Shown: piece after piece, positions 1 to 64,000 of the stretch
How positions within the stretch are numbered: position 1 is the stretch's first letter
Layout of the letters: every line of letters begins with the position of its first letter
NCBI GenBank assembly: GCA_945787805.1
Contig: CALZID010000011.1
Location: 1 to 64,000 of the forward strand
Reading direction: 5' to 3'
DNA length: 64,000 bases
Origin: an uncultured Clostridia bacterium
GTDB lineage: Bacteria; Bacillota; Clostridia; Oscillospirales; Acutalibacteraceae
Made by a program: the position numbers and the translations under genes
The notes under the pieces: generated by a model
Database searches by the model: none
Seen by the model: only the letters and a program-made list of their open reading frames with translations
Told to the model about the DNA's origin: nothing

Positions 1-60
1 AATCTACAGGGTTCCTTTTACTTTTCTCGTCGTTGTTTAATTTTCAAGGTTCAGTCTGTC
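1..60 (-). other. rRNA operon leader-like sequence
   Basis: On the minus strand, positions 52-31 read GAACCTTGAAAATTAAACAA. This resembles the CTTGAAAA leader/spacer sequences that surround 16S and 23S genes in Firmicutes. It lies directly downstream of two tandem consensus promoters. No rRNA sequence is recognised inside the window, so the rRNA genes, if present, start left of position 1. The assignment is inference from this short match and the promoter context. Confidence 0.5.
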
Positions 61-87
61 CATGCCCGTTTTTGCGGGTGGAGTTTC

Positions 88-116
88 ATTATAACAAAAC
101 TCCGAAAGCTTGTCAA
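88..116 (-). promoter_or_regulatory. Consensus sigma-A promoter (proximal, P2) of leftward operon
   Basis: Minus-strand -35 TTGACA (116-111), a 17-base spacer and -10 TATAAT (93-88), a perfect match to the vegetative consensus. A short CCCG/CGGG hairpin (about 63-79) follows in the transcribed leader. Transcription would run out of the left edge of the window. Confidence 0.85.
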
Positions 117-182
117 CAGTTTTTTCAAACTTTTTTAAGTTTTTAGCCTGTCGAGCGTTTGTCTCTCGCAGACAGCTTTGAT

Positions 183-211
183 ATAATATCACAACGAAAA
201 CGACTTGTCAA
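183..211 (-). promoter_or_regulatory. Consensus sigma-A promoter (distal, P1) of leftward operon
   Basis: Minus-strand -35 TTGACA (211-206), a 17-base spacer and -10 TATTAT (188-183). It lies 95 bp upstream of the second promoter and shares the flanking context TTGTTGACAAG / TGTTGACAAG. Tandem near-perfect promoters are typical of rRNA operons. Confidence 0.8.
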
Positions 212-368
212 CAACTTTTTTAAAATTTTTTATAATTTTTTCAACAATTTTTCGACAATTTATTTAATAGTATATTCGCCCCTGAAATCCTTATTTATAC
301 ATATATTAAGAATAAACTGTTATGACTTGGAAAACATATTTAAGACAAAACTGTTTGGAGAGATTTAA

Positions 369-1073
369 ATGGATACAAAAATCAAAACCCGTTCAAAGAT
401 TCATCTTCTTTGGCAGATAACCGCAATTATTCTTATAAATGTAATTGTAATAACCGCTATTGCTTATACCTATGCCGAGACCAGACAAACCCTTTCGCAG
501 CTGGGCTCACGCGGACAAGAAGTGCGACAAATTCAGCAGAAGCTTCGTCAGCTTGGATTGTATTCGGGCTCGGTTGACGGAATTTACGGTACAGCCACGC
601 AAAAAGCGGTAAGGCAGTTTCAAAAGAATTGCGGAATTACCGCCGACGGAATTGCCGGGCCGAAAACATTATTATATTTAGGACTCGGCTCCGGCGGCAG
701 TTCGTCGGTTGGTGGATACAGTTCAAGCGATGTGTATCTTCTCGCAAGAATCATCGGTGCAGAAGCCCGTGGAGAGAGCTACACAGGACAGGTTGCTGTT
801 GGCGCAGTAGTGCTGAACCGAGTGCGACATTCATCATTTCCCGACACCATTGCGGGAGTTGTGTATCAGTCGGGCGCATTTTCGGCAGTCAGGGACAGTA
901 ACTGGAATGTTGCGCCCAATGACACGGCGAAAAAAGCCGCCCGTGACGCCATTAACGGTTGGGACCCAACGGGTGGGGCTATATACTATTATAATCCCGC
1001 AAAGACAAGTAATCAGTGGATTAGGTCACGCCCGGTTGTTACAACAATCGGCAGGCATGTTTTTTGTAAATAA
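369..1073 (+). CDS. sleB: SleB-like spore cortex-lytic / cell wall hydrolase
   Basis: 234 residues. An N-terminal membrane anchor or signal segment (about 14-36) is followed by a peptidoglycan-binding type 1 domain (about 45-103, with VDGIYGTATQKAVRQFQ) and a hydrolase_2 (SleB/CwlJ) domain (about 124-234, starting LLARIIGAEARGE with the expected Glu). Enzymes of this family are lytic transglycosylases that cut muramic-lactam cortex peptidoglycan during spore germination. The start is supported by GGAG at 357-360, 8 bases upstream of ATG. The usual partner ypeB is not in the window, so the gene stands alone between rRNA-type promoters and a repeat patch. A role in vegetative wall turnover is possible, since CwlJ/SleB paralogues occur in Clostridia. 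No convincing forespore promoter was found upstream. Confidence 0.85.
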   Translation: MDTKIKTRSKIHLLWQITAIILINVIVITAIAYTYAETRQTLSQLGSRGQEVRQIQQKLRQLGLYSGSVDGIYGTATQKAVRQFQKNCGITADGIAGPKTLLYLGLGSGGSSSVGGYSSSDVYLLARIIGAEARGESYTGQVAVGAVVLNRVRHSSFPDTIAGVVYQSGAFSAVRDSNWNVAPNDTAKKAARDAINGWDPTGGAIYYYNPAKTSNQWIRSRPVVTTIGRHVFCK

Positions 1074-1078
1074 AAGTT

Positions 1079-1120
1079 CAGGGGACAGTTTTCTCAAACC
1101 GTCCCCTGCATTTTTACATT
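1079..1120 (+). terminator. Terminator hairpin of sleB, built from a GTCCCCTG repeat
   Basis: An interrupted inverted repeat, CAGGGGAC-GTTT against AAAC-GTCCCCTG (1079-1108), is followed by CATTTTTAC. It sits 6 bases after the sleB stop. The GTCCCCTG arm recurs at about 1154-1161 and 1245-1252, so the hairpin is probably an interspersed repeat doubling as a terminator. Confidence 0.6.
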
Positions 1121-1139
1121 TTCACAACATCTTATTTTT

Positions 1140-1260
1140 GTCAATCACAGAACCGTCCCCTGATTGCTTCGGTTGTGAGAGTTGTATCGGGCAGGCACAG
1201 AGACCTGCCCCTACATTAACCTAATTTATCCGAAGACATAGAACCGTCCCCTGTCTTTTT
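1140..1260. repeat. Cluster of interspersed palindromic repeats
   Basis: Two copies of AGAACCGTCCCCTG (near 1149 and 1241) flank a perfect short hairpin GGGCAGG-CCTGCCC (1189-1210). The same GGGGACGG/CCGTCCCC core reappears beside the next gene's promoter near 2003-2012 and, in variant form, at 2194-2295 and 22063-22091. This is a REP-like repeat family. No transposase gene is present in the window. Confidence 0.6.
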
Positions 1261-1953
1261 TTTGGTTGACTTTCTCATAATGAAAAAGCAAATAGGAACA
1301 AATAACAATATGCAAACAATTTCAAAAACCAATTTAAATAACTGTTGTGAATTAACATCATATATTGTTTTTATTTGTCCGTTAGAATCTTGAATTGCTA
1401 ATTGTGAATATGATGTTGAAAGAATATTCAATATACCAAAGTCATTCTGTATTTTATACTCAACATTTCCTACCGTGCGAGTCGTTGCAAACACATTATT
1501 ATTCCAGTAAGAATTATTGTCACTAGTATTTTTTATATATAGAATCTCTTCAATTTCACCAACCGGAGTTACTAAGCAAGCTATATCACTTCTAACAAAG
1601 TATATAACTATGTTGTTGTCGTTCCATTCTATACCAAAACTTCCACTACAGTTGAATTGGTAACCATATTGAAAAACACCTTGAGAATTATAAACAGAAA
1701 CATACTTTGTACTAGATTTGTTTGTGCCAAGGGCAATCATTCCATCGTCATTCACATCAAAACACTCAATTGTATTGCCTATCATTTCTTTCTCAAACAC
1801 AGAAATGTCTATATTGTTTTGAATTTGTGTTTTTCTCTCATTCGATATAGGCTCAAGGTCAAACCCACTATTTATCGCACATGTTGTCAAACAATTGTAT
1901 GAAAGTAATAATAAAACTAGAAGCGTAGCAAAAATATTTTTCATCATTTTCAT
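1216..1953 (-). CDS. Unrecognised exported membrane-anchored protein
   Basis: About 245 residues from ATG 1953, chosen because GGAG lies 8 bases upstream; a GTG at 1962 overlaps that site. There is an N-terminal signal segment (about 5-27), an extracellular middle with short repeats suggestive of a beta-propeller-like fold (NDDGMIALGTN, NSQGVFQYGYQF, TPVGEIEEILYI), a C-terminal transmembrane segment (about 205-225) and a basic tail. No family was recognised. The gene is visibly more AT-rich than its neighbours and is bracketed by GTCCCCTG repeats; its last codons lie inside one copy. It looks like horizontally acquired or repeat-mobilised cargo. Function unknown. Confidence 0.6.
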   Translation of the reverse strand: MKMMKNIFATLLVLLLLSYNCLTTCAINSGFDLEPISNERKTQIQNNIDISVFEKEMIGNTIECFDVNDDGMIALGTNKSSTKYVSVYNSQGVFQYGYQFNCSGSFGIEWNDNNIVIYFVRSDIACLVTPVGEIEEILYIKNTSDNNSYWNNNVFATTRTVGNVEYKIQNDFGILNILSTSYSQLAIQDSNGQIKTIYDVNSQQLFKLVFEIVCILLFVPICFFIMRKSTKKKTGDGSMSSDKLG

Positions 1954-1973
1954 TTTTACCACTCCATTATTCT

Positions 1974-2002
1974 AATATAAACTTTATCCATAAGTTAATC
2001 AA
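1974..2002 (-). promoter_or_regulatory. Promoter of the unrecognised exported protein
   Basis: Minus-strand -35 TTGATT (2002-1997), a 17-base spacer and -10 TATATT (1979-1974). The -35 element directly abuts the AACCGTCCC repeat on its upstream side. Confidence 0.55.
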
Positions 2003-2193
2003 GGGACGGTTCTATGATTGACTATATTTTTTGTATAATATAGTAATTTACACCGGTCAATCTGCTGATTGCCCTTGATTATGTTTCATCTTAATAATAT
2101 CATTTTGAACATATTTTTTCAATGCACACATTCAACAATTATTTTTGCGGTTATATGGCACTTTTGACATAGCGTGTTTGCGGCATTGACAAA

Positions 2194-2336
2194 GGGACGA
2201 TGTGGGTAGCGAAGCGGCGGCGAGGTAGTGAATGGCAATCCGGTGGATTGTCAGAGCCGAGCCGTGACCGAACCGCAGTGAGACCCATCGTCCCCTACTT
2301 TTGTGTTCATATTCGGAACGACGGGGGCGTCGTTCC
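2194..2336. repeat. MITE-like palindromic repeat plus adjacent hairpin
   Basis: Terminal inverted repeats GGGACGATGTGGG (2194-2206) and CCCATCGTCCCC (2284-2295) enclose a GC-rich segment with a central hairpin GGCAATCC-GGT-GGATTGTC (about 2233-2251). A second perfect hairpin, GGAACGAC against GTCGTTCC (2315-2336), follows. The arms belong to the same GGGAC repeat family seen near 1.1 kb. The apparent ORF through it is repeat translation, not a gene. The rest of 1954-2356 is AT-rich and shows nothing else recognisable. Confidence 0.65.
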
Positions 2337-2356
2337 CTACAACAGTCGAATAAAAT

Positions 2357-2782
2357 TTATTTATTACAGAGATATTGCATTGCAAGGTGATAGCCTTCTA
2401 ACCCTTTACCGATTATGTGCTCTTCGCAAGCCATACCCGCGAATGAAACTTGCCTGAAATCTTCACGCTTGGTGACATCCGAAATATGCACTTCAACTGC
2501 GGGAATTCCCACGGATTTTAAAGCATCTAAAATTGCAACGCTTGTGTGTGTGTATGCGGCGGGGTTTATGACAATTCCGTCAAACACGCCGTAGGCTTCT
2601 TGAATTTTGTCAACTATCGCCCCTTCGTGATTTGACTGAAAGCACTCAACTTGGCACTCTAACTCTTCCGCCCAATTATGTATTTTTTCCATTAGTGTTT
2701 TATAATTATCATTACCGTAAATTCCCGGCTCACGAATACCCAGCATATTTATATTCGGTCCGTTGATTACAAGAATTTTCAT
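2357..2782 (-). CDS. aroQ: Type II 3-dehydroquinate dehydratase
   Basis: 141 residues, the normal family length. It converts 3-dehydroquinate to 3-dehydroshikimate in the cytoplasm. The N-terminal ILVINGPNINMLGIREPGIYG matches the family signature with the catalytic Tyr in GIYG, followed by QSNHEGAIVDKI and INPAAYTHTS with the Glu/His/Asn active-site residues. It is the last gene of the aro operon and overlaps the stop of the aroE-aroK fusion by 4 bases (translational coupling). No terminator was identified directly downstream. Confidence 0.95.
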   Translation of the reverse strand: MKILVINGPNINMLGIREPGIYGNDNYKTLMEKIHNWAEELECQVECFQSNHEGAIVDKIQEAYGVFDGIVINPAAYTHTSVAILDALKSVGIPAVEVHISDVTKREDFRQVSFAGMACEEHIIGKGLEGYHLAMQYLCNK

Positions 2783-3999
2783 AAAGCGTTAATCTCCTTT
2801 ATAATTCTCTCGGCAACTTCTTCAACTGTACCGTTGCCGTCAATTTCAATGTCGGCAAATTTGCGGTAAAGGGGCATTCTTTCTTCATAGAGTTTTTTAA
2901 CTCCGTGCATTTGTGAAAGGGGTCTGCCGTTGGTGGGCAGCAAATCTGCGTCACGGTTAATAAACACAATAATTCCGTTTTGCTTTAACGGATTATAGTT
3001 TTCTGTTCGGGTTATTACTCCGCCGCCCGTTGCGATAATCTGCATTTTTTCTTTGCCCACCGACATTACCGCATTTGTTTCACACTTGCGGAAATAGTCT
3101 TCGCCCTTTTCGGCAAAAATTTGCGGTATTTCCTGATTTTCGGTCTGCACAACAACTTCGTCTGTATCAGCAAGCACTTTCCCCAGTTTTTCGGCAAGTG
3201 ATTTACCCACTGTACTCTTGCCGCAGCCTGCCATACCGATAAGAACTACATTACACATCTGCATTTTAAGAGTATTTTCGATTTTTTCACAAACCGATGT
3301 GTCGAGTTTTGTGTCAAAGAATATTTCGTGTGCTTTTTTTGCCTGAGCCACAAGCATTGAAAGTCCTGAAGAACATGGGATATTTCGCTTTTCCGCATCA
3401 AGAATGAGTTTTGTTTTAAGGGGATTATAAACAACATCAAGTACACCTTTAAGATTTTTGAAATCGTCAAGGTTTACAAGCGATTTTAAGTTGTTTGGGT
3501 ACATTCCCACAGGCGTTGTGTTGACTATAATCTCACCGTCGTAATGAAGATAAAGATTGTCATAGTTGTTTTCGGTGTTCAAATCAACAACAATAACTTC
3601 TTTTGCTCCGAAATCGTGAAGCACCGCCTGTACCGTTGCGGAGGCACCGCCGCCGCCTAAAACGACGGCTTTTTTACCGTTTACATCTATTCCAGATTTT
3701 TCAAGCATATATACAAAGCCGAAATAATCTGTGTTATCTCCGCAAAGCTTTCCGTCACGGACTGTAATTGTATTCACTGCGCCGATTTTTTCCGCTTCCT
3801 TTGAAATTTCATCAAGATACGGAATAACCGCTTTTTTATAAGGTATTGTTACATTTATACCGCTGAAATTATGCTCTTTTAAGAAGATTTCAAGATTTTG
3901 GGGCGCTATTTCAAAAAGCGAATAGTCATTATTACCCAAAGCAGAATGAATTTGGGGTGAAAAACTGTGGGGCAAATGCTCACCTAAAAGTCCATACAT
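2779..3999 (-). CDS. aroEK: Fused shikimate dehydrogenase / shikimate kinase
   Basis: 406 residues. Residues about 1-240 are AroE (NVTIPYK, AVNTI, DNTDYFGF, and the NADP-binding VVLGGGGASATV). Residues about 245-406 are AroK (P-loop GMAGCGKSTVGK, DTDEVV, FRKCETNAV, ATGGGVI and the lid NGRPLSQ). One polypeptide therefore reduces 3-dehydroshikimate and phosphorylates the resulting shikimate, two successive steps. Start ATG 3999 has GAGG about 9 bases upstream. No frameshift separates the domains, so this looks like a true fusion. It lies between the chorismate mutase and aroQ. Confidence 0.95.
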   Translation of the reverse strand: MYGLLGEHLPHSFSPQIHSALGNNDYSLFEIAPQNLEIFLKEHNFSGINVTIPYKKAVIPYLDEISKEAEKIGAVNTITVRDGKLCGDNTDYFGFVYMLEKSGIDVNGKKAVVLGGGGASATVQAVLHDFGAKEVIVVDLNTENNYDNLYLHYDGEIIVNTTPVGMYPNNLKSLVNLDDFKNLKGVLDVVYNPLKTKLILDAEKRNIPCSSGLSMLVAQAKKAHEIFFDTKLDTSVCEKIENTLKMQMCNVVLIGMAGCGKSTVGKSLAEKLGKVLADTDEVVVQTENQEIPQIFAEKGEDYFRKCETNAVMSVGKEKMQIIATGGGVITRTENYNPLKQNGIIVFINRDADLLPTNGRPLSQMHGVKKLYEERMPLYRKFADIEIDGNGTVEEVAERIIKEINAL

Positions 4000-4014
4000 T
4001 TTAACAGCCTCTTT

Positions 4015-4296
4015 TCATTTAATGTCTTCCCGATTTAAAAAAACTTGCTGATAATCACGGGAAATGCTCATAATTTTTTCATAGAGCTCACGGCAATAAC
4101 CGTCAAGGTCTTCCCCTGCAAGACTGCCCACTCTGTCAAGCAAGGCTTTTTCTCTGTTTTCGTCAAGAACGGGAAGATTATTTTCTTTTTTATATTTCGC
4201 AACATCAAGACAGATTTCCATTCTCTTTTTCCAGAGTGACACAATCTGCCCGTCGATTTCGTTTATTTCTTCTCTGATTTTTAAAAGGTCTTTCAT
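4015..4296 (-). CDS. Chorismate mutase (AroQ class)
   Basis: 93 residues, the size of a stand-alone AroQ-fold chorismate mutase, all helical. The N-terminal LKIREEINEIDGQIVSLWKKRMEI carries the family's Arg and the spacing LR-x-EI-x-x-ID-x-x-I, followed by VAKYKKENNLPVLDENRE with the conserved Lys and Glu. It converts chorismate to prephenate for Phe/Tyr. It is encoded directly after chorismate synthase (9-base gap) with AAGGTGA 5 bases before ATG. It is not fused to prephenate dehydratase here. Confidence 0.9.
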   Translation of the reverse strand: MKDLLKIREEINEIDGQIVSLWKKRMEICLDVAKYKKENNLPVLDENREKALLDRVGSLAGEDLDGYCRELYEKIMSISRDYQQVFLNREDIK

Positions 4297-4305
4297 AGCA
4301 TCACC

Positions 4306-5370
4306 TTAAATGAGTATATCAAGAATTGTTATGGCTGCAACCGCTTCAACAACGGGTACTGCACGGGGCACAATACAGGGGTCGTGTCTGCCTTTAATCT
4401 GCAATTCTTTTTCTGTTTTTTCGCTAATGCTTACGCTGTTTTGCTTTTTATAAATTGACGCTGTCGGTTTAAATGCCACATCAAAAAGTATGGGCATTCC
4501 GTTGGTAATTCCACCGTTTATTCCGCCGCTGTTATTTGTAACAGTTTTAATTTCACCGTCCATAATGCAAAAATCGTCGTTATTCTCACTGCCGTAAAGA
4601 GTGGTTGCGTTAAATCCGTTGCCGAATTCAATACCCTTAACAGCCGGAATACCGAATATATTCTTGGCAAGCTGATTTTCAACTCCGTCAAACATCGGGT
4701 CGCCGAAGCCTGCTTTAACTCCTGTTATTGCACATTCAACAACTCCGCCCACAGAGTCCAAATTAAGTCTTGCTTTTTCGATTTCGGCTTTCATTTCATT
4801 TCCTTTGGCATCATTGATTACGGGAAAATCTTTTTTGCCGATTTCAAAGTTTTCTATTTTTATCGGATTAAACCTATCATCTTTAATATTTTTAATTGAA
4901 AGAATATGAGTATAAACATTCACACCCATTTCTTCTAAAATCTGCATACAAACAGCCCCTGCAAAGCAAAGGGGTGCTGTGAGTCTGCCTGAGAAATGTC
5001 CGCCGCCCGCCACATCGTTAAATCCGTTATATCTCATATATCCCGAATAATCTGCGTGGGAAGGTCTGGGTGTATCCATTATATTATTATAATCGTTTGA
5101 CCTCTGATTTTGATTATATATAACCATGGCAAGGGGCGCTCCGCAAGTCACACCGTCAACCAGTCCCGACAAAATCTCGGGTGTATCGGGCTCTCGCCGT
5201 TTAGTTGAATAAGCATTTCTGCCGGGAGCACGGCGCTCCATAAACGCCATAACCTTTTCCATATCTATTTTTTTGCCCGACGGAAGTCCGTCAATCACAA
5301 CGCCGATTCCCTTTGAATGTGATTGACCGAAAACAGATATTTTTATTTTATTTCCCATTATTGATGACAT
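4306..5370 (-). CDS. aroC: Chorismate synthase
   Basis: 354 residues. It eliminates phosphate from EPSP to give chorismate, using reduced FMN. Motifs: the SHSKGIGVVIDGLPSG start, RRAPGRN, GGGHFSGRLTAPL, NSGGINGGITNG and the C-terminal RHDPCIVPRAVPVVEA with the conserved His/Arg. The start at 5370 is preceded by AGGGGG with 8-base spacing and overlaps the end of aroA by 23 bases; a second ATG at 5358 is possible. Confidence 0.96.
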   Translation of the reverse strand: MSSIMGNKIKISVFGQSHSKGIGVVIDGLPSGKKIDMEKVMAFMERRAPGRNAYSTKRREPDTPEILSGLVDGVTCGAPLAMVIYNQNQRSNDYNNIMDTPRPSHADYSGYMRYNGFNDVAGGGHFSGRLTAPLCFAGAVCMQILEEMGVNVYTHILSIKNIKDDRFNPIKIENFEIGKKDFPVINDAKGNEMKAEIEKARLNLDSVGGVVECAITGVKAGFGDPMFDGVENQLAKNIFGIPAVKGIEFGNGFNATTLYGSENNDDFCIMDGEIKTVTNNSGGINGGITNGMPILFDVAFKPTASIYKKQNSVSISEKTEKELQIKGRHDPCIVPRAVPVVEAVAAITILDILI

Positions 5371-6622
5371 CTGCTTTTCCCCCTAAACTGTTAAAATCTT
5401 CAAAAAAATGCGGATATGATTTTTCCACCGCTTCAGCGCCTACAATATCCAAAGGCAAGGCGCAAAGACTGCTGATAACTGCCGCCGACATTACAATTCT
5501 GTGGTCGTTGGCACCGTCAACTCTGCCGCCGATTAACTCATTTTCGCTCCAAATGACAAGTCCGTCATCAGTTTCGCTGACCGCTGCGCCCACCTTTGAA
5601 AGTAAGCTTTCGGTTGTGGCAATTCTGTCGCTTTCTTTAAGCCGCAAACGGCTTGCATTTATTATATGAGTAACGCCTTTTTCACACATAGCGCCCAATA
5701 CTGAAATAACGGGCACTGCGTCGGGAATATCGGCACCGTTTACCATTGTACCCATTAGTTTATTCTTTTTAACTGTAATTTCATTGCCTTTTATCTCAAC
5801 ATCGGCGCCCATTCTTTTGAGCACATCGAGAATTTTTTTATCCCCCTGAGTTGAGTTCACATCAAGTCCCGTTACAGTTATACCTTCTTTTGAAACTGCT
5901 CCTGCACACAAGAAAAATGACGCATTTGACCAGTCGCCGTCTATTGTAATTTCTTTTGGTGAAATGTATTTTTGATTGCCCTTAACTAAATATGTGTTTT
6001 CCGTTTCTTCGATTCCGATACCGAAATCACGAAGTGTAGCCACCGTTATATCTATATATGACTTTGACTCAACCGGTGGAATCAGCTTGATTTTACTGTC
6101 GCCGTTTAATAAAGGCAACGCAAAAAGTAAGCCGCTGATAAACTGTGAGCTCACATTCCCCGCCAGTTCATATTCACCGCTTTTCAAAGTTCCCGTCAGG
6201 TGTAAGGGATATTTGCTTCCCGTTTCAAAAGCTACGCCCTTTTTCTCCATTTCTTCTTTTAATGGGGATAGCGGTCTTTCGGGTAATCTTCCGTGGCCGC
6301 TGATTGTTGTGTCAATTCCCAAGGCAGACACCAACGGCAATAAAAAGCGCAAGGTTGAACCGCTTTCGCCGCAGTCAATATCCGCTTTTTTATTAAATTC
6401 TTTGGGTGTTACTGAAATCTCATCACCGTTTACAGAAATTTCCGTACCCATACTTTTTAAACACTCGATAGTAGCTGAAATGTCCTTTGAAAGCACATTG
6501 CAATAAACTTTTGTGGGTTCGTTGCAAAGAGCAGAACAAATAAGCACCCGATGAGCATGGGATTTTGATGAAATTGCCCTGATTTTACCTGACAAAACAG
6601 CAGGTGTGCATCTCATTTCCAT
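5348..6622 (-). CDS. aroA: EPSP synthase (3-phosphoshikimate 1-carboxyvinyltransferase)
   Basis: 424 residues, full length. It joins shikimate-3-phosphate and PEP. Visible motifs: SKSHAHRVLICSAL at the N-terminus (Lys-Ser substrate contact), GESGSTLRFLLPL, the PEP-loop GRLPERPLSPL, SSQFISGLLFALP, DWSNASFFLCAG, and RLRLKESDRI near the C-terminus. It lies 3 bases downstream of aroB, second gene of the operon. The GxSGSTLR and RPLSPL details suggest a class II-like enzyme, which is an inference. Confidence 0.95.
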   Translation of the reverse strand: MEMRCTPAVLSGKIRAISSKSHAHRVLICSALCNEPTKVYCNVLSKDISATIECLKSMGTEISVNGDEISVTPKEFNKKADIDCGESGSTLRFLLPLVSALGIDTTISGHGRLPERPLSPLKEEMEKKGVAFETGSKYPLHLTGTLKSGEYELAGNVSSQFISGLLFALPLLNGDSKIKLIPPVESKSYIDITVATLRDFGIGIEETENTYLVKGNQKYISPKEITIDGDWSNASFFLCAGAVSKEGITVTGLDVNSTQGDKKILDVLKRMGADVEIKGNEITVKKNKLMGTMVNGADIPDAVPVISVLGAMCEKGVTHIINASRLRLKESDRIATTESLLSKVGAAVSETDDGLVIWSENELIGGRVDGANDHRIVMSAAVISSLCALPLDIVGAEAVEKSYPHFFEDFNSLGGKADVINNGK

Positions 6623-6625
6623 TTT

Positions 6626-7681
6626 TTATTTCAATCCTAATTCAATAAAATCTTTAAGCTGAGAAATATCTATCTTGTGAATTTTGCAAAGTCCGTATTC
6701 TTCGGGTACGATTAGCGATATCACATTATTACTTCTCTTTTTGTCGGTCAGAGAAACTTTATAAAGCTCGTCCGCCGAAAACTCGCAGGTTGTGGGCAGA
6801 TTATTCTTTTTGAGAATCGGTAAAAGCACATCTGAATAATCTTCATAAGAAAGCCCCAATTCAAATGCGCCCTTGGTAGCGATTGCCATGCCCATTGCCA
6901 CTGCGTTACCGTGAGAAATTGTAAGATTACTGCATTTTTCAATGGCATGACCGATTGTGTGGCCGAAGTTCAAGAGCTTTCTCTCACCTTTTTCAAATTC
7001 GTCACGGCTGACAACATCTCTTTTGATTTCAACGCAACGCTTTATCACATATTCAATATTTTCACGAATATCGTTTTCTTTTAAGAATGTCAGAAAGTCT
7101 GCGTCTAAAATCATACCGTATTTTATAATCTCGGCGCAGCCTTCGTTAAAGGTTTCATCGGGTAAAGTTTTTAAAGTTTCACAATCGGCAAAAACTGCGA
7201 TGGGTTGATAAAATGCTCCGCAAAGATTTTTGCCGGCATTAAGATTTATTGCGGTTTTTCCGCCCACCGACGAGTCAACCATTGAAAGCACAGTTGTAGG
7301 AATTTGAAGAAAATCGACACCGCGAAGATATGTACTTGCCACAAAGCCTGTAAGGTCACCTGTGACACCGCCGCCCAACGCTATAAAAAGGTCGGTTCTT
7401 GTAATGTTGTTCTCAGCGCAAAACTCTTGAATTTTTATAAAATTCTCCGCCGATTTTGATTCTTCACCGTGGGGAAAAACAAATTCACAAACAGAATATC
7501 CGCTGTCAGTTAAGCTCTTTTTAACTCTCTCGCCATAGAGCGAAAAAACAGTATCGTCGGACACAATCACTACTCGGCAGAGCCTTTTGATTTCTTTGAC
7601 TTTTTCGCCTATGCCGTCAAGATAGCCTGAGCCTATATGCACCAAATATTCTTTTGAAGCTGAAACCTTAACTGTTTCCAC
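6626..7681 (-). CDS. aroB: 3-dehydroquinate synthase
   Basis: About 351 residues. It cyclises DAHP to 3-dehydroquinate using NAD and a divalent metal. Motifs: GGGVTGDLTGFVAS, RGVDFLQIPTTVLSMVDSSV with GGKTAIN, and metal-ligand His in NFGHTIGHAIE and SHGNAVAMG. Two GTG codons could start it. GTG 7681 is preferred because AGGTGA lies 5 bases upstream; GTG 7690 lies inside that ribosome binding site and would add three residues. First gene of the aro operon, with a good promoter at 7749-7720. DAHP synthase is not in the window. Confidence 0.95.
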   Translation of the reverse strand: METVKVSASKEYLVHIGSGYLDGIGEKVKEIKRLCRVVIVSDDTVFSLYGERVKKSLTDSGYSVCEFVFPHGEESKSAENFIKIQEFCAENNITRTDLFIALGGGVTGDLTGFVASTYLRGVDFLQIPTTVLSMVDSSVGGKTAINLNAGKNLCGAFYQPIAVFADCETLKTLPDETFNEGCAEIIKYGMILDADFLTFLKENDIRENIEYVIKRCVEIKRDVVSRDEFEKGERKLLNFGHTIGHAIEKCSNLTISHGNAVAMGMAIATKGAFELGLSYEDYSDVLLPILKKNNLPTTCEFSADELYKVSLTDKKRSNNVISLIVPEEYGLCKIHKIDISQLKDFIELGLK

Positions 7682-7719
7682 AAAAATCACCTGTCATTCT
7701 ATTACTAAATACTTTTTCT

Positions 7720-7749
7720 ATTGTACCACTCTAATTATAAAACAGTCAA
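7720..7749 (-). promoter_or_regulatory. Promoter of the aroB-aroA-aroC-CM-aroEK-aroQ operon
   Basis: Minus-strand -35 TTGACT (7749-7744), an 18-base spacer and -10 TACAAT (7725-7720), about 40 bases upstream of the aroB start. No attenuator, T-box or operator was recognised in the short leader. Confidence 0.7.
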
Positions 7750-7752
7750 TTT

Positions 7753-7790
7753 TTTTATTAAAAAAATCGCAAGTCTTTTGACCTGCGATT
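7753..7790 (-). terminator. Intrinsic terminator of the trpS-side transcript
   Basis: The minus strand reads AATCGCAGGTC, loop, GACTTGCGATT (7790-7765) followed by a T-rich tract. It sits between the repeat patch downstream of trpS and the aro promoter, insulating the two units. Confidence 0.75.
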
Positions 7791-7820
7791 AAAAATTTGA
7801 ATTGTAGCAAAACAACATAA

Positions 7821-8034
7821 CAATAATTTGATTTATTTTTTCGCAAGACAATGTGGCATAGGCGACGCTGTATGAATATACCGCGAGCCGTAAGCCACGC
7901 CGTATTGCAAGAAAAGATACAATACAACAATAATTTGATTTATTTTTTCGTCAGGCAATCTCGTCGAGCTGAAGCTGTATGAATATACTGCGAAGCGAAG
8001 ACGGGGAAGCATGACGGAAAAAGAAACAAATTAA
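7821..8034. repeat. Two tandem 107-bp imperfect repeats with internal symmetry
   Basis: CAATAATTTGATTTATTTTT occurs at 7821 and again at 7928, and GCTGTATGAATATAC at 7867 and 7974, giving a period of exactly 107 bp. Each unit is itself an imperfect palindrome: its TTTGATTTATTTTTTCGTCA-type left end is mirrored by TGACGGAAAAAGAAACAAAT at the right end of unit 2. The second unit runs into the trpS stop codon. Apart from these repeats and the terminator, 7682-8030 holds no gene. Confidence 0.7.
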
Positions 8035-9038
8035 AGCATGTATAGGCCTGATTTTTTCATTGCCTTATTGAGTGTTCTCTGTGCTAAACGGCTTGCCTTT
8101 TCCGCTCCGTTTTTGGCGCACTCGTTAAGGTATGCTTTATCATTTATGAGTCTTTGATACTCTGTTTTGAAGGGACGCAATTCTTCAACAACCGCTTCGG
8201 CAACTGCCGATTTAAAGTCACCGTAGCCTTTACCGTCAAAGTCTTTTTCGATTTGCTCGTATGAAAGTCCTGTGCAGCAAGAATAAATACCCATAAGGTT
8301 GTTTATTCCGTCTTTGCCGTCGGCATATCTGACCTTTGCTTCACTGTCTGTAACTGCGCTCTTGATTTTCTTCACAATTACATTGTCATCGTCAAGCATG
8401 GAGATATAACCCTTTGGATTAGTGTCGGACTTGCTCATCTTTGCAGACGGGTCTTGAAGCGACATAACACGGGCACCGATTTTGCCGATAAAGGGTTCGG
8501 GCATTGTGAATGTGTTGCCGTAAACCGTGTTGAAACGCTCTGCAATATCACGGGCAATTTCAAGATGCTGTTTTTGGTCCGCACCGATTGGCACATAGTC
8601 CGCCTGATAAAGAAGAATATCGGCAGCCATCAAAATCGGATATGTAAAAAGTCCCACATTGACATTTTCGGGGTGCTTTTCGCTCTTGTCTTTAAACTGC
8701 GTCATTCTTGCGGCTTCACCGAACTGTGTGCAACAGTTAAGAATCCATGCAAGCTGAGCGTGTTGCGGCACATGGCTTTGAATGAAAACGATGCTCTCTT
8801 CGGGGTCAAGACCTAACGCCAATAAAATTGCATATAACTCCGTTGTGTTCTTGCGAAGTGTTGCGGGTTCGGGACGCACCGTTAGAGAGTGTAAGTCCGC
8901 AACCGCATAAAGACAGTTATAGTCGTCTTTCATATTTTTCCAGTTTTTAAGTGCACCCAAATAATTGCCCAAAGTGGGAGTACCCGTCGGCTGAATTGCG
9001 CTTAAAACTATTTTCTTTTTTTCTGCTGTATTTTCCAT
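8031..9038 (-). CDS. trpS: Tryptophanyl-tRNA synthetase
   Basis: 335 residues from ATG 9038. It charges tRNA-Trp. Class I signatures: the HIGH-type PTGTPTLGNYLGA (about residues 14-26), the KMSKS motif in SAKMSKSDTNP, and the tryptophan pocket region QSHVPQHAQLAWILNCCTQFGE. ATG 9038 is chosen because AAAGGTGA lies 5 bases upstream; the in-frame GTG at 9047 is part of that ribosome binding site. The leader from the promoter (-10 at 9074-9069) is only about 25 nt, so there is no room for a T-box. Confidence 0.96.
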   Translation of the reverse strand: MENTAEKKKIVLSAIQPTGTPTLGNYLGALKNWKNMKDDYNCLYAVADLHSLTVRPEPATLRKNTTELYAILLALGLDPEESIVFIQSHVPQHAQLAWILNCCTQFGEAARMTQFKDKSEKHPENVNVGLFTYPILMAADILLYQADYVPIGADQKQHLEIARDIAERFNTVYGNTFTMPEPFIGKIGARVMSLQDPSAKMSKSDTNPKGYISMLDDDNVIVKKIKSAVTDSEAKVRYADGKDGINNLMGIYSCCTGLSYEQIEKDFDGKGYGDFKSAVAEAVVEELRPFKTEYQRLINDKAYLNECAKNGAEKASRLAQRTLNKAMKKSGLYML

Positions 9039-9068
9039 ACATATCACCTTTTCAAAATACTAAAAATT

Positions 9069-9097
9069 ATTATCCTATTTTTTTACTGTTTTGTCAA
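9069..9097 (-). promoter_or_regulatory. trpS promoter
   Basis: Minus-strand -35 TTGACA (9097-9092), a 17-base spacer and -10 GATAAT (9074-9069). It lies just downstream of the terminator at 9125-9102, so trpS is its own transcription unit. Confidence 0.75.
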
Positions 9098-9101
9098 CAA
9101 T

Positions 9102-9125
9102 AAAAAAGACGGAGATAACCCCGTC
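9102..9125 (-). terminator. Terminator of the 47-residue small gene
   Basis: The minus strand reads GACGGGGTTATCTCCGTC followed by TTTTTT: a five-base-pair GACGG/CCGTC stem with a possible extension. It starts 5 bases after the small gene's stop codon. Confidence 0.7.
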
Positions 9126-9129
9126 AGTT

Positions 9130-9273
9130 TTATTCACGCTCTAAATATGCTCTTGCCACAATTTTCAACTGTTCAACCGTTTTAAAGGTTGCACCCGACT
9201 CAATAATTGCAGTTTGAATTGATTGGGGCAAGGTGTCAAAATAGGCTTTGACTTCTTCGTTCATATTTTTCAT
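9130..9273 (-). CDS. Small hypothetical protein, 47 residues
   Basis: A 48-codon frame starting MKNMNEEVKAYFDTLPQSIQ and ending RAYLERE. It is supported by GAGGTGA 6 bases before ATG and a terminator directly after the stop. The sequence is amphipathic and soluble-looking (a YFDTLPxSIQxxIxESG pattern), with no membrane segment or cysteines. I recognise no named family. Its ribosome binding site forms part of the 3' arm of the terminator hairpin of the upstream ABC operon (9308-9274). It therefore has no obvious promoter of its own and may depend on readthrough. Confidence 0.7.
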   Translation of the reverse strand: MKNMNEEVKAYFDTLPQSIQTAIIESGATFKTVEQLKIVARAYLERE

Positions 9274-9308
9274 AAAAAATCACCTCGGTAATATTTTACC
9301 AAGGTGAT
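9274..9308 (-). terminator. Terminator of the amino acid ABC operon, overlapping a ribosome binding site
   Basis: The minus strand reads ATCACCTTGGTAA, a 4-base loop, TTACCGAGGTGAT, then TTTTTT. This is a 13-bp stem with one G-U pair. The 3' arm contains the GAGGTGA ribosome binding site of the 47-residue gene starting at 9273. Confidence 0.8.
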
Positions 9309-9319
9309 GGGATTTTATA

Positions 9320-10102
9320 CTATAAAACTTTTGACAAAAATTCTTTAAGTCTTGGATTTTGCGGATTTTCAAAGAATTCCTTAGGATTGTTTTCTTCAAC
9401 AATTCTGCCTTCGTCCATAAAGATAACACGGGTGCCCACTTCACGGGCAAAGCCCATTTCGTGAGTTACAACAACCATTGTCATACCGCTTTCGGCAAGC
9501 TCTTTCATAAGCTCTAAAACTTCGCCTACCATTTCGGGGTCCAATGCGCTTGTCGGCTCGTCAAAGAGAATTACATCGGGATTCATAGCCAGTGCACGAA
9601 CAATGGCAACACGCTGTTTTTGTCCGCCGGAGAGCTGACTCGGATATGCGTTTGCCTTTTCTTCAAGTCCGATTCGTTTCAGAAGTTCCGTTGCCTGAGC
9701 TTTTGCCTCTGCCTTAATCTCTTTTGTTGTTTTTATCTTCTCGTTTTGCGGATTATTGCGGCGAAGCTTTTTCATTCGCTTTTTCTCAACATAAACGGGG
9801 GCAAGCATAATATTGTCAATAACCGTTTTATTGTTAAAAAGATTAAAATGCTGAAAAACCATTCCCATTTTTTGTCTGTGAATATTGATATCCACCTTCA
9901 TATCGGCAATATCAACACCGTTGAAGATAATACTGCCGGAGGTTGGGTCTTCCATACAGTTAAGGCAACGCAAGAATGTGGATTTTCCCGAGCCTGACGG
10001 ACCGACAACCACAACCTTTTCACCCTTGTTGATTGTGATATTGATATCGTGAAGGACATCTATTTCGCCAAATGATTTATTAAGGTTAACGACCTCTATC
10101 AC
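9320..10102 (-). CDS. glnQ: Polar amino acid ABC transporter, ATP-binding subunit
   Basis: 260 residues. It is the ATPase of a PAAT-family importer (GlnQ/HisP type). Motifs: Walker [11 protein letters not shown]-loop VFQHFNLF, signature LSGGQKQR, Walker [15 protein letters not shown], and the switch His in [13 protein letters not shown] Lys/Arg-rich insertion of about 28 residues ([20 protein letters not shown]) between the Q-loop and the signature is longer than in typical GlnQ. Translation starts at GTG 10102 with AAAGGAG upstream and overlaps the permease gene by 17 bases. Confidence 0.92.
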
Positions 10103-10796
10103 TTTTTCTCAGACTCCTTTCCATCAATTTAACAAGACCGCTGATTACAAGAACAAGCACAATGTATATGAGTGCCATTACAAGATACGGTACCATAAAT
10201 TCATAACTGTTTGAGCCGATTCGGTTGAACGCAACATAAAGGTCAAGCGCACCGACAAAGCTTACAACGGAGGTTTCTTTAATGAGAGTTATAAATTCGT
10301 TGCCCAAGGTGGGAAGAATGTTTTTAATCGCCTGCGGAATAACAATTTTTATCATTGTTGTTGAAAAGCTTAAACCGATAGCGCGGCCACCCTCCATTTG
10401 TCCCGGGTCAACCGACTGAATACCGCTTCGCATTATTTCGGATATGTATGCGCCTGAATTCAGCCCGAAAACCACAATTGCAACAGAGACCGACGGCAAG
10501 TTAATGCCCATAAGGGGCAGTGCCACATAATATGACAAAAGAAGTTGAACAACCATTGGTGTTCCACGGAAAAAAGCAACATAAAAACTGCAAATTCCGT
10601 TAAGAATTCTCGGCAAAACCTTATATTTTGGTATCACCCTGACAACAGCAATAAGTGTGCCTATCACAATACCGATTACAAGACCGAACACTGCAATTTT
10701 CAAGGTGTTTTGAAGTCCTTCAAGCACGGTTTTATAACCGTTTGCGCCAATAAAGACTTCAATAAATCTCATAACTTTTAAATTAAAATTACCCAT
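10086..10796 (-). CDS. Polar amino acid ABC transporter, permease subunit
   Basis: About 236 residues from ATG 10796. A His/Glu/Gln permease with TM segments at about 36-60, 78-105, 111-130 and 190-220 and the EAA-type loop [21 protein letters not shown] (broken here by family variation). ATG 10796 is preferred: a longer in-frame reading to 10835 would start inside the hairpin at 10813-10851. Only one permease gene is present, implying a homodimeric membrane domain. It lies between the binding protein and the ATPase, reading towards the ATPase. Confidence 0.9.
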
Positions 10797-10812
10797 AATA
10801 TAATAAATCCTT

Positions 10813-10851
10813 AAAAAACGCCATAGCCCCACCATAGGGTGAGGTTATGGC
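10813..10851 (-). terminator. Intercistronic terminator/attenuator after the binding-protein gene
   Basis: The minus strand shows GCCATA-CC-CACC paired with GGTG-GG-TATGGC (10851-10820), followed by GTTTTTT. It lies between the binding-protein gene and the permease, so partial termination would give more binding protein than permease/ATPase. This arrangement is common in such operons. Confidence 0.75.
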
Positions 10852-10872
10852 AAAACAAATTTCAAATAAGAA

Positions 10873-11739
10873 TTATGCTACTTCGTTAATGGCGGTTGTA
10901 ATAAACTTAGCGGGGTCAGAGTCAATAACAACAAGCTTTAAGTTGCCGTTGATAAGGTCCTGAACTGCGAGTGAACCGCTGCCGTAGCCTACGCCTGTTG
11001 CCTTGAAGCCTGCAAAGCCCCAATCTTCGTCGCCTTCAACATACCAGTTACCTGTTGTACCGTTCTGAAAGCCGATTTTTACTGTTTCGTCATAAGTGTT
11101 GAGAATTGCTTCAACATCTGCCGCTGTTGTGCAAGCGTCGAATGTTGTATCGTCACCCTTAACGATAAGTTTTTGGTTAGCTGTGTAGTAAGATGTTGAG
11201 AATGTAACATATTCTGTTCTCTCTTCATTTACCGTAAGACCTGCCATAGCAATATCGCATTTGTGCTGACCTACCGACAAGCAAACTGCGTCAAATTCCA
11301 TATCTTTTATAACAAGCTCTTTGCCGAGACGGTCAGCAAGAAGCTTTGCGATTTCCATATCAATACCGTAGAATGTGTCGCCTTGCTTGTATTCAAAGGG
11401 TTCAAACTGAGCATTTGTAGCAACAACAAGTTGGTCTTTTGAAGCGTCTTCAACAGCAGAAGTAACGCCTTTCTTTTCGCCGTCACCGAAATATGCGTCA
11501 CAAATAGCATCAAATGTACCGTTTGATTTGATTTCTGCGATGAATTGATTTACCTGTGTGAGAAGCTCAGTCTGGTCTTTGTCAACACCGAATGCATATT
11601 CTTCTTCTGTAAGGTTAATGTCGATAACCTTAACTTTTGCAACAGGTGTTGTATCTCCGTTACCGCCGCAAGCTGCGAAACAGCCGACGATGAGAACAAG
11701 AGCGAGAACTACTGAAAGAATTTTAACTGATTTTTTCAT
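10873..11739 (-). CDS. Polar amino acid ABC transporter, substrate-binding lipoprotein (permuted)
   Basis: 288 residues: a lipoprotein signal peptide with the lipid Cys at 24 (or 20), then an SBP_bac_3 domain. The segment that normally ends such proteins (LTEEEYAFGVDKDQTELL ... GTFDAICDAYFG, residues about 43-85) comes first. The usual beginning (LVVATNAQFEPFEYK, residues 104-118) follows. The chain then stops at VVIDSDPAKFITTAINEVA, where a normal protein would continue into the missing segment. The domain therefore appears circularly permuted. It would deliver a polar or charged amino acid to the permease/ATPase encoded downstream. AAAGGAG supports the start. Confidence 0.9.
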   Translation of the reverse strand: MKKSVKILSVVLALVLIVGCFAACGGNGDTTPVAKVKVIDINLTEEEYAFGVDKDQTELLTQVNQFIAEIKSNGTFDAICDAYFGDGEKKGVTSAVEDASKDQLVVATNAQFEPFEYKQGDTFYGIDMEIAKLLADRLGKELVIKDMEFDAVCLSVGQHKCDIAMAGLTVNEERTEYVTFSTSYYTANQKLIVKGDDTTFDACTTAADVEAILNTYDETVKIGFQNGTTGNWYVEGDEDWGFAGFKATGVGYGSGSLAVQDLINGNLKLVVIDSDPAKFITTAINEVA

Positions 11740-11779
11740 TATAACCTACTCCTTTATGTAGTTTATTATTTATGGGACA

Positions 11780-11807
11780 ATTATACAACCATATACAGAA
11801 AAGTCAA
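11780..11807 (-). promoter_or_regulatory. Promoter of the amino acid ABC operon
   Basis: Minus-strand -35 TTGACT (11807-11802), a 16-base spacer and -10 TATAAT (11785-11780), about 40 bases before the binding-protein start. Confidence 0.75.
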
Positions 11808-11819
11808 GTATTTATTCAC

Positions 11820-11877
11820 AAAAAACGAAAATATTCACTGCATTTATGTATTTTTATACATTATACAGTGAATATTT
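11820..11877 (-). terminator. Terminator downstream of the GtrA gene
   Basis: The minus strand pairs AAATATTCACTG (11840-11829 complement) with CAGTGAATATTT (11877-11866), with an inner ATGTAT/ATACAT stem, followed by TCGTTTTTTG. It sits between the GtrA stop and the ABC promoter. Confidence 0.7.
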
Positions 11878-11882
11878 GAATA

Positions 11883-12332
11883 TTATTCGTTTTTTTTAAA
11901 TATTACAAATTTGCTGAAAATATAATTTGAAACGACAATAATGATTTGTGCGGCAGTTTTGACAATCAGTTCACCCATAGGGATTACCTTTTCTGTGAAC
12001 TCGGGCTGCCATATGAGTTTATCGGCATGCGCACAAGTAATAAAGATAAATGAAATTAACATTTCAAGTCCGTAAGAAAAAATTCTCGCACCGTAAAAGA
12101 GCATTATTTCTTTTAATTGCGCTTTTTCCTTTGCTTTGCTTTCAAAAACGACAACACGGTTTGCTATATAAGCGAAGGTTACGGCGCCGAGCCACGCCAC
12201 GGATAATGCAATGTAATAATTGACATTTAACGCTCTCAAACCGAAATGTATTATATAATTGACAACAGTTGTAAATCCGCCGACTATTATATACACAATC
12301 AGTTCACGGTATTTTTCAAATAGTTTTTTCAT
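11883..12332 (-). CDS. GtrA family membrane protein
   Basis: 149 residues with four predicted transmembrane helices (about 11-31, 38-58, 78-100, 117-140). The family-typical IVGGFTTVVNYIIHFGL start and C-terminal NYIFSKFVIFK are present. GtrA proteins are linked to movement of lipid-linked sugars across the membrane for polysaccharide decoration; the substrate here is unknown. The ATG overlaps the stop of the cohesin-like gene by 4 bases, so the two are translationally coupled, suggesting a cell-surface job for the pair. Confidence 0.85.
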   Translation of the reverse strand: MKKLFEKYRELIVYIIVGGFTTVVNYIIHFGLRALNVNYYIALSVAWLGAVTFAYIANRVVVFESKAKEKAQLKEIMLFYGARIFSYGLEMLISFIFITCAHADKLIWQPEFTEKVIPMGELIVKTAAQIIIVVSNYIFSKFVIFKKNE

Positions 12333-13243
12333 TGTTCTTCCTTTGATTTACGCTTGATGATGAATAATGCCGCACCGTTTCCCACAGACACGCCCAATAC
12401 AAAGAATACTATTCCCACAATAACGGGTGTTGCAATATCTTTTTTGTTTTCTTGCACTTCCCCACTCACTTGGATTTCTTGCCCGGTGGTTTCTGTAGGA
12501 ATTTCAGGTTGAGCTTGTGTTTCTGTTATAGTTTCTGCTTGTTCGGTTGTTTCTGCGGAGCCGATTTTTGCAATTTCAGCAATTTCTTTTGTACCGCAGA
12601 CTTTACAAGCTCTTTCTTTCAAGCCCTTTTGAATTTCGGTTGCCTGATAAATTATTTTCCATTCACCGAAATTGTGCTTTAACACGGGAATATCACGAGT
12701 TGAAACATTACCGCAAGTGCAAGTGCCCGTTTCAACTCCTTTTTCTGTACAGGTAGCTTTTTTGGTAACTACCCATTTTGCATCTGCGTGTGAACATTTT
12801 ACTGTTGCGCCAACAGCGGCGACAGAAACATTTTGATAATTATTGCCTGTTGCTTCTTTCACTGTAAGAGAAATTTTTCCACCGGTTTTAAGCACTTTTA
12901 ACTGAAAAGTGGCTACAGCACCACTACCGTTAACAACATTTGTCTCGGCACCATAGAATTCAATGCCATTTGTATTTTCCTTTACAGTACGAAGTTCTGT
13001 AAAAACATTGCCGGATTTTGCAGACCCTTGAACAAGTTGAAATTCCGAAGTGTCAAAACTCGCTGCAAAACTCAATGTGCCCAACCCCGAATTTGCAGAA
13101 AGATTAACTGACACTGTTATTGTTTCGCCCACCGATGCCGTGTTGGAAGTTTTAATTGAGATACTTGGATTTGCGGCAAAACAAGGCACAGATATTGTGC
13201 AAAGAATTGCGATAACTAAAACTAAGCTCAATACTTTTTTCAT
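12329..13243 (-). CDS. Cohesin-domain-like cell surface protein
   Basis: About 304 residues from ATG 13243 (AGAGGTG five bases upstream). Signal peptide about 1-25. A cohesin/dockerin-binding-like beta domain covers about 27-145 (SISIKTSNTASVGETITVSV, LGTLSFAASFDTSEFQLVQGS). A Cys-rich stretch of two modules follows (CSHADAKW...CTEKG-ETGTCTCGN; LKHNFGEWK...ERACKVCGTKE), then a Thr/Glu-rich linker, a C-terminal TM helix (about 272-295) and a basic tail. The Cys modules resemble those in clostridial wall proteins. No catalytic domain. Probably an adhesion or scaffolding surface protein; the cohesin assignment is by pattern only. Confidence 0.7.
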   Translation of the reverse strand: MKKVLSLVLVIAILCTISVPCFAANPSISIKTSNTASVGETITVSVNLSANSGLGTLSFAASFDTSEFQLVQGSAKSGNVFTELRTVKENTNGIEFYGAETNVVNGSGAVATFQLKVLKTGGKISLTVKEATGNNYQNVSVAAVGATVKCSHADAKWVVTKKATCTEKGVETGTCTCGNVSTRDIPVLKHNFGEWKIIYQATEIQKGLKERACKVCGTKEIAEIAKIGSAETTEQAETITETQAQPEIPTETTGQEIQVSGEVQENKKDIATPVIVGIVFFVLGVSVGNGAALFIIKRKSKEEQ

Positions 13244-13262
13244 ATTCACACCTCTGCATTTA

Positions 13263-13290
13263 ATTATACATTTCTAAGAAAAAAAGTCAA
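13263..13290 (-). promoter_or_regulatory. Promoter of the cohesin-like/gtrA pair
   Basis: Minus-strand -35 TTGACT (13290-13285), a 16-base spacer and -10 TATAAT (13268-13263), 20 bases before the start codon. Confidence 0.7.
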
Positions 13291-13526
13291 TTAAATCGGT
13301 GAGAATGATACACTTTTTTAAGCGAGTGTTGAGAATAATAATTAACCAACTGCTTGCCGATTATTCGTGTATCTCTCTCCATTTCACGAAGCGTCAAAAT
13401 CTTTGAATTCATTTCATAAAGTCTTATTCCGTCCAATTTATTAAGTTGGGCAGAATAGTCACGAACGAGTGAGTGGAGCTCGTCTGCCTGTTTAAGATAT
13501 TGTTCGCCTAATTGTTCCAATGTCAT
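13287..13526 (-). CDS. Small helical protein, candidate SOS-regulated gene
   Basis: 79 residues from ATG 13526, chosen because AAAGGAGG lies just upstream; a longer reading to 13589 would run through the operator. Sequence MTLEQLGEQYLKQADELHSL ... MERDTRIIGKQLVNYYSQHS is charged, helical and probably coiled-coil, with no TM segment or Cys. I do not recognise a family. A LexA-type box (13546-13559) lies directly upstream, between a -10-like TATACT and the ribosome binding site, so it is likely induced by DNA damage. The N-terminal heptads suggest a protein-protein adaptor; this is speculative. Confidence 0.65.
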   Translation of the reverse strand: MTLEQLGEQYLKQADELHSLVRDYSAQLNKLDGIRLYEMNSKILTLREMERDTRIIGKQLVNYYSQHSLKKVYHSHRFN

Positions 13527-13545
13527 TTCTGCCTCCTTTCTATAC

Positions 13546-13559
13546 CGAACATTTGTTCT
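13546..13559 (-). promoter_or_regulatory. LexA/DinR-type SOS box
   Basis: CGAACATTTGTTCT on the plus strand matches the Gram-positive SOS box CGAAC-N4-GTTCG at 9 of the 10 fixed bases. It sits about 20 bases before the start codon of the 79-residue gene, where bound LexA would block transcription. Confidence 0.65.
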
Positions 13560-13611
13560 GTATAGAAAGTATAATAACATTTGAAACAACCGAATTCAAC
13601 CTTTGAAAACA

Positions 13612-13639
13612 AAAACAGTCCGAAAAAGCGGACTGTTTT
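13612..13639. terminator. Bidirectional hairpin terminator
   Basis: AAAACAGTCCG and CGGACTGTTTT (13612-13639) form an 11-bp stem with A/T-rich ends. It lies downstream of the zinc-ribbon membrane gene on the minus strand. Confidence 0.75.
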
Positions 13640-13662
13640 CATAAAAATATTGTAACAAAATA

Positions 13663-14097
13663 TTATGTTTTCTTAATCGTCTTCTTTCTGCATTTCGGAC
13701 AAGTGATTTCAATTTTTCCCCTGCCCCTTGGCACTCTCAACACGGTTTTACACTCTTTGCATTTAAAATAACGGTGAGTTTTTCTGTCACGGATTTTATT
13801 CATCAAAAGCTTAATCTGCGCTTTCGGTTTTTCTGACCAAACAAGATACCAATTGAGTTCTTTTCGTCTTGCTTCATAATTTTTAGAGAGCGACCGAAAC
13901 AATCCGAAAATAATCATTGCCACGCCGACAAAATATAAAAATCTCAAATATTTGAAATTACCTAAAGAGGCTGACACAAGACCTAGTATTGTCAAAAACA
14001 GAGTGAATCGGTCAGAGCCGTAGCGCCCTGCCGTAAACTGTTGCATCTTAGATGCAAATCGCCCGAATGCCGTTTGTAAACGTTGTAATAAACTCAT
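13663..14097 (-). CDS. Membrane protein with C-terminal zinc ribbon
   Basis: 144 residues: an N-terminal basic/amphipathic stretch (1-28), two close transmembrane helices (about 30-46 and 50-70), a cytosolic basic linker and a C-terminal zinc-ribbon with Cys pairs CKECK and CPKCRKK (about 112-139). Proteins of this shape are widespread hypotheticals in Clostridia. No function is known to me. GGGAG six bases before ATG supports the start. It is flanked by terminators on both sides, so it is probably monocistronic. Confidence 0.75.
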   Translation of the reverse strand: MSLLQRLQTAFGRFASKMQQFTAGRYGSDRFTLFLTILGLVSASLGNFKYLRFLYFVGVAMIIFGLFRSLSKNYEARRKELNWYLVWSEKPKAQIKLLMNKIRDRKTHRYFKCKECKTVLRVPRGRGKIEITCPKCRKKTIKKT

Positions 14098-14183
14098 TGT
14101 TATCTCCCTTATTTTTTTGTGACTATATTATACCGCAAATATTTGGAAATAATTACCCAATTATTAAAAAAGTGTAAAAATAC

Positions 14184-14218
14184 AAGGGGTTGTAAACGAA
14201 AGTTTTTTACAGCCCCTT
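14184..14218 (-). terminator. Terminator of the GPH symporter gene (GGCTGTAAA repeat family)
   Basis: The minus strand reads AAGGGGCTGTAAAA, loop with TTCG, TTTACAACCCCTT, then GTATTTTTA. It belongs to a recurrent hairpin family with the same GGGGCTGTAAAA arm (28019-28060, 46010-46053, 49398-49436 and degenerate versions at 51131-51170 and 55457-55497). Confidence 0.75.
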
Positions 14219-14234
14219 ATCTTTTGTATTTGGT

Positions 14235-15650
14235 TTATTCGTTTTCTGTAACAGCTGCTGCAAGCTCTTTTTCTTCTTTTTGACCGATATTATAAATAAA
14301 TGCCATTGCCAAGAATGCAATAAGTGAGCCTGCCGCAAGAACGATGAAATAAAGATTTTTCACTTTATTGCCGAAGTCTGCACTTTGAACTGCGTTTTCA
14401 CCTTCAACGAAGCCGATTGCAATAAGTCCCCAAGAAACAACTGCCTGACCGATACCCTGAGAGAGTTTACGGAAGAATGAATAGAGAGCATAAAGTGAGC
14501 CTTCTTCACTCTTGCCTGTTTTTCTGTAACTAACTTCGATACAGTCAGCTACGATAGCCCAAACTGAAATTTGGAATACTGCATTGCCCAAATTAAGTCC
14601 CATAAGGCAAACAATATAAATAAGCATACCTGTCATATCGGTAGTCATAGGTACAAACAGTGAAACCACACCTGCAATAGTACCGACGAGCATACAAGTT
14701 ACTATAACTTTCTTCTTGCCGAATTTACTTGTGAGCTTACCCAAAAGTGCCATAAACACAATCATAGGTGCGTATGAACCAACCATTGCAATACCGACTT
14801 TTCCTACATCCTTAAAGAAATATTGGAAAACCATATTGTTGAGAGCCATTGTTGAATTGAAAAGTGCAACAGAAGCGATTGTTGCAATTGTAGCACCCAC
14901 CATCGCTCTGTTTGTGAAGAATGATTTGAATGCCGAAATCAAAGCAGTAAAGCCTGTTTTGTTCACTGTTGAATTTTCACGCTGTACTCTCTCTTTAACA
15001 AGCTTTGTTGTGCCCCAAAGAGTCGCAAAAGCAATAACTGACATTACAAGGGCCACAGGAAGAAGTGTTTCGCCTTTCAGAAATTCTTCTGTTACGCCTG
15101 TTACGGGATTTTCAACCCTGTTATAAACGATATTTGGAAGAACAATCATAATTATGATTGCCGGTAATGATGCACCTATACTGCGGAATGTTGAAAGAGA
15201 TACTCTTTCTCTCGGGTCGTTTGTAATAACACTATGTAATGAACCGTAGGGCACATTAACCATTGTATATGCAACTGACCATAAGCAATAAGAAATAAGA
15301 CACCAAGCATATTTGCCCGCATAAGGGAATGCTGTCACAGGTGCAAATATCATTACATTAAAGATAACGAGAATTAAGCCGCCCGCAATAATCCAAGGCA
15401 TATATTTACTCTTTTTGCCGATTCTTTTTGTATCAACAAGGTTGCCGATTAAAACATCATTCACTGCATCGAACGCTTTTGAAATGAGAATGATAACGGC
15501 ATAGTCTTCTGCTTTGATACCGATAAACTGCAAATAAAAGAGCTGCATAAAGGTTGAAACAAGCTGGAATGAAAAGCCGCAGCCCATATCACCCATTGCA
15601 TATCCCAATTTATCACGCCAGCCAAAAGGTCTGATTCCTGATTTTTCCAT
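14235..15650 (-). CDS. GPH-family sugar:cation symporter
   Basis: 471 residues with about 12 transmembrane segments. MelB/GPH hallmarks are DAVNDVLIGNLVDTKRIGKKSKYMPWI (N-terminal Asp and the loop 2-3 motif) and NVPYGSLHSVITNDPRER. It probably imports a glycoside or oligosaccharide with Na+ or H+. The substrate cannot be told from sequence. AAAGGAG lies 7 bases before ATG. Monocistronic, with promoter 15711-15683 and terminator 14218-14184. Confidence 0.85.
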   Translation of the reverse strand: MEKSGIRPFGWRDKLGYAMGDMGCGFSFQLVSTFMQLFYLQFIGIKAEDYAVIILISKAFDAVNDVLIGNLVDTKRIGKKSKYMPWIIAGGLILVIFNVMIFAPVTAFPYAGKYAWCLISYCLWSVAYTMVNVPYGSLHSVITNDPRERVSLSTFRSIGASLPAIIIMIVLPNIVYNRVENPVTGVTEEFLKGETLLPVALVMSVIAFATLWGTTKLVKERVQRENSTVNKTGFTALISAFKSFFTNRAMVGATIATIASVALFNSTMALNNMVFQYFFKDVGKVGIAMVGSYAPMIVFMALLGKLTSKFGKKKVIVTCMLVGTIAGVVSLFVPMTTDMTGMLIYIVCLMGLNLGNAVFQISVWAIVADCIEVSYRKTGKSEEGSLYALYSFFRKLSQGIGQAVVSWGLIAIGFVEGENAVQSADFGNKVKNLYFIVLAAGSLIAFLAMAFIYNIGQKEEKELAAAVTENE

Positions 15651-15682
15651 AAAAAAACTCCTTTTCCCTAATTGATAAAATC

Positions 15683-15711
15683 ATTATACCAAATACTTAA
15701 CTTTTTTTCAA
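15683..15711 (-). promoter_or_regulatory. Promoter of the GPH symporter gene
   Basis: Minus-strand -35 TTGAAA (15711-15706), a 17-base spacer and -10 TATAAT (15688-15683). Confidence 0.7.
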
Positions 15712-15732
15712 CAACCAGTTTTTTCTTGTTTT

Positions 15733-16698
15733 TCATTGATTTTCAAGGCAGATTTTATATGCGATTTCTTTAAGCTGTTCCAAATTTTCTAATGTGCCCA
15801 GCTCTCTGCGGTAATTTGAAGCGCCAAACAGCCCCTTTGTGTACCACCCCGCATGCTTTCTCGCTTCTCGCATACCGATATAATCGCCCTTATATTCGCA
15901 AAGAGCTTCGATATGCTTAATCATAACTCTCATTCTTTCTGTAACGGGCGGTTCGGGAATCACTCTGCCATACTCTAAATATGCATTGATTTGTGAAAAC
16001 AACCACGGACGCCCTAAAGCGCCTCTGCCAATCATAATTAAATCGCAGTTTGTTTCTTCAAGCATAATTGCCGCTGACTGTTCGTCGGTAATATCTCCGT
16101 TACCGATTACGGGAATTGAAACCGCTTGTTTTACCTGTGCGATAATATTTCGGTTCACAGGGGGAGAATACATTTGATTTCTTGTTCTGCCGTGCACGGT
16201 TATTGCCGACGCTCCCGCATTTTCGGCTCTTTTTGCCATTTCAACCGCATTGATATTCTCAAAATCCCAGCCCATACGGATTTTTACGGTTACGGGTACG
16301 GGTGAAGCCTTTACAACCGCTTTCACGATTTCTTCCGCAAGCCGGGGATTTTTGGAAAGTGAAGCACCGCCGCCGTTACCCGCTATTTTCGGTGCGGGGC
16401 ACCCCATATTTATATCAATGATTTCAGGGTTAAACTGCATAACCTGTTCCAAGCTTTTAGCCATAACGGTGGGGTCAGAGCCGAATATTTGAATTGCCGC
16501 AGGGCGCTCTTTTTCTGATAAAAACGCTAAATCCTTTGATTTTCTGTCGCCCATCGACACGCCCTTTGAGCTTATCATTTCGCTGACCACATAGCTTGCC
16601 CCATAGTCAACGCAGAGTTCACGGAAAGCACGGTCGGCAACCCCCGCCATCGGCGCCAATACCGCTTTGCCTTTTATTTCAACATTACCGATTTTCAT
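15733..16698 (-). CDS. dusB: tRNA-dihydrouridine synthase (DusB type)
   Basis: 321 residues from ATG 16698, chosen because GAGG lies 7 bases upstream and the family starts at MKIGNVEIKGKAVLAPMAGV; a longer frame to 16767 has no ribosome binding site. It reduces uridine to dihydrouridine in tRNA D-loops with FMN and NADPH. Motifs: LAPMAGVADRAFR, INMGCPAPK (catalytic Cys), KIRMGWD, TVHGRTRNQMYSPP, GNGDI and MIGRGALGRPW. It is divergent from sipL. Confidence 0.93.
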   Translation of the reverse strand: MKIGNVEIKGKAVLAPMAGVADRAFRELCVDYGASYVVSEMISSKGVSMGDRKSKDLAFLSEKERPAAIQIFGSDPTVMAKSLEQVMQFNPEIIDINMGCPAPKIAGNGGGASLSKNPRLAEEIVKAVVKASPVPVTVKIRMGWDFENINAVEMAKRAENAGASAITVHGRTRNQMYSPPVNRNIIAQVKQAVSIPVIGNGDITDEQSAAIMLEETNCDLIMIGRGALGRPWLFSQINAYLEYGRVIPEPPVTERMRVMIKHIEALCEYKGDYIGMREARKHAGWYTKGLFGASNYRRELGTLENLEQLKEIAYKICLENQ

Positions 16699-16772
16699 AT
16701 CATACCTCATTGAAATTGATATAAATATTGTAACACAACTTTTATTAAATGTCGATATATAAGCCATTGCTT

Positions 16773-16802
16773 GTCATATTATTCTTGTTTCCGTCATACA
16801 TT
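16773..16802 (+). promoter_or_regulatory. Sigma-E (sporulation mother cell) promoter of sipL-spoIVA
   Basis: GTCATATT (16773-16780), a 14-base spacer and CATACATT (16795-16802). This fits the sigma-E pattern of an ATATT-type -35 and a CATACAnT -10 with 13-15 base spacing. It lies 36 bases before sipL, and both downstream genes are known mother-cell coat genes in related organisms, which supports the call. Confidence 0.8.
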
Positions 16803-16838
16803 TTGATTGAAATGCAAAGACGGTAAAGGAGAGATTAT

Positions 16839-18368
16839 ATGGATTTCAATGCTCACAAAGACCAATTTTCAGTTTGTGAAACCAATTTTCAAGGCAATGC
16901 GGAATATTCTGTTGACTGCGACATTACTCTGCCCGAATATCTGCCGGATATTGTAAGGATTTTAAGATGTACTTGCACACCGGGGGTAACATCGCACCAA
17001 ATCAACGGTGACAGAATTTCTGCCGAATGTACTTGCCTTGTTCGTACACTTTATATCTGTGACCAAGGTAAAACTCACTGCTTTGAGCAGACCTTGAATT
17101 TTTCAAAGCAGCTCGAATTAAAAACACCCGACATAACCGATGTGTTTGTGGGTGCTAAAACGGATTATGTGAATTACCGAGTATCGGGACAACGCCGTTT
17201 TGAAGTGCATGGCGCAATCACGGTCTTTGCAAAAGCCAATGCAAAAAAGTCTTGCGAATTTATTGCCTATGCCGAAGGTGACGGAGTTTCTGCAAGACCG
17301 GAAAAAGCAGAAATTTGCAGTCTTGTTTCGGTTTGTGAAAAATGCTTTTCTGTTTCTGAAACTCTTGACCCCTCATCTGTCACAGAACCAATCGGCGCAA
17401 TCATTTCATCTTGCGCTTCGCCTGTAATCAACGAAATCAAGGTAATATCAAACAAGCTATTCTTAAAGGCGGACCTGAATATTAAAACCGTTTTCACATT
17501 ACAGGAAACCTGTGAAATAGGTGTTTTTGAAAGTGTTATAGGTATCAATCAAATAATTGAAGCGCCCGATATCAGCGATGAATGTGATATTGACGCCGTA
17601 CTTTCCGTATTAAATTCAGATATTCGTAACAGATATGATTCCGCCGGCAGCAAAAATCTTTTTGACGCTTCTGCCGTTTTGAATCTCTCGGTTTGCGGAT
17701 ACAAAACACGAAATATTACCGCAATTAGTGACGCTTATTCAACAAAATATGAATGCGAAATCAAAAAATCCACAGTTTATATTCCAACTCTTGAAGAAAA
17801 AATCGACGACACTTTTCTTTGCCGCGGGGTTTGTGACCTTGGCACTTCGGGAGTTTCAAAGGTACACAGCTTTATCTGCAACGACATTACATCAAATTTT
17901 ACTGTCAACGAAGACGGAATAGTCATAAGCGGTGAAGTCTGCGCCGATATTCTTTATGACGACTCAAAGGGTGACACGCTTTTTGCACAAAGACAAATTC
18001 CATTTGAATATTCAAGGCCGTTACAATGCGATAAAGATATTATCACCTGTCAGCCCACATGCACGGTTTCTGCGTCAAGCTTTATGATTAGTGAAGGCGC
18101 AAAGCTTGATGCAAGAGTTGAAATCAATGTGCACGGATTTATTTTCGGCGAATGCGAAAAGAATATTGCAACCGACATTATTGTTGATAAATCAAAATGC
18201 AAAGCCATTAAGACCGCATCACTCACCGTTTATTTTGCCGACGCAGACGAAAGTCTTTGGAATATTGCCGAAAGATATAACACGACGGTTGATGCGATTA
18301 TTCGTGAAAATAAAATATCCGACGGCAAACTCACAAAGAACTGCAAGCTGTTGATACCGAGAATGTAA
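16839..18368 (+). CDS. sipL: SipL, SpoIVA-interacting spore morphogenesis protein (DUF3794, LysM)
   Basis: 509 residues with three DUF3794 (SPOCS-type) beta domains, the last two centred near residues 180-270 and 310-400, and a C-terminal LysM domain (about 463-509: TVYFADADESLWNIAERYNTTVDAIIRENK). In Clostridioides, SipL uses this LysM domain to bind SpoIVA and anchor the coat basement layer to the forespore. Here sipL is directly followed by spoIVA, 12 bases between stop and start. AAAGGAGAG precedes ATG. Transcribed in the mother cell from the sigma-E promoter at 16773-16802. Confidence 0.92.
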   Translation: MDFNAHKDQFSVCETNFQGNAEYSVDCDITLPEYLPDIVRILRCTCTPGVTSHQINGDRISAECTCLVRTLYICDQGKTHCFEQTLNFSKQLELKTPDITDVFVGAKTDYVNYRVSGQRRFEVHGAITVFAKANAKKSCEFIAYAEGDGVSARPEKAEICSLVSVCEKCFSVSETLDPSSVTEPIGAIISSCASPVINEIKVISNKLFLKADLNIKTVFTLQETCEIGVFESVIGINQIIEAPDISDECDIDAVLSVLNSDIRNRYDSAGSKNLFDASAVLNLSVCGYKTRNITAISDAYSTKYECEIKKSTVYIPTLEEKIDDTFLCRGVCDLGTSGVSKVHSFICNDITSNFTVNEDGIVISGEVCADILYDDSKGDTLFAQRQIPFEYSRPLQCDKDIITCQPTCTVSASSFMISEGAKLDARVEINVHGFIFGECEKNIATDIIVDKSKCKAIKTASLTVYFADADESLWNIAERYNTTVDAIIRENKISDGKLTKNCKLLIPRM

Positions 18369-18380
18369 GGGGTGAACGAA

Positions 18381-19859
18381 ATGAGTAACACAAGTATTTA
18401 TAAAGATATTGCAGTGCGCACGGGCGGTGACATCTATATCGGTGTTGTGGGCCCTGTCAGAACGGGAAAATCAACTTTTATTAAAAAATTTATGGATTGC
18501 ATTGTGCTTCCCAATATGGAAAACGACGCTATGCGGGAGAGAGCAAACGACGAGCTGCCGCAGTCTTCGGCAGGGCGTACAATAATGACCACCGAGCCCA
18601 AATTCATTCCCGAAAATGCGGTTAAAGTCACGCTCCCCGACAACGCAGAATTCAATGTGCGAATGATTGACTGCGTCGGATATATTGTACCGAGCTCGTT
18701 GGGATATATTGAGGGTGACCAGCCGAGAATGGTGCGCACACCTTGGTATGAAAACGAAATTCCGTTTAATATGGCGGCTGAAATCGGCACGAAAAAGGTC
18801 ATTACCGAGCACTCTACAATCGGTTTGGTGGTTACAACCGACGGAAGCATCAGCGATATTCCCCGTGACGAATATGAAGAAGCCGAAGAAAGAGTAATAA
18901 ACGAACTTAAAGAACTCAACAAGCCATTTGTGGTATTGCTTAACTGTATGTACCCCAACGGTGAAAGTGCTCAAAATCTTTGCGGTGAGCTGTCCGCTAA
19001 ATACAAAGTGCCTGTTATGGCGGTTAACTGTCTTGAATTAAACGAGCAAGAAATCAAAGAGATTATCACTCAAATTCTTTTTGAATTTCCCGTTAAAGAA
19101 ATCGGTATTGATTTGCCCTTGTGGTTGGTGTCACTCCCGGGTGACCATTGGTTGAAAGCCGAAACTTATAAATATGTTTTAGAGTCAATTGAGAACATTC
19201 AGTTTGTCCGTGATATAAGCGTGATGACCGAAAGCCTTTGCCGGTGCGACCATATTTCAAATGCGAGAATTCAAAGTATGGATTTAAGCGTGGGCAGTGC
19301 TTGGGTATCGGTTGAAATGAACAACGGATTATTCTATAAGATTTTAGAAGAAGAAACAGGTCTTGCCATCGACAGCGAACAAAGCTTGCTCTCTTGCTTA
19401 AAAGAACTGTCGTCTGTTAAAAATGAATATGCACGAATAAAATCTGCACTTGACGAAGTGGAATCCACAGGCTACGGCATTGTTATGCCCACACTTTCGG
19501 AATTGACTCTTGAAGAGCCTGAAATTGTGAAGCAGGGCGGAAGATACGGAGTAAGACTTTGCGCATCTGCACCGTCAATTCATTTATTAAAAGCAAACAT
19601 TCAAACAGAAGTAGCCCCCATTGTCGGCAGTGAAAGTCAATCGGAAGAGCTTGTTAAATATTTGCTTGAAGGCTTTGAAGAAGATCCCAACAAAATTTGG
19701 GAATCCAACATTTTCGGTAAATCGCTTAATGAACTTGTCAACGAAGGTCTTCGCAATAAGCTTTATCACATGCCCACAGATGCGAGAATGAAATTCCAGG
19801 AAACTCTCGAAAGAGTTATAAACGAAGGCTGCAACGGACTTTTGTGCATAATTTTATAA
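18381..19859 (+). CDS. spoIVA: Stage IV sporulation protein A, coat ATPase
   Basis: 492 residues, the same length as the Bacillus protein. An N-terminal TRAFAC-type ATPase domain carries Walker A GVVGPVRTGKSTFIKK, the switch TTEPKFIPENAV and MIDCVGY. The middle and C-terminal polymerisation domains end in the short hydrophobic tail GLLCIIL, which targets the outer forespore membrane. It polymerises by ATP hydrolysis into the platform for the spore coat. ATG 18381 is chosen because AAGGGGTGA ends 5 bases before it; the in-frame GTG 18372 is part of that site. Confidence 0.97.
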   Translation: MSNTSIYKDIAVRTGGDIYIGVVGPVRTGKSTFIKKFMDCIVLPNMENDAMRERANDELPQSSAGRTIMTTEPKFIPENAVKVTLPDNAEFNVRMIDCVGYIVPSSLGYIEGDQPRMVRTPWYENEIPFNMAAEIGTKKVITEHSTIGLVVTTDGSISDIPRDEYEEAEERVINELKELNKPFVVLLNCMYPNGESAQNLCGELSAKYKVPVMAVNCLELNEQEIKEIITQILFEFPVKEIGIDLPLWLVSLPGDHWLKAETYKYVLESIENIQFVRDISVMTESLCRCDHISNARIQSMDLSVGSAWVSVEMNNGLFYKILEEETGLAIDSEQSLLSCLKELSSVKNEYARIKSALDEVESTGYGIVMPTLSELTLEEPEIVKQGGRYGVRLCASAPSIHLLKANIQTEVAPIVGSESQSEELVKYLLEGFEEDPNKIWESNIFGKSLNELVNEGLRNKLYHMPTDARMKFQETLERVINEGCNGLLCIIL

Positions 19860-19867
19860 ACATATAA

Positions 19868-19895
19868 TTGCTTTTGCCGTAAAATATGCTATACT
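19868..19895 (+). promoter_or_regulatory. Promoter of the alpha-galactosidase gene
   Basis: TTGCTT (19868-19873), a 16-base spacer and TATACT (19890-19895), followed by an AAGGAGG ribosome binding site. No catabolite-response element was recognised. Confidence 0.55.
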
Positions 19896-19925
19896 TGACT
19901 TAAACTGTGCAAGGAGGCATATTTT

Positions 19926-22013
19926 ATGGCAATTTTTTCTTGTGAAAACAATATTTTTGTGCTTGAAACTAAAAACACCCAATATGTTTTGGGCATAGAT
20001 AAAAACGGTTACAACCGCCATATTCACTGGGGCAGAAAATGTCCCGTTTCGGACTTTTTGAGCACCGATATTTGGGACGAAAATTCAAATCATACAGAAC
20101 TTGATATGGCAAAGCAGGAATACACTGTTTTCGGCGGTACAATGTACCGTGAAAGTGACTTGAAAGTGCAGTTTCCCGACGGTTGCCGTGAAATCGAACT
20201 TGAATTTGTCGATGCAAAAATTGGCAGTAACAAATTGACCGTCACATTCAAAGACAAGGTTTACAGTCTTGAAATCGCACTCAAATATTCCGTAAATGAC
20301 GATGATGATATTATCACCCGTTGGGCAGAAATTAAAAACAGCGGTACCGACACAATTTTCATTGACAGAATGTTCAGCGCAGAGTTGACGCTTCCGTCGG
20401 TTGAACCCTACACATTCAAAAATACGAACGGTTCTTGGGGCGGTGAATTTGTTGAAACCGAATCGCAGCTTCAAGGCGGCGCTCTTGTATTTGACAGTAA
20501 GCGAGGCACATCAGGGCACAATCAGTCCCCATATTTTATAGCACATCAGAACGCCACGGAAACAAGCGGTGATGTTTATTTCGGCACACTTGCATACAGC
20601 GGTAATTTCAAGGTGCTTTGTTCCCGTGATTTATTCTACACAACAAGAATTTCGTTAGGTCTTAATGACCACGATTTCAAATATGCCTTAAAGGGAAACG
20701 AAACTTTTATTACACCGAAGGTATTTTGCGGTTATTCTTGGGGCTTGGGTGAAATGAGCCGTCAAATGAACCGCTTCGCAATCAACAATGTATTGCCCAA
20801 ACAGTTTAATGACAAAATTCTGCCGGTTCTTTACAATTCTTGGGAAGCAACGGAATTTGATGTAAACTGTGAGCATCAAACAGCCCTTGCAAAGCTTGCA
20901 AGTGAAATGGGTGTTGAGCTTTTTGTTATGGACGACGGTTGGTTCGGGGAGAGAAACAATGACTGTGCAGGTCTCGGCGACTGGTTTGTAAACGAAACTA
21001 AATTTCCCAACGGAATTGATGAACTTATTAAAAATGTCAATGATTTAGGTATGGACTTCGGTCTATGGTTTGAACCTGAAATGGTTAATCCCGACTCTGA
21101 CTTATTCCGCAAACACCCCGAATGGGCATATCATTATGACACAAGAACTGCCCACACTCTCCGCCATCAATTAGTTCTTAATATGACAAGAAAAGATGTT
21201 CGGGATTATATTTTTGAGCGTATGGACACAATGCTCACCGACCACAATATTAAATATATTAAATGGGATATGAACCGACCGTTCTCCGAAACGGGCGCCG
21301 AGAACTTAGAAATTCCCCAAGAATTGTGGTACAGACACACCCAAGCGGTTTATGATATTGTTGACCGACTTAAAGAAAAGCACCCCGATGTTGCCATTGA
21401 AAGCTGTGCTTCGGGCGGCGGCAGAAGTGATTACGGTGCGCTTCTTCACTTTGACCAGGTGTGGACAAGTGATAACACCGATTCAGTTGACAGAATGATG
21501 ATTCAAAAATGGTTTACATATCTTCGTCCGACAAAAGTTATGCGTGCCTGGGTGACCGATGTCAACTGGTACAACACCCCCACCACACTTGATTTTAGAT
21601 TTAACATTGCAATGCAGGGTTCTTTGGGAGTTGGCGGAAATCTCACAAAATACAGTAAGGAAGATTTAGAAATCGGTAAACGAAATGTCGCTCTTTATAA
21701 AGAAATCCGCCATCTTGTTCAGTTCGGCGACCTTTACAGAATTCTTGAAGCGCAAAAAGATGAAATTCTCTTTAATCTCTATGTAGCGGAAGACAAAAGC
21801 GAAGCGGTTGCCTTTATTGCAAGTAACGGAACAGGATTTATGAAAAAAGCAATTCCCCTTAAATTTCAAGGTCTTGACGACGACAAGATTTATTCTCTCA
21901 CCGTTGACGGAAAAGAATATAAGAAAAGCGGCGCATACCTTAAAAATGTGGGTATTCCGAGCACAATACGCGGAATGAATTATAACAGAATAATCAAGAT
22001 TAAAGCAGAGTAA
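19926..22013 (+). CDS. GH36 alpha-galactosidase
   Basis: 695 residues, cytoplasmic (no signal peptide). An N-terminal beta-supersandwich domain (about 1-290) precedes the catalytic barrel (about 310-600). Landmarks: FVMDDGWFGERN, LWFEPEMVNPDS, the nucleophile Asp in IKYIKWDMNRPFSE, the substrate-binding ESCASGGGRSDYG, and the acid/base Asp in QVWTSDNTDSVDR. It releases galactose from melibiose, raffinose and stachyose. AAGGAGG lies upstream of ATG. It is monocistronic and faces the glycogen operon across a shared terminator. A sugar transporter is not directly linked. Confidence 0.94.
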   Translation: MAIFSCENNIFVLETKNTQYVLGIDKNGYNRHIHWGRKCPVSDFLSTDIWDENSNHTELDMAKQEYTVFGGTMYRESDLKVQFPDGCREIELEFVDAKIGSNKLTVTFKDKVYSLEIALKYSVNDDDDIITRWAEIKNSGTDTIFIDRMFSAELTLPSVEPYTFKNTNGSWGGEFVETESQLQGGALVFDSKRGTSGHNQSPYFIAHQNATETSGDVYFGTLAYSGNFKVLCSRDLFYTTRISLGLNDHDFKYALKGNETFITPKVFCGYSWGLGEMSRQMNRFAINNVLPKQFNDKILPVLYNSWEATEFDVNCEHQTALAKLASEMGVELFVMDDGWFGERNNDCAGLGDWFVNETKFPNGIDELIKNVNDLGMDFGLWFEPEMVNPDSDLFRKHPEWAYHYDTRTAHTLRHQLVLNMTRKDVRDYIFERMDTMLTDHNIKYIKWDMNRPFSETGAENLEIPQELWYRHTQAVYDIVDRLKEKHPDVAIESCASGGGRSDYGALLHFDQVWTSDNTDSVDRMMIQKWFTYLRPTKVMRAWVTDVNWYNTPTTLDFRFNIAMQGSLGVGGNLTKYSKEDLEIGKRNVALYKEIRHLVQFGDLYRILEAQKDEILFNLYVAEDKSEAVAFIASNGTGFMKKAIPLKFQGLDDDKIYSLTVDGKEYKKSGAYLKNVGIPSTIRGMNYNRIIKIKAE

Positions 22014-22062
22014 TTCAAGTGAGAAATTGCATTGTATAACGGCATAAAAAAAGAGTAATTTG

Positions 22063-22091
22063 CAGGGGACGATGAGAGACATCGTCCCCTG
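22063..22091. repeat. GGGGACGATG palindromic repeat
   Basis: CAGGGGACGATG, loop AGAGA, CATCGTCCCCTG: a perfect 12-bp inverted repeat belonging to the same GGGAC family as 1079-1260 and 2194-2295. Confidence 0.7.
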
Positions 22092-22100
22092 TTGCCTGAC

Positions 22101-22143
22101 AAAAAAAACAACGGCGAGGTTTTTGACCTCGCCGCTGTTTTTT
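22101..22143. terminator. Bidirectional terminator between GH36 and glgA
   Basis: A nine-pair GC-rich stem, CGGCGAGGT and ACCTCGCCG, within 22111-22135, extended by ACA/TGT. It is flanked by A and T runs on both sides and serves the convergent GH36 and glg units. Confidence 0.85.
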
Positions 22144-23569
22144 ATCCTTTTAAAACTTCTTTATAAAGTCTTATATATTCATTTGCCGATTTGCCCCAAC
22201 TGTTATCACATTCCATTGCACGCTTAACAAGAATATTCCAGCCGTCCTTGTTAGAGTATCCGCCGATGGCTCTCTTGATTGTAAAGAGCATATCGTGTGC
22301 GTTATATGTTGAGAATGTAAATCCGTTGCCTTCACCGTCGCCTGAATCCTTAATACTGTCACGAAGACCGCCTGTTTCACGGATAATGGGTATTGTGCCG
22401 TAACGAAGCGAAATCATCTGAGAAAGTCCGCAGGGCTCACTTTTACTGGGCATAAGGAACATATCGCAGCCCGCATAAATTTTCTTTGAAAGTGACGGAA
22501 TAAAGCCGAGCTTCAGCCCCATCTTTTGTGGGTATTTATTCGCCATTTCTTTAAAGAAGCTTTCATATTGATATTCACCGGAGCCCAGCACTACAAACTG
22601 AACATCTTCTGTTGCAAGCAATTCGTCAAGGACTGCTTTCACAAGGTCAAGACCTTTATGCCCCACAAGACGGGTAACCATACCAATCATGGGCACATCT
22701 TTTCTTTGCGGTAGACCGAAATATTCCTGTAATTTTTCTTTATTCACAGGCTTATTCTTTTTGAATGTGTCAACATTATAGGTTTTCTCAATATCTTTAT
22801 CTGTTTCGGGGTTATAAAGAATTGTATCAATACCGTTAAGAATACCCGAAAGTTTCCAAGAACGCTGATTGAGAATAGGGTCAAGACCGTGTGAATACCA
22901 GGGGTCAAGAATTTCGTTTGCATAGGACGGGCTGACGGTTGTAACTCTGTCGGCACATTCAATTGCACCTTTCATAAAATTGCAGTCTCCGTCATATTCA
23001 AGAAGCGATGCAGCACTTCCGGGAATGCCCACAACCTCGTTCAGCAATTCCATACCGTAAGTGCCCTGATACTGAATATTGTGAATTGTAAAAATTGTCT
23101 TTATGTTTTCATAACCCGGACGGGTTGCATAAAGTGTATTGTAATAAACAGGTGTCAATGCGGATTGCCAGTCATTACAATGAATAATGTCGGGCTTAAA
23201 ATCAATGTGCGGAATTATTTCAAGAACCGCACGGGCAAAAAACGCAAATCTTTCTGCGTCGTCATAATAGCCGTAAAGACCGTCACGCTTGAAATAATAT
23301 TGATTGTCAAGAAGATAATAGATAACTCCCCCCGCTTTTGCTTCGAAAATTCCGCAATACTGTCTTCTCCAAGCAACAGGGACAGAAATGCTTGTTATAA
23401 ATTTCATAGTATCTTTAAGCTCTTGACTGATTGTGTCATATAAAGGCATTACCACCCTTGCGCCGATAAGTCTTTTGCGAAGCGCTTGCGGAAGACTGCC
23501 CGCAACATCGCCGAGACCGCCGCTTGCTTTAAAGGGAAGTGCCTCACTGGATACATATAATACTTTCAT
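22142..23569 (-). CDS. glgA: Glycogen synthase (GT5)
   Basis: 475 residues. It transfers glucose from ADP-glucose to the glycogen chain. A GT-B fold enzyme with the N-terminal nucleotide-binding loop FKASGGLGDVAGSLP, DIIHCNDWQSALTP and FTIHNIQYQG, and the C-terminal MVTRLVGHKGLDLV and PSKSEPCGLSQMISLRYGT with the catalytic Glu. It is the last gene of the glgB-C-D-A operon, and its ATG overlaps the glgD stop (TGATG-type overlap). Confidence 0.95.
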   Translation of the reverse strand: MKVLYVSSEALPFKASGGLGDVAGSLPQALRKRLIGARVVMPLYDTISQELKDTMKFITSISVPVAWRRQYCGIFEAKAGGVIYYLLDNQYYFKRDGLYGYYDDAERFAFFARAVLEIIPHIDFKPDIIHCNDWQSALTPVYYNTLYATRPGYENIKTIFTIHNIQYQGTYGMELLNEVVGIPGSAASLLEYDGDCNFMKGAIECADRVTTVSPSYANEILDPWYSHGLDPILNQRSWKLSGILNGIDTILYNPETDKDIEKTYNVDTFKKNKPVNKEKLQEYFGLPQRKDVPMIGMVTRLVGHKGLDLVKAVLDELLATEDVQFVVLGSGEYQYESFFKEMANKYPQKMGLKLGFIPSLSKKIYAGCDMFLMPSKSEPCGLSQMISLRYGTIPIIRETGGLRDSIKDSGDGEGNGFTFSTYNAHDMLFTIKRAIGGYSNKDGWNILVKRAMECDNSWGKSANEYIRLYKEVLKG

Positions 23570-24684
23570 CAGATTACAGTCTCCTTACCTATATAAAGCT
23601 GATAATTTTCAGCACCTGAAAGTGCCTTGTTTGATGTAATTACTACGCTCTTGTCGGTAATTACATAATTTATTGATGAATTCTGTGCAATCATACTGTC
23701 TTGCATAACTATTGAATTCTTTACCACTGCACCTTTTTCAACCTTAACGCCTCTGAAAAGGATTGAATTTTCAACAGTGCCGTCAATAATACAACCGTCT
23801 GCAACAAGGGAGTTTTTAACATTTGAGCTGATTCCGTAAATTGCAGGCATATCATCGCGAACCTTGGTGTAAATAGGTCTGTCTTTGTTGAAAAGGTCGT
23901 CACTGTTTGCAATATCGAGAAGCTCCATATTAACTTTGAAATAGCTCTCCATCGACTCGATTGTTGCCGAATAACCCTTTGCTTCATAGCCGTAAATATT
24001 AAGATTTCCGACATTTCTTTGAATAATATCTCTTGAGAAGGATGTATAATTATGGTTTATTGCTTCATTGACAAGCTTTTCAAGAAGTGACTTTCTCATT
24101 AAAATCATATTGAGAGAATAGTTTGCGTTTTCAACATCAGGTACGCCCACTTTAACCTCACTGACAAAACCGTAATAACCGATATTGAAAATAAGTGTAT
24201 TGTCAAGCTTCGGCGGTTTTCCGTTTTTATAGACAATGGTTATATCGGCAGAATTATCAATATGAGTATTGATTAAATCTTCAATATCAATATTTGCTAT
24301 TGAATTGCAGTCGGTGAGAAGCACATATTCTTCTTTTGAGCGTGAAATAAATCCAAGCACGCCTTTTAATGATGTAAGTTTATCGTTATTTTCGCCGACT
24401 TCGTTTGTTGAGAAAGGCGGTAAAATGAAAAGTCCTTCATTTTTACGGGATAAATCCCAGGGTTTGCCGTTACCGACATGGTCCATAAGCGACTGATAAT
24501 GACTCTTTGTAAGCACACCGACTTTTTCAATACCCGCATTCACCATATTTGAAAGCGTAAAGTCGATAAGACGGTAACGGGACGCAAAAGGCACAGAACC
24601 CATTGTACGAATTTCCGTGAGTTCGCTTATACACTCGTCATAAGCGTTTGAGAAAACGATACCTACGATATTTTTACCTGTCAT
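23569..24684 (-). CDS. glgD: GlgD, non-catalytic partner of ADP-glucose pyrophosphorylase
   Basis: 371 residues. It resembles GlgC but lacks the N-terminal Gly-rich catalytic loop: the start reads GIVFSNAYDECISELTEIRT in place of AGGxGxRLxxLT. The left-handed beta-helix C-terminus is present (CIIDGTVENSILFRGVKV). In Firmicutes GlgD forms a heterotetramer with GlgC and raises its activity. One base lies between it and the glgC stop, and it is followed by glgA with overlap. Confidence 0.93.
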   Translation of the reverse strand: MTGKNIVGIVFSNAYDECISELTEIRTMGSVPFASRYRLIDFTLSNMVNAGIEKVGVLTKSHYQSLMDHVGNGKPWDLSRKNEGLFILPPFSTNEVGENNDKLTSLKGVLGFISRSKEEYVLLTDCNSIANIDIEDLINTHIDNSADITIVYKNGKPPKLDNTLIFNIGYYGFVSEVKVGVPDVENANYSLNMILMRKSLLEKLVNEAINHNYTSFSRDIIQRNVGNLNIYGYEAKGYSATIESMESYFKVNMELLDIANSDDLFNKDRPIYTKVRDDMPAIYGISSNVKNSLVADGCIIDGTVENSILFRGVKVEKGAVVKNSIVMQDSMIAQNSSINYVITDKSVVITSNKALSGAENYQLYIGKETVI

Positions 24685-24685
24685 C

Positions 24686-25903
24686 TTATTCGCCCTCCTT
24701 TACTACATCTGTATCAACCTGTGTCTGTGGTGCGACAAACGCGCCTTTGCCAACATTAACGCCTGCGCCTACAACAGCCACGCCCCAAAGGTCGCGGTCT
24801 TCCATTTCTTCGGGGCTTCTGCCAACAACTGCACCTTGCTCAATAACTGCGTTTTCAGCAACAATTGCATATTGTACAACCGCACCTTTTTTAACAACCG
24901 TTCCCGGCATTACAATTGAATATTTAACCTCTGCGCCCTCTTCAACTGTTACATCGTTGAAAAGAATTGAGTAGTCAACATCACCGTAAATTCTTGAGCC
25001 TTCTGAAATCATGGAGTTTTGCACTTTTGCGCTTTCCGAAATATAGTGTGGCGGCGATACGGGAGTTCTTGAATAAATCTTCCATGTGGGGTCTGACAGG
25101 TCAATATTGACTTTCGGATTAAGCAGGTCAAGATTTGCCTCCCACAAGCTGTCGATTGTTCCCACATCTTTCCAATATGAATCGAAAAGATATGCAAACA
25201 TTCTCTCGCCGTCCTGATGCATCTTCGGAATAACATCTTTACCGAAGTCATTGCTTGAATTGGGGTTTTGCTCGTCGGCAATAAGATATTCACGAAGCTT
25301 GCTCCAAGTGAAAACATAAACGCCCATTGACGCTTTATTGCTTCTCGGCTCTTTCGGTTTTTCTTCAAATTCTCTGATTGAATTGTCATCATTGAGTATC
25401 ATGAGACCGAAACGGCTTGCTTCTTCCCACGGAACTTCAAGCATTGCGATTGTGCAGGCTGCGTTCTTTTCTTTATGGTAATTAAGCATCTTGTTGTAAT
25501 CCATTTTATAAATATGGTCACCTGAAAGAATAACAACATATTCGGGATTATAACGGTCAATGAAATTGATATTTTGATAAATTGCATTTGCAGTGCCCTT
25601 GTACCATTCAGTACCCTTAATCTGCTGATAAGGTGAAAGAATATGAACACCGCCGTTTGCACGGTCCAAGTCCCACGCCTGACCGTTGCCTATGTAATCG
25701 TTGAGTTCAAGCGGCTGATACTGGGTGAGCACGCCCACAGTTGAAATGCCTGAATTTACACAGTTTGAAAGCGGGAAGTCAATAATTCTGTATTTTCCGC
25801 CGTAAGGTACAGCGGGCTTTGCAATATTCTTTGTAAGAATTCCCAGGCGGCTTCCCTGACCGCCGGCAAGAAGCATTGCAAGGCATTCAGTTTTTCGTGC
25901 CAT
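24686..25903 (-). CDS. glgC: Glucose-1-phosphate adenylyltransferase, catalytic subunit
   Basis: 405 residues. It makes ADP-glucose from ATP and glucose-1-phosphate, the committed step of glycogen synthesis. Motifs: [62 protein letters not shown] and a C-terminal beta-helix. AAACGGAGGAAATTAC precedes ATG. Second gene of the glg operon, 46 bases after glgB. Confidence 0.96.
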
Positions 25904-25949
25904 TGTAATTTCCTCCGTTTATATTAGATTTGAAATTTTCCTATTTACA

Positions 25950-27836
25950 TTATCTCGTTTTTTTGAGATAAATTGTTGACATTGGCGGCAAATCAAGTGA
26001 AATACACTGTTTAAATCCGTGCATTTCTTTCGGTATTGCCTTGATTTTATCCTTTTGTCCGCGGCCTTCACCGCCATAGATTTCATCGTCCGAGTTAAAC
26101 ACAACCTTATAGTTACCCTTTGTGGGAACTCCGATTTTATAATCATCTCTTGCCACAGGGGTAAAGTTGCAGACTGCGATAATTTCTTTGCCCTTTTCGT
26201 CAATTCTGCGGAATGCGATTACCGAATTATCACTGTCATCCGCTGAAATCCACGAAAAGCCCTCCCAAGAGTGGTCAACCTGCCACATTGCGGGAGTATC
26301 TTTATAAAAATGGTTGATGTCTTTGAAATATCTTTGCAGTTTTCTGTGCATATCGTAGTCAAGCAGTAGCCAGTCGAGTCCCTTTTTGAAATCCCACTCA
26401 ATAAACTGACCGAATTCGGAGCCCATAAACATAAGCTTTTTACCCGGGTGCGCCATCATATAGCCCATAAATGCTCTGACACCTGCGAATTTTTCTTCAT
26501 AAGTACCCGGCATTTTATTGATAAGCGAGCATTTACCGTGCACAACCTCATCGTGGGATATGGGCAAGATAAAATTCTCTGAAAAAGCGTAGAAGAACGA
26601 GAATGTGATGCACCCGTGATTGCCTTTTCTGTAAAGCGGGTCCATTGAGAAATAACGGAGAATGTCATTCATCCAGCCCATATTCCATTTATAGTTAAAG
26701 CCCAAGCCGCCCATATAAACAGGTTTTGTAACCATGGGCCATGCTGTGCTTTCTTCCGCTATGAGCAGAGTGCCGTGATAATCACGAAAAACATTCATAC
26801 TGAGCTTGTTTAAGAATGCAATAGTTTCGAGATTTTCAATGCCTCCGTCTTTGTTGGCAATCCAATGGCCGTCGTCCCTGCCGTAGTTAAGATAGAGCAT
26901 AGATGCAACTGCATCGACACGAAGACCGTCGATATGATATTTATCAAGCCAGAACATTGCACTTGATATTAAGAATGATTGAACTTCATTTCTGCCGAAG
27001 TCAAACACCTTTGTACCCCATTCAAGATGCTCGCCCTTGCGAATATCTGCATATTCATAGCAAGGGGTTCCGTCAAATTCATAAAGTCCGTTAGCGTCTT
27101 TCGGGAAATGGGCAGGCACCCAGTCAAGAATAACACCGATGTCATTTTTATGGCACATATCAACAAGATACATCAGGTCATCGGGTGTTCCGTAACGGGA
27201 GGTTGCCGCAAAATATCCTGTTACCTGATAACCCCAAGAGCCGTCAAAGGGATATTCCGTAAGGGGCATAAACTCGATATGAGTGTATCCCATTTCTTTA
27301 ACATAGGGAATCAGCTCCTCAGCCATTTTACGATATGAATAGAAATTGCCGTCTTCATACTGTCTCCATGAGCCAAAATGCACTTCATAGATATTTACGG
27401 GTTGGTCGTATTGCGCTTTTTCGCGTTTTGCCTTTTCCCACTTGGCATCATTCCAATTATAACCGCCCAGCTCATAAAATTTTGTCGCATTATCGGGACG
27501 GGTTTCCATATGATAGCCATAGGGGTCACTTTTCATAAGCTTTCTGCCGTCTTGAGTATAAATGCAATATTTATATGAATCAAATTGATTAACACCGTCA
27601 ACAAAAGCTTCCCAAATGCCGCCTGCCGTTATGCGGGTTGCAAGGTTGGCATTTTCACTCCAATTATTAAAATCACCGCAAACCGCAACCGCAACCGCAT
27701 TGGGCGCCCACACCCTGAAAACCACCGTATTTTCATCGACACGGTGTGAGCCCATATACTCATAAGCACGGGCATTGTTGCCTTGATGAAAAAGATAAAC
27801 GGGAACCTGAGATTCGTAATTATTACTTTCAGACAT
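25950..27836 (-). CDS. glgB: 1,4-alpha-glucan branching enzyme (GH13_9)
   Basis: 628 residues from ATG 27836, preceded by GGGAGGTAGGG; an in-frame extension to 27950 has no ribosome binding site. It introduces alpha-1,6 branches into glycogen. An N-terminal CBM48 (about 40-130: [20 protein letters not shown]) precedes the GH13 barrel with [10 protein letters not shown], the nucleophile Asp in [14 protein letters not shown], the acid/base Glu in [11 protein letters not shown], and [10 protein letters not shown], and a C-terminal beta-sandwich. First gene of glgBCDA, with promoter at 27899-27871. Glycogen phosphorylase is not in the window. Confidence 0.96.
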
Positions 27837-27870
27837 TTCCCTACCTCCCAAAATATAATTATACAAATGT

Positions 27871-27899
27871 ATTTTAACACTCAAAAAGCATTTTTTCAA
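27871..27899 (-). promoter_or_regulatory. Promoter of the glgBCDA operon
   Basis: Minus-strand -35 TTGAAA (27899-27894), a 17-base spacer and -10 TAAAAT (27876-27871). A second possible -10, TATAAT, lies about 15 bases downstream. Confidence 0.55.
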
Positions 27900-28018
27900 G
27901 CGTTTTTTGAACAAAATAGTCAAATCGTTCACAATTTTTGTTACGGGCATTTGTGCAGTTTGTTACAAAAAAACACTAAAAACATATAAAGCGAACAAAA
28001 AACAACATATATTTTTGC

Positions 28019-28302
28019 AAAAGGGGCTGTAAAAAACGAAAGTTTTTTACAGCCCCTTTTTGGGGGTTAGGAAAAAATGCGTAGAATGGACAAACTGAGC
28101 GATAACAAGGCTTTTACCTTGTTATCGGTTACCCGACGGCGTACAAAGGTACGCCGAGAGGCGAAGTTTGTTCATAGCATAAAACATTATTTTTTATCTG
28201 TTTTTTGTTTTTTATTTCTTTTATGTGTTAAATGCTGTTTTGGAGTACTAAAAAACCTTTACTTATAGGGTTTTATGCGGTCTACACTTTTTTTACAACC
28301 CC
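28019..28302 (+). repeat. 284-bp structured repeat element, copy A
   Basis: Nearly identical to 46010-46293. It begins with a long hairpin (AAAAGGGGCTGT arm, 28019-28060). A 240-bp segment follows that folds into nested stems. P1 pairs GGGGTT (28063-28068) with AACCCC (28297-28302), plus AAAAAA/TTTTTT and GTAGA/TCTAC. P2 pairs ATGGACAAACT (28086-28096) with AGTTTGTTCAT (28165-28175) and encloses hairpins CGATAACAAGG/CCTTGTTATCG (28100-28127) and CGGCGTAC/GTACGCCG (28137-28156). P5 pairs GCATAAAAC (28177-28185) with GTTTTATGC (28270-28278). A G-U pair in P2 hints at plus-strand RNA. Both copies also encode the same 43-residue basic peptide from ATG 28077. This fills the gap between glgB and the ABC exporter. 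Confidence 0.8.
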
Positions 28303-28309
28303 TTGTATA

Positions 28310-30220
28310 TTATTCTTCGAAATTGCCGGTATAGAGTTGATAGTATTTTCCCTTTTGATTTATAAGGTCGTCGTGGTCGCCGCGTTCAATGATTTCACCG
28401 TGTTCGAGCACCATAATTGCCTGCGCATTTCTGACGGTTGAGAGTCTGTGCGCAATAACAAAAACCGTTCTGCCCTGCATAAGAGCATCCATACCCTTTT
28501 CAATGAGTTTTTCTGTTCTTGTATCAATTGAGCTTGTTGCTTCGTCGAGAATCAGCACGGGTGGGTCCGCAACTGCCGCACGGGCAATTGAGAGCAGCTG
28601 CCTTTGACCTTGCGAAAGGTTTGAACCGTCGCCTGTGAGCATCGTGTCATATCCGTCGGGCAAGTTTTCGATAAAGGAATGTGCATTTGCAATTTTCGCC
28701 GCTTTCACAACATCTTCGTGAGTAGCGTCCAGATTACCGTAACGGATATTATCTTCAATAGTACCCGTAAAAAGATGGGTATCTTGAAGAACAATACCGA
28801 GTGAACGGCGTAAATCGGACTTTTTGATTTTTTGAATATTTATGCCGTCATAACGGATTTTGCCGTCGTTTATTTCATAGAAGCGGTTAATAAGGTTTGT
28901 GATAGTTGTTTTACCCGCACCGGTTGAGCCTACAAAAGCGATTTTCTGACCGGGCTTTGCATAGAGTGAAACATCGTTAAGCACTGTCTTTTTGCCGTCA
29001 TAGCTGAATGTTACATTTTCAAATTCAATGTCGCCTGCAAGACGGGTATATGTGACGGTTCCGTCACCGTGAGTATGCTTCCAAGCCCAAACACCTGTAT
29101 GTTCTTCGGTTTCTTCAATTTCACCGTTATCTGAAATTTTTGCATTGACAAGCACAACATAGCCCTCGTCAACTTCTTTATTTTCATCAATAATTTCAAA
29201 AATTCTCTCTGCACCCGCAAGCGCCATAAAGGCGTTGTTAAACTGTTGAGTAATATTTGAAATGGGTTGAGTGAAGCTTCTGATATATTGCAAGAACGCT
29301 ACAATTTCACCGGGAGTCATTGCGCCTTTAAGCGCTAACAAGCCGCCCACAGTTGCAGAAAGTGCGTATGTGATATGAGAAAGGTTGTTCATCACAGGTC
29401 CTAAAATATTTGCGAATGTGTTTGCGCTTGTTGCCGCTTTACGAAGACTTTCATTGATTTCGTCAAAATGACTTATGACATCTTCTTCGTGATTAAACAC
29501 TTTTACAACCTTTTGCCCTTCAATGATTTCTTCAATGTAGCCGTTGACCGTACCTAATTGTTCCTGCTGTTTTTTGAAGAACAGGGCACTTCTCTTGCCC
29601 ACGGTCTTTGTTACAAAGAACATTACAATAACCATTGCGATAACTATGAGAGTCATCTGCCAGCTATACATAAGCATTATCACAAATGAGCCCACAATCA
29701 TAATACCCGAAGAAACAAACTGCGTAAGTCCCTGACTTATGAACATTCTCAAAGACTCCACATCGTTTGTAAAGCGGCTCATTATTTCTCCGTTGGGTTT
29801 TGAGTCAAAATAACTGATTGGCAAATCGGAGATGGAGTCGAACAAATCTTTTCTCAAGGTGTTGAGTGTGCGTTGAGTGAGCCATACCGAGCATTTTGAC
29901 TGACCGTATGACGCTAATGCGCCTCCAAGGAAAACGCAGCCCATAAGCACCATCGTTCTGATAAGTCCGCTGACAAGCTCACCCTCAAACCGTTGACCTA
30001 CAAGGGGTCTTAAATAATCGTCGATAATGGGTTCGATAAAAAGTGCCGCCGAAACAGTTGCCAAAGACTGAATTGCCGCAAAGAAAAGCATTCCGAAGAA
30101 AAGGCCTTTTTGTCTGCATATATATTTAAACAAGCGAATTACGGTGCCTTTTGTATTTTTAGGCTTTTTAACGGGTCCCATAGGTCCGTGTTTTTTGCCG
30201 CCGCCCATTGGTCCTGCCAT
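28310..30220 (-). CDS. ABC exporter half-transporter, catalytically complete subunit
   Basis: 636 residues. A type IV ABC exporter: a basic Gly-rich N-terminal extension, six TM helices (about 40-340) and an ATPase domain with Walker A GSTGAGKTT, signature LSQGQRQ, Walker B LILDEATSSID and a switch His in IAHRLS. An insertion of about 50 residues (about 365-415, starting GYVVLVNAKISDNGEIEETE) separates the TM and ATPase domains, as seen in BmrD/YheH-like subunits. It pairs with the partner encoded directly upstream (stop/start overlap). Probably drug or peptide efflux, under the MarR regulator. Confidence 0.88.
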   Translation of the reverse strand: MAGPMGGGKKHGPMGPVKKPKNTKGTVIRLFKYICRQKGLFFGMLFFAAIQSLATVSAALFIEPIIDDYLRPLVGQRFEGELVSGLIRTMVLMGCVFLGGALASYGQSKCSVWLTQRTLNTLRKDLFDSISDLPISYFDSKPNGEIMSRFTNDVESLRMFISQGLTQFVSSGIMIVGSFVIMLMYSWQMTLIVIAMVIVMFFVTKTVGKRSALFFKKQQEQLGTVNGYIEEIIEGQKVVKVFNHEEDVISHFDEINESLRKAATSANTFANILGPVMNNLSHITYALSATVGGLLALKGAMTPGEIVAFLQYIRSFTQPISNITQQFNNAFMALAGAERIFEIIDENKEVDEGYVVLVNAKISDNGEIEETEEHTGVWAWKHTHGDGTVTYTRLAGDIEFENVTFSYDGKKTVLNDVSLYAKPGQKIAFVGSTGAGKTTITNLINRFYEINDGKIRYDGINIQKIKKSDLRRSLGIVLQDTHLFTGTIEDNIRYGNLDATHEDVVKAAKIANAHSFIENLPDGYDTMLTGDGSNLSQGQRQLLSIARAAVADPPVLILDEATSSIDTRTEKLIEKGMDALMQGRTVFVIAHRLSTVRNAQAIMVLEHGEIIERGDHDDLINQKGKYYQLYTGNFEE

Positions 30221-31980
30221 TATAACGCACCTCCCTGCAAGTCAAAATCATCGCTGCCCTTTTGTTGAGAGTCATAAATATCTTTATAAATTTCATTGCG
30301 GCTGATTAACTCTTCGTGATTGCCCACATCGTTTATTTCACCGTTGTCAAGAATAATGATTTTGTCACAGTCTTCAACCGACGAAATACGCTGTGCAATA
30401 ATGATTTTTGTAGTTTCGGGAATACACGAGCGAAGTCCCGTTCTGATTTTTGAATCGGTGAAAGTATCTACCGCACTTGTTGAGTCGTCTAAAATGAGTA
30501 TTTTAGGCTTTTTAAGAATTGCACGGGCAATACAGAGCCTTTGCTTTTGTCCGCCCGAAACATTAACGCCCCCCTGACCTAAGTCTGTGTTATATCCGTC
30601 GGGGAATGATGACACAAAATCGTGGGCGTCCGCAATTTTACAAGCCTCAACCAGTTCTTCGTCAGTTGCGTTTTTATTACCCCAGCGAAGATTTTCGGCG
30701 ATTGTGCCGGAAAACAGCACATTCTTTTGAAGCACCATACTGACTTCTTCTCTCAATGCGTGGATTTTATAATCCTTTACATTTACTCCGCCTACAAGTA
30801 CTTCGCCGTCGGTTGTGTCATAAAGACGGGCAATCAACTGAACAAGCGAAGATTTAGCGCTGCCTGTTGCACCGATAATGCCAACCATTTCACCGCTGTT
30901 GATTTTTACATTTGCATTTTTAATTATCGGATTTGCGGCGCCGCTGTATTTGAATGTAACATTTTTAAACTCGATTGAACCGTCACGGACAACAGTTTCC
31001 GTTGCATTTTCATCGCTGATGTCGGGCACTTCTTTGATTACTTCAAGTATTCTCTTTGCACTTGCCTGTGACATAAAGAACTGTGCGATAAGCATTATAA
31101 TCATAAGGAAGTTCATCAATATCTGCATAATGTAGGTATAAATTGCGGTAAAATCGCCGAGCAGCAAGGTTTCTGCGGAAATTGCTTTTGCCGCAATATA
31201 GAGAATGGCGAGAATTGTGCCAAACATAATAATCATAAGTGCAGGCTGACCTAAAATCATAAGCTTTTCGGCATTCAATGCGGCATTCATAAGATTGTCG
31301 TTTGCTTTTTTGAACTTATCTTTTTCATAGTCTTCTCGTACAAATGATTTTACCACACGCACATTAGTAAGATTTTCCTGAATTGACGCATTAAATCCGT
31401 CAAACATTTCAAGCATCTTTTTAAATCTCTTTAAGGCAATCGGTGCAAACACCACAAGAATAACCGTTATAAGCGGAAGTGACACTAAAAATGCGCTTGA
31501 CACCTCGGGGCTCATCTTAATTGTAAATGCGAGCGCCGCAACAAACATAACAGGTGCACGGAAAAGCATTCTAATCATCATTAAGAATGTATTTTGCACA
31601 GTGTTAACATCGGTTGTAAGACGGGTGATAAGTGACGCAGTTGAAAAACGGTCGATATTTGAGAATGAAAATGTTTGTATTTTATTCATCAGTACTTCAC
31701 GAAGCTTTGCGCCGAAGCCCATACCCGCAACAGATGCGGCTCTGGCCGCCATTGACCCGCAGAATAATGAGCAAAGAGCATAAATGAGCATTCTCACACC
31801 TAAACGAAGCATTTTGTTCATACTGTCGTCAGTCATTCCGCCTTCTTGTTGAATGAGAGTGATTATATCTGCCATAACAAGCGGAATCATAAGCTCAAAA
31901 ACAACCTCGCCAACCATAAGTACAGGAGATAAAATTGCAGGGACTATATACTTTTTGGCATATTTTAAAAGCTTAAACAT
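30220..31980 (-). CDS. ABC exporter half-transporter, degenerate-site subunit
   Basis: 586 residues with six TM helices (about 18-320) and an ATPase domain. Walker A is GATGSAKSS, signature VSGGQKQR, and Walker B LILDDSTSAVD has Asp where the catalytic Glu is expected. That is the normal pattern for the regulatory half of heterodimeric exporters such as BmrCD or LmrCD. GGGGAG precedes ATG. The start overlaps the MarR stop by 8 bases and the end meets the second subunit's ATG, giving a three-gene operon. Confidence 0.88.
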   Translation of the reverse strand: MFKLLKYAKKYIVPAILSPVLMVGEVVFELMIPLVMADIITLIQQEGGMTDDSMNKMLRLGVRMLIYALCSLFCGSMAARAASVAGMGFGAKLREVLMNKIQTFSFSNIDRFSTASLITRLTTDVNTVQNTFLMMIRMLFRAPVMFVAALAFTIKMSPEVSSAFLVSLPLITVILVVFAPIALKRFKKMLEMFDGFNASIQENLTNVRVVKSFVREDYEKDKFKKANDNLMNAALNAEKLMILGQPALMIIMFGTILAILYIAAKAISAETLLLGDFTAIYTYIMQILMNFLMIIMLIAQFFMSQASAKRILEVIKEVPDISDENATETVVRDGSIEFKNVTFKYSGAANPIIKNANVKINSGEMVGIIGATGSAKSSLVQLIARLYDTTDGEVLVGGVNVKDYKIHALREEVSMVLQKNVLFSGTIAENLRWGNKNATDEELVEACKIADAHDFVSSFPDGYNTDLGQGGVNVSGGQKQRLCIARAILKKPKILILDDSTSAVDTFTDSKIRTGLRSCIPETTKIIIAQRISSVEDCDKIIILDNGEINDVGNHEELISRNEIYKDIYDSQQKGSDDFDLQGGAL

Positions 31981-32425
31981 CTTTTTCTCCCCTTTCTGTA
32001 AATTCTGAAAGATTTTTATTCATTCTTTCAAGAAAGCCTATAAGCGTCGTAAGCTCTTCTTCTGTAAAGCCTGAAAAAGTTGCTTCATCCGTTTCTATAA
32101 ACAGCTTATCGGCATATTCCGAAAGTTTTTTGCCCTTGTCGGTTAATTTAAGATTATTGCGCCTTGCGTCAAGCTTATCTGCAACACGCACCACAAGTCC
32201 TGCTTCTTCCATTCTTTTTAGAGATGTTGCGACGGACGGCGGAGAGATATGCAAGAAATCTGCGATTTCTTTTTGAGTTGCATTGTCGTTTTCGCTGAGA
32301 TATTTTAAAATCGGCGGTTGACCGAAATAAAGCCCCCATTCACGAAAGCGTTTGTCGATTATATTTCGGTGATTACTGTGATATGTTTTAAAAGCACTTC
32401 TCACCTTTTCAATATTGTTTTTCAT
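31973..32425 (-). CDS. MarR-family transcriptional regulator
   Basis: 150 residues from ATG 32425 (AAAGAG 9 bases upstream; an in-frame GTG lies at 32434). The winged helix reads LKYLSENDNATQKEIADFLHISPPSVATSLKRMEEAGLVVR followed by the wing VADKLDARRNNLKLTDKG, flanked by dimerisation helices. It is the first gene of the operon with the two ABC subunits, and probably represses itself and them until it binds a ligand. A palindrome at 32459-32489 overlapping the start point is the likely operator. Confidence 0.9.
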   Translation of the reverse strand: MKNNIEKVRSAFKTYHSNHRNIIDKRFREWGLYFGQPPILKYLSENDNATQKEIADFLHISPPSVATSLKRMEEAGLVVRVADKLDARRNNLKLTDKGKKLSEYADKLFIETDEATFSGFTEEELTTLIGFLERMNKNLSEFTERGEKDV

Positions 32426-32458
32426 TTTATACACTCTTTCAATATATGTTGGAGTTTT

Positions 32459-32524
32459 AGTTAATCGGTTTATAATTAACTGATTAACTATTTTTTATTA
32501 TATAACAAAATTTCACTATGTCAA
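32459..32524 (-). promoter_or_regulatory. marR-ABC operon promoter with MarR operator
   Basis: Minus-strand -35 TTGACA (32524-32519), a 16-base spacer and -10 TATAAT (32502-32497). Directly downstream, covering the start point, lies an inverted repeat TAGTTAATC ... GATTAACTA (32459-32489) with an extra GTTAAT/ATTAAC half-site. The A/T-rich TTAA palindrome is typical of MarR operators. Confidence 0.75.
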
Positions 32525-32666
32525 GACTTTAAACAAGCGGTAATTATGAACTTTCTGTAAACAATCGGATGTTTTCATATTTTATCTCACAATTCATAAG
32601 ACAATCGGGCTTGTTTCACATATTTATGGAAGGCTTTTTCAAAAGTCTTCTGAAAGGAGAACCCAA

Positions 32667-33146
32667 ATGAACGAAAAATTGTCAAAAAAGGAGCTTGATT
32701 TTTGCAAATGGTATGCAAGACTGCAAAACCCGAAAGAAGCCGCACTGAAATCGGGATTTACGGTTTTGCCTGAATACCGCGCATTAAATCTGTTGTCAAA
32801 GAAACAAATACAAGGCAAAATCAAAGAATTTGAAAAAGAAAACCGTGCGGATGAAAATCTTGTTTCAGCAGGACTTTCAAGGCTTGCATTCGGCTCAATT
32901 TCCGATGCCGTAAAGCTAATTCTCTCGGCAGACGGTGACAGTCCGCCCGCACCCGACTCCCTTGACCTTTTCAATGTATCGGAAATTAAATTCACAAGCG
33001 GCAAGGGAATGGAAATTAAATTCTTTGACAGGTTAAAGGCCCTTGAACAGCTCTCTAAACTTTCCGAAAGCGTTGAAAATTCTTCTGCATTATCTTTCTA
33101 TGAGGCTCTTGAGAGAAGCGCCGGCGGCGGTGAAGAAAATGGCTGA
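32667..33146 (+). CDS. Phage terminase small subunit
   Basis: 159 residues. The N-terminal helix-turn-helix KLSKKELDFCKWYARLQNPKEAALKSGF fits terminase small subunits of the Terminase_2 family, which bind the phage DNA packaging site. Later, KFTSGKGMEIKFFDRLKALEQLSKL is a conserved region of the same family. AAAGGAG precedes ATG. It overlaps the large-subunit gene by 8 bases. First gene of an isolated head/packaging cassette, with no integrase or repressor before it. Confidence 0.82.
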   Translation: MNEKLSKKELDFCKWYARLQNPKEAALKSGFTVLPEYRALNLLSKKQIQGKIKEFEKENRADENLVSAGLSRLAFGSISDAVKLILSADGDSPPAPDSLDLFNVSEIKFTSGKGMEIKFFDRLKALEQLSKLSESVENSSALSFYEALERSAGGGEENG

Positions 33147-34401
33147 CATAAAATTCCACAGTTTTTCACCGAAGCAGCTCACAGTGCTTAATTGGTGGAC
33201 GGAAAACAGTCCCCACAAGCTTTGCGACGCCATCATTTGTGACGGCGCAGTCAGAAGCGGAAAGACTGTTTGTATGTCCCTATCGTTCATTTTATGGAGT
33301 CTCTATCGGTTTTCGGATTCGTCTTTTGCCCTGTGCGGTAAAACTATTTCATCACTCAGAAGAAATGTGATTACTCCCCTGTTGCCCTTGCTTATAAGTA
33401 TGGGCTTTACCGTCAACGAAAGACGCTCTGCCAACATCATTGAAATCGGCAACGGAAAACACATCAACCGTTTTTATCTTTTCGGCGGAAAAGACGAGTC
33501 TTCGGCAGCTCTCATTCAAGGTATGACTCTTTGCGGTATTTTGATGGACGAGGTTGCCCTTATGCCCCGTTCGTTTGTTGAACAGGCAATGGCAAGATGC
33601 TCTGTAAACGGCTCTAAATTTTGGTTTAACTGCAACCCCGAAAATCCTAATCACTGGTTTTATAAAGAATGGATAAAGAAAGCAAATGAAAAAAATTGCC
33701 TTTATCTTCATTTTTTAATGGACGACAATCCCTCCCTGTCGGAAAAAATCCGTGAACGGTATAAATCTCTTTATTCAGGCGCTTTTTATGAGAGATTTAT
33801 CTTGGGTAAATGGGTGGCGGTTGACGGTTTGGTTTACCCTTTTTTCAACGAAAAAGAGCATATTACGAACACCTTGCCCGAAAGGTTTGAAAAGCACTAT
33901 ATCTCTTGCGACTACGGAACGGTCAACCCCGCATCATTCGGATTGTGGGGACTTTATAAAGGTGTGTGGTACAGAATTAGGGAATTCTATCACGATTCAA
34001 AGGCAAAAGGCTTTCAAATGACCGACAAAGAATACTATGACCAATTAGTATCTCTTGCAGGTGACAAAAGAGTTGAAGCGGTGATAGTTGACCCGTCTGC
34101 CGCATCATTTATTGAGTGTATTCGCAGAGAAGGCAAATTCAGAGTTATTCCCGCAAAAAATGATGTTGCGGACGGAATTCGCAAGGTTTCGGAGAAACTG
34201 AAAACCCACAAAATTTTGATTCACAGTTCCTGCAAAGATTCGATTAGGGAATTCTCAATGTACCGTTGGGATTCCAACACTGTGAAAGACGCACCCAAAA
34301 AGGAATATGACCACGCCATGGACGATATTCGTTATTTTGTGGCCATGCTTCCGAACACTGTTGATGATGCGGTTTTTGCATTATCGGTTACACGAAAATA
34401 A
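33139..34401 (+). CDS. Phage terminase large subunit (PBSX type)
   Basis: 420 residues from ATG 33139 (overlapping the small subunit; a longer frame to 33043 is a shadow of it). The N-terminal ATPase has Walker A DGAVRSGKTVCMSL and Walker B GILMDEVALMP, then the NPENPNHWFYKEW region. The C-terminal nuclease has acidic residues in SCDYGTVNPASFGLWG, VIVDPSAASFIEC and YDHAMDDIRYFVA. It cuts and pumps concatemeric DNA into proheads. All catalytic motifs look intact, with no stop or frameshift. Confidence 0.92.
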   Translation: MADIKFHSFSPKQLTVLNWWTENSPHKLCDAIICDGAVRSGKTVCMSLSFILWSLYRFSDSSFALCGKTISSLRRNVITPLLPLLISMGFTVNERRSANIIEIGNGKHINRFYLFGGKDESSAALIQGMTLCGILMDEVALMPRSFVEQAMARCSVNGSKFWFNCNPENPNHWFYKEWIKKANEKNCLYLHFLMDDNPSLSEKIRERYKSLYSGAFYERFILGKWVAVDGLVYPFFNEKEHITNTLPERFEKHYISCDYGTVNPASFGLWGLYKGVWYRIREFYHDSKAKGFQMTDKEYYDQLVSLAGDKRVEAVIVDPSAASFIECIRREGKFRVIPAKNDVADGIRKVSEKLKTHKILIHSSCKDSIREFSMYRWDSNTVKDAPKKEYDHAMDDIRYFVAMLPNTVDDAVFALSVTRK

Positions 34402-34430
34402 TTCAACAATTATTTGAAAGGAGGTATTCA

Positions 34431-35567
34431 ATGTCTATATTTGATAAAATCAGCAAACGAAAAGTCTGCACAACCGCGCCGCAAGTCAGGTCATCACATC
34501 AGTTTGATGTTTTGAATTCATTTCCGACAATGGTTTTTCAGCCTGAAATTTATAAAAATCTTCGAGAGTCAATTCCCGTTATTGACACCGCCATTTATAA
34601 GCTTGTCCGTTTGACAGGCGGCTTTAAGGTTGAAAGCAATAACGGCAGAAATCAAAATGACCTTGACAATTTTGTTAAGAACATAAATGTGGGCGTAGCG
34701 GGAAAAGGTCTTCAGCAATTCATTGACATTTATTTTGAACAGCTTCTCACCTACGGCACATCGGCAGGCGAAATTGTTACCGACGGGCAAAATATCGACT
34801 CGCTTTATAATGTGCCCATTAAAAATATTTTGCTTAAACGAAACCCAAAAAATTTCAATGAAATTTTACTTTGCAAGCCGGACGCCTTTGACGGTACGCC
34901 CGTACCGTTTCAAGAGCTTGTTATGTACTCCGCATTAAATCCCGAGCCTGACTCACTTGTGGGCAATTCCGTTCTTAAAAGCTTACCCTTTGTATCGTCA
35001 ATTCTTATGAAGATATATGAGTCAATCGGAGTTAATTGGGAGAGAGCGGGAAATCTTCGCTTTGCAGTTACATATAATCCCGGCTCCGATGTTCTGGACC
35101 GTGCTTATGCAAAAGAGAGAGCGCAGCAGATTGCGAGCGAATGGGCAAGTGCTATGGAATCGGGTTCGGTTAAAGATTTTGTGGCAGTCGGCGATGTGCA
35201 AATTAAAGTAATCGGCGCTGATAATCAGATACTCAACAGCGAAATACCCGTTAGACAGATGCTTGAGCAAATTGTTGCAAAGCTTTCAATTCCGCCTTTT
35301 ATGTTGGGGCTTTCTTGGTCAACAACCGAGAGAATGTCGTCACAGCAGGCAGACGCACTCACAACCGAGATTGACGCCTACCGTCGCATTCTCACTCCCG
35401 TCATTGAAAAGATTTGTTCTCTGTTTCTCAGACTCCACGGCAACAGCGGTGGCGTAAATGTGATTTGGGACGAAGTTACTCTTCAAGACACGGTTGAGCT
35501 TGCAAAGGCAAAGCTTTACAACGCTCAGGCTCAAAGCTTAATTTCGGGAGGTGAAAATAATGACTAA
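34431..35567 (+). CDS. Phage portal protein
   Basis: 378 residues. Portal-family features are RESIPVIDTAIYKLVRLTGG near the N-terminus, a conserved central region GNSVLKSLPFVSSILMKIYE, and SIPPFMLGLSWSTTERMSSQQADALTTEIDAYR typical of siphovirus portals. It would form the dodecameric DNA gate at one capsid vertex and the docking site for terminase. AAAGGAGG precedes ATG. It overlaps the protease gene by 8 bases. Confidence 0.88.
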   Translation: MSIFDKISKRKVCTTAPQVRSSHQFDVLNSFPTMVFQPEIYKNLRESIPVIDTAIYKLVRLTGGFKVESNNGRNQNDLDNFVKNINVGVAGKGLQQFIDIYFEQLLTYGTSAGEIVTDGQNIDSLYNVPIKNILLKRNPKNFNEILLCKPDAFDGTPVPFQELVMYSALNPEPDSLVGNSVLKSLPFVSSILMKIYESIGVNWERAGNLRFAVTYNPGSDVLDRAYAKERAQQIASEWASAMESGSVKDFVAVGDVQIKVIGADNQILNSEIPVRQMLEQIVAKLSIPPFMLGLSWSTTERMSSQQADALTTEIDAYRRILTPVIEKICSLFLRLHGNSGGVNVIWDEVTLQDTVELAKAKLYNAQAQSLISGGENND

Positions 35568-36510
35568 AAAGAGTTATTCATCTTCAAATGCAATTAACAC
35601 CCCCACTGACCTTGATATGAAGCTTATAAACAGCTTTGCTCTTCGGGAGCTTCAAAAGGACGAAGTTTTCTCGTTCAGCGTTATTCTTTGTGACAACGAT
35701 ATTGACCGAGATTTCGAGCGTTTCAGCGAAGAATCCCTTAAAGCTCTCGAAAAACTTTTCGTGGGCAAAACAGGTATTCTCAATCACAGTATGAAAAGCG
35801 AAGACCAGTCTTGCAGAACATATAAGACTCAGCTTATTACCGACCCCGAAAAGAAAACCGTTGACGGAAAGCCTTACACCTATCTCAAAGCGTGGTGTTA
35901 CACCGTTCGCAGTGAGAAAAACGACGCTCTCATTCGTGACATTGAAAGCGGAATAAAAAAAGAAGTCAGCATCAGCTGTTCTTCAACCTCAAGAATTTGT
36001 TCAATTTGTAATGAGCAAAACTGTAATCACATCGCAGGTCGAAAATATAACGGGGAAAAATGTGTTAAAACCATTGACGGCATTACAGACGCTTATGAAT
36101 GGTCTTTTGTAGCGGTGCCCGCACAAAGAAAAGCGGGTGTTACAAAGGCTTATGACAAGGAGAAATCTATGGAAAATATTTTGAAATCAATCAAAGAAGA
36201 CAGTCAGGTAACGCTCAAAAGCAATGAGCTTAAAAAGCTTGCGGCTTACATTGACTCTCTTGCAGAAAAGAGTGCGGACGGTGAACAATACCGCGCACAT
36301 CTCGCTGAAAAAGTAAAAAAAGGCTTTGCTATCGCATTGCCTTCATTAAACGGTGAGTGTGTTGACGAAATCGTGAATACTCTTTCTTCAAAGGAGCTCT
36401 TAAATCTTTGCAAGGCTCTCAAAAAAGAAAGTGCAAAAGTTATTCCCACAACACAGCTTTATAAAGAAGAAAAAGCAAATGACAATCAAAACAGTCAGTT
36501 TAGATTTTAA
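35560..36510 (+). CDS. Phage prohead maturation protease with scaffold-like tail
   Basis: 316 residues from ATG 35560 (GGGAGGTGA six bases upstream). The catalytic region has candidate His in GILNHSMKSED and Ser in KEVSISCSSTS, as in HK97-type prohead proteases. A Cys cluster (CSICNEQNCNHI) with YNGEKC and DAYEWSFVAVPAQRKAGV follows, as in clostridial phage proteases. The C-terminal 110 residues are helical and charged, resembling an internal scaffold. It would process the capsid during head maturation. Confidence 0.8.
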   Translation: MTKKSYSSSNAINTPTDLDMKLINSFALRELQKDEVFSFSVILCDNDIDRDFERFSEESLKALEKLFVGKTGILNHSMKSEDQSCRTYKTQLITDPEKKTVDGKPYTYLKAWCYTVRSEKNDALIRDIESGIKKEVSISCSSTSRICSICNEQNCNHIAGRKYNGEKCVKTIDGITDAYEWSFVAVPAQRKAGVTKAYDKEKSMENILKSIKEDSQVTLKSNELKKLAAYIDSLAEKSADGEQYRAHLAEKVKKGFAIALPSLNGECVDEIVNTLSSKELLNLCKALKKESAKVIPTTQLYKEEKANDNQNSQFRF

Positions 36511-36521
36511 GGAGGATTATT

Positions 36522-37523
36522 ATGGCTAATTTTGAAACAATTAAACTCGATAAAGGACTTTACCACACATCTAAGGGCTTTCTTGCCGAGCTTGAAAGCA
36601 TTGACCCGTCAGAAAACTACAAGGGTACTTCTCTTGAAGGTCTTGACGCATTTGAAAGACAGTTAAAGCGTTTTGACATTAAGGTTAAGGGCCCGAACAG
36701 CGACACAATCGACAAATTCTTTGCAACAACGGATTCAGCGGCACTTTTCCCTGAATATATTGCCCGTGCCGTTCGTCAGAGTGCTGAAAATTCAAGCACA
36801 ATTGACCGAATTGTTGCAACAAAAACAAATATCAACGGTCTTGATTACAGAACAATTGCCTCCATACCGACAGATGAAGAAAAGACGCTTAAAGAAGTGG
36901 CAGAGGGCACGGCAATTCCCGAAACTGTAATTCATACACAGGAAAATCTTGTAAAGCTTAAAAAGCACGGCAGAATGTTAGTTGCATCTTATGAAGCAAT
37001 CCGTTTTCAAAAGCTTGATATTTTCACTGTTACGCTTCGTCAAATCGGCGCACATATTGCCCGTTCACAGTTCAGCGATGCGCTTGAAGTGCTTCTCAAC
37101 GGCGACGGCAATAACAACCCAATGGCAGAAGTTCCGGCACTCGGCAACACCTTTACATATGCCGACCTTGTCAAGCTCTGGGATGCATTGTCACCCTATG
37201 ATATGAACACACTTCTTGCATCTTCAGACGCAGTTGTAACTTTCCTGAATTTGCCGGAATTCAGAGATGCAAAGGCAGGTCTTAATTTCCACGGTAACGG
37301 TTCAATGATTACACCGCTCGGCGCAACGCTTATTAAAGCCGATGATTTATCCGGTGCAATTATCGGTCTTGATAAGAATTATGCTCTTGAAATGGTTACA
37401 GCCGGCGGGGTTCAAACAGAATATGACAAGCTTATTGACCGTCAGCTTGAGCGTGCAACAATCTCTCAAATTTCAGGATTTGCAAAAATCTTTAATGCAG
37501 CAGCAAAAGCAATGGTACTCTGA
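36522..37523 (+). CDS. Phage major capsid protein (HK97-fold type)
   Basis: 333 residues. Order and content fit a capsid protein: an N-terminal helical arm, then FPEYIARAVRQSAENSS, a peripheral domain around GTAIPETVIHTQENLVKLKKHGRMLVASYEAI, and TLLASSDAVVTFLNLPEFRD with a GATLIKADDLSGAIIGLDKNYALEM C-terminal region. AAGGAGGATTATT precedes ATG. It follows the protease by 11 bases. The fold assignment is inference from context and motif layout. Confidence 0.82.
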   Translation: MANFETIKLDKGLYHTSKGFLAELESIDPSENYKGTSLEGLDAFERQLKRFDIKVKGPNSDTIDKFFATTDSAALFPEYIARAVRQSAENSSTIDRIVATKTNINGLDYRTIASIPTDEEKTLKEVAEGTAIPETVIHTQENLVKLKKHGRMLVASYEAIRFQKLDIFTVTLRQIGAHIARSQFSDALEVLLNGDGNNNPMAEVPALGNTFTYADLVKLWDALSPYDMNTLLASSDAVVTFLNLPEFRDAKAGLNFHGNGSMITPLGATLIKADDLSGAIIGLDKNYALEMVTAGGVQTEYDKLIDRQLERATISQISGFAKIFNAAAKAMVL

Positions 37524-37539
37524 TAAAGGGGCGATAATC

Positions 37540-37905
37540 TTGATAGACACTAACGCTGTTTTAGATGTAATTGTTAATGCAAATTCATTATCGTTACAAG
37601 AGCGAGAAAGATTAAGACCTCATTGCTCCGTTGCCTGCAATCAGTTGTCACAAAGACTTAAAAGCGAAGAATATGCAACAGTATCTGCCGTTATTATGGC
37701 GTGTGCGAGCATTGCGCAATATAGATATTTATTGACAACCGAAAGCGATGATGATTTTCTGTCTTTCAAGGCTGGCGACATTACTGTCAGGCAAAACCGC
37801 GAAGCCAGAATTGAGAACGCCGCAAAATTCAAAACCGAATCATTGGTTTCCGCAACGCCTTATCTCACCGATATTGACTTCGTTTTTGAGGCGGTGGAAG
37901 TTTGA
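37540..37905 (+). CDS. Probable phage head-tail connector protein
   Basis: 121 residues from TTG 37540, with AAAGGGG 8-9 bases upstream; a longer in-frame reading to 37342 is a shadow inside the capsid gene. Mostly helical and soluble (LSLQERERLRPHCSVACNQL, TLTTESDDDFLSFKAGDITV-like region). Position directly after the capsid gene fits a gp6/gp15-like head-tail adaptor. The function rests on position and size only. It overlaps the next start by 4 bases. Confidence 0.6.
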   Translation: MIDTNAVLDVIVNANSLSLQERERLRPHCSVACNQLSQRLKSEEYATVSAVIMACASIAQYRYLLTTESDDDFLSFKAGDITVRQNREARIENAAKFKTESLVSATPYLTDIDFVFEAVEV

Positions 37906-38240
37906 AAATAGATGATGTAATAAATAAATTCGGCAGAACAGTACAGTTAAGACTCTTTGTCGGAAGTTGGATGTCAAACAGATTCAATGCTTTTATTCAG
38001 CCTTTGAGATATAAAAACAAGTTATATATGACCGGTGATGTTACGCCAATCGGCAAAAATGCAGAAGATGTTTATTTATATCTCGGTCCGAAGAGTCACA
38101 ATTTTTGCGACTCAATCTCAAAATATAAGATTTGCGATGACTTCGGTAACACATACATCATCGACCGAGCAGAAGAAATCATCTTTAAAAACGAAGTGGG
38201 TTATATCTGGGCCATTATCAGAAAAATAACGGAGGTTTAA
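37902..38240 (+). CDS. Probable phage head closure protein
   Basis: 112 residues starting at TTG 37902 (overlapping the previous stop; GGCGGTGG just upstream). Beta-rich: RTVQLRLFVGSWMSNRFNAFIQPLRYKNKLYMTGDVTPIG, then ISKYKICDDFGNTYIIDRAEEI. Size and position after the connector fit a head-closure (stopper) protein. It was not recognised by sequence; inference from gene order. Confidence 0.5.
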   Translation: MKIDDVINKFGRTVQLRLFVGSWMSNRFNAFIQPLRYKNKLYMTGDVTPIGKNAEDVYLYLGPKSHNFCDSISKYKICDDFGNTYIIDRAEEIIFKNEVGYIWAIIRKITEV

Positions 38241-38242
38241 AA

Positions 38243-38647
38243 ATGATTAGTATTAGTACTCAAGCACATCAGCTTATCAGCGAAATGCGTGAGAGCGTTA
38301 AATTCACAAATGTTACATTTACTTCTGATTATGAATACGGAGCAAAGCCCACACCTGTAACCTCACCCATAATATCAGTTACAATTAAGGGCTGTGAAAT
38401 CGGTGAAAAAGACGAAACAAATAACAGAACCGTTAATTTGACTATTGGCGCAGACATTTATGTGCCTTTTAATTCGGATTACAAATATGTATATTCTTTT
38501 TTTGAAAATATGGTGAATTTTCTTATGTCAACAAATCCGCATCCTATCACCAAGGTCACTTGCGGTGACATAACTTATGACAAAGCATGTGAGGCGCTTG
38601 TGATAAAATCTTCTTTTGTTTTTACAACTACAGAATGGCTACCATAA
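38243..38647 (+). CDS. Probable phage tail terminator-like protein
   Basis: 134 residues. ACGGAGG lies 7 bases before ATG. Sequence SVKFTNVTFTSDYEYGAKPTP, VNLTIGADIYVPFNSDYKYVYSFFENMVNFL is an alpha/beta layout compatible with a minor tail/tail-terminator protein. It is the last gene: a strong terminator follows 3 bases later and no tail tube, tape measure, holin or lysin gene is present. The cassette therefore ends exactly at the head-tail junction. Confidence 0.5.
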   Translation: MISISTQAHQLISEMRESVKFTNVTFTSDYEYGAKPTPVTSPIISVTIKGCEIGEKDETNNRTVNLTIGADIYVPFNSDYKYVYSFFENMVNFLMSTNPHPITKVTCGDITYDKACEALVIKSSFVFTTTEWLP

Positions 38648-38649
38648 AA

Positions 38650-38686
38650 AATACCCACCTCGATTTACTCGGGGTGGGCGTTTTTC
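38650..38686. terminator. Strong bidirectional terminator ending the phage cassette
   Basis: CCCACCTCG, loop ATTTACT, CGGGGTGGG (38654-38678), with TTTTT on the plus side and T-rich sequence on the minus side. It terminates both the phage-gene cassette and the convergent transporter gene. Confidence 0.85.
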
Positions 38687-38692
38687 TATTGA

Positions 38693-40543
38693 TTAGTCAG
38701 CGTTTTCTTCTTCTATTTTGTCAACTATATCTTGCGGAATTGCCTCGCCGTGTTTAACAAAGAGAATCATAAGTATTGCGCCTGCGAAACATATCGGGCT
38801 GTAATAGAACAGCGACATATATGTTCCCGCAAACATTCTTATGAAGCCGTAGAGAATGGGAGAAGCAATCTGTGCCGAGAATGTTGCTGTGTAGTAATAT
38901 CCTGTAAAGGTACCGACCTTGTCAATACCACCGATTTCAAGAACTAACGGCAATGTGTTTACTGTGATAAACATATTTGCCGCACCGCCCAAAATGAGAA
39001 CGGGGTAAATAAGGACTTTCAGAATCTTTGTAACTTCATTTACGGAATCGTTAATGGTTGCCATAGCCTTTGCAAAGGTTTCGTTTCCTTCAGCTCCGTA
39101 AACTTCTGCCGCAACATTTACAATATCGTCATAAACCGATTTGCCTGCGTTTGTAACAAGATATTCGTCGAAAGCCTTGTATTTTTCACTTTCTGCTCCG
39201 TCGTTCAGGAAAGCAACATAGCCGTCCATTGTGAGAAGCTCGGCTTCGGTGCCGTTTGCTTTGGCGGTATCGGAAAGATTTGCGTTATAGTCGTTCATCT
39301 GATTGTCAATTGCTATATATGCGTTGTTGGCAGTAACATATTTGCTGATTGAAAGATTTTGATTGCCGAGCATAACAACAAATACGCCGAAGAATACTAT
39401 AAATGCCGAAAGGAAAATTGAAATACCCATAAGTATTGTCTTTTTTCTGCCCACTTTTGTACCCATTTTGCCGGCGGGAACCGCTGATATTGCAGAGAAT
39501 ACTGCGAAAATGAGCATAATGATTGTTGCTTCGGAAGTAATCATATGCAAAATTTCCTGAGCGAACAGTGAGAAGAATGTTGTAATTGCGTTTGTACCGC
39601 AGAAAAGGAAGAAAAGACAGCCGAGCATAAAGAGAAGACTCTTTCTTTCGCCTGTTGTGAGTTTTACGGCTTTCTTTGCCGCTTTTTCTGCTTTGCGGCG
39701 AGCTTTATCGTCTGCATAAGCATTATCGGCCGCCTTTGAATCAATTCTTGAATCAGGCTCTTTGACAAATATTCTTACAACCAGCATACCGATAATCATA
39801 ACAATGGAACCGATTGCAAAAACATAGGGGAACGAAACCGATTCGTCAGCCTTAATCTGTTCTTTTGAAAGACCTGAGAAAATTCCGCAAAGGACAATTG
39901 CGATTGTACCCGCAACCATACCCACTGCCGAACCTAAACCGCCCATAAGGTTGATGATTGCGTTACCTTCGGAACGGAGATGCGGCGGCGTAAGGTCGGG
40001 CATAAGAGCCACTGCCGGCGCACGCCATAAGGACATTGAAAAAACGAAAAGAATGATGCAAATCATTGTTACAATAAGTGTGCCTTCGCCTTTAACATTG
40101 AGCGCAATAATCGGAATTAAGAAAAACAGAATTGCCGAAATCGGAGCAACACCTACAATAAAGGGACGGCGTTTGCCAAGCCTTGAGTGACAACGGTCAG
40201 AAAGCTTGCCGAATGTGGGTTGAAAAATAACACCGAAAATATTATCGAATGTCATAATAAAACCGATGAATAACGGCACAAGCGTAAATCCGCCTGTTGC
40301 GGAAATCGTGCTTTCACCCTGTGCTGCAGCGAAATCGCCAATCCAAGGGATAGCCGAAGCCAGGCTCTGACTAAGCTTTGTAACAAAATCGCTCTCATTG
40401 AGAATTTTGTTGAGAATTCTTGTTACATAAGGGTCATAAATTGCCCATGCAATTGATGTTGTGAGAAACGCAAAGCCGGTAATGACGGTATGCCATATAT
40501 GAAGCTTGCCGTTTTTCTCACAAAAGAGTTCTTTTTTGTTCAT
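38693..40543 (-). CDS. SLC45-like MFS sugar transporter
   Basis: 616 residues from ATG 40543 (GGAGGA 7 bases upstream; the longer reading to 40570 has no ribosome binding site). About 12 transmembrane helices. It has GPH/SLC45-like FQPTFGKLSDRCHSRLGKRRPFI after helix 2, and SLWRAPAVALMPDLTPPHLRSEGNAIINLMGG. The loop between helices 8 and 9 is enlarged to about 130 residues, hydrophilic and probably extracellular (starting about residue 400, NQNLSISKYVTANNAYIAI). It probably imports a disaccharide or oligosaccharide with protons; the substrate is unknown. Divergent from tRNA-Thr. Confidence 0.8.
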   Translation of the reverse strand: MNKKELFCEKNGKLHIWHTVITGFAFLTTSIAWAIYDPYVTRILNKILNESDFVTKLSQSLASAIPWIGDFAAAQGESTISATGGFTLVPLFIGFIMTFDNIFGVIFQPTFGKLSDRCHSRLGKRRPFIVGVAPISAILFFLIPIIALNVKGEGTLIVTMICIILFVFSMSLWRAPAVALMPDLTPPHLRSEGNAIINLMGGLGSAVGMVAGTIAIVLCGIFSGLSKEQIKADESVSFPYVFAIGSIVMIIGMLVVRIFVKEPDSRIDSKAADNAYADDKARRKAEKAAKKAVKLTTGERKSLLFMLGCLFFLFCGTNAITTFFSLFAQEILHMITSEATIIMLIFAVFSAISAVPAGKMGTKVGRKKTILMGISIFLSAFIVFFGVFVVMLGNQNLSISKYVTANNAYIAIDNQMNDYNANLSDTAKANGTEAELLTMDGYVAFLNDGAESEKYKAFDEYLVTNAGKSVYDDIVNVAAEVYGAEGNETFAKAMATINDSVNEVTKILKVLIYPVLILGGAANMFITVNTLPLVLEIGGIDKVGTFTGYYYTATFSAQIASPILYGFIRMFAGTYMSLFYYSPICFAGAILMILFVKHGEAIPQDIVDKIEEENAD

Positions 40544-40686
40544 AGTTTTTTCCTCCGGAATAAAATCCAAAATTACATATAGATTATACTACATTGTTAC
40601 AAAAAAAGAAATATGTAAATAGCCGAAATTTAATCTGTTTTTTTGTACACTGTGTCAAATAAATAAGATTTATATCCTTATTCTTC

Positions 40687-40715
40687 TTGACAAACTATGT
40701 AAACAACTGTATAAT
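40687..40715 (+). promoter_or_regulatory. tRNA-Thr promoter
   Basis: TTGACA (40687-40692), a 17-base spacer and TATAAT (40710-40715), a perfect vegetative consensus 22 bases before the tRNA. Confidence 0.88.
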
Positions 40716-40737
40716 TACTCTTGCATTTTGAATATTT

Positions 40738-40813
40738 GCTGCTATGGCTCAGGCGGTAGAGCACGTCCTTGGTAAGGACGAGGTCACCGGTTCGAATCCG
40801 GTTAGCAGCTCCA
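40738..40813 (+). tRNA. tRNA-Thr (anticodon GGT)
   Basis: 76 nt. Acceptor stem GCTGCTA (40738-40744) pairs with TAGCAGC (40803-40809), discriminator T and encoded CCA (40811-40813). Anticodon stem CGTCC/GGACG with loop TTGGTAA gives anticodon GGT, reading ACC/ACT threonine codons. T-arm CCGGTTCGAATCCGG. It has its own consensus promoter and an intrinsic terminator right after CCA. Confidence 0.97.
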
Positions 40814-40852
40814 AAAAATAAAGAAGCTGTAAAACAGCCTCTTTATTTTTTT
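40814..40852 (+). terminator. Terminator of tRNA-Thr
   Basis: AATAAAGA-GCTGT and ACAGC-TCTTTATT form a long stem with a 3-base loop, followed by TTTTTG. It carries a GCTGTAAAA core like the other hairpins of the window. Confidence 0.85.
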
Positions 40853-40856
40853 GTGT

Positions 40857-41028
40857 TTGTGTCCGCAGGACACAACATCGTTTGCGAACATACTCGCAAC
40901 ATCATTTGACCGATAGGTCAACATCGTTTCTCTTTAGCGGACACAAAACGATGTGATGCTCGGCATCAACGATGTTACACTTATCGGTGTAAACGATGTG
41001 GCTTCGCCAATGATGTTGCACTTCGTGC
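40857..41028 (+). repeat. Array of short palindromes joined by a constant AACATCGTTT linker
   Basis: Seven different small hairpins alternate with a fixed 9-10 base linker. Forward linkers AACATCGTTT lie at 40874, AACATCATTT at 40898 and AACATCGTTT at 40920. The reverse complements AAACGATGT/AACGATGTT lie at 40946, 40968, 40991 and 41009. Hairpins: TTGTGTCC/GGACACAA (40857), GCGA/TCGC (40884), TGACC/GGTCA (40907), GATGC/GCATC (40955), ACAC/GTGT (40977), GGC/GCC (41000), GCAC/GTGC (41018). TTTGTGTCCGC (40856-40866) and GCGGACACAAA (40937-40947) close the left half. The last hairpin overlaps the -35 of the downstream gene. Not CRISPR: units are palindromic, shorter, and inverted halfway. Confidence 0.85.
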
Positions 41029-41044
41029 AAATGCATGGTATAAT
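41016..41044 (+). promoter_or_regulatory. Promoter of the four-helix-bundle gene, overlapping the last palindrome
   Basis: TTGCAC (41016-41021), a 17-base spacer and TATAAT (41039-41044). The -35 hexamer is formed by the end of the last linker plus the first arm of the GCAC/GTGC hairpin. Confidence 0.65.
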
Positions 41045-41068
41045 CTTACTGCAAAAGAGGTGATAGCA

Positions 41069-41425
41069 ATGAAAGAAGATAAACTTTCTGATTTATCTAT
41101 GCAATTATCGGTTGATGTATTGAAACTTACAAAAGAATTGAGAGCAAAACACGAAACTGTTATTTCAAATCAAATTGGCAGAAGTGCCACAAGTGTTTGT
41201 GCCAATATTGCTGAAAGTAAATACGGTCATAGTCGTGCAGATTTCATTGCTAAACTTGAAATTGCGTTAAAAGAAGCAAGTGAAACCAGCAAGTGGCTCG
41301 AAATGCTTTTGAAATCAGACTATATTGATGAAGCGACCTATAAGTCTATTGATAAGACTTGTTCAACGATTAGAATTTTACTGATTGCTTCTATCAAAAC
41401 GGCAAAAAGCAAGTTAATCAATTAG
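41069..41425 (+). CDS. Four-helix-bundle protein (23S rRNA-IVP / bAvd-like family)
   Basis: 118 residues from ATG 41069 (AGAGGTGA five bases upstream; in-frame GTG 41060 is part of that site). Almost entirely helical. The family pattern is VLKLTKELRAKHETVISNQIGRSATSVCANIAES, then SRADFIAKLEIALKEASETSKWLEMLL. Members form pentameric barrels, are basic, and include Avd of diversity-generating retroelements and proteins encoded in 23S rRNA insertions; most have no known job. No reverse transcriptase or rRNA gene is nearby. It is preceded by the palindrome array and transcribed from a promoter in its last unit. Confidence 0.88.
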   Translation: MKEDKLSDLSMQLSVDVLKLTKELRAKHETVISNQIGRSATSVCANIAESKYGHSRADFIAKLEIALKEASETSKWLEMLLKSDYIDEATYKSIDKTCSTIRILLIASIKTAKSKLIN

Positions 41426-41682
41426 TCCAAGGCGATGACTTAAAGTTTTACTATTTTATTGATAATCACAAAAAGGCTTTTGTATGTTTAGAAAAGGCTG
41501 TTGATGAAGCTATTGATTTTGATAAACAAGATAATGCTCAACAATTATTAAAGCATTATGAAAAAGATAACACTATGACTATGTGTGAAAGAATGAAATT
41601 ACTAATGTTAGAACATTATGGATTTTCTGATGAATTCAAAGCAAATCACAAATTTAAGTATTTATTAGATAGATTAGCGTAG
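41425..41682 (+). pseudogene. Gene remnant lacking a start codon
   Basis: An 85-codon open frame ending at TAG 41680-41682 with convincing protein-like composition (GDDLKFYYFIDNHKKAFVCL, ERMKLLMLEHYGFSDEFKAN, YLLDRLA). It has no ATG/GTG/TTG start or ribosome binding site before the ATGs around codon 52. The frame is open back to 41374 inside the four-helix-bundle gene. It is probably the 3' part of a decayed, AT-rich gene, or was once fused or programmed behind the preceding gene. Not recognised. It fills most of the 41426-41800 gap. Confidence 0.5.
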
Positions 41683-41722
41683 CAAAACTTATCAAGAATT
41701 TTTTCGTTAAAATGCCATAATT

Positions 41723-41769
41723 ATATGCACCTTTGAAAGTCGGGCACTTTTAAAGGTGCATATTTTTTT
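41723..41769 (+). terminator. Terminator after the four-helix-bundle unit
   Basis: ATATGCACCTTT-AAAGT and ACTTT-AAAGGTGCATAT (41723-41762) around a CGGGC loop, followed by TTTTTTTG. Confidence 0.85.
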
Positions 41770-41800
41770 GGTATTTATAAATTATCGTTTCGTCGCCGAT

Positions 41801-42358
41801 TTACACATCGGCGGGGTATTCCGCAGGAGCCGACGCATATTCGTCAGATACGCTCATTTCGTCACCGGGCACATCAAAACCTTTGTTTTTAATATACTCT
41901 TCAACGGGCACTCCGTCGATAAAGACTTCTGTTACCGCTGCGTTACCCTTATATACTTTGATTGTGGCATACGCTTCTGCCGTTGCGATATAAAAATTAG
42001 GTATATTCGTCTTTTCGTCAATTTTGTATCTTGTTAAAAGCTCCTGATTTTGTTCGGAATCTCTTATATAATTGTCACAATCGGGCTTTGAATCGGAAAA
42101 ATCAATGATTTCCGCATATCCGTTGTCAGATGTTCCTATGATTATATATTTTTTGTATGAATAGCAACAGATATCATCGGACCAAAAGGTTACATATCCG
42201 TCCGCAATATTGATGCCGCTGACTCTGACTTTATAATCAATTCCTTTGCTCAATAACTCTTCTTTGGCTTTGTTGCCGTATGCAATCATTCCAACGGGAG
42301 TTAAAATTTGAAGAACAATTGTGAGAGTAAGTATTATTGTCAGTATTTTTTTACGCAT
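41801..42358 (-). CDS. Exported GDYXXLXD-like protein
   Basis: About 185 residues from ATG 42358 (AGGAG about 10 bases upstream; an in-frame GTG at 42367 is too close). N-terminal membrane anchor about 3-25, then an extracytoplasmic domain (YKVRVSGINIADGYVTFWSD, IIIGTSDNGYAEIIDFSDSK, AVTEVFIDGVPVEEYIKNKG). Size, anchor and partnership with a DUF2157-like membrane protein resemble the GDYXXLXD/DUF4401 pair of other Firmicutes. The family call is tentative; the exact motif is not obvious. Overlaps the upstream gene by 8 bases, so they are co-translated. Confidence 0.6.
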   Translation of the reverse strand: MRKKILTIILTLTIVLQILTPVGMIAYGNKAKEELLSKGIDYKVRVSGINIADGYVTFWSDDICCYSYKKYIIIGTSDNGYAEIIDFSDSKPDCDNYIRDSEQNQELLTRYKIDEKTNIPNFYIATAEAYATIKVYKGNAAVTEVFIDGVPVEEYIKNKGFDVPGDEMSVSDEYASAPAEYPADV

Positions 42359-43775
42359 CCTGCTCACTCTCCTGTTCTTTATGCGATTTTTTTATTGAAA
42401 GCAGTTTGAAGTTCAGTATTATGATTGCTATTCCGAAGCCTACAAACCACAATCCGATAAACAGAATATCATCTCCGCCAAGATAATAGAAGAAACTCAT
42501 AAATTGAATAAATGCCGTAATAATACCGAGATTTATTAAAAACAGGCTTAATTCTTTAATGCCTTTATAAATCAAAACTCCGCTGTAAAGCACTGTTACG
42601 GCGCAAGCCAGCCAAAACGCAATAGAGTCAATGTCAAAAAGCGTGTTTGCAACATCAAGCAAAAGCATTGCAAAGGGAATTGCGGTTAAAAGTATTCTGC
42701 GTATATTGTAAAAATATTCTTTTCTGTTGATTATCAGTGCCGCCGCCAGCGGAATAAGACATACCAAGCATGTTATGAAAAACCGCAGAATTTCGTCTTC
42801 CGACAAAAAGGGAGTATTAAGTATTTCCCCCACCGAAATGCTGAGCATCATCGCACAGACTCCAATATATGAAACCGCTTTATAGGGCAAACGAAAGCTG
42901 ATTTTATCGGGTGTTTCAATATACATACAAAGGAAAAATGAGAAAATCACAGAAATAAACATATCTGCAAATATGTCTTTATTTATCGCCGTAGCAGTCA
43001 AGATTATAACCAACGGTAAAGAAGCGATTACCGTCAGCCACTGCGCCGCGATACCCTTTGCCGCCTCTTTGCCTTTTGCGGTTATATATGTGAATAACAC
43101 CGCAACCGAGAAAATAATAATTGCGATTACCGAGTTTGCAATATCCCCCACACTTGCAATATGCACCGTCATATAGAGATATACGGGCAAAGGTGCAATT
43201 GATTTGAAAATAAACATAACCGGGGCTATGAGAATTGCGTCGATAATCAGATAGTCAGTATAAACCCAACTCAGGTCATAGATATTATCAATAAGTGCGA
43301 TTGTTGTAACCACACCTATTATCCATATTATTGAGGCGCTTTCACGAAAAGACAGACTTTCTCTCTTTTTGAAAAATGTGAAAATTGCAAAGCCCTGCCC
43401 CATAAGCATGGGTATAACCGAAAATGCCGTCTGCAAGGTGACGGGAAAATCTTTCCAGAATGTGAAAAAGACTATCGCTATGCCCGACGCTACAAAAAGC
43501 GAGCCTATCACCGCAAGAATAACTTTAATTAAATTTTTGTGTTTTGTTTTATTCTGCACGGCAAGATTTTCTTTTTTCTCACCGTATATCAATTCTTCTA
43601 TTTCAACTTCAAGCACTTGCGCAAGCTTTTCCAACGCTTCGATATCGGGCTTTGTTTTATCGTTTTCCCAATTTGAAATTGCCTGACGGGTTACATGAAT
43701 TTGCTCTGCAAGTGCGTCCTGTGTCATATTTTTTCCTGTTCGGATTTTCTTTATATTTTTTGAAATTTTTGACAC
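42351..43775 (-). CDS. HTH regulator fused to a polytopic membrane domain (DUF2157-like)
   Basis: 474 residues. Residues 1-65 are a Cro/CI-type helix-turn-helix (MTQDALAEQIHVTRQAISNWENDKTKPDIEALEKLAQVLEV). From about 85 on there are 12-13 hydrophobic helices with little soluble sequence. Such fusions tether a DNA-binding domain to the membrane, plausibly sensing membrane or envelope state. GTG start with AAAGGAGG 7 bases upstream. A GCAAC/GTTGC inverted repeat (about 43827-43841) upstream may be its operator. Operon with the exported protein downstream. Confidence 0.75.
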   Translation of the reverse strand: MSKISKNIKKIRTGKNMTQDALAEQIHVTRQAISNWENDKTKPDIEALEKLAQVLEVEIEELIYGEKKENLAVQNKTKHKNLIKVILAVIGSLFVASGIAIVFFTFWKDFPVTLQTAFSVIPMLMGQGFAIFTFFKKRESLSFRESASIIWIIGVVTTIALIDNIYDLSWVYTDYLIIDAILIAPVMFIFKSIAPLPVYLYMTVHIASVGDIANSVIAIIIFSVAVLFTYITAKGKEAAKGIAAQWLTVIASLPLVIILTATAINKDIFADMFISVIFSFFLCMYIETPDKISFRLPYKAVSYIGVCAMMLSISVGEILNTPFLSEDEILRFFITCLVCLIPLAAALIINRKEYFYNIRRILLTAIPFAMLLLDVANTLFDIDSIAFWLACAVTVLYSGVLIYKGIKELSLFLINLGIITAFIQFMSFFYYLGGDDILFIGLWFVGFGIAIIILNFKLLSIKKSHKEQESEQDA

Positions 43776-43850
43776 CTTATCGCCTCCTTTGACTGTATTA
43801 TTGCATATTATTCATTAAAAGTCACGCAACAATCCGTTGCAAAAAGGAAA

Positions 43851-43887
43851 AATCTCAATCCGCAAGTAATTTTTACGGATTGAGATT
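43851..43887 (-). terminator. Terminator of the rlmL-like/lipid kinase pair
   Basis: AATCTCAATCCG and CGGATTGAGATT form a 12-bp stem with a T run on the minus strand, just past the lipid kinase stop. Confidence 0.8.
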
Positions 43888-43894
43888 TATTGTT

Positions 43895-44803
43895 TTACAT
43901 ATCTAAAAACGGTGAATCTTTCGGCACAACAAATGTGATGGCACTCTCTAAAAGTTGGAATTCTCTTTCGGTTACATAATCACATTCACCGTCAACATTA
44001 ACTGCGGCAGGTTTCAAACTTTCAACCTTAACTTTTTTACAGCGACGAACAGTGGTAATATCAAGGTCTAAATGCTCACCCTTTTTATATAAGGGAACAA
44101 GCGGTAAAAGTCTTAATGCGCTTCTGTCACTTCTAAGCATTATGCAGTCAATCAGGCCGTCATTTGGCATTGCATTCGGTGCTGCCTTATATCCGCCGCC
44201 GTACCAACGGGAATTACCGATATAGCAGAAAAGATAGTTATCTTCAAAAACCTCTGTATCGTCAATTGTGATTTTGAATTGATTTTTAGTTTTTCCTTTT
44301 ATGATACAGGCAAGTGCCGAAAGCGTATATGCAAGCTCACCGCTGACTAACGGAATTTTCTTGTATGAACCCTGTCTTATGCAAATTTCAGAGTCAAGTC
44401 CCATTGCACATTCGTTGATAGCAACTACTCCGTCGGTTTCAATAAGGTCAAGCTTCATCGGCACGCCGTTCACATGGTCTTGAATATTTGTGTTCTTGCC
44501 GAAAAGCCGACAGAAGTCATTACCCGAACCCAAGGGAATATTTGCCACCTGACAATTGGGATATTTATAACAGCCGTTTACAACTTCATAAAGCGTTCCG
44601 TCACCGCCGCAGGAATAAAAGCGGACTTCTTCGCCTTTCTTTGCAACTTCTTCAACATAACGCTGACCGTCACGGCTCTCCTTTGTTATGTAAATCTCTG
44701 CGTCAAGATTATTCTCTTTTGTATATTGTTCAATTGTAGAAATATAAGCGTTAACTGCTTTGCCTTTACCCGCAACTGGATTTACAATAAAAATATGTTT
44801 CAT
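43895..44803 (-). CDS. Diacylglycerol kinase-family lipid kinase
   Basis: 302 residues from ATG 44803 (AAAGGTGA five bases upstream; GTG 44812 is part of that site). DAGK catalytic domain: IFIVNPVAGKGKA, YSCGGDGTLYEVVNG (nucleotide-binding GGDGT), PLGSGNDFCRLFG, and the C-terminal half with GGGYKAAPNAMPNDGLIDCIM. It phosphorylates diacylglycerol or a related lipid at the membrane for phospholipid recycling (DgkB/YegS-like). It is encoded 11 bases after the RNA methyltransferase; this pairing has no known functional logic. Confidence 0.87.
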   Translation of the reverse strand: MKHIFIVNPVAGKGKAVNAYISTIEQYTKENNLDAEIYITKESRDGQRYVEEVAKKGEEVRFYSCGGDGTLYEVVNGCYKYPNCQVANIPLGSGNDFCRLFGKNTNIQDHVNGVPMKLDLIETDGVVAINECAMGLDSEICIRQGSYKKIPLVSGELAYTLSALACIIKGKTKNQFKITIDDTEVFEDNYLFCYIGNSRWYGGGYKAAPNAMPNDGLIDCIMLRSDRSALRLLPLVPLYKKGEHLDLDITTVRRCKKVKVESLKPAAVNVDGECDYVTEREFQLLESAITFVVPKDSPFLDM

Positions 44804-44814
44804 TTCTTTCACCT

Positions 44815-45930
44815 TTATTTATAATACATATATAACTGACATTTTATCATACCGTTATAAAGCTTTCTGCGCTTGTCCGCTTTTCTGCCGAAGCACTTTT
44901 CAAATGTTTCGTCGGGACTTATAATGTAATATGCCCAGCCCCTTTCGGGAGTAAAGATATTGCCCATTGTTCTGTAAATATCCTCTGCGGCTCTGATATC
45001 CAACATTCTTTCCCCATAAGGCGGATTGCAAATAACAGTACCTTTTTCGCTTTTGCGCTGAAAATCTTTCAAATCTCTCTTTGACAAGTCAATTTTCATT
45101 GACACTCCCGCTCGCCTTGCGTTTTCTTTCGCAATTTCAAGTGCGTGAAAATCAATGTCCGAACCATATGCCATAAAATCTGCGTCACGGATAACAAGGT
45201 CGGTAGCCCTGCTTCTTTCTTGCTGCCAGACAGATGCGGAAATACTTTCAAATCGTTCACAGGCAAATGTGCGGTGAAGACCGGGGGCAATATTCAAGGC
45301 TTTCATAGCGCCCTCAATGAGAATTGTTCCCGAACCGCAGCACACATCATAGAGAGTGTGATAGTGACGAAGTCTTGCAAGGTCTGCCATACCTGCCGCA
45401 AGGGTTTCCCTTATGGGTGCCGCATTCGCCACAGGACGATAACCCCGTTTATGAAGTCCCACACCCGATGTATCAATAAAAACCGTCACAACATCTTTCA
45501 TAATTGAAAACTGAATTTGATATTTAGTGCCTGTTTCTTCAAACCAAGATATTCTGTATTTTTCTTTAAGTCTTTCCACCACTGCCTTTTTGATGATTGC
45601 CTGACAGTCGCTTACCGAAAAAAGCTTTGAATTGAGAGAATGTCCTTTGACGGGAAATGCGTCAAATTTCCCTATCCATTCTTCCCAAGGGAGTTGTTTT
45701 ACACCCTGAAAAAGTTCTTCAAATGTTACGGCGGAAAATTCACCCATACGAATGAGAATTCTCTCACTGTATCTTGAACATATATTTGCACGGGCAAGAA
45801 TATTTTCGTCACCCTCAAAATCCACTCTGCCGTTTTTTGCTTCAACATTCAAAGCGTCAATATCTTTCAATTCCTGTGCCACAAGACCTTCAAGACCTAA
45901 AAGACAAGGCGCAGAAAATTTAATGTTCAT
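44815..45930 (-). CDS. THUMP-domain RNA methyltransferase (RlmL/YpsC-like)
   Basis: 371 residues from ATG 45930 (GGAG 8 bases upstream; a longer frame to 45957 lacks a site). An N-terminal ferredoxin-like/THUMP region (about 1-155) precedes a Rossmann methyltransferase with DVCCGSGTILIEGAM and the amino-methylating NPPYGERM motif. It probably makes N2-methylguanosine in 23S rRNA (the RlmL role, G2445). Only one methyltransferase domain is present, unlike the fused RlmKL of Gammaproteobacteria. First gene of a two-gene unit. Confidence 0.88.
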   Translation of the reverse strand: MNIKFSAPCLLGLEGLVAQELKDIDALNVEAKNGRVDFEGDENILARANICSRYSERILIRMGEFSAVTFEELFQGVKQLPWEEWIGKFDAFPVKGHSLNSKLFSVSDCQAIIKKAVVERLKEKYRISWFEETGTKYQIQFSIMKDVVTVFIDTSGVGLHKRGYRPVANAAPIRETLAAGMADLARLRHYHTLYDVCCGSGTILIEGAMKALNIAPGLHRTFACERFESISASVWQQERSRATDLVIRDADFMAYGSDIDFHALEIAKENARRAGVSMKIDLSKRDLKDFQRKSEKGTVICNPPYGERMLDIRAAEDIYRTMGNIFTPERGWAYYIISPDETFEKCFGRKADKRRKLYNGMIKCQLYMYYK

Positions 45931-46009
45931 ATAATTTCTCCATTCAAAATTGTACACATTTATCAGTTACGACTGATAGTATAAACTTATTATGAGTTTT
46001 TGTCAATTG

Positions 46010-46293
46010 AAACGGGGCTGTAAAAAAACGAAAGTTTTTTTACAGCCCCGTTTGGGGTTAGGAAAAAATGCGTAGAATGGACAAACTGAGCGATAACAAG
46101 GCATTTGCCTTGTTATCGGTTACCCGACGGCGTACAAAGGTACGCCGAGAGGCGAAGTTTGTTCATAGCATAAAACATTATTTTTTATCTGTTTTTTGAT
46201 TTTTATTATGTTTATTTGATTTAATGCTGTTTTGGGGTACTAAAAGCCTTTACTTATAGGGTTTTATGCGGTCTACACTTTTTTTACAACCCC
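46010..46293 (+). repeat. 284-bp structured repeat element, copy B
   Basis: Nearly identical to 28019-28302 and the same length. Hairpin AAACGGGGCTGT arm (46010-46053), then GGGGTT (46054-46059) against AACCCC (46288-46293), GTAGA (46072-46076) against TCTAC (46272-46276), and GCATAAAAC (46168-46176) against GTTTTATGC (46261-46269). The differences lie mostly in the loop of hairpin 1 (GGCATTTGCC here, GGCTTTTACC in copy A) and in the AT-rich stretch. As in copy A, it lies a few bases past the stop of a minus-strand gene. It fills the gap 45931-46300 between the methyltransferase and GH30. Confidence 0.8.
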
Positions 46294-46300
46294 TAAACTC

Positions 46301-47854
46301 TTATTCACTTACTATTGTTACAATACTCTTTTCGGGTAGTGTGATTTTTGTGATTTTGCCCTTATAGGTTTCTTCCAACTGTTTTTCTTGTGTTGTGGTA
46401 TAAACCGTCATATTGTCACGGTTGACTTTGAGTTTTAATTCTCTTTCTGTGCTTTCATTTACAACAACTGTAACAATTTTTCCGTCGGGGGTGAGATATG
46501 AAACAGTGTTTAACAAATATTTCATTGTAGTTGTATTTGTTTCACCGTTTTCGTTGGTTTCTTCAACCTTTATAATATCGTTAATATTCTTTTCTGACTC
46601 GATTTTCACACTGCCCACAGGAATAAACTTGCTGAAATGTGCAACCGCATAATATCTCATTGCGATTTTGTATTCGCTTAAATCTGCATTACCCACTAAA
46701 AGCCCGTCGGAATAATCTTTGCCGTCTTCACCGACGCCTATTCCGTTAAGACCTACCCAAGCACTCCAAGCATTGATATTGCCGTAGTTTAAGTCATTTG
46801 CCATAACTCTTGCCTGCAAGAGCGCTCCGTCAATTGAATCTATCGGTGATGAGCAGGGAAGATGGCACCACTCCGACATTTCAACAGGCACTTCAAAGCC
46901 TTTTTCTTCAATCCAATTTCCCAGACCGATTTTTTCGTTTAACAAATCGTCACGCCAATAACTGTGGTATGACAAATTGCCTAAATAGGGACGGATTTCT
47001 GCGTCATTATAGATATATTCAAACCATTCGTAAAGTCTGAAGCCGATTTCACCTGCTTCGGGGCCCGAAAGCTTCACATCGAGATTTCTCTCTTTGAGCT
47101 CTTTCGCAAATGCACGGTACACATTGTAAATGTCTTCCGAATTATAGAAGCAACCCTCTTGATGCTGGCGTTCCGCACCCCAGGACCAGTTAGGCTCGTT
47201 TATCGGGCTTATGTATTTAACGGGCACACCTTTTTTTATAAAATACTCTGCAATCTCACAGAAATATTCTGCATAAGCCTCATAATTTTCTTGGGGAAGA
47301 TTGCTCACCCACCAATTTTTATTACCGAAGGTATCTCCGTTGAGAGTCATTGAGTAATGCGGTGAGTTTGCAAAAAGCACAACTGTGTCAACGCAGCCGT
47401 AAGAGAGTGCCGAATCAAGCATTTTCTGTGCCACCGCATCACGGGTAAAATCATATTCGTATTCACCCTTTGACTCGTTATAGACATAAAAGCTTTCTGT
47501 TTGATGCCAGGGGTCACTTATAAGTGTTTGACTGTCCGCAGAGCCGGCGCCCACATTGTAACGGTAAATATTAAGGCCGAGCCCGTCTTTACTGTAAAGA
47601 AGTTTTATGATTTCTTCACCGTTTTCACTCTTGCCTGCAATTTGCGACCACCAACAGGCAGACGCACCGAAGCCGTCAAGCACCTTGCCCTGTTCTTTTT
47701 CGTTGACCTTTATTGTTAAATCGGCAGTTTGCGATTTTTCAATAAAGCCCTCTGTATCCCAGAAAATCTTATTAAAGAATACAGAAAAAACAATTATTAC
47801 AGCTGCCAACACAACTGCAACTATGGGGATAATAATTTTTAATACCTTTTTCAT
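46301..47854 (-). CDS. Membrane-anchored GH30-family glycosidase
   Basis: 517 residues. An N-terminal hydrophobic segment (about 5-30) without a clear cleavage site suggests a membrane anchor. GH30 barrel: LDGFGASACWWSQIA, GLNIYRYNVGAGSAD, VLFANSPHYSMTLNG, acid/base Glu in ISPINEPNWSWG, nucleophile Glu in VPVEMSEWCHL, and a C-terminal beta-domain. GH30 members cleave beta-linked glucosides, xylans or beta-1,6-glucans; the exact substrate is uncertain. AGGAGA precedes ATG. No linked transporter; the structured repeat lies right after its stop. Confidence 0.82.
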   Translation of the reverse strand: MKKVLKIIIPIVAVVLAAVIIVFSVFFNKIFWDTEGFIEKSQTADLTIKVNEKEQGKVLDGFGASACWWSQIAGKSENGEEIIKLLYSKDGLGLNIYRYNVGAGSADSQTLISDPWHQTESFYVYNESKGEYEYDFTRDAVAQKMLDSALSYGCVDTVVLFANSPHYSMTLNGDTFGNKNWWVSNLPQENYEAYAEYFCEIAEYFIKKGVPVKYISPINEPNWSWGAERQHQEGCFYNSEDIYNVYRAFAKELKERNLDVKLSGPEAGEIGFRLYEWFEYIYNDAEIRPYLGNLSYHSYWRDDLLNEKIGLGNWIEEKGFEVPVEMSEWCHLPCSSPIDSIDGALLQARVMANDLNYGNINAWSAWVGLNGIGVGEDGKDYSDGLLVGNADLSEYKIAMRYYAVAHFSKFIPVGSVKIESEKNINDIIKVEETNENGETNTTTMKYLLNTVSYLTPDGKIVTVVVNESTERELKLKVNRDNMTVYTTTQEKQLEETYKGKITKITLPEKSIVTIVSE

Positions 47855-47865
47855 ATCTTTCTCCT

Positions 47866-47893
47866 AAAAAAAGCGGGGTTTTAACTCCCCGCT
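47866..47893 (-). terminator. Terminator of hpf
   Basis: AGCGGGG and CCCCGCT with a T run on the minus strand (A7 at 47866-47872 on the plus strand), 9 bases after the hpf stop. Confidence 0.85.
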
Positions 47894-47901
47894 GTATTGT
47901 G

Positions 47902-48423
47902 TTATTCTTCGTCGGGTTCGATAAGACCGTAGCCTCCGTCTTTCCTCTTATAAACCACACAAATTCGGTCATTCTCTGCGTTTTTAAACATATAGAACAT
48001 ATGACCGATAAGATTCATCTGCAAAATTGCTTCTTCAACGGTTTCGGGTTTTAAAACAACCGCTTTTGTTCTGACAACTTCAATTTCGTCTTCGTCTGCC
48101 ACATCACTTAAAGCATCGTCGAAAGACACATCACGAAGTTTCTTTTCAAGTCTTGTTTTGTTCTTTCTGATTTGGCGAATTAAAGAATCAACACAGCTGT
48201 CAAGTGCATCTTCTAAATCATCACTTCGCTCTTGCGCACGAAAAATCATACCCTTTCTGGTAAGTGTGATTTCACAGATTTTTTCATTTCTCTCAACAGT
48301 AGCGGTGATTTTAGCCGTTGCGTCAGGTCCGAAGAATTTCTCGACTTTTAAGAGCTTTTCTTCGGCTCTTGCTTTAAAGCTTTCTCTTGGGGTACATTTG
48401 CGTCCGATAATTGTAATGTTCAC
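47902..48423 (-). CDS. hpf: Ribosome hibernation promoting factor, long form
   Basis: 173 residues. The N-terminal RaiA/HPF domain (about 1-100) and C-terminal dimerisation domain (about 118-173: VVLKPETVEEAILQMNLIGHMFYMF ... VYKRKDGGYGLI) together define the long form that makes 100S ribosome dimers in stationary phase or spores. Start is GTG 48423 with AAAGGAG 8 bases upstream. Monocistronic. Confidence 0.94.
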   Translation of the reverse strand: MNITIIGRKCTPRESFKARAEEKLLKVEKFFGPDATAKITATVERNEKICEITLTRKGMIFRAQERSDDLEDALDSCVDSLIRQIRKNKTRLEKKLRDVSFDDALSDVADEDEIEVVRTKAVVLKPETVEEAILQMNLIGHMFYMFKNAENDRICVVYKRKDGGYGLIEPDEE

Positions 48424-48541
48424 AACGACATCTCCTTTGTGATAATAATTGGGACTTTTTTCTTCCCTAACTATAATATATCACAAATGTACAGAAAAAT
48501 AAAGTAGTTTATAAATTTTTTATTTAATTTTTACAATTATT

Positions 48542-49381
48542 TCACAATATTTCGGTTTTGTGACGGGTTACATGGCAACCCACATTCACTGCAACGGGAA
48601 GCCCTGCAATATGTGTTGCTGCGGTTTCGATATTAACTGCAAGTGCGGTTGTTTTTCCGCCAAAGCCCTGCGGACCGATATTTGTAGCATTGATTTTTTC
48701 AAGCAAATCCGCTTCCATTTGAGCGTATAACTCTTTTGGATTTCTTTCATTAACATCTCTGCAAAGGGCAGTTTTGGCGAGAAGCGCACAGGATTCAAAA
48801 TCGCCGCCGATTCCCACACCTAAAACTATCGGCGGGCAAGGATTTCCGCCTGCCAGCTTTACAGTTTCAACAACAAAATTCATAATATCTTCTTTTGTAG
48901 CCGACGGTGTAAACATTTTCATTCTGCTCATATTCTCACTGCCGAAGCCTTTTGGTGCGACCGTGATTTTTATTTTGTCACCGGACACTAAACGGGTGTG
49001 AATTACCGCCGGGGTATTGTCGTTTGTATTAACTCTCTCTAACGGGTCACCGACAATTGACTTTCTCAAAAGTCCGTCGGTATATCCTTTGCGCACACCC
49101 TCGTTGACTGCATCTTCAAAATCGCCCGTTATATGTACATCCTGCCCCACTTCAACGAAAATGACCGCCATGCCCGTATCCTGACAAATGGGAATATTCA
49201 TTTTCTTTGCACAATCAAGATTTTCCAACAAGTCGCCCATTATGCTTTTCGGCAAAGTATTTTCTTCTGCTTCATAAGAGCAAGAGATACATTCCGTCAG
49301 GCTGTCGGGCAGAGTCTTGTTTGCCTCAACACAAAGACGAGCCACAACATCGGTTATTTGTTCAGCTTTAATTTCTCTCAC
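48542..49381 (-). CDS. Fumarate hydratase class I, alpha subunit
   Basis: 279 residues from GTG 49381: AGGTGA lies 4 bases upstream and the resulting MREIKAEQITDVVARLC matches the family start. An iron-sulfur dehydratase N-terminal domain: candidate cluster Cys in NIPICQDTGMA, GGNPCPPIVLGVGIGG and DFESCALLAKTA. With a beta subunit it interconverts fumarate and malate (or tartrate-type acids). The beta-subunit gene, normally adjacent, is absent: the next gene is hpf. Confidence 0.88.
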   Translation of the reverse strand: MREIKAEQITDVVARLCVEANKTLPDSLTECISCSYEAEENTLPKSIMGDLLENLDCAKKMNIPICQDTGMAVIFVEVGQDVHITGDFEDAVNEGVRKGYTDGLLRKSIVGDPLERVNTNDNTPAVIHTRLVSGDKIKITVAPKGFGSENMSRMKMFTPSATKEDIMNFVVETVKLAGGNPCPPIVLGVGIGGDFESCALLAKTALCRDVNERNPKELYAQMEADLLEKINATNIGPQGFGGKTTALAVNIETAATHIAGLPVAVNVGCHVTRHKTEIL

Positions 49382-49397
49382 ATTTTCACCTGCTAAC

Positions 49398-49436
49398 AAA
49401 AAAGGAGCTGTAAAAACTTTCGCTTTTTACAGCCCC
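49398..49436 (-). terminator. Terminator of the yabP-yabQ-divIC-S1 operon (GGCTGTAAA family)
   Basis: The minus strand reads GGGGCTGTAAAAA, loop with GCGAAAG, TTTTTACAGCTCC and TTTTTT. A close relative of the hairpin that opens the 284-bp repeat. Confidence 0.85.
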
Positions 49437-49443
49437 TGTATTT

Positions 49444-49890
49444 TTATTTTGAACCTCTGCGGTATCCGTTGCTGCCGCGTCTGCTGTCGGAGCCTCGTTT
49501 AATGTCGCTCATTTTATCTTCGCTTTGAGCCTTGAATTTTGCCATCATATCTTCAAAAGACATGGGCCCTGACTTTTCTTCTTGCGGTTTACCCTGCCAA
49601 CCGCGGTTATTGTTCTGCGGTCTCGGTTTCTTTTCAAATTTAGGTTTTTGAGCTTCGGGCAAGGCTTTCTTAATCGAAAGAGCCACCTTTCCCTTTTCGT
49701 TGATTTCAATAACCTTTACTTTCACCTTGTCGCCTTCGGCAAGATGCTCGGAAATATCGTTCACATAGTCAGAAGCAACTTCGGAAATATGTACCATACC
49801 CGTTGTTCCGTCTTCAAGCTTTACAAATGCTCCGAATTTTGTTAAACCTGTCACTGTTCCCTCATAAACAGAGCCGATTTCAATCTGCAT
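49444..49890 (-). CDS. yabR: S1 RNA-binding domain protein (YabR-like)
   Basis: 148 residues from ATG 49890 (GGGGAGG about 12 bases upstream; the in-frame TTG 49911 would add seven residues). A single S1 OB-fold (about 2-72: IEIGSVYEGTVTGLTKFGAF, GTTGMVHISEVA, KVKVKVIEINEKGKVALSIK) and a low-complexity basic tail ending SRRGSNGYRRGSK. Binds RNA; function not established. It follows divIC as in the Bacillus yabP-yabQ-divIC-yabR order. Confidence 0.88.
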   Translation of the reverse strand: MQIEIGSVYEGTVTGLTKFGAFVKLEDGTTGMVHISEVASDYVNDISEHLAEGDKVKVKVIEINEKGKVALSIKKALPEAQKPKFEKKPRPQNNNRGWQGKPQEEKSGPMSFEDMMAKFKAQSEDKMSDIKRGSDSRRGSNGYRRGSK

Positions 49891-49925
49891 AAAACCGCAT
49901 ATCCTCCCCAATTAAAGCTTATAGC

Positions 49926-50237
49926 TTATGCCCCCGGCGTTACATCATAGAACACTTTTTCACCGGGCATAACATAACCTAACTTTTCACGGGCAACCTG
50001 TTCAATATAGGCACTTTTGTCTTCGCTGTCAACAATTGCCTGAAGTCTTTCGTTTTCTTCAAGCTGTTGCTGATGCGCTTCGGTTTTCCGGTTCAATTCA
50101 GTTCGGCTTTCTCTTATATCTAACTGAAGCCCAATAAATGTAATTACAAAATAGCCCACAAGCAAAACAAGACCTAATGTGAGAAGAAAGCTTCTGGTTT
50201 TAACTTGCTTTGTCTTTTTGGCTTTTGCCTTTGCCAT
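49926..50237 (-). CDS. divIC: Septum formation initiator DivIC/FtsB
   Basis: 103 residues. A basic N-terminus, one transmembrane helix (about 17-37), then an extracytoplasmic coiled coil (ESRTELNRKTEAHQQQLEENERL) and the conserved IEQVAREKLGYVMPGEKVFYDV end. A partner of FtsL in the divisome. It starts 2 bases after yabQ, so a vegetative division gene shares an operon with two spore cortex genes, as in other spore formers. Confidence 0.92.
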   Translation of the reverse strand: MAKAKAKKTKQVKTRSFLLTLGLVLLVGYFVITFIGLQLDIRESRTELNRKTEAHQQQLEENERLQAIVDSEDKSAYIEQVAREKLGYVMPGEKVFYDVTPGA

Positions 50238-50239
50238 TA

Positions 50240-50788
50240 TTACACTTCCTTTTCTTGAGAATTACCGTTTTTCGCCAATCTAACACTTTGATTATACAAC
50301 AAGTGCTTATGCAGTTTCAAGTGAAATTTTGATTTATTTTTAATCTTTTTACTGTTTTTTCGCAATTTTTTTGAAAATTTTCCCAAAACTTTTTGAAGTT
50401 TATTAAAAATCCAACGAAAAGGACTTAAAAACATCTTAATTATAAGCGAAACAAAGCTTTTTATACCGCAAACGATTTTTTCGCTTGCCGAAAAAATAAC
50501 AACACCCAAAGAGAAATAGTAAACGGCAAAGCCTATCCCTTCGCCTATCAGTAAAAATGCTCTTATATCCCCTTCGTTCACGGTTAAAAAGAACAAATAT
50601 GAAGCGAAAGCGAGAAAAACGCAATATGCCAAGTCAAAGGGCAGAACTGTTTTGGAGCTTTTTGAAATACTTATTCTGACAATTCTGAAAAGGTCATAGA
50701 ATATGCCCATAATAAACCCGAAGCCTAACGAAAGCAAAAAGCTTTTAGTCTGCTGGGCAAGACTTAAAGAATAGATATAATCAGTCAT
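50240..50788 (-). CDS. yabQ: Spore cortex biosynthesis protein YabQ
   Basis: 182 residues. YabQ family: an N-terminal segment (QQTKSFLLSLGFGFIMGIFYDLFRIVRI), about four transmembrane helices to residue 110, then a basic C-terminal tail rich in Lys that is longer than usual. Needed for cortex assembly in the mother cell outer forespore membrane. The ATG overlaps the yabP stop by 4 bases. Confidence 0.9.
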   Translation of the reverse strand: MTDYIYSLSLAQQTKSFLLSLGFGFIMGIFYDLFRIVRISISKSSKTVLPFDLAYCVFLAFASYLFFLTVNEGDIRAFLLIGEGIGFAVYYFSLGVVIFSASEKIVCGIKSFVSLIIKMFLSPFRWIFNKLQKVLGKFSKKLRKNSKKIKNKSKFHLKLHKHLLYNQSVRLAKNGNSQEKEV

Positions 50789-51069
50789 CTTAATACCTTT
50801 GAGAAAAATCCCTGCGCTTTCGGTCGGGTGTCGGTGTATGTAAGTGACGAGATTTCGCCGTCAACCATCAATTCGCTTTGTTCAAGGTTCAGTCTTGTTA
50901 TGTGAAGATTCCAACCGCGGATTGTGAGCTCGCCCAAATCGGTTATCGCTATTATTGTCTGCTCGTCAAAGGAATCAATATCGGTTACTCCCGAAACCGA
51001 AAGCTTTTTGCGGTCTTCCATAATTATATTGTGGGGTAATTTGTGAATGGTTTTGTCATCTGCAATCAT
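50785..51069 (-). CDS. yabP: Sporulation protein YabP
   Basis: 94 residues. YabP/YqfC-family beta protein: HNIIMEDRKKLSVSGVTDIDSFDEQTIIAITDLGELTIRGWNLHITRLNLEQSELMVDG (broken across the domain). Mother-cell spore protein related to cortex formation. GGAGG 7 bases before ATG. First gene of yabP-yabQ-divIC-yabR; the S4 gene yabO that often precedes it is missing here and replaced by a GH3 gene. The upstream region shows no clean sigma-E promoter. Confidence 0.88.
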   Translation of the reverse strand: MIADDKTIHKLPHNIIMEDRKKLSVSGVTDIDSFDEQTIIAITDLGELTIRGWNLHITRLNLEQSELMVDGEISSLTYTDTRPKAQGFFSKVLR

Positions 51070-51130
51070 AATAAACCTCCGTATTGTACATTTACTAATA
51101 GATATGCAGACTTGGACAAAACTATTACCT

Positions 51131-51170
51131 AAAAAAACGGACTGTAAAAAACCGTTGTTTTCTACAGCCG
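51131..51170 (-). terminator. Terminator of the GH3 gene
   Basis: The minus strand pairs CGGCTGTAGAAAAC with GTTTTTTACAGTCCG, followed by TTTTTTT. A degenerate GGCTGTAAA-family hairpin. Confidence 0.8.
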
Positions 51171-51176
51171 CAAAAT

Positions 51177-53594
51177 TTAATCAATATAATTTAAGCAAAG
51201 GTTAAGCACTCGCATTGCACTTCTTTGCATTTCGCCGGATGTGATACCGTCGGTCTTGCCGAAAGTTTCAAGCAAGGTTCCGTCGGGCTTTTCTTTGCCC
51301 ACACGCTTGCCGCCGGGCATAAGCACATCAACCGATGAGCGCACACGGTATGCCTGGTCGTGAAGCTCTGGAAATTCGGGACTTGCCGACGAACGCATCC
51401 ACCAGTCCGTCATAACCATACCTTCAAAGCCCCATTCATCACGAAGGACTCTTTGGCAAAGCTCATAGTTATAATGTCCCCAAACGCCGTTAATCTTGTT
51501 ATATGATGTCATAATTGTCTTTGGTTTTGCGGTTTTTACGCAAATTTCAAAGCCTTTGAGATAGATTTCACGGAGAGCTCTTTCGGAAACTCTTGAATCG
51601 TTATGAGTTCTGTTAAACTCCTGGTTATTACAAGCAAAATGCTTGGGACAAGCCGCACCGCCGCTTGCCTGAATACCCATAACCGCTGCTGCGCCCATAA
51701 CGCCCGAAAGGAATGGGTCTTCCGAGTAATATTCAAAGTTTCTTCCGCAAAGGGGACTTCTGTGAATATTCATACCCGGTGCCAAGAGAATATGACTGCC
51801 CTTTTCTTTCATTTCTTTGCTCAGAAGCGCATAAACCTCTTTCACTAAATCAGTGTTAAAGGAACAGGCGAACGCTGTGCCGATTGGAATAAGCGAGCAA
51901 TATGACAAAAGTCTGATACCCGATGGTCCGTCAGTTGTGATTACGGCGGGAACACCCTTATCACGAAGGCTTTGTGTCACACCGCCCAAAGCGCCTGCAT
52001 TACCTCGGGCGCCCAAGGGAGAGTCCATTTTATATGCGCCGCGTGAAATTGCTTCAAGCTCGTCAAGGTCAAGCTGAGCCACAAATTTCTCCATTGTGAT
52101 TTTGCCTGCTTTAACATCACTGAGCTTGTATCCCTTGTCGCCCGTTGTTATTACCGGGCGTGGAAGTTTTTCAATAATTATGTGCCGAAGGTCATATTCA
52201 CGGCATTTTACCGGTTCTTTTTTAAGTCCTTTTTCGGTATTTACAAATCGCTCAAATTTTTCACATGGGGCAGAAACCTGTTTTAATTCTTCCGTCACTG
52301 CGGTTTCGTCCTGATAAAAGCTCCAGACCTTTTCCGCACTGCGAACATCACTGCCTAAATAAAGTGAGTATTCGCCTTTTTCCGTTACATAACAATGTGC
52401 ATATCCGCTTGCGCCGTTGTCGTCATAAGAACTGAAAGCGGAATTGGGAATGACAATTTCAAGCTTTTGACTTTTTCCCGGTGCTAAAACATCGGTTTTT
52501 GCAAAGCCTGCAAGCTCACGGGCAGGATTGCCCAATTTTCCGCAAGGTTTCTCGATATAGACCTGCACAACTTCTTTACCGCTGTATTCTTTGCCGATAT
52601 TTTTAACCGAACACTCAACTGTTACATTATTTTTAGTCTGCTTTGCTTTTTTAAAATTGATTTCAAAATCTGTATATGAAAGACCGAACCCAAAGGGATA
52701 AACCACATCTTTTTTCTTAAATGTTTCAAAATAGCGGTAGCCCACATAGATATCTTCTTCATAGTTGTTGAATTCTTTTTTTCCGAAATTCCTTGAAGAC
52801 GGATAATCTTCATATTTTTCTGCAATTGTGTCAGAAAGTTTACCGCTTGGTGTAACATCGCCGCAGAGCAAGTCCGCTATAGCGTTACCGCTTTCCATAC
52901 CGCCTTGCCAGACAATCATTACGGCATTGATTTTCTTGCCGTATTCCTCAACCCATTCCATATCTATAATGCTGCCGATATTTAGAAGAACTGTCACTTT
53001 GTCAAAGTGTTCCGTAATCAAATCAAGATTTTTTCTTTCACCGTCAGTAAGATAAAAGCTGCCTTTTTCAAGAGCATTTTCGCGGTCTTCACCCGATGAA
53101 CGGCCAATGACGAAAATGGCATTATCGCTGTTCTTTGAAGCATTTTTTACGATTTCTTCCGTAAGCTCCATATCGGGATAATAGCGTGGCCAATGCCCCC
53201 AAACGCCGTGGTCAATGGGATTCTTCTCTGCCCATTGTGCATAAAGCTTTGCCAATTCTTCATTCACATTTATTTTGTCGCAATTTCTAAGTCCGTCAAT
53301 TAAATTTACTCCGTAGGGCTTTTTAACATCGCCGCCCGAACCGTAGCCTGTGAAGAACCAATCAATTTGCCCGCGGCCGAAAACGGAAACCTTGCTTTCG
53401 GTTTTAATTGGAAGCGCACCGTCATTTTTAAGCAAAACCGCTGTTTCTGCGGCGGCACTTCGCAAAAGCTCGGGCATACTGTCGGTAATAGTCACTTCAC
53501 CCAAGGCTTCAAGTGTCTCTTCCTGAGAAACACCGCTGATAAATCTTTCGCCAAACGAAAATGCTTTGCTTATCACTTTATTAAAAATGCTCAT
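51177..53594 (-). CDS. GH3 beta-glucosidase with permuted domain order
   Basis: 805 residues from ATG 53594 (AGGAGA 6 bases upstream; a TTG frame to 53612 is not supported). No signal peptide. The domain usually found second comes first (about 30-260: AAAETAVLLKNDGALPI), then a fibronectin-III-like region (VVQVYIEKPCGKLGNPARELAGF). The (beta/alpha)8 domain comes last (about 500-805), with KHFACNNQEFNRTHNDSRVSERALREIYL and the nucleophile Asp in MVMTDWWMR. This order matches the permuted GH3 enzymes known from rumen bacteria. It hydrolyses beta-glucosides in the cytoplasm. Monocistronic. Confidence 0.9.
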   Translation of the reverse strand: MSIFNKVISKAFSFGERFISGVSQEETLEALGEVTITDSMPELLRSAAAETAVLLKNDGALPIKTESKVSVFGRGQIDWFFTGYGSGGDVKKPYGVNLIDGLRNCDKINVNEELAKLYAQWAEKNPIDHGVWGHWPRYYPDMELTEEIVKNASKNSDNAIFVIGRSSGEDRENALEKGSFYLTDGERKNLDLITEHFDKVTVLLNIGSIIDMEWVEEYGKKINAVMIVWQGGMESGNAIADLLCGDVTPSGKLSDTIAEKYEDYPSSRNFGKKEFNNYEEDIYVGYRYFETFKKKDVVYPFGFGLSYTDFEINFKKAKQTKNNVTVECSVKNIGKEYSGKEVVQVYIEKPCGKLGNPARELAGFAKTDVLAPGKSQKLEIVIPNSAFSSYDDNGASGYAHCYVTEKGEYSLYLGSDVRSAEKVWSFYQDETAVTEELKQVSAPCEKFERFVNTEKGLKKEPVKCREYDLRHIIIEKLPRPVITTGDKGYKLSDVKAGKITMEKFVAQLDLDELEAISRGAYKMDSPLGARGNAGALGGVTQSLRDKGVPAVITTDGPSGIRLLSYCSLIPIGTAFACSFNTDLVKEVYALLSKEMKEKGSHILLAPGMNIHRSPLCGRNFEYYSEDPFLSGVMGAAAVMGIQASGGAACPKHFACNNQEFNRTHNDSRVSERALREIYLKGFEICVKTAKPKTIMTSYNKINGVWGHYNYELCQRVLRDEWGFEGMVMTDWWMRSSASPEFPELHDQAYRVRSSVDVLMPGGKRVGKEKPDGTLLETFGKTDGITSGEMQRSAMRVLNLCLNYID

Positions 53595-53624
53595 ATCTAT
53601 TCTCCTAACCAAAAGTTCCTACCG

Positions 53625-53653
53625 ATTATAGCACAAAAGCGATACAATTACAA
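53625..53653 (-). promoter_or_regulatory. Promoter of the GH3 gene
   Basis: Minus-strand TTGTAA (53653-53648), a 17-base spacer and TATAAT (53630-53625), 31 bases before the start codon. Confidence 0.65.
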
Positions 53654-53687
53654 TATTTAGCAATGTTAATTTTGCATTAACAAATAT

Positions 53688-53732
53688 TAAAAAATACCGC
53701 AAAAGCAAATATAAAACCGCCTTTGCGATATT
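53688..53732 (-). terminator. Terminator of the SulP transporter gene
   Basis: The minus strand pairs ATATCGCAAAGGC with GCTTTTGCGGTAT (two mismatches), followed by TTTTTT. Confidence 0.7.
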
Positions 53733-53737
53733 TCTTT

Positions 53738-55384
53738 TTATTTGATTAAACTTTCGGCATATTCAAGCGCTTCGGTAATGTTCGGGCGGAAATTTGCTTC
53801 ACCCACACGGTCAAAAATTCCGTCTTTTTGCATAGCGTGTAACGGTTGCTCGTTTACATGGGAGAACACTATGCGAATACCCTTTTTCTCAACTCTGTCA
53901 ACAAGGGAATTCAGCGCTCTCAATGCGCTTGCATCAACCGACGGTACACTTCGCATACGAATTACTATCACCTTTGTATATCTCTTTGAGTCAATGGCGG
54001 CCAAACGGTCTGCGGCGGCGAAGAACATGGGCCCTGTAATTTCAAACACACGGATTTCTTTTGACACTCTCATAAGCTGTTCCGCTTCATCGGGTGACAC
54101 ATCTTCCTGACCTTCATATCGCCAGGGCTTTATGTCGGTTACATCTGAAAGTCGGCTCATAAGAAGCATTGCAGAAATAACTACGCCCACTTCAATGGCA
54201 ATTACAAGGTCAAAAACTACCGTCAATAAGAAAGTTACAACCAATACTAAGGAATCGTTTTTCGGTGCGTGTTTTATCAAGCGGCCAAATGAACGCCAGT
54301 CGCACATATTACAGGCAACAACTATAAGTATTGCCGCAAGAGTTGTCATGGGAATCATTGCGGCTAACGGCATTAAGAGTAACACAATCACCAAAAGCAT
54401 TATGCTGTGAACAATACCTGAAATCGGCGAACGGCCGCCGTTTTTAACATTTGCGGCAGTACGGGCTATAGCACCCGTAGCGGGAATACCGCCGAAGAGT
54501 CCCGACATAATATTGCCTATGCCTTGTCCTACCAATTCAGCATTTGAATTGTGTCTGTCACCAATCATAGAGTCCGACACGACGCAGGATAGCAAAGATT
54601 CGATGCCTGCAAGTAATGCGATTGTGAATGCAGGAGAAACAAGGTTTTTAATCATTGCAAAATCAATGCTCGGAATTGAAAGTGACGGGAGCTTTGATGA
54701 TAATTCGCCGAAAACGCTGCCGATTGTGGCAACGGGTAAATCGAATATTTTTACAACTGCGGTTGCAACAATTATCGCAACAAGTGAAGCGGGGATTTTC
54801 TGTGAAAGCTTCGGCAGTAAAACAAGAATCGCCACCGATAACACACCGATTGCCAAAGTCACCCAACTGATACTGCCGATATTTTTGGCATAAGCCACAA
54901 CTTTTTCAATGAATTCCGACGGAACGCTTTCCATTTGAAGTCCCAAAAAGTCTTTTATCTGACCTACTAACAAGCTGACGCCGATACCGCAGGTAAAGCC
55001 CGTTGTTATAGTGTAAGGTATGTATTTAATGAGCGAGCCGAATTTACACACGCCCATAATTATAAGTATTATACCCGCCATAATTGTTGCAAGAGTAAGA
55101 CCGGGTAATCCGTATTGCTGAACAATACCGTAAATGATTACTACAAATGCGGCAGTAGGTCCGCCGATTTGCACTCGGCTGCCGCCAAAACAAGATATAC
55201 AAAATCCCGCAAAAATTGCAGTGTATAAACCGCATTCGGGACCAACGCCCGATGCGATTGCAAGAGCTATGGACAAAGGTAAAGCAATAATGGCGACGAT
55301 TACACCCGCAACAATATCACGCACTAATTGTTTACTGCTGTATCCTTTTAAACATTCAAACAACTTAGGTTTAAGATAATTCAT
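53738..55384 (-). CDS. SulP-family anion transporter with STAS domain
   Basis: 548 residues from ATG 55384 (AGAGG 6 bases upstream). A SLC26/SulP membrane domain with 12-14 helices (LVRDIVAGVIVAIIALPLSIALAIASG, GPTAAFVVIIYGI, GIPATGAIARTAANVKNGGRSPISG) is followed by a C-terminal STAS domain (about 435-545: VIVIRMRSVPSVDASALRALNSL). It transports sulfate, bicarbonate or a dicarboxylate; the substrate cannot be deduced. Monocistronic. Confidence 0.9.
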   Translation of the reverse strand: MNYLKPKLFECLKGYSSKQLVRDIVAGVIVAIIALPLSIALAIASGVGPECGLYTAIFAGFCISCFGGSRVQIGGPTAAFVVIIYGIVQQYGLPGLTLATIMAGIILIIMGVCKFGSLIKYIPYTITTGFTCGIGVSLLVGQIKDFLGLQMESVPSEFIEKVVAYAKNIGSISWVTLAIGVLSVAILVLLPKLSQKIPASLVAIIVATAVVKIFDLPVATIGSVFGELSSKLPSLSIPSIDFAMIKNLVSPAFTIALLAGIESLLSCVVSDSMIGDRHNSNAELVGQGIGNIMSGLFGGIPATGAIARTAANVKNGGRSPISGIVHSIMLLVIVLLLMPLAAMIPMTTLAAILIVVACNMCDWRSFGRLIKHAPKNDSLVLVVTFLLTVVFDLVIAIEVGVVISAMLLMSRLSDVTDIKPWRYEGQEDVSPDEAEQLMRVSKEIRVFEITGPMFFAAADRLAAIDSKRYTKVIVIRMRSVPSVDASALRALNSLVDRVEKKGIRIVFSHVNEQPLHAMQKDGIFDRVGEANFRPNITEALEYAESLIK

Positions 55385-55456
55385 ATTCATCCTCTTTTCT
55401 GAAATAGCAGAAAAAGTATAGCACAACGCAAAAACGAGAGCAATATTAAAAATACA

Positions 55457-55497
55457 CAAAAAAACAGGCTGCAAAAACCGAAGTTTTTACAACCCGT
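55457..55497 (-). terminator. Terminator of gapA
   Basis: The minus strand pairs GGGTTGTAAAAAC with GTTTTTGCAGCCTG around TTCG, followed by TTTTTTT. Related to the GGCTGTAAA hairpin family. Confidence 0.8.
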
Positions 55498-55515
55498 CGT
55501 TTTAATGTTTAAGAA

Positions 55516-56550
55516 TTAAAGCTCTGCGAAATATTTGATTGTTCTAACCATCTGGCTTGTGTATGAGTTTTCATTGTCATACCATGAAACAACCTGAACT
55601 TCATAAAGGTCGTCAGCAATCTTTGCAACCATTGTCTGTGTTGCGTCGAAGAGTGAACCGTATCTCATACCGATAACATCAGAAGAAACGATTGGGTCTT
55701 CGTTGTAGCCGAAGCTTTCTGAAGCAGCAGCTTTCATTGCAGCGTTGATGCCGTCAACTGTGATGTCAGCACCCTTAACAACTGCTGTAAGGATTGTTGT
55801 TGAACCTGTCGGAACAGGAACTCTCTGTGCAGAACCGATGAGTTTGCCGTTAAGCTCGGGAATAACAAGACCGATAGCCTTTGCAGCGCCTGTTGAGTTA
55901 GGAACGATGTTAGCAGCGCCTGCACGGGCTCTTCTCATATCGCCTTTTCTGTGAGGACCGTCGAGAATCATCTGGTCGCCTGTGTAAGCGTGGATTGTAG
56001 CCATGATACCGCTCTGGATTGGAGCAAAGTCGTTGAGAGCCTTAGCCATAGGAGCAAGGCAGTTTGTTGTGCAAGATGCAGCAGAGATGATTGTGTCATC
56101 AGCTGTAAGTGTATCTTCGTTTACTGAGAAAACGATTGTTTTAAGGTCGTTGCCTGCGGGAGCAGAAATAACAACTTTCTTAGCACCGGCATCAATGTGA
56201 GCCTGGCTCTTTGCTTTTGAGCAATAGAAACCTGTGCATTCGAGAACTACATCAACACCGATTTCACCCCAAGGAAGTTCAGCGGCATTAGCCATAGCAT
56301 AGATTTTGAGAGTTTTGCCGTCAACTGTGATTGTACCTGCTTCGTCGTCTGCTTCAACTGTGTGAAGGTTTTCGCCGATTCTTCCGCAGTAACCGCCCTG
56401 AGCTGTGTCATACTTGAGAAGATTTGCAAGCATTGATGGTTTTGTGAGGTCGTTGATAGCAACAACATCGTAGCCTTCTGCACCGAACATCTGTCTGAAT
56501 GCAAGACGGCCGATACGGCCGAAGCCGTTAATAGCAACTTTAACTGACAT
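55516..56550 (-). CDS. gapA: Glyceraldehyde-3-phosphate dehydrogenase
   Basis: 344 residues from ATG 56550 (GGAGG 7 bases upstream; an in-frame TTG at 56565 is part of the leader). It catalyses the NAD-linked phosphorylating step of glycolysis. Motifs: [17 protein letters not shown], catalytic Cys in [17 protein letters not shown], and the C-terminal [17 protein letters not shown]. Codon use is strongly biased (GCA, GTT, AAC), consistent with high expression. Monocistronic. Confidence 0.97.
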
Positions 56551-56609
56551 TTTGAATTCCTCCAAATAAATTATTTACAAATATTAGTATGCATATTATT
56601 GCATTTATT

Positions 56610-56638
56610 ATTTTATCTCTTTTGGGGCAAATATGCAA
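56610..56638 (-). promoter_or_regulatory. gapA promoter
   Basis: Minus-strand TTGCAT (56638-56633), a 17-base spacer and TAAAAT (56615-56610). Confidence 0.6.
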
Positions 56639-56733
56639 GAGTTATTTTCAATTTTTTGGCATTTTGTGAACTTTTTGTCAATCTGTTCAAAAATCAATGA
56701 ATATTTGTACAAAATGGGTATAATATTTATAAT

Positions 56734-57375
56734 ATGGAAACTGATTTTAATATAAAAACCTTTGAAAAACTTAATGACCGTGACGATTTGCAAAATCTTT
56801 TTGACCGTTCGTTTCTTGAAACGGACAAAAACCGTCTGCGCTCACACTATCAGGCACTCAGAAAGCTTGAATTTCAAACAGACTTTGATTTTGACTTGTC
56901 GGAAATCCCTGTTTCAGAGCTTTTGGAAAATCTGACTGTTGCCTGCGATATAATTTGCACTGAAAGCAATGTGAGCTTTATCTATTGCGGAAACCCCACT
57001 TCAAATATTAAGGGCAATTTAAGATTAATCTCAAAAGCGATTTTAAATCTGCTTTCAAATGCTTTTCTTTATTCCGACGGTAATCTCATCACAGTCAAGG
57101 CGATAGAAAAGCGGGACTTCGTGCAATTTGAAATTCAAAATTCGGGTTGTTTGGCACAAAAGTTTGAGTTTGGCAACGGACTGGAATTTGTGCAAAGGCT
57201 CTGCAATAAATTAGGCGGATATTTCTTTCTCGAAAGCACATTATTAACGGTAAAATCCGTTATGATTTTACCGAAGTCAAGAAGCTGTAAAAATGTTTTA
57301 CCCGTTCCCGACTTTTGCGAGTTATTAAGCGACAGACTCTCACCCGTTTATGTAGAATTCTTTGGCATGAATTAA
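56734..57375 (+). CDS. Small protein with histidine-kinase-type ATPase domain
   Basis: 213 residues. An N-terminal helical part (about 1-60) is followed by a reduced HATPase_c domain: N-box-like ISKAILNLLSNAFLYSDGN, then VKAIEKRDFVQFEIQNSG and a G-box remnant FGNGLEFVQRLCNKLGGYFFLES. There is no DHp His box, TM segment or receiver. It resembles the C-terminal part of a sensor kinase that has lost the dimerisation domain, or an anti-sigma/SpoIIAB-like ATPase. There is no ribosome binding site: TATAAT at 56719-56724 places the start point at or next to ATG 56734, suggesting a leaderless mRNA. Confidence 0.6.
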   Translation: METDFNIKTFEKLNDRDDLQNLFDRSFLETDKNRLRSHYQALRKLEFQTDFDFDLSEIPVSELLENLTVACDIICTESNVSFIYCGNPTSNIKGNLRLISKAILNLLSNAFLYSDGNLITVKAIEKRDFVQFEIQNSGCLAQKFEFGNGLEFVQRLCNKLGGYFFLESTLLTVKSVMILPKSRSCKNVLPVPDFCELLSDRLSPVYVEFFGMN

Positions 57376-57401
57376 AGGGACGCTCCGAAAAGCGCCCCCA
57401 C

Positions 57402-57436
57402 TTATTACTTATTACCTATTACCTATTACTTCTTAC
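57402..57436. repeat. Five tandem 7-bp repeats (TTATTAC-like)
   Basis: TTATTAC, TTATTAC, CTATTAC, CTATTAC, TTCTTAC in tandem between two convergent genes; the last unit overlaps the stop codon of the metallophosphoesterase. A partial GGGACGCT/AGCGCCCC hairpin lies just before it. Confidence 0.75.
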
Positions 57437-58824
57437 TTGGCAAACCTGCCTTGCCAATCGCTCGGGGGTGCATTGTATAACACTCCGTCAAGAACAGTAT
57501 CAAGAATTTCCGCAATATTTTCAGTTCCTTTTTTGAGCTTGAGAATTTTCTTTATCCGTTTATTGAAAAGCGCCGAAACTGCTTTGTATTCGGGGGTGTC
57601 GGGAGTATACGGCTCGTCGCCGTAGAACATATTTGTTACTACTTCTAACACAAAATCCTTAACATTTCTGTTCTTAACAGACGGGTCAATATGTTTGCCG
57701 ATTGCAAAGATTTTGCCCAATGTACCGAATGTTGCTTTTTGCAAGAATTTGCCCAAAGGCACGATTACGGGCTTTAATTTATAACTCTTTTCAGGCGACA
57801 TACTGAAAGATGTTGCAAGTTTTGCAAACATATCAAAATCATTAGCCGCTGAATCAAGCAGCGCATTGAGATATTGCAAGAAATTTTCTTTTGTATATTC
57901 GTTAACTGTCTTGCCCTTTAAATCCCAATCGAAGCTGTCAATTTGAATACTGTCAACCTGCACTTCGCTTTCGGTCATTACAACCTTTCGCATGGCAGAG
58001 GGATATCCCACCGCAGACGGAGTGTTGATATCATAGAAATCGTTACCCTTTTCAGTCGTCATTTTTGCAATATTCATCATATGGGTATGCCCTGTAAAAA
58101 CGAATTTCACACCGTTATCAGCAAGAAATTCTGCTGTTTCTTTATAATTGCCCAACATATCACGCTCACTGACAACAGGATAAATCGGGCTTGGTGGCAA
58201 AACGGGGTGATGTGTTACCGCAAAGATATAGTCCCCGTTTTCACGGGCTGAATCAATCTGCTCTTTTATCCATTCAAGGCAGTCGTCATAATAACCGCAG
58301 AAGAATTTATCCCCATCGTCATTAAGGCATAAAAGACGGTAGCCGTCTTGAAGCTTTACACAATAAGAATGGCTTTCTCTGTGTATTGAAAGGGCTTCCG
58401 ACAGTCCGAAATCGTGATAGATTTCCAAAAGGTCGTCACGCTCTGTAACGGTGGCGGTTAAAAGCTCGTCACCCACACATTTTTCGGCTTTGCCCGTGCC
58501 GTTGCCGTTTTCCGAATAATAGTCATGAGTACCCGTTGTGAGATAAACCTTTTTACCCGCATCTTTAAGTCTTTTAAGTTTTGGCAAAAGGTCACGGTGA
58601 CTTTCCATAGCGCCGTTACAAGTGACATCCCCGGTTATCAGCACTATATCGGTTTCGGTATCTTCAATGATTTTATCAAAATATGCGTCGATAATTGCGC
58701 CTGTTTCGGCAAGGCATTTCTGGTCCGAAAGGCAAATCCACCGGAACGCTTTACCGCTTGTGCCAAGCTCTGCTGCATAGTGGTGCAAATCGGTTATCTG
58801 ATAAAACTTCAAATCTCTCCCCAT
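57433..58824 (-). CDS. Calcineurin-like metallophosphoesterase (first paralogue)
   Basis: 463 residues, cytoplasmic. Metal-ligand motifs: TDLHHY, ITGDVTCNGAMESH, TGTHDYY (in place of GNHD/E), FAVTHHPVLPP and VFTGHTHM. The C-terminal 170 residues are helical and family-specific. It hydrolyses an unknown phosphodiester or phosphomonoester. AAAGGGGA precedes ATG. It is the last gene of the argB-GPH-GPH-MPE-MPE operon, 4 bases after its paralogue. Confidence 0.8.
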   Translation of the reverse strand: MGRDLKFYQITDLHHYAAELGTSGKAFRWICLSDQKCLAETGAIIDAYFDKIIEDTETDIVLITGDVTCNGAMESHRDLLPKLKRLKDAGKKVYLTTGTHDYYSENGNGTGKAEKCVGDELLTATVTERDDLLEIYHDFGLSEALSIHRESHSYCVKLQDGYRLLCLNDDGDKFFCGYYDDCLEWIKEQIDSARENGDYIFAVTHHPVLPPSPIYPVVSERDMLGNYKETAEFLADNGVKFVFTGHTHMMNIAKMTTEKGNDFYDINTPSAVGYPSAMRKVVMTESEVQVDSIQIDSFDWDLKGKTVNEYTKENFLQYLNALLDSAANDFDMFAKLATSFSMSPEKSYKLKPVIVPLGKFLQKATFGTLGKIFAIGKHIDPSVKNRNVKDFVLEVVTNMFYGDEPYTPDTPEYKAVSALFNKRIKKILKLKKGTENIAEILDTVLDGVLYNAPPSDWQGRFAK

Positions 58825-58828
58825 ATTT

Positions 58829-60226
58829 TTATCCCCTTTTTATTATCAGGTTGTGATTATCCCATTTCCCACCCGTTAAAATCTCGTCTGTCGCCTCGTA
58901 AAGCATTTTCAGAGTATTAACGGTTTTTTCATTAAGTCGCAGTTTTTTGCCTATTCTGTACGGAGTGCTTACCGCACCCTGCACAAGCTTATAATATTCG
59001 TGATTTACACCGTATTTATTTATTGAGCCGTCAAGAGCCGAAAGAAAAACTTCAACAACAATGTCGAGCACTTTTTTGTGAGAGTATGTATTCACACTGC
59101 TTTTCGGCACTGCTTTGCCGAATGTGAAAGCATTGATAATCCGCCCCGCCTTTTTTATATCAAGATTATGAATATAATTCAATAAAGGCTTAATTATCAA
59201 ATAGTTGTCGATTATCTTTTTCGGATTTATGCCCAATGCCGTAAGTCTTTTTTTCAGCATTTTTTTATCGTCTGCGGAGTCAAATACCACCGAAAGCAGT
59301 TTTTCGGCGTGGCTTTTCAGATATTTCTGCGCATCAACGGTTTTTCCGTTCATTGTGAATTCTTTCAAAAATTCGGTAGTGACAGAAAATTCATTGTCAT
59401 CAACCGAAAAGGTTACCATGGGTGCGGGATACCCCACAAGTGACGCCACATTGATTTCAAAAATTCTGTTGCCGTTGGGTGAAATATGCTCGTCAATTCG
59501 TTGTATATGTGTGTGCCCCACAAAAATAAATTGAAGCCCTGCGTCAGCAAGAGCGTCAAGAAATTCCATACCCTTTGCCACACATGAGCCTTTGAGAAGC
59601 GGAGAAATATGCGGATACAAGGGATGATGCTCCATTGCCACAGGCACTCTGCCACGCTTTATTGCAGATTTTACCTGTTCTTTTATCCATTCAAAATGCT
59701 CGGGCACAAAGCCTGCGTGATTGACTTCGTTTTTATCGTCATTTAGGGCTAAAAGAGTAATATTATCCCCTATATCAACAGCATAAGAATATGTTCCGAT
59801 ATGGGTTTTATATGACGAAACGGCATCGCCGAAACCGAAGTCGGAATAAAAATCATATAATTCGTCACTCGCCATAACCGGCACATCATTATAGACCTTG
59901 TCGCCGTCAAATCTGCGTGGATTTTCATCGCAACACCAATCGTGAGTTGCGGTAATAAGACAGATTTTTTTGTCTTTTTTAAGATTATAAAGTCTTTGGC
60001 GGAATTCTTCGTGACTGACTCTTTCACCGTCATTGGAAATATCGCCGATTATGGCAACGGCATCACAGTCCGTCTTTTTTATGTGTTCAAAGGCGGAGGT
60101 TATGATTTCGTCTGTTTCTCCAAGACATTTCTGGTCCGAGTCGGAGCGAAGCATATATGCTTCGCCCTCACAGCCCAGAGTCTTTGAGTAATAATGAGTA
60201 TCGGTTATAAATGTGATTTTAGCCAT
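58829..60226 (-). CDS. Calcineurin-like metallophosphoesterase (second paralogue)
   Basis: 465 residues from ATG 60226 (GAGG 6-7 bases upstream; the extension to 60274 lies inside the transporter gene). Same layout as the neighbour: TDTHYY, IIGDISNDGERVSHEEFRQRL, TATHDWC, AMEHHPLYPHISP, FVGHTHIQR. The two proteins share motifs throughout, so the pair arose by tandem duplication. It overlaps the GPH transporter stop by 8 bases, tying it to sugar uptake, perhaps by hydrolysing an imported phospho-glycoside or phosphodiester-linked sugar (inference). Confidence 0.8.
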   Translation of the reverse strand: MAKITFITDTHYYSKTLGCEGEAYMLRSDSDQKCLGETDEIITSAFEHIKKTDCDAVAIIGDISNDGERVSHEEFRQRLYNLKKDKKICLITATHDWCCDENPRRFDGDKVYNDVPVMASDELYDFYSDFGFGDAVSSYKTHIGTYSYAVDIGDNITLLALNDDKNEVNHAGFVPEHFEWIKEQVKSAIKRGRVPVAMEHHPLYPHISPLLKGSCVAKGMEFLDALADAGLQFIFVGHTHIQRIDEHISPNGNRIFEINVASLVGYPAPMVTFSVDDNEFSVTTEFLKEFTMNGKTVDAQKYLKSHAEKLLSVVFDSADDKKMLKKRLTALGINPKKIIDNYLIIKPLLNYIHNLDIKKAGRIINAFTFGKAVPKSSVNTYSHKKVLDIVVEVFLSALDGSINKYGVNHEYYKLVQGAVSTPYRIGKKLRLNEKTVNTLKMLYEATDEILTGGKWDNHNLIIKRG

Positions 60227-61724
60227 TATTTGCCTCTGCTGTTTCGCTTTCGCAACGAGCCTTAATTTCTTCAAGCATCTTCTTGTGACTTGCGCCTGAA
60301 ATGTTATAGAACGCCATAGGTACGAGCATAAGCAGATAGCCGATTGCGGGAAGAATTGTTGTCATAAAGAACAGAGCTTTGTTTGTTGCCGCATTCTGAA
60401 TTAACGAACCTTCCGTATGTGCCACATATCCCGTAAACGAAAGAATTGCAAGACCGATTGAAGATGATACGGAGTTTTCGATTTTACCTGTGAAAGACAT
60501 AATCGAAAGCATAATACCCTCAACACGAGTGCCTGTTTTCCATTGAATATAGTCAACCGTTTCCGCTTCCATTTCTTTCTGCATAAGATTTTTACATTCA
60601 AGAGGGATTGCGGTAAGTCCCGTAAAGAGAACAATAAGAATACCGATAGGAAGCGATACTACCGAACCGGGTTCTTTATTGATAAGTCCGTTATAGCAGG
60701 TAACCGCAAACAGAACATGGAAAGCAATGGCGAGAACACAGCATACTCTGTAAAATTTTCTCGGGTCCGAACGGGAGCCTAATTTTTCAACGATTTTCGG
60801 AACACCGATTCCGGCGATAAGAAAGCCGGGGAATGTGATAACATCAATAAATACATTGTATTTTGTTGTAAACATAAGGTCAGCAACAAAATAGAAAGAA
60901 ACCTGATTTGCAACCTTAACAAGCAAGAAGAAAAGGTTTGCTATAAAGAGCATAAGAAGCGGTCTGTTTTTGAAAAGAAGCTTAAAGCACTCGGCAACCG
61001 ACGGTGCGTCTTCTTTATGATGGCAACGCTCCTGAGTGTTTTTGAAAGTGAGCCTTGTAAATGCAATAATACCGATTGCCGAAACCACTGCCCCGGTAAG
61101 ATATGCAGAAGCAGTATGAGTGTTGAAATAAGGCAGCCAGCCGGCACAGGCAACGAAAAGCCCCGGTAATGCGCCTGTAATCGAACGCACAATGGAACTT
61201 ACGCCGAAAAGTTTTGTTCGTTCAATTCCGTTAGGCGTAATTGAAAATGCCAACGCACCCATGGGAATGTCAAAAGCGGTATATGTAACATCAAGTCCTA
61301 CAAACAGAAATGCAGTCCATGCTATACACGCCCAACCGGGAACGCTTTCGGGAATTCCCAAGAAGAATAAGAGCATGACGCCCGACACAAACCAGGGCGC
61401 AATTTTGATATAGGGGCGCATCTGCCCGTGTTTTGTTCTCGTTTTATCAACGATAACGCCCATCATCGGGTCGTTAATTGCGTCAAAAATACCGCAATAA
61501 AGTCTGATTTGCGACGCAATTCCCATAGGGTCATTAAATCTTTTGAGCAAAATATTTGTCAAAAAATAGTTCAAATATTTTGACCCCGTCATTGAAGTGA
61601 ACATTCCCTGCGCACCGCGGCCGAGAGCATAAGAAATTGTTTCTCGCCATGTAAGGTATGTTTCTTCACCCACATCTTTTTTTACTGTTTTTGAGTCTAA
61701 AAATCCTTTTACGCTAAATCCCAT
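60219..61724 (-). CDS. GPH-family sugar:cation symporter (second of pair)
   Basis: 501 residues from ATG 61724 (AAGGA 8 bases upstream; ATG 61730 is too close to it). 12 transmembrane helices. DAINDPMMGVIVDKTRTKHGQMRPYI is the MelB-type N-terminal signature, and FDIPMGALAFSITPNGIERTKLFG follows. A cytosolic N-terminal extension of about 35 residues is unusual for the family. Its gene lies 14 bases after the first GPH gene and overlaps the metallophosphoesterase start. Confidence 0.85.
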   Translation of the reverse strand: MGFSVKGFLDSKTVKKDVGEETYLTWRETISYALGRGAQGMFTSMTGSKYLNYFLTNILLKRFNDPMGIASQIRLYCGIFDAINDPMMGVIVDKTRTKHGQMRPYIKIAPWFVSGVMLLFFLGIPESVPGWACIAWTAFLFVGLDVTYTAFDIPMGALAFSITPNGIERTKLFGVSSIVRSITGALPGLFVACAGWLPYFNTHTASAYLTGAVVSAIGIIAFTRLTFKNTQERCHHKEDAPSVAECFKLLFKNRPLLMLFIANLFFLLVKVANQVSFYFVADLMFTTKYNVFIDVITFPGFLIAGIGVPKIVEKLGSRSDPRKFYRVCCVLAIAFHVLFAVTCYNGLINKEPGSVVSLPIGILIVLFTGLTAIPLECKNLMQKEMEAETVDYIQWKTGTRVEGIMLSIMSFTGKIENSVSSSIGLAILSFTGYVAHTEGSLIQNAATNKALFFMTTILPAIGYLLMLVPMAFYNISGASHKKMLEEIKARCESETAEANNG

Positions 61725-61738
61725 TTTCATCTTCCTTA

Positions 61739-63139
61739 TTAAGCCTTTTCGCTTTCTCTCTTTTCGATAATATAATCGTGCACTTTATCTGCAAGCTCGC
61801 CGTAAACCTTGAATTTGCTTCTGAATACAATCAGTGAAGCCAGCAAGAACAACATGGGCACGCCGAAGCAAATAATACCGATACCTGTTTTTGTCATATC
61901 GTTGATGCCAACACCTGCGGCAATCTGACCGCTGTAATTCATAACTGCAAGTCCGCCGAAGAGCACCATGGTCTGTATTGTATATGCCATTTTCTGCAAA
62001 AAGCCTTTCATTGAGAAAGTAATGCTTTCACTTCTCTCACCGTTTTTATATTCACCGTAGTCAACAATATCCGCAAGGAAAATGGTCTGCGAAACGAACA
62101 TTGAAGAAACGCCCACCGATGCGAGAATATAGCAAATATCCATAACAAGCGGATTAAGCTTTAAAATCGGCCCTGTTATGAGCATTACGGCATAGCCTAT
62201 AATTGCAGTACTTAATGAAATTGTGTATGTTTGTCTTTTTGAGAACCACTTTGTAAGCACGGGCACAACTAAAAGTCCCAACACGGAGCCCACCGTACCG
62301 ATAAGCTGGAAGGTGGACTGTAATTTTGAGTTTCCCAAGGAATCGGTAAAATAATAAACCGCAGTTGAGCTTGTGAGATACCAGCCCGCATTTGAAAGCA
62401 TTGCAAAAATAATGAATACAACCAACTGGTCATTGCTCTTGATAACTTCAAAAACCTGTTTAAGACTGAATTTTTTCTTTTCACCGTAAACTACATTTGT
62501 TTCTTTTGTCACAAGAATACACACTGATGAAAATCCGACGAGAGCAATACCGCAAATTCCTGCCCAACGGGAAAATCCCGAAGCGCTGTATCCCTTTGTG
62601 TCGGTCATACCGCTTGAAAGAAGCGGACAGATAATGGGGGTTAAAACAGAAATAATACCCTGACCGAGACCTGAAAATGTTCTTGCTATTGTCGCAACAA
62701 GATTTCTCTCTTTTTCTTCGCTTGTGAATGACGGCACCATTGACCAATAGGGAATATCCGCCATTGTGTTAGTCATACCCCACAGCACATACATAACGGC
62801 AATATAAATATAAAGGGGAAGTCCGCTCATTCCGAAAGATGTGAACAAAAGGAATAAAACAACCGCATTACACACGGCGCCTATTAAAATCCAAGGTCTG
62901 TATTTGCCGAATTTTGTTCTTGTATTGTCAACGATTGTGCCCATCATCGGGTCGTTTATTCCGTCCCAGATACGGGCAATGGGTGTTATGAGAAGCAAAA
63001 AGCCTTCTTCTAATCCCAGCACGCTTGAAAGATAATAAGAAAGATATGAATAGAACATACCGTAACTTAAATCGAGACCGATTGCACCCACGCCGTAACC
63101 CAATGCAGTTTTTAAAATACCGTTCTTTTTAGTTGCCAT
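61739..63139 (-). CDS. GPH-family sugar:cation symporter (first of pair)
   Basis: 466 residues from ATG 63139 (GAGGTC about 10 bases upstream; GTG 63157 is an alternative). 12 transmembrane helices with RIWDGINDPMMGTIVDNTRTKFGKYRPWIL and DIPYWSMVPSFTSEEKERN typical of MelB/XynP-like carriers. It overlaps the end of the small membrane-protein gene by 11 bases. Two non-identical carriers side by side may form a pair for related oligosaccharides or act separately. Confidence 0.86.
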   Translation of the reverse strand: MATKKNGILKTALGYGVGAIGLDLSYGMFYSYLSYYLSSVLGLEEGFLLLITPIARIWDGINDPMMGTIVDNTRTKFGKYRPWILIGAVCNAVVLFLLFTSFGMSGLPLYIYIAVMYVLWGMTNTMADIPYWSMVPSFTSEEKERNLVATIARTFSGLGQGIISVLTPIICPLLSSGMTDTKGYSASGFSRWAGICGIALVGFSSVCILVTKETNVVYGEKKKFSLKQVFEVIKSNDQLVVFIIFAMLSNAGWYLTSSTAVYYFTDSLGNSKLQSTFQLIGTVGSVLGLLVVPVLTKWFSKRQTYTISLSTAIIGYAVMLITGPILKLNPLVMDICYILASVGVSSMFVSQTIFLADIVDYGEYKNGERSESITFSMKGFLQKMAYTIQTMVLFGGLAVMNYSGQIAAGVGINDMTKTGIGIICFGVPMLFLLASLIVFRSKFKVYGELADKVHDYIIEKRESEKA

Positions 63140-63317
63140 TTTGCGCTCTGACCTCACTTATTGCCATTTTCAACTCATCTTGAATTTCGGGGAATTCTCT
63201 TGAAAAATTTTCTTGCCTTTCTTCATATTTTGAAAGAGCCAAAGAAAAGACTCCCACTGTTGCCGCAACAAACGGAGCAGCTTTAACCGCTGTTTTAATA
63301 AGTTTTTTAGCATCCAT
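63129..63317 (-). CDS. Small single-pass membrane protein
   Basis: 62 residues: MDAKKLIKTAVKAAPFVAAT, one hydrophobic segment (about 10-30), then a charged helical tail (SKYEERQENFSREFPEIQDE). No family recognised. Its ATG shares a base with the argB stop (TGATG) and its end overlaps the next transporter by 11 bases, so it is translated as part of the operon. A transporter accessory role is conceivable; nothing in the sequence proves it. Confidence 0.65.
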   Translation of the reverse strand: MDAKKLIKTAVKAAPFVAATVGVFSLALSKYEERQENFSREFPEIQDELKMAISEVRAQNGN

Positions 63318-64000
63318 CAGTCACGGGTCACCACCGTTCCCACAGTTTTTGCACCGATAAATTCGGAAATAATATTGTATTTCACTCTGCCGTTGAGAAT
63401 TGCAACTTCTCTGACACCGTTTTCAATGAGATTTACAATATTGCGGATTTTGGGAATCATACCGCCTTTTGCCAATCCGCTGTCAAGAAGCATTTTTGCC
63501 TTTTCAACGCTGATTCGTTCAAGTGCGGTTTTTTCATTTTCACTGTCAAGAAAAATTCCGTTTACATCGGTAATATAAACCAAACAGTCCGCACCCAACG
63601 CAAGAGCCGCTTGACCTGCGGCGTCGTCCGCATTGATGTTTACCGAGCCCAAAGCATCGCACATTCCGACGGGAGATAACACAACTGTGTAGCCTTTATC
63701 AAAAAGTGTGTCGATAAGGGTTGTGTCAACCTTTTTGATGTCACCCACTCTGCCCAATGACTTACCGTTTATATATTTAGGCGTAGCCTTAAAAATTTTA
63801 CCGTCAGCACCGCTGATGCCAACCGCTGAAATATTGCTTTGAGAAAAGCGCTCAACAATTTTTTTGTTGACGCTGCCCGAAAGCACCATCTCAACCACAT
63901 TCATTTCGTCGTCACCGGTAACACGGTAGCCTTCATAAAATTCAGATTTTAATCCCATTTTGTCAAGCGTTTTAGTGATTTCTTTGCCGCCGCCGTGCAC
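63317..64000 (-). CDS. argB: Acetylglutamate kinase (5' end outside window)
   Basis: 227 residues visible; the start lies beyond 64000. It phosphorylates N-acetylglutamate in arginine synthesis. Amino-acid-kinase motifs: HGGGKEI at the visible start, VGISGADGKIFKA, the NINADDAAGQAALALGAD region that binds substrate, LVYITDVNGIF, and KGGMIPKIRNIVNLIENGV. Unusually it heads, or sits within, an operon that continues into sugar symporters and phosphoesterases rather than other arg genes. The upstream part cannot be seen. Confidence 0.93.
   Translation of the reverse strand: MHGGGKEITKTLDKMGLKSEFYEGYRVTGDDEMNVVEMVLSGSVNKKIVERFSQSNISAVGISGADGKIFKATPKYINGKSLGRVGDIKKVDTTLIDTLFDKGYTVVLSPVGMCDALGSVNINADDAAGQAALALGADCLVYITDVNGIFLDSENEKTALERISVEKAKMLLDSGLAKGGMIPKIRNIVNLIENGVREVAILNGRVKYNIISEFIGAKTVGTVVTRD

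What the first reader, a model, noticed from the sequence alone, without database searches (positions are those of the whole stretch)
40857..41425. Palindrome array with a constant linker feeding the promoter of a four-helix-bundle (bAvd-like) gene
Between tRNA-Thr and a four-helix-bundle gene lies a 172-bp array of seven different small hairpins, each separated by the same linker. The linker reads AACATCGTTT three times, then flips to AAACGATGT four times. The variable parts are not random spacers: every one is a perfect short palindrome (GCAC/GTGC, GGC/GCC, GATGC/GCATC, TGACC/GGTCA and others). Forward and inverted linkers are complementary, so the array can fold into a large branched structure. 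The last hairpin supplies the -35 of the gene's promoter. Four-helix-bundle proteins of this family are nucleic-acid-associated but mostly orphan. A constant-linker, variable-hairpin array fused to the promoter suggests a dedicated DNA or RNA target, or a self-spreading element.
Basis: partly seen in the sequence, partly recalled or inferred. Interest (0 to 1): 0.85.

Follow-up and report, generated by a model that had tools for sequence, protein, structure and literature searches.

The report
tRNA-end mobile element with palindrome array
The odd palindrome array is most likely one part of a tiny mobile element that sits just behind a tRNA gene and carries a small four-helix-bundle protein; close relatives recur in many gut bacteria, and simpler relatives, whose arms are 7-letter repeats, occur in cyanobacteria and other phyla.

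Summary
In detail: seven short palindromes, a linker that flips (3 forward, 4 reverse), a promoter partly made by the last palindrome, then a PF05635/TIGR02436 gene. It is not unique. All 6 PF05635 genes found in this genome lie behind a same-strand tRNA. Of the 80 best relatives in named genomes, 72 carry the same two-orientation linker array; 59 lie behind a same-strand tRNA (21 anticodons), none on the opposite strand. In 64 of 80, DNA similarity ends near the gene's stop codon, so the unit is terminator, array, promoter, gene. Linker type clusters with protein phylogeny. Arrays also occur without the gene (9 of 17 found by array pattern). More distant PF05635 genes (12 of 12 fetched, of 30 plasmid records) are flanked by inverted arms, mostly heptamer repeats, as in rRNA intervening sequences. 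I read it as a derived, tRNA-end-seeking S23/IVS-type element in which both arms lie upstream and are filled with hairpins. The unit encodes no recombinase; no PF00078 reverse transcriptase was found in this genome. How it moves and what the protein binds are inferred, not shown.

The parts
40738..40813 (+). tRNA-Thr (GGT), the host gene behind which the element sits
40814..40852 (+). palindromic terminator directly behind the tRNA, taken as left end of the element
   Evidence: in relatives the tRNA-to-array gap is 29-45 nt in 53 of 57 parsed cases, by eye one such palindrome each
40856..40866 (+). arm A (TTTGTGTCCGC)
40858..40874 (+). hairpin 0 (contains the local partner of A)
40874..40929 (+). 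first half B: three forward linkers (AACATCRTTT) and two hairpins
   Evidence: 46 of 56 parsed relatives have exactly three forward linkers
40937..40947 (+). centre A' (GCGGACACAAA), reverse complement of arm A
   Evidence: matches A over a longer stretch than the local partner in 51 of 56 parsed relatives, equal in 3, shorter in 2
40947..41030 (+). second half B': four flipped linkers (AAYGATGT) and four hairpins
41016..41044 (+). promoter: TTGCAC (last hairpin), 17 bp, extended -10 TGGTATAAT
   Evidence: not listed by the consensus scan
41069..41425 (+). four-helix-bundle gene, 118 aa, PF05635 / TIGR02436
   Evidence: nearest solved structure 2rld_A E=4.6e-24
41443..41682 (+). open frame without an early start codon behind the gene: possible remnant of a cargo gene
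   Evidence: cargo idea from relatives

Best explanation
The array and the gene are one compact mobile element of the S23/IVS type. Shown here: the unit (terminator hairpin, array in A-B-A'-B' layout, promoter, four-helix-bundle gene) recurs behind many different tRNA genes, in every tRNA case seen in the tRNA's orientation; its linker type clusters with the phylogeny of its protein; gene-less copies exist; simpler relatives in other phyla have the same gene between inverted arms. Inferred: the protein, by homology with the Avd pentamer that works with RNA and a reverse transcriptase in DGRs, recognises its own linker/hairpin array as structured nucleic acid, and this complex is what is inserted at tRNA ends, with borrowed host or foreign enzymes, because neither the unit nor (for PF00078 reverse transcriptase) this genome encodes an obvious engine. 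The palindromes keep the arms foldable while their sequence drifts; the linker is the recognition word. Landing behind a tRNA and bringing or keeping a terminator would make the insertion harmless, and the last hairpin gives the gene its promoter.
For: 6 of 6 PF05635 genes of this genome have a same-strand tRNA 195-388 bp upstream. 59 of 80 close relatives likewise (148-468 bp), 21 anticodons, 0 on the opposite strand; 72 of 80 have the array. Similarity to the window ends at 41391-41430 (stop codon 41423-41425) in 64 of 80, earlier in 11, later in 5. The nearest protein in the 76-row tree is L104 from another genus (97% identical; fork support 97/46), not the paralogue in the same genome (94%). 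Linker labels (13 plus 'other'): 19 changes, least possible 13, 50.5 when shuffled, 0 of 200 as low. Gene-less copies: 9 of 17 arrays found by pattern, plus one in this genome. 12 of 12 plasmid relatives fetched (of 30 records) and 30 of 80 own/genus/family loci have inverted arms flanking the gene above the 99th percentile of 399 control placements. Direct repeats at the ends: 45 bp in L085, 23 bp in L090, 21 bp in L009; terminator copies scoring 38 of 40 in L245/L247 and 34.5 of 40 in L071. No PF00078 match in this genome.
Against: No empty/filled site pair was found for the window itself; its right end is not defined. Long direct repeats are the exception: 12 of 81 loci had any repeat of 13 nt or more across the gene, some of them array or heptamer sequence, and over 84 tRNA-linked loci the own terminator ranks in the top 5% downstream in 7 where 4.2 are expected. 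Only 5 of the 13 named linker groups are a single side of a branch in the tree; labels were assigned by eye and near-copies add to clustering. No binding or movement was observed. Last-R:first-L linker covariation is not significant (0.175 of shuffles as low); first-R:last-L is (0.002). 21 of 80 relatives have no tRNA call upstream (3 of these have under 300 bp of upstream sequence).
Confidence: 0.72

Rival explanations
1. The array is a miniature element moved by something else (for instance a Y1/HUH REP-type transposase) and the four-helix-bundle gene is only a frequent passenger.
For: 9 of 17 arrays found by pattern (10 of 20 with those added) lack the gene. This genome has 5 Y1_Tnp matches (3 over the curated cut-off); 16 of 23 PF05635-positive genus genomes have one against 7 of 16 negative ones, not significant (Fisher p=0.19), counts correlate weakly (rho 0.41, p=0.009).
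Against: Linker clusters with the PF05635 clade. In the 12 plasmid loci read the arms flank this gene. The five Y1 loci of this genome show no such arrays in the 400-500 bp read on each side, and two (L229, L231) have GTAG-type hairpins beside them instead (by eye).
Confidence: 0.13
2. The array is a fixed regulatory region: a folded operator or leader through which the protein controls its own gene.
For: The promoter lies at the array's end and its -35 is in the last hairpin; the linker type clusters with the protein.
Against: Arrays without the gene, some with another ORF behind the same array promoter; two-sided arms in simpler relatives; placement behind 21 tRNA anticodons. The extended -10 lies after the array, so the array is not in the mRNA from this promoter.
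Confidence: 0.1
3. The array is a tRNA-end insulator or processing signal of the host, next to the gene by chance.
For: Arrays and heptamer tracts lie behind about 13 of 27 readable tRNA transcription-unit ends of this genome (by eye).
Against: Of 24 genus loci readable behind the same tRNA-Thr, one has a hairpin array (L114) and three a heptamer tract (L117, L118, L121), by eye; arrays also follow a 5S rRNA and non-tRNA sites (by eye); linker-protein link.
Confidence: 0.05

Closest known systems
23S rRNA intervening sequences (IVS) with S23p ORF, e.g. the Coxiella IVS (PMC4990558, passages read)
   Same: PF05635-type ORF, complementary arms, heptameric repeats beside the ORF (three GACAGAT repeats reported there), suspected mobility
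   Different: Window element is behind a tRNA, not inside an rRNA; both arms are upstream of the gene; arms are linker-hairpin arrays; own promoter
DGR accessory protein Avd (PMC10053308, passages read: alignment of 4DWL with PF05635 structure 2GSC suggests homology)
   Same: four-helix-bundle protein family beside a non-coding repeat region
   Different: no PF00078 reverse transcriptase found in this genome; template/variable repeats not looked for
REP/BIME elements with RAYT (PMC3733652, seen in search listing and abstract start only)
   Same: palindromes in alternating orientation, small, intergenic
   Different: no Y1 gene in the unit; hairpin sequences vary while the linker is constant, the reverse of REPs (REP behaviour recalled)
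Heptamer direct repeats of cyanobacteria and Beggiatoaceae (PMC4679880) and of Xanthomonas/Nostoc (PMC4692102), passages read
   Same: arms of most simple relatives are such heptamers
   Different: the passages read make no link to this protein family; the terms S23 and four helix/four-helix occur 0 times in their main texts
23S_rRNA_IVP genes reported inside cas loci (PMC3936711, passages read)
   Same: same family; the same placements seen here (cas6/cas4 twice, cas10/cmr3)
   Different: there listed as an interesting function in cas loci; here they look like inserted elements with inverted arms

Membership tests
PF05635 / TIGR02436 protein family | profile score above curated cut-off | tested here: met
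   93.4 vs 33.8 bits; 98.3 vs 24 bits
23S rRNA IVS | inside an rRNA gene | tested here: not met
   lies behind tRNA-Thr
23S rRNA IVS | inverted arms on both sides of the ORF | tested here: not met
   both arms upstream in the window (L010 flank score 8.5, control 99th percentile 12); met in 30 of 80 own/genus/family loci and 12 of 12 plasmid loci
23S rRNA IVS | excision by RNase III | not testable with these tools
   -
Diversity-generating retroelement | reverse transcriptase | tested here: not met
   0 PF00078 matches in this genome, 98% complete
Diversity-generating retroelement | template and variable repeats | not tested
   -
REP/RAYT | Y1 transposase gene in the unit, bounded by its own palindromes | tested here: not met
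   unit has no Y1 gene; the 5 Y1 loci of this genome lack these arrays in the flanks read
CRISPR array | repeats separated by unrelated spacers | tested here: not met
   the segments between linkers are palindromes
CRISPR array | cas genes nearby | not tested
   no cas search was run on the window
Known structured RNA (Rfam 15) | match above gathering score in 40600-41500 | tested here: not met
   only the tRNA reaches its gathering score
MITE / mobile element | target-site duplication at both ends | tested here: inconclusive
   found in a few relatives, not for the window

The most novel reading that the evidence does not exclude
PF05635 proteins and their own inverted arms form one bacteria-wide class of recombinase-less mobile elements. 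The heptamer repeats long noted in cyanobacteria and others are (at least often) arms, or solo arms, of this class; rRNA intervening sequences are the members that land in rRNA; the window shows a derived branch in which both arms came to lie upstream, filled with drifting palindromes around a constant recognition word, specialised on tRNA and tmRNA ends, and picked up translationally coupled cargo genes, so that they act as gene cassettes.
Probability: 0.42. Interest if true: 0.92.

Novelty: new variant of a known kind. Interest (0 to 1): 0.8.

Why it matters
It would join three loose ends: what the orphan S23/IVP four-helix-bundle proteins do, where bacterial heptamer repeats come from, and why such genes turn up inside cas, nrd and other operons. 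It would make mobility without an own recombinase, driven by a small nucleic-acid-binding pentamer, directly testable, with a recognition word (the linker) that changes between clades and so gives ready-made specificity controls. If cargo is really carried, it is also a new kind of gene cassette in gut Clostridia.

Tried and rejected
Reverse transcriptase in trans: no PF00078 match in this genome although it holds 6 gene copies; presence across 39 genus genomes not associated (9 of 23 positive vs 4 of 16 negative, Fisher p=0.49), counts weakly correlated (rho 0.34, p=0.04). Y1 transposase as owner of the arrays: see rivals. Virus origin: 7 stretches matched but none encodes a relative in IMG/VR. 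Rfam: nothing above gathering score but the tRNA. Empty site at tRNA-Thr: most relatives read carry other sequence behind that tRNA, so no clean pair. Empty site at smpB-ssrA: several relatives have no element there, but I did not fix a duplication length. Strand from loop types: loops in the two halves seem to lean opposite ways, as expected of inverted halves, so no strand could be chosen (by eye). My first arm detector cut some ORF ends and missed interleaved arrays (20 flanking only, 15 upstream only, 3 both, 42 neither of 80); one search replaced it after I changed the method, and the counts given are. PADLOC scan of 32 cargo proteins: mostly single-member matches, strong ones to PDC-S14 (2.8e-107) and PD-Lambda-1 (8.8e-41), one member each; no system claimed.

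Set make-up and drops: the 81 loci are 6 own, 46 genus (all matches listed) and 29 family loci (a part of the matches listed, whose list was itself cut short); one (L070) was too short. From (35 places, 30 loci) I kept 17 loci as true arrays by eye and dropped 13 whose match lay outside an array; the window, L045 and L015 were added by hand. For cargo, one search found an ORF of 60 aa or more within -30 to +200 of the stop in 60 of 80; 33 start within -20 to +25, of which one (L297) is the rest of the broken gene itself; one search dropped L297 and L248 and listed 36 within -25 to +45; 32 went to the scans, leaving out L279, L291, L294 and L296, which looked like native or low-complexity frames.

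Full report
What is there. The gene is PF05635 (E=1.2e-26) and TIGR02436 'four helix bundle protein'. The nearest solved structure is 2rld (E=4.6e-24); 2gsc (XCC0516) is a weak hit (0.075). In 56 relatives that could be parsed (of 80) the centre matches arm A over a longer stretch than the local hairpin partner in 51, equal in 3, shorter in 2.

It is more than chance. In 422 control windows of the same 64 kb no 300-bp stretch had a 7-mer five times; the 300 bp before the gene's domain match have. Seven hairpins by the same criterion occur in 1 of 422. The RNA fold has z=-6.6 and the bottom-strand DNA fold z=-4.8, with 0 of 200 shuffles as good in either. In 20 arrays of the same linker family, 44 of 99 segments between linkers have perfect stems of at least 5 bp against 0.6% of shuffled segments, although many segments were mis-split by my parser; at the same slot there are up to 12 different stems in 18 arrays. 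So hairpin sequence turns over while the pairing is kept, and the linker stays.

It recurs in the same genome. The search found six PF05635 genes. All six have a tRNA on the same strand 195-388 bp upstream: Glu, Thr, Cys, Asn, Arg, Leu. One (C5, tRNA-Cys) has the same linker; one (C18, tRNA-Arg) has the same A-B-A'-B' layout with a different linker (ATATCA type); two have AT-rich heptamers. A gene-less array with the window's linker follows tRNA-Leu on C4, and three more gene-less arrays with a TATATCATC-type linker follow other tRNAs (L195, L202, L208, by eye). Counting by eye over 27 readable tRNA transcription-unit ends (37 tRNAs), 6 carry the gene, 4 a solo hairpin array and 3 a heptamer tract; 14 carry neither.

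It recurs in the genus and family. PF05635 is present in 23 of 39 genus genomes (22 over cut-off) and 72 of 150 family genomes (70 over cut-off). I examined 81 loci: 6 own, 46 genus, 29 family (the last a part of those listed). In 30 of 81 a tRNA lies upstream within 500 bp, on the same strand in all 30. Of 80 loci with enough sequence, 39 have an upstream inverted-linker array, 27 inverted arms flanking the gene, 3 both, and 11 neither by the automatic test; several of the 11, such as L011 and L045, clearly have arrays by eye. In 399 control placements the upstream test fired 12 times and the flanking threshold was set at the 99th percentile. The upstream type sits at tRNAs in 22 of 39 and behind tmRNA in 2 (L033, L043); the flanking type at a tRNA in 1 of 27.

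Close relatives in named genomes. With the window protein as query the genome collection gave 164 relatives among 280 matched stretches, best 80 kept (60-98% identity), titled mostly Clostridia, Clostridiales or Oscillospiraceae, some Lachnospiraceae or Ruminococcus/Ruminococcaceae, many from ruminant gut; one is titled Lentisphaeria, possibly a binning error. 72 of 80 have the linker at least twice in each orientation; 59 of 80 have a same-strand tRNA 148-468 bp upstream, 0 opposite, 21 anticodons, led by Tyr, Thr, Cys and Trp. Where no tRNA was called, the upstream sequence is in one case 5S rRNA (L243) and in others a non-tRNA stretch, mostly still followed by a terminator palindrome (by eye). 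Between tRNA end and array lie 29-45 nt, by eye one palindromic terminator, in 53 of 57 parsed loci; 10 pairs of loci with different anticodons have similar terminators, which suggests that the terminator can travel with the element. Blastn similarity to the window ends in the stop-codon region in 64 of 80.

The linker belongs to the protein. On a tree of 76 proteins 13 linker labels plus 'other', assigned by eye, need 19 changes (least possible 13); shuffled labels need 50.5 and never as few in 200 shuffles. The window's linker group (4 rows) is one fully supported clade; 5 of 13 named groups are unbroken, the rest need 2 or 3 changes. The window protein is nearest to L104 of another genus (97%), whose array has the same linker but mostly different hairpins.

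Arrays without the gene. Searching for the centre of the array alone in 398 family genomes (30 genomes, 35 places) gave 17 arrays among 30 fetched loci; 8 of 17 have a PF05635 gene within 450 bp and 9 do not. With the window, L045 and L015 added by hand it is 10 and 10. Some gene-less ones have another ORF behind the same promoter (by eye).

The simple form and the wider reach. Among family loci the plain form is about 420 bp: heptamer arm, gene, inverted heptamer arm, for instance between smpB and ssrA (L032, L039, L052, L053, L083) (smpB and other neighbour names are my reading of the sequence, tmRNA for four of these). A tblastn of one such protein against plasmids found 30 records; I fetched 12, ten cyanobacterial, one Gemmatimonadota, one Alphaproteobacteria: all 12 have inverted arms flanking the gene, heptamer-like in most. 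They sit between cas6 and cas4 (two), cas10 and cmr3, nrdB and nrdA, and others; of the ten with annotated neighbours seven run with them and three against. The Coxiella IVS paper reports tandem heptamers beside the S23p ORF and a 28-bp terminal stem (PMC4990558, passages), the same plan.

Ends and duplications. Direct repeats bound a few elements: 45 bp of tRNA-Leu in L085, 23 bp in L090, 21 bp of terminator in L009, most of a 40-nt terminator in L245/L247 (one element in two assemblies, it seems) and L071. L037, with hairpin arms on both sides of the gene, has a 9-bp repeat (TATACTAAA, by eye). These are a small minority; over 84 loci the excess is slight (7 against 4.2 expected).

Cargo. 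In 32 of 80 relatives (33 by the script, one being the rest of a broken gene) an ORF of 60 aa or more starts within -20 to +25 bp of the gene's stop, 11 with a 4-bp overlap. Of 32 nearby proteins scanned, 8 match GNAT acetyltransferases and single ones NUDIX, methyltransferase, AAA ATPase, GIY-YIG and others. Whether they are carried or captured neighbours is open; nearly identical GNATs follow the gene on two contigs (L263, L305). The window has an open frame without an early start behind the gene, perhaps a remnant.

How it may work. The unit encodes no recombinase that I could see. This genome has no PF00078 reverse transcriptase match and five Y1 transposase matches that are not beside such arrays. 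The protein family is held to be homologous to Avd, the DGR partner of RT (PMC10053308, passages). The fixed strand relative to the tRNA in Clostridia hints at a link with the upstream transcript, but in three of the plasmid cases the gene is opposite to its neighbours. I commit to: protein recognises linker/hairpin array, complex inserted at RNA-gene ends with borrowed enzymes; the first half is inferred from co-clustering, the second from distribution only.

Known or new. Paper searches listed no paper that I recognised as describing hairpin arrays or heptamer arms as a general feature of PF05635 genes, or their placement behind tRNAs; only listings and the passages named were read, and only open-licence papers are held. 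The IVS with ORF is known, and mobility was proposed for it before (cited in PMC4990558). So this is a new variant of a known kind, with a broad unifying claim that is testable.

Noticed in passing
L216, L218, L224 (whole loci): PF05635 genes inside cas operons of cyanobacterial plasmids are flanked by inverted arms, so an earlier report of such genes in cas loci (PMC3936711) may be better explained by insertion.
   Followed up: partly
L196, L197, L207, L209, L211 (own genome); L107, L270, L276, L304: Another kind of insert behind tRNA genes: a second copy of the tRNA 3' tail about 100-200 bp downstream, separated by a hairpin-rich stretch, again followed by a terminator (by eye).
   Followed up: no
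L015 1200-1840 (own genome, contig C4): About three tandem copies of a roughly 200-bp unit that includes a tRNA-Leu 3' tail, next to the gene-less array (by eye).
   Followed up: no
L229, L231 (own genome): GTAG-type palindromes next to Y1 transposase matches: a REP/RAYT-like system separate from the arrays (by eye).
   Followed up: no
window 35551-38647: A run of ORFs that look like phage head genes (names recalled, no search run) upstream of the tRNA-Thr.
   Followed up: no
L169, L172, L178, L180: Heptamer-like tracts just before ssrA in genus genomes, without a PF05635 gene in the stretch read (by eye).
   Followed up: partly
L023 1050-1270 (own genome, contig C15): A TATATCATC-linker array close behind another PF05635 gene and a terminator: apparent stacking of one element behind another.
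   Followed up: no
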